Origin: a virus
Reading direction: 5' to 3' (one strand)
Length of the DNA stretch: 21,537 nucleotides
Virus record (IMG/VR): IMGVR_UViG_3300025889_001102
Coordinates: 1 to 21,537 of that record
In this document: positions 1-21,537 of the stretch, in pieces
Numbering within the stretch: position 1 is the first letter of the stretch
Layout of the letters: each line of letters begins with the position of its first letter
Program-made: the position numbers and the translations under genes
Notes under the pieces: generated by a model
Told to the model about the DNA's origin: nothing
Database searches by the model: none
What the model saw: the letters and a program-made list of their open reading frames with translations, nothing else

Positions 1-2
1 AG

Positions 3-173
3 AAAGCCGAAGGTACTTCCCCTAATTTAATTAATGGTAAATCATCAGCCCCTGTAGGCCCTGGTTTTGAATCATGGGCGCAAGTTACAGCTGCTATGAA
101 TGACCCTAGGTACACTGCTGACCCAGCTTATAGAGCAGAAGTTCAATCTAAACTGGAGAACAGTAATATATAA
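3..173 (+). CDS. Capsid assembly scaffolding protein, C-terminal end only (T7 gp9-like)
   Basis: The frame is open from the first bases of the window and stops at 171-173, giving 56 visible residues; the start lies upstream. The fragment contains FESWAQVTAAMNDPRY and ADPAYRAEVQSKL, which resemble the C-terminal helical tail of T7-type scaffolding proteins, the part that contacts capsid subunits during procapsid assembly. Position fits: in T7 the scaffold gene (9) precedes the capsid gene (10). Here four small genes are inserted between them. The stop overlaps the next start (TAATG), so translation is probably coupled. The family call rests on remembered similarity plus gene order. Confidence 0.75.
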   Translation, partial: KAEGTSPNLINGKSSAPVGPGFESWAQVTAAMNDPRYTADPAYRAEVQSKLENSNI

Positions 174-433
174 TGCCAAGAGACCCTAGATTAAAAAGAG
201 TAGGAGTAAGTGGTTTTAACAAAGCCAAGCGTACTCCTAGCCATCCCACTAAAAGTCATGTGGTGGTCGCTAAAGAAGGTAATAAAATAAAAACTATTCG
301 ATTTGGACAACAGGGAAAAACTGGTGACAGAACTATGACTAAACGTGCTAAGTCATTTAAAGCACGTCATGGTAAGAACATAGCCAAAGGTAAGATGTCT
401 GCCGCTTACTGGGCTAATAAAGTTAAATGGTAG
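173..433 (+). CDS. Small basic conserved phage protein (86 aa), function unknown
   Basis: The protein is lysine/arginine-rich and starts MPRDPRLKRVGVSGFNKAKR. The central VVVAKEGNKIKTIRFGQQG looks like a small beta hairpin, and the end, KARHGKNIAKGKMSAAYWAN, is basic with a final tryptophan. I recall very similar small proteins in many marine podo- and myophages, always uncharacterised. There is no signal peptide or membrane segment. It is coupled to the scaffold stop (TAATG) and lies in the head gene block. A virion or nucleic-acid-binding role is a guess from charge and position. The gene is clearly real; the function is unknown. Confidence 0.85.
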   Translation: MPRDPRLKRVGVSGFNKAKRTPSHPTKSHVVVAKEGNKIKTIRFGQQGKTGDRTMTKRAKSFKARHGKNIAKGKMSAAYWANKVKW

Positions 434-445
434 AAGGAGTGTATT

Positions 446-598
446 ATGCCAGGACATTATGGTAAAAAAGGAAGTATGAAAAAAGGTAAAGCAGGAAGTA
501 AGAAACCAAAAGGTGGAAAACAACTGAGTGCAAGTCAAAAGAAATTACCAGCAGCTTTACAAAAGAAAATAATGGCAAGTAAAAAGAAGAAGAAGTAA
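446..598 (+). CDS. Lysine-rich micro-protein (50 aa), function unknown
   Basis: ATG at 446 follows a strong ribosome binding site (AGAAGGAG at 432-439), and the TAA at 596-598 overlaps the ATG of the next gene. The product has 18 lysines in 50 residues and no acidic residue. It begins MPGHYGKKGSMKKGK and ends SKKKKK. Such composition resembles protamine- or histone-tail-like DNA/RNA-binding peptides, but no fold can be recognised. It is embedded between other small basic genes in a tightly packed operon, which together with the ribosome binding site is the main evidence that it is expressed. Confidence 0.7.
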   Translation: MPGHYGKKGSMKKGKAGSKKPKGGKQLSASQKKLPAALQKKIMASKKKKK

Positions 599-792
599 TG
601 CCAGTAAAAACCAAACGTAAATTTAAAAAAGTACCTAAGACAAAAGGTGGTGTCCCCACTAAGTATGTCAAAGGAGCTAAAAACCCGTCAGCAAGGGAAC
701 GTGAGATAAAGCGTACTCGTGCATTATACAAAGCGGGTAAATTAACTCCAGCCATGATGGATAGAATAAGTAAACAAAGGAGCAAAGGGTAA
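598..792 (+). CDS. Small basic conserved phage protein (64 aa), function unknown
   Basis: The protein starts MPVKTKRKFKKVPKTKGGVP and continues with KYVKGAKNPSARE and a short helical tail with LYKAGKLTPAMMDRI. It is strongly basic with no membrane segment. I recall homologous small proteins beside capsid genes of marine podophages, without a known function. It is coupled at both ends: its ATG overlaps the TAA of the preceding gene, and its TAA (790-792) overlaps the next ATG. It is probably translated as part of the scaffold-to-capsid operon. Confidence 0.8.
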   Translation: MPVKTKRKFKKVPKTKGGVPTKYVKGAKNPSAREREIKRTRALYKAGKLTPAMMDRISKQRSKG

Positions 793-1028
793 TGCCAGCA
801 AAAAAAACAGGAAAGTATTCAGGAATATCTGGAGCTTCAAGATACTCTAAATCTAAATTAGATGCTGTGTATAAGCGTGGCCTCGGAGCTTACTATAGCT
901 CAGGTTCAAGACCTAAAACATCTGCTCATGCGTGGGCAATGGGAAGAGTTAAATCATTTGTAACAGGTAAAGGCGGTGCAAGAAAAGCAGATGCTGACTT
1001 GTTACGTGGCAAAAAGAAAAAGAAATAG
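792..1028 (+). CDS. Small basic protein with an AVYKRGLGAYYSSGSRP-type domain (78 aa)
   Basis: The middle, LDAVYKRGLGAYYSSGSRP (about residues 23-41) followed by SAHAWAMGRVKSFV, matches a short domain that recurs in many phages and some large DNA viruses. I recall it as a Pfam DUF (possibly DUF5824) but cannot confirm the number. The C-terminus is a lysine tail (GKKKKK). The start overlaps the previous stop (TAATG). The stop codon at 1026-1028 forms the first base pairs of a stable hairpin, so this gene closes the small-protein operon before the capsid leader. Function unknown. Confidence 0.8.
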   Translation: MPAKKTGKYSGISGASRYSKSKLDAVYKRGLGAYYSSGSRPKTSAHAWAMGRVKSFVTGKGGARKADADLLRGKKKKK

Positions 1029-1055
1029 TCGTGCTACCTATTTAGGTGGCGACTA
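1026..1055 (+). promoter_or_regulatory. RNA hairpin in the capsid leader, no U-tract
   Basis: TAGTC (1026-1030) pairs with GACTA (1051-1055). After a two-base bulge, GCTACCT (1033-1039) pairs with AGGTGGC (1044-1050, one G-U pair) around an ATTT loop. That gives about 12 pairs. No run of T follows, so it is not a typical terminator. An RNase III site or an mRNA 5'-stabilising structure in front of the abundant capsid transcript would fit. The structure is seen in sequence; the role is inferred. Confidence 0.6.
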
Positions 1056-1163
1056 GCCTATACTAAAGTAACTGGAATAGCTTGGCCTTCTGCGGAAGAC
1101 AACCCTGATAGGAAAGGAACGGATGTAATGGCTTACACAAATAAAGATTAAAGGAGACACATT
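1056..1163 (+). promoter_or_regulatory. Capsid gene leader with two further hairpins and a 7-codon ORF
   Basis: This gap contains CTTC-TGCG-GAAG (1087-1098, a UNCG-type tetraloop) and TGTAA-TGGC-TTACA (1124-1137). The second hairpin contains the ATG of a tiny ORF, MAYTNKD, at 1128-1151, which is preceded by AAAGGA. The capsid ribosome binding site AAAGGAG follows at 1151-1157. A phage RNA polymerase promoter is expected here by analogy with T7 phi10, but I cannot identify one. The 10-mer GCTTGGCCTT (1080-1089) recurs only before the small terminase gene (17656). Confidence 0.4.
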
Positions 1164-2153
1164 ATGGCGGCATCAACCCCAGTATCAGTTGGTAGAGTCA
1201 ATGCTGGCGGCTCCGAAGACGCTTTATTTCTGAAAGTCTTTGCTGGAGAAGTTCTAACATCTTTTGAAAGAGCTTCTGTAACAGAAGGCGCAGAAATGGT
1301 CAGAGCGATTCAGAGCGGTAAATCAGCTCAGTTCCCAGTAATGGGTAGAGTAAGTGCATCTTATCATACACCAGGTGCAGAGATTACAGGCAACGACGTA
1401 AACCACAATGAAAAGGTCATTACAATTAATGACTTACTTATTTCTTCAGTGTTCTTAAGCAACATCGAAGAAGCTAAAAACCACTACGACGTAAGAGGAG
1501 CTTATTCAACAGAAATTGGAAGAGCATTAGCTTTCCAAAAAGATAAGCACGTTTTACAAACTATTGGTCAAGCAGCACAGGCATCAGCTAACGTATCTGA
1601 TTCAGGATATGGAGCAGGTACAGTGCTAACAAATACTTCAATCGCATCAGCAACAGCAGCAACAGCTGCAGACGCAATGATTGAAGAACTCTTTAACGCT
1701 GCAAAAGCATTAGATGAAAACTTCGTTCCAACAGAAGGAAGAAAATGTTTTATGAAGTTAGAAGAGTATTACAAATTAGCTAACGGAACAAACGTAGTTA
1801 ATGTAGATTTCTCAGGTGCAGGGTCTATTGCAGACGGTAAAGTATTAAAAGTTGCAGGAATTGATATTATCCCTACAGCTCACTTTACTGACATTGCAGT
1901 TGACAACTCATCTGACACAGGTGTGGACGGCGGTTCTGCTACACAAGGTGGGTCTAACCCACAGCAAGTTAACCTTGCAAACTATGTAGCATTAGTCTGT
2001 CACCCATCTGCTACAGGAACAGTTAAGTTAATGGACTTAGGTGTTGAAAGCGAATACGATATCAGAAGACAAGGCACTTTAATGGTTGCTAAATATGCTA
2101 TGGGACATGGCGTATTAAGACCAGAGGCTGCAGTCGGTATCAAAGAAGCCTAA
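1164..2153 (+). CDS. Major capsid protein (T7 gp10-like)
   Basis: The 329-residue product forms the icosahedral shell. The N-terminal region, with EDALFLKVFAGEVLTSFER followed by KSAQFPVMGRVSASYHTPG and ITINDLLISSVFLSNIEEAK, is typical of HK97-fold capsid proteins of the T7/cyanopodovirus type. The length is close to T7 gp10A (344 aa). The start has a strong AAAGGAG seven bases upstream. It is flanked by a structured leader and an intrinsic terminator, the arrangement expected for the most strongly expressed virion gene. Codon choice is regular, and I see no frameshift signal for a longer 10B-type product. Confidence 0.95.
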   Translation: MAASTPVSVGRVNAGGSEDALFLKVFAGEVLTSFERASVTEGAEMVRAIQSGKSAQFPVMGRVSASYHTPGAEITGNDVNHNEKVITINDLLISSVFLSNIEEAKNHYDVRGAYSTEIGRALAFQKDKHVLQTIGQAAQASANVSDSGYGAGTVLTNTSIASATAATAADAMIEELFNAAKALDENFVPTEGRKCFMKLEEYYKLANGTNVVNVDFSGAGSIADGKVLKVAGIDIIPTAHFTDIAVDNSSDTGVDGGSATQGGSNPQQVNLANYVALVCHPSATGTVKLMDLGVESEYDIRRQGTLMVAKYAMGHGVLRPEAAVGIKEA

Positions 2154-2170
2154 AACAGCTAGGTAATTTT

Positions 2171-2221
2171 AAGGACAGCATGGCCACCCTGAACACCCCA
2201 CTGGTCATCTGTCCTTTTTTT
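2171..2221 (+). terminator. Rho-independent terminator downstream of capsid gene
   Basis: AAGGACAG (2171-2178) pairs with CTGTCCTT (2209-2216), and ATGGCCA (2180-2186) pairs with TGGTCAT (2202-2208, one G-U), around a 15-base loop. T2215-T2221 forms an uninterrupted seven-base T tract. This is the same position as the T7 terminator Tphi after gene 10. It probably lets most transcripts stop after capsid while some read through to the tail genes. Confidence 0.9.
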
Positions 2222-2237
2222 AGATATGAGGTAAACA

Positions 2238-2843
2238 ATGGCGACACAAATAACACCCACAACCGAACTACAAGCGGTAAATATTATGCTTACAACAATT
2301 GGAGAAGCACCCGTGAACACTATCACAGGTACTACAAGTGTTGATGTATCTGTCGCTAAAAATATTTTAGATGAAACATCGATGTCAATACAAACACAAG
2401 GTTGGAATTTTAACACTGTATATAACAAGAGTCTTACTAAAGACGCAGACAATAAAGTTCCGTTACCTTCGAATTGTGTTCAGGCGGATGCTCACGATGA
2501 TTTTAGATATCGTAACTTAATCATTCGTGCTGGATATTTGTACGATGTAGACAATGACACTGATGTATTTACAGGAGATTTACCTAACTTAAATCTTGTG
2601 TTAGTACAACAGTTTGAAGATTTACCTGAGTATGCAAGAAGATATATTACTATGAAATCCTCAAGAAGATTTGCAGCGAGGTTCATAGGTGAAGAAGCTT
2701 TAGTCACACTTACAATACAAGATGAGAACGAAGCTATGATAGCATTTAAACTTGCAGACTCAAGAAGTGAAGATAACAATATACTTACAAGTGATGCAAA
2801 CACTTATTCAATTATAAACAGAGTTCCTAGAAGGAGATATTAA
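2238..2843 (+). CDS. Tail tubular protein A (T7 gp11-like)
   Basis: The product has 201 aa (T7 gp11 has 196). The N-terminus, with TELQAVNIMLTTIGEAPVN, and the segment SIQTQGWNFNT are characteristic of the gatekeeper protein that forms the ring between portal and tail nozzle. Later helices contain LPEYARRYITMKSSRRFAAR, also typical. The start is preceded by GAGGTAAAC, a modest ribosome binding site. The stop overlaps the next start (TAATG), so expression is coupled to tubular protein B, its partner in the tail. Confidence 0.93.
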   Translation: MATQITPTTELQAVNIMLTTIGEAPVNTITGTTSVDVSVAKNILDETSMSIQTQGWNFNTVYNKSLTKDADNKVPLPSNCVQADAHDDFRYRNLIIRAGYLYDVDNDTDVFTGDLPNLNLVLVQQFEDLPEYARRYITMKSSRRFAARFIGEEALVTLTIQDENEAMIAFKLADSRSEDNNILTSDANTYSIINRVPRRRY

Positions 2844-5344
2844 TGCCTGTAGTTTCCCAGACACTGCCTAACTTTAACAATGGTGTAAGCCAACAAGCAC
2901 CAACACAACGTCTGACTAGTCAAGCTACAGAACAGGTTAATATGGAAAACAACTTACTTGAAGGATTAGGCAAACGTCCACCTTTAGAGTTTGTAGCTAC
3001 TTTAGATGCTAGTAATGTTTTTCCTAACACAACAAAACTATGGAGTATTAAAAGAGATGAAGATAATCAGTACATGGTGGCAATCTACAATGGTGGGATT
3101 AAAGTCTATGATTTGGACGGCAATGAAAAAACTGTCACAACTCCAGACGGCACTTCCTATCTTGCTAGCACCAACCCTAAGGAAGATTTTAAACTTGTTA
3201 ATATTGCTGATTACACTTTTATTGCTAACAAGTCTATTACTCCTGCTGCAGATAGTACAACAAGTACTGCAAAAGTTGAGGAGTTTCTTGTTTACGTAAA
3301 GCAGGCAGCATTTGGTAGAGAATATAGTGTGCGTTTATCACACCCTGACATGACACAGACTTGGATAGAAGTTAACTTTCAGATGCCTGATGGCTCTGAT
3401 GCAAACCATGATACGGAGTTTTCAGACACAGATAAAATTGCTGACTTATTATTATATGGAGATTCTAGTACATATTGGAATAGTTCTTCAAGTGCTGAAA
3501 TTGCTGTTGTTGAAAACAATGGTGGTACATTGACCACTACAAGTACATCAACAGGACTAGCTAATACCACAAATATTACTAATCATTTTACATTTGAACT
3601 ATACTCATCCACTATTTATGGAAAGCCTACTGATGGTGACTCTGGGTACACCGTAGAAACTAGAGATGGTGCAGGTGGTACAGCTATGTATGCCATCAGA
3701 GACCAAATAGAAGACTTTACTCGTTTACCTTACTATGCAAAGAGTGGTGTAATATTACAAGTCACAGGAAGTGAAGGTGATAACTTAACAGATTATTTTG
3801 TATCATTTACCTATGATGGTATTTGGAACGAGACTCTTGGCCCTGGCGTTTCTCTTGGCTTAGATGACACTACAATGCCTCATGCTTTAATTAACAATAA
3901 TGATGGTACATTTACTTTTGCAAAACAAACTTATGATAATAGAATTGCAGGCGATGCAACAACTAATCCAAACCCTAGTTTTGTAGGCAAGGCAATACAG
4001 AACTTAACATTTTATAAAAATAGATTAGGTATTCTCTCAGGGGAAAACCTGATATTATCAGGCAACGCTGACTTCTTTAACTTCTTTGCAACTACAGCAA
4101 CACAGGTATTAGATACAGATGTTATTGATATCTCAGCTTCAGGTACACAAGTAAACACACTAAAAAATTCAGTATCATTTAACGAGTCTTTGTTACTCTT
4201 TTCTGATACCGCACAATATAAATTAACAGGCGCCCAAGGTAACATAGCACCAACTACAGCTGTGTTAAATGAGGTGTCTAGTTTTGAACATGACGATGCT
4301 GTCACCCCAGTATCAGCAGGTAGATTTGCATACTTCACACAGAAGAGAGAAAACTTTACAGGTGTTAGAGAATACTTTTCTAATGAAGATACATTAACAA
4401 ATGATGGTGTAGAAATTACACTTCATGTAGCAAGTTATATTCCTAACAGAGCATATCAGATAATACCAAATAGTAATGAAGATATGTTATTTGTTTTAAC
4501 ATCAGATGTTGCTGACACACAAACAGCACCGTATTCTGCAGGCAGTGATGTCACAGCTACCAATGCAAGTAAGTTATTTGTATATAAGTATTTCCGTAAA
4601 GACGGCTTACAAAAAGTACAGTCAGCATGGAGTACGTGGACATTTACAGGTGTAAAGATATTAGGTGGTATGACTGTCGATAGTATCTTGTATTTGTTTG
4701 TTGCAGAAGGACAGACAACTAAGCTGTGTAAAATAGATTTAAAGAACACAACCAACACTACAATTGGTTTTAATGTACACCTAGATTTACGTGATGAAGT
4801 CACAGGAACATATTCCAGTGGTACAGGGCTAACAACCTTCACTTCTCCGTATGGTGCTAAGACAGGACTTATAGCTGTCAACAGAAGCACAGGTGCAAAC
4901 TACACTGTAACAAACACAGGTGGGAGTACATATACTCTTGAAGGAAATTACACTAGTTTATACATTGGTGTTCCGTATGAAAGTGCATACACTATGTCAC
5001 CACAATACATTAGACAAACAAGTAGTACAGGTGGAGTTATATCTATAACATCAGGTAGATTACAAATACGTAATGTGTCATTTGATTTTAGAAACTCAGC
5101 TTACTTCCAAGTAGAAGTTACACCAACAAATCGTGACACTAGTATTGTGTACATGAATGGTTACATAGTCGGATTCTCAGGTCAGATAGATACACCACAA
5201 GTATCCGATGGTACACTTAGAGTACCTGTACAAGCACGTAACACAGACTATACTTTAATAGTTAAAAGCTCATCGCACTTGCCATTCTTTATTACAGGTG
5301 CAGAGATAGAAGGATATTATCATAGAAGGTCACGACAAGTATAA
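2843..5344 (+). CDS. Tail tubular protein B, nozzle (T7 gp12-like)
   Basis: The product has 833 aa, slightly longer than T7 gp12 (794). The start, VSQTLPNFNNGVSQQAP, and MENNLLEGLGKRPPLEFVA are hallmark N-terminal motifs of this nozzle protein. The middle contains FYKNRLGILSGENLILSGN followed by FFNFFATTATQVLDTDVID, also typical, and the C-terminus is beta-rich. AAGGAGAT lies just upstream of the ATG, which overlaps the stop of the preceding gene. The protein forms the tail tip that carries the fibres and the channel for DNA ejection. Confidence 0.95.
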   Translation: MPVVSQTLPNFNNGVSQQAPTQRLTSQATEQVNMENNLLEGLGKRPPLEFVATLDASNVFPNTTKLWSIKRDEDNQYMVAIYNGGIKVYDLDGNEKTVTTPDGTSYLASTNPKEDFKLVNIADYTFIANKSITPAADSTTSTAKVEEFLVYVKQAAFGREYSVRLSHPDMTQTWIEVNFQMPDGSDANHDTEFSDTDKIADLLLYGDSSTYWNSSSSAEIAVVENNGGTLTTTSTSTGLANTTNITNHFTFELYSSTIYGKPTDGDSGYTVETRDGAGGTAMYAIRDQIEDFTRLPYYAKSGVILQVTGSEGDNLTDYFVSFTYDGIWNETLGPGVSLGLDDTTMPHALINNNDGTFTFAKQTYDNRIAGDATTNPNPSFVGKAIQNLTFYKNRLGILSGENLILSGNADFFNFFATTATQVLDTDVIDISASGTQVNTLKNSVSFNESLLLFSDTAQYKLTGAQGNIAPTTAVLNEVSSFEHDDAVTPVSAGRFAYFTQKRENFTGVREYFSNEDTLTNDGVEITLHVASYIPNRAYQIIPNSNEDMLFVLTSDVADTQTAPYSAGSDVTATNASKLFVYKYFRKDGLQKVQSAWSTWTFTGVKILGGMTVDSILYLFVAEGQTTKLCKIDLKNTTNTTIGFNVHLDLRDEVTGTYSSGTGLTTFTSPYGAKTGLIAVNRSTGANYTVTNTGGSTYTLEGNYTSLYIGVPYESAYTMSPQYIRQTSSTGGVISITSGRLQIRNVSFDFRNSAYFQVEVTPTNRDTSIVYMNGYIVGFSGQIDTPQVSDGTLRVPVQARNTDYTLIVKSSSHLPFFITGAEIEGYYHRRSRQV

Positions 5345-5384
5345 GTTAAAAGTAATTAAGTCAGAGCCTAGACACGCTTATAAG

Positions 5385-5810
5385 TTGGCACCGAATATGA
5401 GTTTTATGGATGCACAGGAAGTCTGGGCATCAGATAGAGCCACTCCCTTAGAGGCTCTTATATACCCCTTGACTAAACAAGGTGGTAGAAACTACACAGG
5501 TTTATCCCCTGAGGGTGAACCCATGTGTATGTTTGGAACACATCCTGCAGAGATGGAAGGTTACGGTGTAATCTGGTTTCTAGGAAGTGATGAATTAAAA
5601 AAGTACAAATATTTAGTAGTAAAAATGTGTTTAGAAATTGTACCTAAGTTAGCACATGGGTATAAAGTTCTATACAATTTTGTAGACAAGCGTCACAAAC
5701 AAGCAATCAAGTGGCTTAAGATATTAGGTTTTAAAGAAACTTATGAGGTTAAGTCTTTTGGTTATGGTAAAATACCATTTATTTTAATGACATATGAGGT
5801 GAATAAATAA
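5385..5810 (+). CDS. Internal virion protein A (T7 gp13-like, acetyltransferase-like fold)
   Basis: The product is 141 aa from a TTG at 5385 (T7 gp13 is 138). MSFMDAQEVWASDRATPLEA, an internal GVIWFLGS strand and YNFVDKRHKQAIKWLKILGF match the gp13 family, which has a GNAT-like shape and is needed for normal virion assembly. The start is uncertain. The same frame is open back to 5310 and reads like coding sequence (LKVIKSEPRHAYKLAPNM), but it contains no ATG or GTG and no TTG before 5385. The first in-frame ATG is at 5397. The stop codon overlaps the start of the next gene region (AATAATG). Confidence 0.82.
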   Translation: MAPNMSFMDAQEVWASDRATPLEALIYPLTKQGGRNYTGLSPEGEPMCMFGTHPAEMEGYGVIWFLGSDELKKYKYLVVKMCLEIVPKLAHGYKVLYNFVDKRHKQAIKWLKILGFKETYEVKSFGYGKIPFILMTYEVNK

Positions 5811-6355
5811 TGTGCGGAGTAGGCGAAGCTTTATTAGCGTTTCGAGTTTTATCAACTGTTAAACAGTTCCAGCAGCAAAATGCTATGGCATCAGCTATTG
5901 AACGACAGCAGGAACGAGCTAGAGAAGCATACCTAATTGGATACAATCGTGACCTAGAGCGTATTCAAACAGAATCTAACCAAGTCGCTATTCAAGAACG
6001 AATTGAAGAAATGAAAATTGATGCAGCAAGACGTAGAGATATTGCCAAAGCATTAAATCAAAATGTAGGTAATGCCCGTGCAGTTGTGCAAGACTTAGGC
6101 CTTGAGTTTGAATTTGCAGAACAAGACTTAAGAGCTAGTGTCACCGAAGATTATAACACTTTAAACAGACAGCAATTAGAAGCATTTAATCAACTGTCTA
6201 GTAATTATGCAGGATTAACCCCACCAACTAGAGCCTCTAAAACAGGATTAGCTCTAGGCATTGGAGAAGCAGTCGGGGGCTACTTAACTATCCCAGGAGA
6301 AAATCGTAAATTCTTTTCAGACTTTAATCCAACAGGAACACCAACAGGAAAATAG
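5810..6355 (+). CDS. Internal virion protein B (T7 gp14-like)
   Basis: The product has 181 aa (T7 gp14 has 196). It begins MCGVGEALLAFRVLSTVKQF and continues as a long charged helix (RQQERAREAYLIGYNRDLER onward), then a glycine-rich tail (LALGIGEAVGGYL). In T7 this protein leaves the head first and forms the outer-membrane part of the ejection channel. It sits exactly between the gp13-like and gp15-like genes. Its identity comes from order, length and helical character rather than a catalytic motif. Confidence 0.85.
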   Translation: MCGVGEALLAFRVLSTVKQFQQQNAMASAIERQQERAREAYLIGYNRDLERIQTESNQVAIQERIEEMKIDAARRRDIAKALNQNVGNARAVVQDLGLEFEFAEQDLRASVTEDYNTLNRQQLEAFNQLSSNYAGLTPPTRASKTGLALGIGEAVGGYLTIPGENRKFFSDFNPTGTPTGK

Positions 6356-6363
6356 GAGATAAC

Positions 6364-8130
6364 ATGGCTTACAAATCACCAGTCACACAATACAAATGGT
6401 TTCAATCACAAGCACCAACAGTAGGACGTCTACAAAAGACTACTGAAGGGGACCAGATTGTTAAAGCTTTAGAAAGTATCTCACCTGTATTAGCAAATGT
6501 AGGAGCTTCATATATAAGTGATAAACAACAAAAAGCAGTCACACAGTTACGTGAGTTAAAAACTCAACTGGGTGCTGACTTTAGTGAAGAAAAAGTAAAT
6601 GAATTAATTAAATCAGGACAAGCACCTGAATTAGAAAGTATGTATTCCCAAGCTGTCAAAGATAGGTTTTATGCAAAAGTGGATGCAGCAGATGACATAG
6701 CAAAGGTAGTACAACGTTGGGACCAATATGATGGTACTCAAGACTTCGATGACTTCTTTAACTCTAGCCTAAGAGATTCGTCTGAAATTGAAGGCAAAGG
6801 ACAAGGTTATCGTAATAGTTATTATGCAGCTATAGAGGAAGTTAAATCTAAGTATGCAATCAAAGCAGCAGAATTACAAGCCGAGCGTATTACAGAAAAA
6901 ATTAACAGTGACATTGTAAAAGTGTATAAAAACTATGATGTAGATACAGCCAATGAAATACTTAACCAAGGTATTACTAATAATATTTACAGCCCAACTC
7001 AAATAACAACAGGTTTGATGAGTATTGGCACAGCCGCTTTAAGTAGTATGGACATAGATGAAGTGGGAAAAGCAATTGAATTACTTGAAACACCTAGAAA
7101 TTTAGCTAAAGGTGTTGGCAGACTAGCAGATACAAAAGATGGTATGGCTCTTAGTGTTAAATTAAATACTCGTTTAGAACAATTAATAAATGCGCAAAAC
7201 AGCGAATCTTATATAGAATTACAAGAGAATATTAATGGTAACATTTCATCAGCATTACAATCTGCAGACCCTGTTGGCTCATTGAATTTCTTACAGATAG
7301 CTGGTTTACCAAAAGGAAAACTTCAGGCAAATGAAAATAATGGTGGTGCTGAGTTAGAAGATATAAAACGATTCCAACTTGATATTATGAGAGGAGATGT
7401 TGATTCAGAGCAAGAATTATTACATACAGGTGCTCGTTATGGCCTTACAACAACTCAGATTAAAACATATGGTTTGGAGATGTTTAACGGTATGAAAGAA
7501 AATAATTTCGTTAGTGTTGCAAACCGTTCAGATTTTGATGTGATTACAAGCATAGATTATATTAGCGGTGTAATCCCTAGGGGTGAGACTGCTGCAGACC
7601 AAATGGAACACATGAACGCAGTAATGGCTGAATCCAATGAAATCATCTATCGAATTGGAAAGGCACAGGTAGAAGGTAAAACTACAGAAGAGATTATTAA
7701 TAGTGTTAAAACATATTTAGAAACTAAGTATAGTGTAAAACCACAAGATAGAGTTCCAGAACCTGTAACAGAAATAACTTCACAAGAAGATTTAGATACA
7801 AGGTTAAACCGTTTATTTACAAAAAGTATCACAGACCCAAACACTATTGAAGATGTCTTTGGCGGTGGTGTAACGCGAGATGAAGTCTATCGACCTGATT
7901 TAACTTCAGGTGTAACTGAGATGTTTAGCGCCCCTGATGACGCAACGTTCCTTTTAAACGATGAATATATTCCAAAAATTGCTGACTATTTAATACGAGA
8001 ATATGGCGGCGACTTACAAGATGCCACAAATGTTTTAAACAACCTACAGAATTATTTTGGTTTAACAGATGAACAGCAAGGAAAAATGTATCAACTTTAT
8101 TTACAAAATCTACAACAAGGTGGTAATTAA
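6364..8130 (+). CDS. Internal virion protein C (T7 gp15-like)
   Basis: The product has 588 aa, shorter than T7 gp15 (747). It is almost entirely predicted helix, with repeated charged segments and no membrane span, fitting the hub of the internal core and the periplasmic tunnel formed during infection. AGGAG lies shortly before the ATG. The TAA at 8128-8130 overlaps the ATG of the gp16-like gene, so the two tunnel proteins are translationally coupled. The assignment relies on synteny and overall character, as this family diverges quickly. Confidence 0.85.
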   Translation: MAYKSPVTQYKWFQSQAPTVGRLQKTTEGDQIVKALESISPVLANVGASYISDKQQKAVTQLRELKTQLGADFSEEKVNELIKSGQAPELESMYSQAVKDRFYAKVDAADDIAKVVQRWDQYDGTQDFDDFFNSSLRDSSEIEGKGQGYRNSYYAAIEEVKSKYAIKAAELQAERITEKINSDIVKVYKNYDVDTANEILNQGITNNIYSPTQITTGLMSIGTAALSSMDIDEVGKAIELLETPRNLAKGVGRLADTKDGMALSVKLNTRLEQLINAQNSESYIELQENINGNISSALQSADPVGSLNFLQIAGLPKGKLQANENNGGAELEDIKRFQLDIMRGDVDSEQELLHTGARYGLTTTQIKTYGLEMFNGMKENNFVSVANRSDFDVITSIDYISGVIPRGETAADQMEHMNAVMAESNEIIYRIGKAQVEGKTTEEIINSVKTYLETKYSVKPQDRVPEPVTEITSQEDLDTRLNRLFTKSITDPNTIEDVFGGGVTRDEVYRPDLTSGVTEMFSAPDDATFLLNDEYIPKIADYLIREYGGDLQDATNVLNNLQNYFGLTDEQQGKMYQLYLQNLQQGGN

Positions 8131-11100
8131 TGGCCGTTGATTATGCTGGTATAAAGAACGATATCCTAGGTGATGAAGTACCTGAAAAAACATTAGACAC
8201 TCAGTTGTACTACGGCAATGGAGTTTATTTAAAACCTTTGTCAAAGCAGGAACGAGCTTTGCAAAAATTAAAAGAGCCTGAAACTATAGAGCAAATCAGA
8301 GACTTTTTAGCCTACAAAGATAATAACCAAGCTATCCTAGGTTATGAACCAGCAGAAGTTCTTGAAGAATTTTACAATGATAGAAGCTGGGCTAACAACA
8401 ACACTATAGGAATGGGTGCTGATTTATGGGATGTCACTGGCATGGACCTACGCCGTAAACAACAGTATGCTTTTATTCAGGGTATATATAATGATTTACC
8501 TTATTTTTGGAATGACCCAAATCGTGACTTTGGTCCGTGGTTAGTTGACATGGGACAAGCATTGTTAATGGACCCATTAAATCTTATTACTTTGGGTGTT
8601 GGTGGACAAGTAGCTAAACAAGGTTTTAGAACTTTGCTAAACCAAGGGTTGAATAAGATTGCGGCAAAACAGGTCAACAAAAACTTAATCAAAGAAATTG
8701 CGGAAGACAATGCTAAAAAGAATCTTAAAAATGCTGTCTATAAAAGTGCATTGCTAGAAGGCAGTATAACTGGTCTAGCCACAGGAACATTTGATGTACT
8801 ACAACAAAATATAAATAAACAAATCTCACCTGATACAGAATATGATTTAAAACAAACACTATATGCCACAGCTGCAGGGTTTGGCTTTGGTACTACTTTA
8901 GGTGCTGCATTTGGATATGGTTCATTTACATTTAGAAATAAAGCATTGAAAAATGAAACTATACAAACATTTAGTAAGTTAAAAGATTTAGGATTGAGTG
9001 AAGAAACTCCAGGTAAAGTGTTGTTTGATGCAGTAGATAAACGATATCTAAATCACACAGTGCATATACCTCTTGAAAGAACAGCTGATGAAAGTGCTAA
9101 TGATTACATACTAAAACTGTATGGTGATTTGTCACAGCATTTTAACCCTAAATATACACCTGACACACCAGGAGAAGTCGCAGGGCGTACATATAAACCA
9201 GATGAATTAGAGAAGTTACCTTTTAACATTCGTCTATTCCCTGAAGAAGTGCAACCTGACTTAGCCAGGCTTATTGAACGACAAGTAGCAACGGATGTAG
9301 ATTATTATAATTCTCCTAACTTTGACCGTGCAGAAGTTATAGAACGTTTATCAACTAAAGACATTTCTAATCCTGCAAAATTAATCGAGGCCCTAGAAGG
9401 TAAACTAGGGGGAGATGAAGCAAGAGAAATTGCGGTAAACATTCTATCGTTAGATAAACTAAATCAATTTATCTTAACAGCGAAACGAGATTTAGCAATT
9501 CAAATCTCAAGAGGAGACATTACTACTGCAGATTTTGACATACTATCTAAAGAAGCTGCAAAACTTGGCAGAATATCAGATGCTTTAGTTGCTAACTCTA
9601 AGAAGTTTAAAGGACGAATTGCTAACATCCTGCAAACCATGGGTATTAAAAAAGAAGATATCTTTGCAGAAGTAGAAGAATTAAAATTTAAACCAACAGA
9701 CCCATACATGAAAGCACTTGCTGAAGGTGATATTAATGCACAGAAAAAGTATTGGGAAACAGTTGCAAAATTTACTGACTATGAACAGATGAAGATTGCA
9801 TTAACTGATATTAAGAATTATGACTCATTAGATTTATGGGCCACGTGGGTTAACAACGCATTGTTGTCCTCACCTGATACGCATATACTTAACATAACCT
9901 CAGGGCTATTTCAAATGCAATGGCAGCCTATACAATTGTATACACGTGGCTTTTTAATGCGTAAGGTAGATAAAGAATTATCTGCTAAATACAGACGAGA
10001 AGCATTAGAAACTTGGCAGTATTCAATGGTCTATCTTAAGGAAGGTGTACAGGCTTTTGCTAACTCATTTAAAAACAACAGAAACTTTTTAAGTTCCTCT
10101 GAATTAAAGTATGATATTAATGTTAACCAACGTGTGTTAGAACACGTGATACAAAAAATAGGTGAAAAGTTTACATCAAAACTTCCACAAGTTATTGGAG
10201 ATAAACTCCAAGCAGGGATTAATGTCGGTGCTAAAGTCGTAAACTTACCTCTTCGTGCATTACAGGCTGGAGATGAATTCATTAAAACAACAGCATTTAA
10301 AGCTAGAAGTGCATCTAAAATTAATTCTATTATCATGAAAGAGAATCCTGCATTGTTAGAAAACAAGTTTGGATTACTAGGCAAAGCAGACCCACAATAC
10401 AAAAAACGTTTCAATGAGTTGATGGAAAATTTCTTCTCTAAAGAAGTTAGAAATGAATCAGGACAGATTATACAGTATGGTGGACGTGCCTTATCATTAG
10501 ACAAATTAGATTTTCCTGAGTTACCAGCTGTTGATAGACTTACAGATAACGACAGTTTAGTATACGCAGATAGAGTAGCATTTACGCAGCGTGGATATCG
10601 AGAAAGTAAAATCAATGATTATGGTGAAGTTGAGTACGGTAAAGATTTAACAGGTACTACAGCCAAGATTATACAGGGATTAAGCGGTGATTATAAATGG
10701 GCAAGAATTTTAGGACTTCACTTTGTAAACACACCAGGTAACTTAACTCGTTTCGTGTTTCAGCACGCACCATTTAGTTTAGGAAAGTATCAAAGAGATA
10801 TGAAATATATGCTTCGTAAAAATAAAGATGGAAGCTATGTAAATCCAACAGCGGCTTATGAAGCAAAAGCAAGAATGAACTTAGGTAATCTTACTTGGGT
10901 GGCAGGTATTGGACTTGCTTTAATGGGTAAGACTACAGGTGGTGGTTCAAGAGATTACAGAGTCAATGAGTTCCGAGAAAAAGAAGGACTGTGGCAACCA
11001 TACTCATATAGAACATCTGATGGGTTTGTTAGTCTTAACAGATTAGACCCTTTGTTTACTCCTTTTATGATTGCAGCAGATATTGTGCAGATTATACAGG

Positions 11101-12020
11101 ATTTTGAAATGGAAGGCGTAGGTCTTAACGAAGAAACAGTGGACAAACTGATGGAAGCAGGTATGGGAGTTTTCATGAGTTTATATAGAAACTTTACTTC
11201 TAAATTTTATACGAAAGGAATTGTTGATATAATAGATACATTCCTTGGACCAGGCCTAGCTCTGTCATATTCACCTGAAAGAAAACTTGCATCAGTTGCA
11301 GCACAGTTTACACAAAAAGCTGTACCACTGTCAGGATTCTTAAGGTATGCAGATAGAGTTACTGTTGACCACACACAGCAACTATGGGGCTATGTAGACC
11401 AGCTAAGAAGGTTAACACCTGGGACTGCAGCAGTAGATGCTAAACTAGATTCATTTGGTACACCTGTACCTCGTCCTAAAGGTAGGATGATACTTCCAGT
11501 AGGTGGTTTAGGTTTTGCTACACTACCTGTTGATTTACCTTCTACACCATTTGCATATACAAAATTTAAAGATACTGTCACTAATAGATACTTTGAGGAA
11601 AGTGGGTTCACTATAAATGCACCTGTGTTCTCAGATAGGAAGTCTGATTTAGATTTACGTTATATTAAAAATGAGAAAGGGCAAAGTGCTTACAATTATA
11701 TGTGGCAAGAAAGTGGTAAGATTAAACTTTATCAACGTGATGTTGGAAGACAGATGACTCTTAGAGAGTATGTTGAGTGGAGCATTACTAATCCTCGTAG
11801 TGAATTCAATAAACTTTATGCAGGTGAAGGTGAAGGTGGACAATTTGAGTATTTACGTAGTGTTTATAACAAATACAGACGTGAAGCAAGAGATAAAGTA
11901 ATTAAAGAAAATATATTCCCTGAAATTAGACAAGGGCGTATAGATAAACAGTTAGAAATTAAAAGAAAGAAAAAGGAAGCAAGAGAAACGCAACTACAAA
12001 GATTGATACAAGGAGAGTAA
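8130..12020 (+). CDS. Internal virion protein D (T7 gp16-like, large ejection protein)
   Basis: The product has 1296 aa, very close to T7 gp16 (1318). T7 gp16 carries an N-terminal lytic transglycosylase domain. The first 150 residues here (YAGIKNDILGDEVPEKTLD through WLVDMGQALLMDPLNLITLG) show no recognisable transglycosylase core. A hydrophobic/glycine-rich stretch near residues 240-270 (YATAAGFGFGTTLGAAFGYG) may insert in the inner membrane. The C-terminal 40 residues are strongly basic and coiled (DKQLEIKRKKKEARE). It probably forms the inner-membrane part of the DNA ejection conduit. Confidence 0.9.
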   Translation: MAVDYAGIKNDILGDEVPEKTLDTQLYYGNGVYLKPLSKQERALQKLKEPETIEQIRDFLAYKDNNQAILGYEPAEVLEEFYNDRSWANNNTIGMGADLWDVTGMDLRRKQQYAFIQGIYNDLPYFWNDPNRDFGPWLVDMGQALLMDPLNLITLGVGGQVAKQGFRTLLNQGLNKIAAKQVNKNLIKEIAEDNAKKNLKNAVYKSALLEGSITGLATGTFDVLQQNINKQISPDTEYDLKQTLYATAAGFGFGTTLGAAFGYGSFTFRNKALKNETIQTFSKLKDLGLSEETPGKVLFDAVDKRYLNHTVHIPLERTADESANDYILKLYGDLSQHFNPKYTPDTPGEVAGRTYKPDELEKLPFNIRLFPEEVQPDLARLIERQVATDVDYYNSPNFDRAEVIERLSTKDISNPAKLIEALEGKLGGDEAREIAVNILSLDKLNQFILTAKRDLAIQISRGDITTADFDILSKEAAKLGRISDALVANSKKFKGRIANILQTMGIKKEDIFAEVEELKFKPTDPYMKALAEGDINAQKKYWETVAKFTDYEQMKIALTDIKNYDSLDLWATWVNNALLSSPDTHILNITSGLFQMQWQPIQLYTRGFLMRKVDKELSAKYRREALETWQYSMVYLKEGVQAFANSFKNNRNFLSSSELKYDINVNQRVLEHVIQKIGEKFTSKLPQVIGDKLQAGINVGAKVVNLPLRALQAGDEFIKTTAFKARSASKINSIIMKENPALLENKFGLLGKADPQYKKRFNELMENFFSKEVRNESGQIIQYGGRALSLDKLDFPELPAVDRLTDNDSLVYADRVAFTQRGYRESKINDYGEVEYGKDLTGTTAKIIQGLSGDYKWARILGLHFVNTPGNLTRFVFQHAPFSLGKYQRDMKYMLRKNKDGSYVNPTAAYEAKARMNLGNLTWVAGIGLALMGKTTGGGSRDYRVNEFREKEGLWQPYSYRTSDGFVSLNRLDPLFTPFMIAADIVQIIQDFEMEGVGLNEETVDKLMEAGMGVFMSLYRNFTSKFYTKGIVDIIDTFLGPGLALSYSPERKLASVAAQFTQKAVPLSGFLRYADRVTVDHTQQLWGYVDQLRRLTPGTAAVDAKLDSFGTPVPRPKGRMILPVGGLGFATLPVDLPSTPFAYTKFKDTVTNRYFEESGFTINAPVFSDRKSDLDLRYIKNEKGQSAYNYMWQESGKIKLYQRDVGRQMTLREYVEWSITNPRSEFNKLYAGEGEGGQFEYLRSVYNKYRREARDKVIKENIFPEIRQGRIDKQLEIKRKKKEARETQLQRLIQGE

Positions 12021-12041
12021 AGAAGGATAAGTTCCCTTCTT
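12020..12041 (+). promoter_or_regulatory. Hairpin in the tail-fibre leader
   Basis: AAGAAGG (12020-12026) pairs perfectly with CCTTCTT (12035-12041) around an eight-base loop, ten bases before the tail-fibre ATG. The 3' arm can alternatively pair with the following GAAG (CTTC-TTA-GAAG, 12037-12046), which is the only Shine-Dalgarno-like sequence in front of this gene. The upstream hairpin could therefore keep the initiation site free. No U-tract follows, so it is not a terminator. Confidence 0.45.
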
Positions 12042-12051
12042 AGAAGATATT

Positions 12052-14421
12052 ATGGCAAATTCATTCGTAAGATACACAGGTGACGGTAGCACGACTACTT
12101 ATTCAGTGCCGTTTAGCTATCGTAGCCAAGATGACATTACAGTAACCATTGGTGGTGTAGTAACAACTGCTTTCACTTACAATGCAGCAGGGACAGAAAT
12201 TACATTTACAAGTCCACCTGCAGACCAGAGTGCTATCCAAATTACTCGTAAGACCAGCCAGGGAACAAAGCTAGTAGACTATACTTCAGGCTCTGTTCTT
12301 ACAGAAGGCGACTTAGACACAGACTCAGACCAGGCATTTTTCATGGCACAAGAGGCTATCGATGATGCTGATGATGTTATCAAGATATCAGCAGTGAACT
12401 TCCAATGGGATGCCACAAGTAAAAGAATTACAAATGTAAGTGACCCAACATCTGCACAAGATGCAGCTACAAAAACATGGGTTGAAACAGCAGCGACTTC
12501 ACAAGTAACAGCTGCAACTACACAAGCAACTAATGCAGCTAACAGTGCAACTGCGGCAGCTACAAGTGCAAGCAATGCCTCTACATCAGAGAGCAATGCC
12601 GCTACAAGTGCAACTAATGCCTCTAATAGTGCTACAACAGCGACTACACAGGCATCTAATGCTAGCACAAGTGCAACAAATGCAGCCACATCGGCTACAA
12701 ATGCGGCAACTAGCGAGACTAATGCGGCAACTTCAGCCACAAATGCAGCAACCTCAGAGACCAATGCGGCTACTTCAGCATCAAACGCATCTACTTCTGA
12801 AAGTAATGCAAGTTCCTCAGCTAGTGCAGCAAGCACATCTGCTACAGCAGCAGCCTCTAGTGCGACAAGTGCTAGTGGGAGTGCAACAACAGCTACAACT
12901 AAAGCATCTGAGGCATCAACTTCAGCCACTAATGCAGCAACTAGTGCAACTAATGCGGCAACCTCAGAGACTAATGCAGGTACATCCGAAACAAATGCTG
13001 CCAACTCAGCGACAGCGGCAGCAACTAGTGCAACTAATTCGGCTAATAGTGCGACAGCTGCAGCTACAAGTGCGACAAATGCTGGAACTTCTGAAACTAA
13101 TGCAGCGACTTCTGCTACCAACGCTGCTACTTCTGCTACTAATGCAGCAACTAGTGAAACAAATGCAGCAGCAAGTTATGATGATTTTGATGATAGATAT
13201 TTAGGAGCTAAAAGTTCTGACCCAACACTAGACAATGATGGTGATGCTCTGGTTACAGGTGCATTATATTTCAATACCACATCAAATGAAATGAAAGTAT
13301 ATAGTGGTAGTGCATGGGGTGCTGTAGCACCTACTGCAACAAGTGCTTCTGATTTAACAACAGGCACATTGCCAATAGCAAGAATAGCAGCAGATTCTAT
13401 CACAAATGACAAACTAGATAATCCTGGTAGAAGAAATATAATTATAAATGGTGATATGAGAATAGCACAAAGAGGTACATCCGTAACAGGTAAAACTAGT
13501 TCTGGTTATTTTACTGTAGATAGATGGCTAATGGATATTGGTACAGCAGGTACATGGACAATATCTCAATCAACTGATGTTCCAAGTGGACAAGGATTTG
13601 GTTATTCCACAAAATGGGATTGCACAACAGCAAATGCAAGTTTGTCAGCAGGTTCATTTATGACACATCAACAACGATTTGAAGGACACGAGTTACAAAG
13701 ATTAAAAAAGGGTACATCTAATGCTGAAGCGACAACAATATCTTTTTGGGTTAAATCAAATAAAACAGGAACATATATTGTTGAAATAGAAGATAGAGAT
13801 AATACAAGACATATTTCACAATCTTATACAATAGATAGTGCAAGTACATGGGAAAAGAAAACATTAACATTTGCTGGAGATACAACAGGAGCATTTGATA
13901 ATGATACTTCTGCAAGTGTTCATTTATTCTTTTGGCTTGTAGCAGGTACAAATTATTCTTCTGGCACATTAGCAACATCTTGGGCAGCAAAAACTAATGC
14001 TAATAGAGCTGTTGGACAAGTAAATTTAGCAGATAGCACAAGTAATGAATTTTACATTACAGGAGTACAATGGGAACTAGGAAGTGTAGCATCTGATTTT
14101 GAAGATATAAGCTATGATGAACAAGAACAAAGATGTTGGAGATACTGTCAGATAAATGATTTAAGAGCAACAGGATGGGCTACAAGTGCGACAGTAACTG
14201 AAGCTGGATATACATATTCTAAAGCTATGAGAGCTACACCTACTATTACATCCCTTGGTGGTTTTGTTAGATACGGACCAGGTGGACAACAAACACCTAG
14301 TAACACAGCACATACAATTACACGTTGGAGTACACAAGTTACACAAACTATTGGTGGTGGAATGGGAACAAACAATCCGACGTTAAATGCGTTTTACTTT
14401 AGAGCAGAGGCAGAGTTATAA
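12052..14421 (+). CDS. Tail fibre protein with T7 gp17-type N-terminus
   Basis: The product has 789 aa. Residues about 1-150 (FVRYTGDGSTTTYSVPFSYR, ITRKTSQGTKLVDYTSGSVL, LDTDSDQAFFMAQEAIDDA) are the T7-fibre-type attachment domain that docks on the nozzle. Residues about 150-373 are an Ala/Thr/Ser/Asn repeat with seven-residue period (ATSATNA, ATSETNA), probably a trimeric stalk. The distal part starts with RRNIIINGDMRIAQRGTS, a motif of many marine phage fibres. It continues as a beta-rich region containing ISFWVKSNKTGTYIV and FYITGVQWELGS that resembles a jelly-roll carbohydrate-binding domain and is the likely receptor binder. Confidence 0.93.
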   Translation: MANSFVRYTGDGSTTTYSVPFSYRSQDDITVTIGGVVTTAFTYNAAGTEITFTSPPADQSAIQITRKTSQGTKLVDYTSGSVLTEGDLDTDSDQAFFMAQEAIDDADDVIKISAVNFQWDATSKRITNVSDPTSAQDAATKTWVETAATSQVTAATTQATNAANSATAAATSASNASTSESNAATSATNASNSATTATTQASNASTSATNAATSATNAATSETNAATSATNAATSETNAATSASNASTSESNASSSASAASTSATAAASSATSASGSATTATTKASEASTSATNAATSATNAATSETNAGTSETNAANSATAAATSATNSANSATAAATSATNAGTSETNAATSATNAATSATNAATSETNAAASYDDFDDRYLGAKSSDPTLDNDGDALVTGALYFNTTSNEMKVYSGSAWGAVAPTATSASDLTTGTLPIARIAADSITNDKLDNPGRRNIIINGDMRIAQRGTSVTGKTSSGYFTVDRWLMDIGTAGTWTISQSTDVPSGQGFGYSTKWDCTTANASLSAGSFMTHQQRFEGHELQRLKKGTSNAEATTISFWVKSNKTGTYIVEIEDRDNTRHISQSYTIDSASTWEKKTLTFAGDTTGAFDNDTSASVHLFFWLVAGTNYSSGTLATSWAAKTNANRAVGQVNLADSTSNEFYITGVQWELGSVASDFEDISYDEQEQRCWRYCQINDLRATGWATSATVTEAGYTYSKAMRATPTITSLGGFVRYGPGGQQTPSNTAHTITRWSTQVTQTIGGGMGTNNPTLNAFYFRAEAEL
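12490..13170 (+). repeat. Degenerate 21-bp tandem repeat coding the fibre stalk
   Basis: Units of the type 'aat gca gca act agt gca act' recur with a 21-base (seven-codon) period and variable third bases. The repeat is kept at protein level (A-T-S-x-T/S-N-A) rather than as identical DNA, pointing to selection for a stalk structure. It also generates long but spurious open frames in other frames and on the opposite strand. Confidence 0.85.
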
Positions 14422-14606
14422 TGATAAAAGAAACCATAAACACAGTAGAATTTATATATGCCTGGGGAGAGCAAGACTGTTACAAAGTTACACAAACTGA
14501 TGGAACAGTATCTTCAGTGCCTTTTGACACAGCAAATTCAGACTATCAAGCAGTACAAGAATGGATTGCTGATGGTAATACAGTTACAGATAACGGGGGA
14601 GAATAA
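14421..14606 (+). CDS. Small protein behind the tail fibre (61 aa), function unknown
   Basis: The sequence ends with SSVPFDTANSDYQAVQEWIA followed by DGNTVTDNG. The 'VP-x(5)-N-x-DY-x(5)-W-x-x-DGN' pattern recurs in small proteins next to tail-fibre genes of marine phages, in my recollection. Its role there is unknown; a chaperone or accessory part of the fibre is possible. The ATG overlaps the fibre stop codon (ATAATGA), so translation is coupled. There is no signal or membrane segment. Confidence 0.75.
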   Translation: MIKETINTVEFIYAWGEQDCYKVTQTDGTVSSVPFDTANSDYQAVQEWIADGNTVTDNGGE

Positions 14607-14607
14607 T

Positions 14608-14676
14608 ATGAGTGATAAATGTACATACCCAGAGTGCGATTGTGAGCAACCATGTGGGAGTCATAACCAAGACTAA
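14608..14676 (+). CDS. Cysteine-rich micro-protein (22 aa)
   Basis: ATG at 14608 follows GGGGGAG, an excellent ribosome binding site, and the TAA (14674-14676) overlaps the next gene's ATG. The peptide has the spacing C-x4-C-x-C-x3-C-x2-H (residues 5, 10, 12, 16, 19), which could bind a metal ion such as zinc. No known family is recognised. Position between two clear genes, the start/stop overlap and the ribosome binding site support translation. Confidence 0.5.
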   Translation: MSDKCTYPECDCEQPCGSHNQD

Positions 14677-14897
14677 TGCCTAACATGATGACTAATAACG
14701 AGCTTACTGTAGAGATAGAGCGTATCAAAGGTGATATGCGTCTTATACAGAAGTCGATAGAAACCATAGAGAAGAATCATCTAAAACATATAGAAGATGA
14801 TGTATCAGCTATTAAAAAAGTTCTATGGACTGTAGCCGTTATTGCAGGTACACAAATGATAATAGTTATTAGAGAATTAATGTTGAGAGGTTTATAA
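14676..14897 (+). CDS. Small membrane protein with cytoplasmic coiled coil (73 aa), lysis-associated candidate
   Basis: Residues about 8-46 form a charged helix with heptad character (TVEIERIKGDMRLIQKSIET). They are followed by one transmembrane segment at about 48-66 (VLWTVAVIAGTQMIIVI) and a short basic tail. This architecture resembles small holin-associated proteins of the XhlA type. It overlaps the stop of the preceding micro-gene and the start of the holin candidate (TAATG), which suggests a shared job in lysis. The function is inferred from architecture only. Confidence 0.65.
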   Translation: MPNMMTNNELTVEIERIKGDMRLIQKSIETIEKNHLKHIEDDVSAIKKVLWTVAVIAGTQMIIVIRELMLRGL

Positions 14898-15274
14898 TGT
14901 TTGGAATATTTGGAAGTGTAATATCTACAGCAGTAAATGTTTTTCAACAAAGACAAGAAACAAAACGCTTTGAAGCTATGGCAGAAAGAAACCATATGTA
15001 TCGCATGGCACAAGGTGAAATAGAATATCAAGCACAAGTAAGAGCAGATAATAATAATGGATGGAAAGACGAGTTTGTTCTCGTGATTGTATCACTACCA
15101 ATCTTGGTACTGGCATATGCAGTATTTTTTGGGGATGCAGATATGAAAGGTAAACTAGATTTATTCTTTGCATATTTTAACGGATTACCACAATGGTATC
15201 AATGGTTACTCATAGGTATCTTTGGGGCTATTTACGGCCTTAAACCAGCTGCAGGGATGTTTGGTAAGAAGTAA
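14897..15274 (+). CDS. Holin candidate (125 aa, two or three membrane segments)
   Basis: An N-terminal amphipathic part (GIFGSVISTAVNVFQQR) is followed by a charged region. Transmembrane segments then lie at about 58-78 (DEFVLVIVSLPILVLAYAVF) and 98-116 (WYQWLLIGIFGAIYGLKPA), and the tail is basic (MFGKK). The LPxWYQ...FGAIYGLKP pattern resembles three-TM phage holins in which W-Y precedes the last span. Holins make the inner-membrane lesions that release the lysozyme. It is located as expected between the fibre and terminase genes, like T7 gene 17.5. Confidence 0.7.
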   Translation: MFGIFGSVISTAVNVFQQRQETKRFEAMAERNHMYRMAQGEIEYQAQVRADNNNGWKDEFVLVIVSLPILVLAYAVFFGDADMKGKLDLFFAYFNGLPQWYQWLLIGIFGAIYGLKPAAGMFGKK

Positions 15275-15333
15275 GTAGTACATACTCTCAAGGGGGACAC
15301 AGGGATATCTCTTAAATGGGAACCTAAGTAACT
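15275..15333 (+). other. Short intergenic gap before the first exported protein
   Basis: This 59-base gap contains a GATATC palindrome and a possible weak CTTA/TAAG stem. It has no convincing Shine-Dalgarno sequence before the ATG at 15334. It is one of the few gaps in the late block and could hold a phage polymerase promoter, but nothing in it matches the other gaps well. Confidence 0.3.
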
Positions 15334-15972
15334 ATGAAAACAGCTTTTGCATTAATTATTGTTTTACTTTTAATAGGAGCAGCAGCAAATGCAAATGATT
15401 ACAGCACTTCTAGTCAAACTAACACAAGTGGTTCTAATACTTCCATTTCTGGTGGTTATAGTTCCACTACTAACAATACGTACAGCGGTGGCCAGACTAA
15501 CACGACTAGCAATAGTACAACGAATACGACAAAAAATAGCGCAATACCTGTAGGGTCTGCTATAGCACCTAGCATGAGCAGCTATTCACAAGACTTGTGT
15601 ATCGTAGGGCTATCAGGCTCTATGCAAGTTACTGGATTTGGAGTGGCAGCTGGAAGTTACATTACAGATGAAAACTGTGAGAGAATGAAACTAAGTAAAT
15701 TATTGTATGACTTTAACATGAGAGTAGCAAGTATTAGTATACTGTGCCAAGATGACAGAGTATTTAGTGCTATGGAACACGCAGGCACGCCTTGCCCTTT
15801 TGAAGGCAAGATAGCTGGTGAGGCTCAAGCACAGTGGGAAAAGTATGACATAGAAAGACCAGACTATGATAAGTATGTAGAAAAATTAAGAAAAAGAAAA
15901 ATTATAGATTCAGGTAAGCCAGTATTTAAAAAGATAGATACTAGCTACGGAGACCTGTACGGAGATGATTAA
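15334..15972 (+). CDS. Exported protein with Thr/Asn/Ser-rich N-terminal region (212 aa), function unknown
   Basis: A Sec signal peptide (MKTAFALIIVLLLIGAAANA) ends in an ANA-type signal peptidase site near residue 20. Next comes a low-complexity region rich in S, T, N and G (about 21-70). It is followed by a conserved-looking domain with QDLCIVGLSGSMQVTGFGVA, CERMKLSKLLYDFNMRVASI and MEHAGTPCPFEGKI, and a charged tail. Four cysteines after the signal could form disulfides in the periplasm. I recall similar uncharacterised proteins in marine phages. The site between holin and terminase suggests a role in lysis or envelope alteration. The call is solid only for export. Confidence 0.75.
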   Translation: MKTAFALIIVLLLIGAAANANDYSTSSQTNTSGSNTSISGGYSSTTNNTYSGGQTNTTSNSTTNTTKNSAIPVGSAIAPSMSSYSQDLCIVGLSGSMQVTGFGVAAGSYITDENCERMKLSKLLYDFNMRVASISILCQDDRVFSAMEHAGTPCPFEGKIAGEAQAQWEKYDIERPDYDKYVEKLRKRKIIDSGKPVFKKIDTSYGDLYGDD

Positions 15973-17194
15973 ATATTTTTACTTGTTATTAACTGTATTC
16001 TTGATAGCATGGGCAGTTCAAGCATACGACCAGACAACAGACAACTTACTAAGTCCGAACTTTACAGATGGTTCTTGGACAGGAACAAATGTAGACCATA
16101 GGCATGGTGACCAAGTTATCGCAGGTGTTGATGGTGAGTATGTAGAATCATCTATAAACCTTAATGATTATCTAACTAAAGAAGAAATAAATGGTGGATT
16201 TAGTTCTACAATAGGAGCTGATGTTTGGTTTTGGAATAGTATTCCACAGAATGTTATAATGAAACAAACACTGATAGATGACAATGGGGTTAGTATTACA
16301 CAACAAAGACAAATTGACGGAAGCTGTACTACTTTTAATGGTTGTAGTTATGATACTTATACTGATACCATTATTGTGGGTGGAAACAGTCAGCAAGACT
16401 ACGAAATAACAGCTAGGTTTGAGTTTAACGAGTCTAGTAACAGTACAGCACATTATGGTGCAGACTTGAGAAATCCTAGTCTTACAGTAAGCTATTATGA
16501 AAACTTTACAAAACCAGAACCCATAGAGTTAGATACAAAGTGGGAAGATGATTTTAAAGAAGAATATAAAATGGATTATATAATCGAGGAGTATAAATTG
16601 GACACATTTATGTTTGAAAATGAAGAAGAAGTGATTATCTTTGAAGAAGCTACAGAAAACAAATTTGAGGAAGAATTTGAAGAAGTAGAAATTTTACAAG
16701 CATTTGGGGGTCCAGAAATTGTTGAAGATGTACAGGAACCAGAAGATAAAGAACCAAATAAAGAGATGTCAATATCAGAGCAACCCATGGATGAAGAGTT
16801 CATGGAAGAACAACCTGAACAGTCTCAAGGCACCGTTATGGAAACAGTTCAAAAAGAACCTGAAGGTGAACAACCTGAGACAGAACGTGTGGGAATAACA
16901 GTACAAGATGTACATACACAGGTAGCTACTAAGATAAAAGATGTTAATACACAGCTTGCTGTCGTTAATAAAGTTGTGCAACAAGCAATGACACAGACAC
17001 AACCTGATATACAAACATACACACAACAAAAGTACACAGATACTCGTGCGTTATATTTAGGTAATGATTACCAGGACTTACGTAGTTTAGATGAGTATAG
17101 TAAAGAAATTTATACAGATGTTAGAGGCCATCAAGCAATGTTTGCAAATGACCCTTTGTATAAATATCAAGAACAACTAAGAGGTATCAGATAA
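15965..17194 (+). CDS. Exported acidic protein (409 aa), function unknown
   Basis: The signal peptide KYFYLLLTVFLIAWAVQA precedes a cleavage site near residue 20. Residues about 21-180 look beta-rich (SPNFTDGSWTGTNVDHRHGD), with a pair of cysteines (SCTTFNGC). Residues about 190-310 are extremely acidic and probably disordered (FEEEFEEVEILQ, EEFMEEQPEQ). The C-terminus is helical with YLGNDYQDLRSLDEYSKEIY. The start overlaps the previous exported gene by eight bases, so the two are co-translated and may act together in the periplasm or at the outer membrane. No family is recognised. Confidence 0.75.
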   Translation: MIKYFYLLLTVFLIAWAVQAYDQTTDNLLSPNFTDGSWTGTNVDHRHGDQVIAGVDGEYVESSINLNDYLTKEEINGGFSSTIGADVWFWNSIPQNVIMKQTLIDDNGVSITQQRQIDGSCTTFNGCSYDTYTDTIIVGGNSQQDYEITARFEFNESSNSTAHYGADLRNPSLTVSYYENFTKPEPIELDTKWEDDFKEEYKMDYIIEEYKLDTFMFENEEEVIIFEEATENKFEEEFEEVEILQAFGGPEIVEDVQEPEDKEPNKEMSISEQPMDEEFMEEQPEQSQGTVMETVQKEPEGEQPETERVGITVQDVHTQVATKIKDVNTQLAVVNKVVQQAMTQTQPDIQTYTQQKYTDTRALYLGNDYQDLRSLDEYSKEIYTDVRGHQAMFANDPLYKYQEQLRGIR

Positions 17195-17424
17195 TGGATT
17201 TAATGGAAACACTTAAAAAATACATAGCTCTTGTAGGTATTGTCACTACTATTGGTGGTGGATTCTATGCCTGGGGCGTGTTTAATAACAGACTTGATGA
17301 ACTAGAGCAATCTAAATCTACTAAAAACATCAAGGCTATGCAAAAAGAGATTGCTAATTTAGACAAAAGATTAGGTGTGTTAGAATCACAAGTAATCCAG
17401 TTTAAAAATCCATTAGCAAACTAG
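17194..17424 (+). CDS. Small membrane protein with coiled coil (76 aa)
   Basis: One transmembrane segment at about 9-30 (YIALVGIVTTIGGGFYAWGV) is followed by a coiled coil (residues 31-68, LDELEQSKSTKNIKAMQKEI and RLGVLESQVIQF). A single N-terminal anchor with a long coiled coil is also the shape of i-spanins (Rz-like). T7's Rz homologue (18.5) lies nearby in its map, between the terminase genes. At 76 aa it would be short for a spanin. The start overlaps the previous stop (ATAATG). Function uncertain. Confidence 0.6.
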   Translation: MDLMETLKKYIALVGIVTTIGGGFYAWGVFNNRLDELEQSKSTKNIKAMQKEIANLDKRLGVLESQVIQFKNPLAN

Positions 17425-17432
17425 GAGTATAT

Positions 17433-17624
17433 ATGTTAGATAAGAAGAAAATTAAGGCTGAACTTAAGGATTTTTCTGAGGATGCTGCTGAAGCAATCGG
17501 CGAAGCACTGAAAGAAAACTTCTGGAAGTGTGGTAAAGCTGCTTGGGCAGGCTTTTCAGTCATACAAAAACTATACGTAGTAGGAATATTCACAGCTTAT
17601 TCATATCTTTTATGGTGGCTGTAA
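17433..17624 (+). CDS. Small protein with C-terminal membrane anchor (63 aa)
   Basis: AGGAG precedes the ATG. Residues 1-40 are an amphipathic charged helix (KKKIKAELKDFSEDAAEAIG). Residues about 44-63 are a hydrophobic aromatic segment ending WWL (VIQKLYVVGIFTAYSYLLWW), likely a tail anchor. I do not recognise the family. Its position next to another small membrane protein and just before the terminase suggests a lysis accessory. Confidence 0.55.
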   Translation: MLDKKKIKAELKDFSEDAAEAIGEALKENFWKCGKAAWAGFSVIQKLYVVGIFTAYSYLLWWL

Positions 17625-17677
17625 ACGGTTAAGTTTAATAATGCAGGAGACTGCGGCTTGGCCTTAAGGAGTGCATA
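17625..17677 (+). promoter_or_regulatory. Leader of the terminase genes with GNRA hairpin
   Basis: GCAG-GAGA-CTGC (17643-17654) forms a four-pair stem with a GNRA tetraloop. GCTTGGCCTT (17656-17665), shared with the capsid leader, and the ribosome binding site AAGGAG follow. A late phage promoter could lie here, but the shared 10-mer is the only evidence. Confidence 0.35.
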
Positions 17678-17893
17678 ATGGACGAGAGTCAACAAGAGAC
17701 CGTAAAGCAGGTGTTAGATGAGCTACCTGTTTTACTGGTCATGCACGCTTATAGAAAACTAAAATCAGGTGAAGATTTAACTGCATCTGAGATGAAAGTA
17801 TGTCTTGATGTGTGTAAACAATATACGGACCCTGAGATTGTGCAGAAAGCACAAAACATATTAGACGATTTACCGTTTGACCATGATGAATAG
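17678..17893 (+). CDS. Terminase small subunit / DNA maturase A (T7 gp18-like)
   Basis: The product has 71 aa (T7 gp18 has 89) and lies directly before the large terminase gene with overlapping ends. It is helical, with VKQVLDELPVLLVMHAYRKL and LTASEMKVCLDVCKQYTDPE, and the residues resemble the compact DNA-recognition subunits of T7-like phages. AAGGAG lies upstream of the ATG. It would recognise the packaging site, presumably in the repeat-rich region after 19963, and recruit the large subunit. Confidence 0.75.
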   Translation: MDESQQETVKQVLDELPVLLVMHAYRKLKSGEDLTASEMKVCLDVCKQYTDPEIVQKAQNILDDLPFDHDE

Positions 17894-19523
17894 CAAAGTC
17901 AAGAACTTCAAAAACTTCTTGTACTTATGTTGGAAACACTTAAATTTACCTGAGCCAACACCTGTACAGTACGATATAGCTGATTATTTGCAGTCTAAAG
18001 AAAAAAGACTGGTTATAGAAGCGTTTCGTGGTGTAGGTAAGTCATGGATTACATCGGCATTTGTATGTCACCAACTATTACTAAACCCCCAAAGGAACAT
18101 CTTAGTTGTCTCTGCATCTAAAAGTAGGGCTGATGATTTCAGTACATTTACACAGAGACTAATAGCCGAGATGCCCTTGCTAGAGCATTTACAGCCTCAT
18201 GACAACCAAAGAGCATCTAAGGTTAGCTTTGATGTAGGACCTGCACAGGCCTCTCATGCACCTTCTGTTAAGTCTATGGGTATCACAGGACAGCTGACTG
18301 GTAGTCGTGCTGACTTGATTATTGCAGATGACGTAGAGTCTGCTAACAACTCACAGACACAACTGATGAGAGATAGACTAGGTGAGACTGTTAAAGAGTT
18401 TGATGCTATTATCAAGCCTAAAGTTGGTCGTATTATCTTTCTAGGGACACCACAAACAGAGATGTCACTGTACAATTCACTAGAAGAAAGAGGTTTTAAG
18501 ACTAAAATATGGCCTGCATTGTACCCAGATTCAGTACAAAGAACTGGTTATGGACACAAACTGGCTGATATTATAGACAAAAAAGGTACTGAAGGGGACC
18601 CAACGGACCCTCAAAGGTTCAACGAAGTAGACTTAATGGAGCGACTAGCATCCTACGGTAGAAGTGGATTCAACTTACAGTTTATGTTAGACACAACCAT
18701 GTCTGATGCAAACAAATACCCACTTAAATTAAATGATTTGATTGTCGTTTCAGGGTGTAGTACATGGACAGAAGCCCCTGCAAACATACAATGGGCGTCT
18801 AGCCTAGAGCAAATAAAGGCATTAGACAGCGAGTTACCCAATGTAGGACTTAAAGGAGACTACTATGTAGCTCCTATGCACATGAGTGACGAGTACACTG
18901 AGTTTGAAGGCTCTGTAATGTCTATTGACCCAGCAGGACGAGGAGAAGACAAGACTGCTTATGCAGTACTTAAAATGCTCCATGGGGTACTATATCTCAC
19001 AGCTGTTGGAGCCTTGGACGGTGGTTACTCAGAGGAAACTTTAGAGAAATTAGCCCGTGTAGCTAAGTCTCAAGAGGTAAACAGCATAGTTATAGAGAGT
19101 AACTTTGGTGATGGTATGGCTACACAGTTACTTAAACCTGTATTAGCCCGTATACACCCCTGTGAAGTAGAAGAAGTTAGACACAATATACAAAAAGAAA
19201 GACGTATTATAGACACCTTAGAGCCTATTATGAACACACATAGGCTAGTTGTAGACGAAGATATCATACGACAGGACTTTAAACTGGAACCAAACCACCA
19301 GTTATTTAGACAAATGACTCGTATAACTCGTGACAAAGGCGCCTTAAGACACGACGATGCGATAGATGCACTGTCCATAGCTGCTAATTATTGGGTAGAA
19401 AGAATGGATAGAGATGCTATATTGTCGTTTCAACAGCACAAAGAAGACTTATTACAAGAGGAATTAGACATATTTATGGAGCAATCCATAGGTAGAACCC
19501 CTAGGAGTGACTCATGGATTTAA
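17883..19523 (+). CDS. Terminase large subunit / DNA maturase B (T7 gp19-like)
   Basis: This is the packaging ATPase and nuclease, 546 aa from the ATG at 17883 (a TTG two codons upstream is possible). Walker A is AFRGVGKS (about 47-54), Walker B is LIIADDVE (about 145-152), and the coupling motif is FLGTPQTE (about 186-193). The RNase H-like nuclease shows MSIDPAGRGEDKT (Asp about 349), IVIESNFGDGM (Glu about 405) and RHDDAIDAL (Asp about 491-492), so all catalytic acidic residues are present. It overlaps the small subunit by 11 bases and the lysozyme by 10. Length is close to T7 gp19 (586). Confidence 0.97.
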   Translation: MMNSKVKNFKNFLYLCWKHLNLPEPTPVQYDIADYLQSKEKRLVIEAFRGVGKSWITSAFVCHQLLLNPQRNILVVSASKSRADDFSTFTQRLIAEMPLLEHLQPHDNQRASKVSFDVGPAQASHAPSVKSMGITGQLTGSRADLIIADDVESANNSQTQLMRDRLGETVKEFDAIIKPKVGRIIFLGTPQTEMSLYNSLEERGFKTKIWPALYPDSVQRTGYGHKLADIIDKKGTEGDPTDPQRFNEVDLMERLASYGRSGFNLQFMLDTTMSDANKYPLKLNDLIVVSGCSTWTEAPANIQWASSLEQIKALDSELPNVGLKGDYYVAPMHMSDEYTEFEGSVMSIDPAGRGEDKTAYAVLKMLHGVLYLTAVGALDGGYSEETLEKLARVAKSQEVNSIVIESNFGDGMATQLLKPVLARIHPCEVEEVRHNIQKERRIIDTLEPIMNTHRLVVDEDIIRQDFKLEPNHQLFRQMTRITRDKGALRHDDAIDALSIAANYWVERMDRDAILSFQQHKEDLLQEELDIFMEQSIGRTPRSDSWI

Positions 19524-19963
19524 ACCCAGAATTAGTAGCAAGAATAAAGAAGAATGAAGGTTTTAAACTTAAGCCATATACCCTTGAGTACACTACAGCT
19601 GACGGTGAAAAGATAGTAGAAGACTTTCAAACAGGTGGATATGGACATAAGATACTACCTGGAGAGGACATTCCGACGACTGTAGAAGGTTGGGAACAAG
19701 TCCTCAATAATGACATTATGAAGGCCATAGAGGGTGCAAAAACCCTCGTAAGTCCTGATAAGGTACCTCAAGCAGCCTTTGATGTGGTAACTGAAATGGT
19801 ATTCCAAATGGGAACCAAAGGTGTAGGCAAGTTTAAGAAGACTCTTAAGTACCTCAATGAGGGTAACTATAAGAAAGCTGCAGTCGAAATGCTGGATTCA
19901 AGGTGGGCTAGGCAGACCCCAAGGAGAGCCGAGGAGCTTTCTGAGATACTAAATAATTTATAG
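19514..19963 (+). CDS. Endolysin, T4-type lysozyme (GH24)
   Basis: The product has 149 aa. NEGFKLKPY places the catalytic glutamate at residue 15. TGGYGH carries the threonine of the active site (residue 40), with Asp30 or Asp37 as the second acidic residue. MVFQMGTKGVGKFKKTL and RWARQTPRRAEEL match the C-terminal lobe of T4 lysozyme (MVFQMG, RWYNQTPNRA). It has no signal or membrane anchor, so it depends on the holin. T7 instead uses the amidase gp3.5. Here lysozyme sits at the right end, overlapping the terminase stop by 10 bases, with AGGAG upstream. Confidence 0.95.
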   Translation: MDLNPELVARIKKNEGFKLKPYTLEYTTADGEKIVEDFQTGGYGHKILPGEDIPTTVEGWEQVLNNDIMKAIEGAKTLVSPDKVPQAAFDVVTEMVFQMGTKGVGKFKKTLKYLNEGNYKKAAVEMLDSRWARQTPRRAEELSEILNNL

Positions 19964-20111
19964 AAAAAATCTGAGACCCTTATATACGCATGACGAAGCG
20001 AAGCTTCCCCCGTTGCACCGCCTATTATAATAGTAGCGATTCGCCACATGTGCGAGAATGAGGCTGGCACTACCAAAGGGCGACCAACGGAGAACTCCTA
20101 AGGGGATTTTT

Positions 20112-20124
20112 GTTATAATATAAC
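20112..20124 (+). repeat. Inverted repeat GTTATA-A-TATAAC
   Basis: This is a perfect 6+1+6 palindrome containing TATAAT. It could be a protein-binding site or a -10-like element. No matching -35 is seen at the right distance. Confidence 0.5.
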
Positions 20125-20210
20125 GAAACCTTGGCGGTATTTTTATTTGTTCTTTGTGTCTGCTGTACTGTTTTTTTCGGCTCCCTTTGGGATTCCTCTT
20201 CAGGCTGACT

Positions 20211-20231
20211 TGTTATGTTATATCATAACAT
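20211..20231 (+). repeat. Inverted repeat TGTTATG-n6-CATAACA
   Basis: TGTTATG (20211-20217) pairs with CATAACA (20224-20230), or alternatively ATGTTAT-ATC-ATAACAT (20215-20231). It is related to the TATAAC palindrome about 100 bases upstream and to TATAACAT at 20418-20425, suggesting repeated sites for one DNA-binding protein. Confidence 0.5.
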
Positions 20232-20320
20232 GAATTAGGTTCCCATTTTAGAGTAACCCTGTTGCACCATATAGAGTAATACATTCATCACCCTTTTACA
20301 CCTCTTATTATAGGGTACTT

Positions 20321-20391
20321 ATAGGAGTAATAAAGGAGTAATAAAGGTAGTAATTAAGGTAGTAATTAGGTAGTAATTAAGGTAGTAATTA
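20321..20391 (+). repeat. Tandem repeat array, (A)AGGTAGTAATT x4 plus two degenerate AGGAGTAAT units
   Basis: Units begin at 20321 and 20332 (AGGAGTAAT type), then 20344, 20356, 20368 and 20379 (AGGTAGTAATT type). The period is 11-12 bp, about one helical turn, so bound proteins would line up on one face. T7 has arrays of short direct repeats next to its terminal repeat; this may be the analogue, or an origin/packaging element. Confidence 0.85.
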
Positions 20392-20499
20392 GTCTATTTT
20401 TTTAGGAAATGTTACTTTATAACATAAGGTAATTTTAAATTATTTTCTTTCGTAAGTCTCTGTAATCATTGACAAAAAAAAATTAGTGAAAAAAAAAGC

Positions 20500-20528
20500 T
20501 TGTGTTTTGTTTCATATTCTGATTTAAT
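20500..20528 (+). promoter_or_regulatory. Candidate host sigma70-type early promoter
   Basis: TTGTGT (20500-20505) and TTTAAT (20523-20528) are separated by 17 bases. They lie in an A/T-rich stretch that leads into the early genes, with a predicted start near 20535. A better -35 match, TTGACA (20469-20474), has no -10 at a proper distance. Early transcription by host polymerase is expected here by analogy with the T7 A promoters. Confidence 0.4.
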
Positions 20529-20535
20529 CTTAAAC

Positions 20536-20661
20536 ATGGCAGTAAACAACAACACAGACACAAAGGCTCAGCCACTTGGAAACAAGCAGAAGCTATTGAA
20601 AACCAGGCAAGATATACTGGGGCCAGAAACAGACTGCAAGTATGGAAACGAAACGAAGTAA
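20536..20661 (+). CDS. Doubtful short ORF (41 aa) in the early leader
   Basis: This is the only ATG-started frame of note between the candidate promoter and the first ribozyme (starts MAVNNNTDTKAQPLGNK). It lacks a ribosome binding site, and its ATG would coincide with the predicted transcription start. A second overlapping frame (20523-20705) looks more protein-like but has no start codon. Either this leader codes a frameshifted peptide, or it is a structured non-coding leader. Treat as uncertain. Confidence 0.2.
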   Translation: MAVNNNTDTKAQPLGNKQKLLKTRQDILGPETDCKYGNETK

Positions 20662-20806
20662 GCCAGAGACAAGGCTTGAGTTTGGAGAACAAGGTAACTA
20701 GGTAGTCAATCGTAAATGTCCTTTTTAGGAAAGGCCACCCACGAGGCGAACAGACATAGTCGGACACAGATTGCTAGATAAAACCTTTTACTGTTCTTGT
20801 ACCGTA
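20662..20806 (+). other. Early leader upstream of the first ribozyme, no clear gene
   Basis: This stretch holds the hairpin CCTTT-TTAGG-AAAGG (20720-20734) and TGTAC (20798-20802), which can pair with the GTACA inside helix III of the ribozyme. No ATG-started gene is supported. Confidence 0.4.
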
Positions 20807-20865
20807 TGTACATCTTAGGCTAACAGCCTAACTGATGATGGCCACACTATTGGCCGAAATGTACA
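20807..20865 (+). ncRNA. Hammerhead self-cleaving ribozyme, type III topology
   Basis: All parts occur in order. Helix III 5' strand is TGTACAT (20807-20813), ending in the conserved U16.1, followed by cleavage residue C17 (20814). Helix I is TTAGGCT-AAC-AGCCTAA (20815-20831), then the core CTGATGA (20832-20838). Helix II is GGCCA-CACTAT-TGGCC (20840-20855), then the core GAA (20856-20858). Helix III 3' strand is ATGTACA (20859-20865), starting with A15.1. Predicted cleavage is between 20814 and 20815, so the downstream mRNA keeps the folded ribozyme as its 5' end. The one deviation is an extra U (20839) between A9 and helix II; I recall an extra residue there in some natural viroid and virusoid hammerheads. 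Confidence 0.88.
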
Positions 20866-20866
20866 C

Positions 20867-20882
20867 ATCACCCAAAGGGTTA
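20867..20882 (+). repeat. 16-nt leader element ATCACCCAAAGGGTTA, copy 1
   Basis: It is identical to 21386-21401 and lies 20 bases before an ATG, with AAAGGAGAA between. It can form ACCC-AAA-GGGT. It is found only behind the two ribozymes in this window, not in any late leader. Confidence 0.9.
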
Positions 20883-20902
20883 AGTACAAAGGAGAATACA
20901 TC

Positions 20903-21304
20903 ATGAAAACATTATTAACTAAAGACCAACTAAACACACACCTTGAACTAGATAGGGTAGATTTTGAACTCAAATCAAGCACTAAGAGATTTTTTCTAGA
21001 GGTTCATTCTGAGGACTGGGACTGGGAAGACTACACCTCAAAACACGGAAGCAAACACTCCCAGCAACTACAGGCAATCAAGCAAGTTAAGGCTAACATC
21101 GACGGAGCTTTTAAAAGTCTATGTCGATTAAAAAACGACGGAATTATTAACTTTCGCTTTAAGGATGTTATCGACCTTTGCACGAATCTTGAGTTACCAG
21201 AGACTAAAGAGTATGGTTTCAGCGAGCTTTATCTTGAGGGGTTTTATAGAGAGTTAATCCGCATGATTAAAATCACCCATAAGGTATATGCAACCGAAGC
21301 CTAA
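20903..21304 (+). CDS. Early protein of unknown function (133 aa)
   Basis: ATG at 20903 follows AAAGGAGAA, eight bases upstream. The protein is soluble and mainly helical, with many charged residues of both signs. It has an aromatic/acidic patch (HSEDWDWEDYTSKHGSKHSQ, about residues 35-54) and a leucine-rich C-terminal helix (SELYLEGFYRELIRMIKITH). I do not recognise a family. As the first convincing gene after the junction it occupies the place where T7 carries host-takeover genes such as 0.3, so a host-directed role is possible but unproven. Its stop codon lies three bases before the type I ribozyme. Confidence 0.8.
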   Translation: MKTLLTKDQLNTHLELDRVDFELKSSTKRFFLEVHSEDWDWEDYTSKHGSKHSQQLQAIKQVKANIDGAFKSLCRLKNDGIINFRFKDVIDLCTNLELPETKEYGFSELYLEGFYRELIRMIKITHKVYATEA

Positions 21305-21307
21305 CAG

Positions 21308-21382
21308 CCACACTGACGAGCTGTAGAGACAGCGAAACGGCCTAGAGGAACGAAGTTCCTGACAAGCAATGGCCGTCTGTGG
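21308..21382 (+). ncRNA. Hammerhead self-cleaving ribozyme, type I topology, GUC site
   Basis: Helix I 5' strand is CCACA (21308-21312), then the core CTGACGA (21313-21319). Helix II is GCTGT-AGAG-ACAGC (21320-21333), then the core GAA (21334-21336). Helix III is ACGGCC (21337-21342) with GGCCGT (21371-21376), extended inside by AGGAAC-GAA-GTTCCT (21346-21360). C17 is at 21377, and helix I 3' strand is TGTGG (21378-21382). Every conserved core base matches, and all helices are perfect Watson-Crick. The cleavage triplet is GUC (21375-21377), with cleavage before 21378. The downstream mRNA then begins with a 43-base leader; the upstream gene's mRNA keeps the ribozyme as a structured 3' end. Confidence 0.95.
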
Positions 21383-21385
21383 ATA

Positions 21386-21401
21386 ATCACCCAAAGGGTT
21401 A
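21386..21401 (+). repeat. 16-nt leader element ATCACCCAAAGGGTTA, copy 2
   Basis: It is identical to the copy at 20867-20882, with AAGGAGAA next and the ATG 19 bases downstream. Position relative to ribozyme, Shine-Dalgarno sequence and ATG is the same as in copy 1 within a few bases. Confidence 0.9.
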
Positions 21402-21420
21402 CATCCCAAGGAGAAACAAA

Positions 21421-21537
21421 ATGACAACACAAGAAGCAATACAAATAACAGAAAGAGTAATTGAGGAAGAAAAGGCAACGGTGAGTGCTTTAAAAAAGAT
21501 TTTAAGAGAAGCTGAAAAGGCAGAAAAAGATTTAGAA
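21421..21537 (+). CDS. Early protein, N-terminal part only, helical (39 aa visible)
   Basis: ATG at 21421 follows AAGGAGAA. The frame is open to the window end. The visible part (MTTQEAIQITERVIEEEKAT, then LKKILREAEKAEKDLE) is a charged helix with coiled-coil character. The family is unknown. It is the second gene downstream of a ribozyme and 16-nt element module. Confidence 0.7.
   Translation, partial: MTTQEAIQITERVIEEEKATVSALKKILREAEKAEKDLE

What the first reader, a model, noticed from the sequence alone, without database searches (positions are those of the whole stretch)
20807..21421. Repeated module: hammerhead ribozyme + 16-nt element + Shine-Dalgarno before each early gene, a possible self-processing early transcript
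Both early genes have the same layout. In T7, the host enzyme RNase III cuts the early polycistronic mRNA between genes. Here the phage may have built the cutting into the RNA, giving each early gene a defined 5' end and 5'-OH leader, and giving the upstream mRNA a structured, 2',3'-cyclic-phosphate 3' end. I do not know of a described phage early region organised this way.
Basis: inference. Interest (0 to 1): 0.92.

Follow-up and report, generated by a model that had tools for sequence, protein, structure and literature searches.

The report
Self-cutting RNAs between phage early genes
A marine bacterial virus places small self-cutting RNAs (hammerhead ribozymes) in front of its first genes, and so do nearly all of its examined relatives, including cultured viruses of the abundant ocean bacterium SAR11, which suggests that these phages build the cutting of their first messenger RNA into the RNA itself.

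Summary
The window holds a type III hammerhead (20807-20865) and a type I hammerhead (21308-21382), each followed by ATCACCCAAAGGGTTA, a Shine-Dalgarno sequence and a gene. Covariance models built only from other phages find both (E=1.7e-6 and 1.9e-12). A 99.6-99.9% identical 40-kb contig supplies the missing early region: two more hammerheads stand before the next two genes, none before the later ones, none elsewhere.

The layout belongs to a lineage. In 80 IMG/VR loci anchored on the phage RNA polymerase gene, all 126 model hits lie upstream of that gene on the sense strand (0 downstream, 0 antisense); 38 of 39 loci with at least 2.5 kb upstream have one. Cultured pelagiphages carry them unannotated; Rfam misses them at its curated thresholds. 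Type III leads; type I sits between genes.

Best reading: self-cleavage of the early transcript, like T7's RNase III sites in place. Cutting itself is not shown here. Corrections: only a subset of early gaps has a ribozyme; the 16-nt element also occurs without one; processing of phage transcripts by hammerhead clusters was proposed for prophages in 2011.

The parts
20807..20865 (+). type III hammerhead ribozyme in the leader of the first ribozyme-headed early gene; predicted cleavage 20814|20815, leaving nearly the whole ribozyme on the downstream mRNA
   Evidence: exact MFE fold, z -4.4; model R2 built from other phages, 33.2 bits, E=1.7e-6
20832..20838 (+). catalytic core CUGAUGA of the type III hammerhead (partner GAA at 20856-20858)
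20867..20882 (+). 16-nt leader element ATCACCCAAAGGGTTA; holds a small hairpin ACCC-AAA-GGGU
   Evidence: two exact copies in the window; fold; variants CCCC-AAA-GGGG in L036 and ACCA-ACA-UGGU in L019 keep the pairing (read by eye)
20889..20894 (+). Shine-Dalgarno sequence AAGGAG, 8 nt before ATG 20903
   Evidence: sequence
20903..21304 (+). first ribozyme-headed early gene, 133 aa, no PHROG or Pfam match
21308..21382 (+). type I hammerhead ribozyme between the two genes, starting 3 nt after the stop codon; predicted cleavage 21377|21378, leaving nearly the whole ribozyme on the upstream mRNA
   Evidence: exact MFE fold; model R1 built from other phages, 51.7 bits, E=1.9e-12
21313..21319 (+). 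catalytic core CUGACGA of the type I hammerhead (partner GAA at 21334-21336)
21386..21401 (+). second copy of the 16-nt leader element
21408..21413 (+). Shine-Dalgarno sequence AAGGAG before ATG 21421
   Evidence: sequence
21421..21537 (+). second early gene, cut by the window end (58 codons in the near-identical contig)

Best explanation
The two elements are hammerhead ribozymes and form the start of an early-region array. Host RNA polymerase most likely makes one long early transcript; the ribozymes cut it as it is made. The leading type III ribozyme removes the leader and stays, as a structured 5' end of about 63-69 nt, on the first mRNA. Each type I ribozyme cuts between two genes, stays as a structured 3' end on the upstream mRNA, and gives the downstream gene a short leader (median 40 nt) with a Shine-Dalgarno sequence. 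In this phage the first two cuts would release a 563-nt one-gene mRNA (20815-21377) that carries ribozyme RNA at both ends. This does in cis what RNase III does for the T7 early transcript. Shown: presence, structure, covariation, strand and position constraint across the lineage. Inferred: cutting in infected cells, one long host-made transcript, the chemical ends, and the benefit (separate mRNA stability and translation of each early gene).
For: Independent models find both window elements. Near-identical genome has four hammerheads, all in the early region. 80 RNA-polymerase-anchored loci: 126 hits upstream on the sense strand, 0 downstream in 618 kb, 0 antisense in 842 kb, 38 of 39 loci with at least 2.5 kb upstream positive. 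Changes on both sides in 13 of 15 pairs (type I) and 12 of 15 (type III), with the core fixed. None of 74 strong hits overlaps a gene interior (random positions 63%); they sit just before a start codon and, for type I, at the upstream stop codon. Type III precedes type I in 11 of 11 array clusters and in the cultured HTVC031P, HTVC142P, HTVC109P and HTVC019P. Type I abuts an upstream stop in 43 of 58, type III in 2 of 16 (Fisher p 1.2e-5). Similar clusters cut in vitro and in E. coli (PMC3088659). A hammerhead in a 5' leader (RiboJ) raised protein two- to tenfold and transcript about twofold in E. coli (PMC6206723).
Against: No RNA data: cutting, speed and RNA ends are untested. Many early gaps in the same genomes lack a ribozyme, so this cannot be the only way the early RNA is handled. 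HTVC105P of the same genus gave no hit, and other podophages do without them. Element 1 carries an extra U after A9 and could cut more slowly. Predicted Shine-Dalgarno exposure does not change for type I (25 up, 23 down), only for type III (9 of 13 up). Arrays share ancestry, so the order and Fisher tests are not fully independent, and the covariation sets were chosen by a descriptor that demands pairing.
Confidence: 0.72

Rival explanations
1. The ribozyme modules are kept mainly as mobile or recombining gene-cassette borders: near-identical leaders let early genes be swapped, and the RNA cut is a side effect.
For: Gene content between the same ribozymes differs: L015 carries a different gene between its two type I hammerheads than L012, and a relative of that gene sits in another array in L019. 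Two hammerheads in the near-identical genome match at 68 of 78 positions while heading unrelated genes. Perreault et al. also noted that the flanked genes are not constant.
Against: Across the lineage stem sequences diverge widely while pairing and core are kept, which recombination alone would not preserve; the split between leader type III and intergenic type I is not explained by cassettes. The two readings can both be true.
Confidence: 0.13
2. The cut serves regulation rather than general processing: cleavage, or a ligand or protein that blocks it, sets expression of each early gene, as with insulator ribozymes in front of genes.
For: Ribozymes lie directly before start codons; RiboJ shows that such a layout raises expression; predicted Shine-Dalgarno exposure rises after type III cleavage (0.55 to 0.74).
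Against: No conserved aptamer-like domain; stem III length and loops vary freely; no Shine-Dalgarno effect for type I, which is the majority.
Confidence: 0.1
3. Chance or decayed hammerhead-like folds with no present function.
For: Rfam gives no match above its cut-off.
Against: Strand and position bias of 126 to 0, covariation, intact cores, E-values of 1e-6 to 1e-16.
Confidence: 0.02

Closest known systems
Clustered hammerhead ribozymes in prophages (Perreault et al. 2011, PMC3088659)
   Same: several hammerheads in one direction that flank single genes or short gene blocks; gene identity not constant; processing of long phage transcripts proposed
   Different: those are prophage clusters, many near integrases; here a lineage of marine T7-like podophages, restricted to the region upstream of the phage RNA polymerase gene, with type III leading and type I between genes
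T7 early region cut by host RNase III
   Same: same genome place: left-end early genes before and around the phage RNA polymerase gene; cuts in the leader and between early genes (T7 facts from general knowledge)
   Different: here the cutter is the RNA; no RNase III signal was looked for; the models find no hammerhead in T7 1-8000
RiboJ insulator (synthetic biology; PMC6206723)
   Same: a type III hammerhead followed by a small hairpin and a ribosome-binding site (RiboJ anatomy from general knowledge)
   Different: natural, in an array, combined with type I copies
Rfam hammerhead families (RF00008 Hammerhead_3, RF03152 RAGATH-1-hammerhead)
   Same: same core and three-stem fold
   Different: phage copies score below the curated cut-offs

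Membership tests
hammerhead ribozyme, type III (element 1) | core CUGANGA and GAA joined to three stems, open at stem III | tested here: met
   one extra U between A9 and stem II
hammerhead ribozyme, type I (element 2) | core CUGANGA and GAA joined to three stems, open at stem I | tested here: met
hammerhead ribozyme | A15.1-U16.1 pair and H at position 17 before the cut | tested here: met
   U20813, C20814 and A20859; U21376, C21377 and A21337
hammerhead ribozyme | stem pairing kept by compensatory change among relatives | tested here: met
   13 of 15 and 12 of 15 pairs with changes on both sides; sets were descriptor-selected
hammerhead ribozyme | self-cleavage | not testable with these tools
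   needs an in-vitro transcription assay
Rfam hammerhead families | score above the gathering cut-off | tested here: not met
   a limit of the library models rather than of the fold
clustered phage hammerheads as in Perreault et al. 2011 | several same-strand hammerheads that flank single phage genes | tested here: met
T7-type processed early region | cuts in the leader and between early genes upstream of the phage RNA polymerase gene | tested here: inconclusive
   cut sites predicted at those places; cutting not measured and the cutter differs
Pelagivirus-like podophage (Autographiviridae) | T7-like gene order with large terminase, lysozyme, early region, single-subunit RNA polymerase | tested here: met
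   RNA polymerase 52-57% identical to cultured pelagiphages; host of the window phage not shown

The most novel reading that the evidence does not exclude
The two permuted hammerhead types are used for different jobs: type III, in the leader, leaves its body as a 5' cap on the first early mRNA, and type I, between genes, leaves its body as a 3' cap on every upstream mRNA, so that a phage lineage turns one early transcript into ribozyme-ended single-gene mRNAs without any protein nuclease.
Probability: 0.35. Interest if true: 0.9.

Novelty: new variant of a known kind. Interest (0 to 1): 0.78.

Why it matters
If the cutting is confirmed, a major lineage of marine phages, including cultured SAR11 phages that can be grown and sampled, processes its first transcript with its own RNA. 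That gives the 2011 proposal for phage hammerhead clusters a test system with a conserved rule (type III leads, type I between genes), makes the function of natural bacterial-virus hammerheads directly testable, and shows a whole set of ribozymes that standard annotation misses.

Tried and rejected
Rfam scans of the window, of the short stretch, of cultured phages and of relatives: no hammerhead above cut-off. The weak isrG match (12800-13048, minus) lies in the repetitive tail-fibre gene and was set aside. The nine 'downstream' descriptor hits lie at two sites inside coding sequence (+1359 is within the RNA polymerase gene) with irregular stems; the covariance models do not support them, so they were rejected. 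Blastn of the two-ribozyme stretch against phage records gave only weak matches of 53 bases or less at E 0.6 or higher. tblastn of the fourth early protein against phage records found nothing. Whether the 16-nt element is a phage promoter: it occurs only before early genes in this lineage, so this was not pursued. Most other pattern hits of the 16-mer are unrelated sequences. Presence of RNase III in the host was not tested because the host of the window phage is not known.

Full report
What is in the window. Two hammerhead ribozymes lie at 20807-20865 (type III) and 21308-21382 (type I) on the plus strand. In each, the complete hammerhead structure is the minimum-energy fold of the element. 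After each follow ATCACCCAAAGGGTTA, AAGGAG and an ATG. The first gene (20903-21304, 133 aa) has no PHROG or Pfam match; its stop codon ends three bases before the type I ribozyme. The second gene is cut by the window's end.

More than chance. A descriptor with core and three stems gave one hit in 200 simulated windows. To test the window with evidence from elsewhere, I aligned 30 type I and 13 type III hammerheads from other phages, leaving out the window and its near relatives, and built covariance models. They find the window elements at E=1.9e-12 (type I) and 1.7e-6 (type III); the best other match in the window is 0.0079, a truncated minus-strand match inside a gene. In those alignments 13 of 15 and 12 of 15 pairs show changes on both sides, 98-99% of cells pair, and sliding the partner by one base drops pairing to 25-39%. 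The sets were chosen by a descriptor that demands pairing, so this agrees with function but is not independent of the selection. The strand and position results below are.

Completing the genome. The contig IMGVR_UViG_3300025803_000024 (40,025 bases) matches the window at 99.6% and 99.9% over two pieces that cover all of it and overlap by about 1 kb, as expected if that contig is a whole genome opened at another point. It carries four hammerheads, all in the early region: type III, I, I, I before the first four genes of the array, at 8564, 9045, 9350 and 9774. None occurs before the later early genes or elsewhere. The next leader instead carries a plain hairpin before its Shine-Dalgarno sequence (GCCAGU...ACUGGC, with changed but paired letters in L015 and L019).

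Lineage-wide survey. The genome is a T7-like podophage related to cultured pelagiphages; its RNA polymerase is 52-57% identical to theirs. Anchoring on that gene, I took the best 80 of 359 IMG/VR loci. The two models give 126 non-overlapping hits, all on the sense strand and all upstream of the polymerase gene (225 kb), none downstream (618 kb), none antisense (842 kb). Of 39 loci with at least 2.5 kb upstream, 38 have at least one; the last, L003, shows by eye a type III and a type I hammerhead with unusual joints. In a 2.4-Mb metagenome-assembled genome that includes one such phage contig, the type I model hit three times, all on one contig. Cultured phages: HTVC031P, Eistla, HTVC109P, HTVC142P, HTVC019P, HTVC021P and HTVC121P have them; HTVC105P gave none; the examined left ends of T7, P-SSP7, HTVC011P, HTVC119P, HTVC120P, HTVC134P and HTVC309P gave none. 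The five whole pelagiphage records read here list coding sequences only, and Rfam finds none of the ribozymes at its cut-offs.

Layout rules. None of 74 strong hits overlaps the interior of a called gene (random positions: 63%). Type I hits end a median 33 nt before a start codon and 43 of 58 lie at an upstream stop codon; in some the UGA of the catalytic core is itself that stop codon. Type III hits end a median 11 nt before a start codon (16 of 16 within 60) and only 2 of 16 lie at an upstream stop (Fisher p 1.2e-5). Where both types occur, type III comes first in 11 of 11 array clusters and in four cultured phages. Shared ancestry makes these p-values optimistic. Some arrays have only type I, and a few weaker internal type III hits exist (L127, L112).

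How it most likely works. Cleavage leaves a type III ribozyme almost whole on the downstream RNA and a type I ribozyme almost whole on the upstream RNA; this follows from their known geometry. With type III in the leader and type I between genes, the first mRNA would carry ribozyme RNA at both ends (in the window: 20815-21377, 563 nt), the following ones at the 3' end. Structured ends, and a 5'-OH in place of a triphosphate, would be expected to change decay (general knowledge). After cleavage the freed UGUAC of stem III can pair with GUACA before the Shine-Dalgarno sequence, around the ACCC-AAA-GGGU hairpin; this resembles the hairpin of the RiboJ insulator, but it is one fold prediction in one small group. 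Predicted Shine-Dalgarno exposure rises after type III cleavage (9 of 13) and not after type I.

What is known. Perreault et al. 2011 (PMC3088659) reported hundreds of bacterial hammerheads, clusters that flank genes in prophages, cleavage of three such clusters in vitro and of one in E. coli, and proposed processing of long phage transcripts. The present set is a new variant of that kind: a lineage of marine podophages, in the T7 early position, with a type order. One unrelated 66.6-kb contig (G004) with six or more type I hammerheads in successive gaps and a serine-recombinase-like gene looks like the 2011 kind. Searches of the open library for hammerhead ribozymes with pelagiphages, Autographiviridae, podoviruses or SAR11 gave no report of these; subscription papers and preprints are not covered.

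Limits. No RNA was measured. The host of the window phage is not known. The 16-nt element is separable from the ribozymes and its role is open.

Noticed in passing
L043 (HTVC109P) record ends: The record is opened inside a type III hammerhead, and the annotated start of P109_gp01 (base 1, ATGAGCGAAAC) is ribozyme sequence; the likely start is the ATG at about base 35 after AAAGGA.
   Followed up: partly
L042 (Eistla EXVC025P) early genes: Several early genes bear unlikely product names (mucin-19 like, histone acetyltransferase, MoaE-like), probably transferred from weak matches.
   Followed up: no
L012, L015, L019 early regions: Early genes between the same ribozymes are exchanged between relatives, and two ribozymes in one genome match at 68 of 78 positions while heading unrelated genes: a cassette-like layout.
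   Followed up: partly
L012 6100-6150, L015 (minus) about 250-225, L019 2450-2490, L003 1015-1050 and 1330-1370: Early gaps without a ribozyme carry another leader element: a hairpin such as GCCAGU...ACUGGC, with changed letters but kept pairing, directly before AAGGAG.
   Followed up: no
L139 (NHCX01000075.1): A contig of a Verrucomicrobia metagenome-assembled genome encodes a pelagiphage-type RNA polymerase; probably a phage contig binned by mistake.
   Followed up: partly
window 12052-14421: Tail-fibre gene with a long Ala/Ser/Thr/Asn-rich repeat; it produces a spurious isrG RNA match on the minus strand (E 0.0023).
   Followed up: no
window 20304-20396: Short tandem repeats (GTAATTAAGGTA and variants) upstream of the early region, beside an AT-rich stretch that could hold the early promoter or a packaging or replication signal.
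   Followed up: no
L048 (contig IMGVR_UViG_3300037466_000798) 8.7-13.2 kb, minus strand: Six or more type I hammerheads in successive gene gaps of a 66.6-kb phage that is not a pelagiphage and carries a serine-recombinase-like gene.
   Followed up: partly
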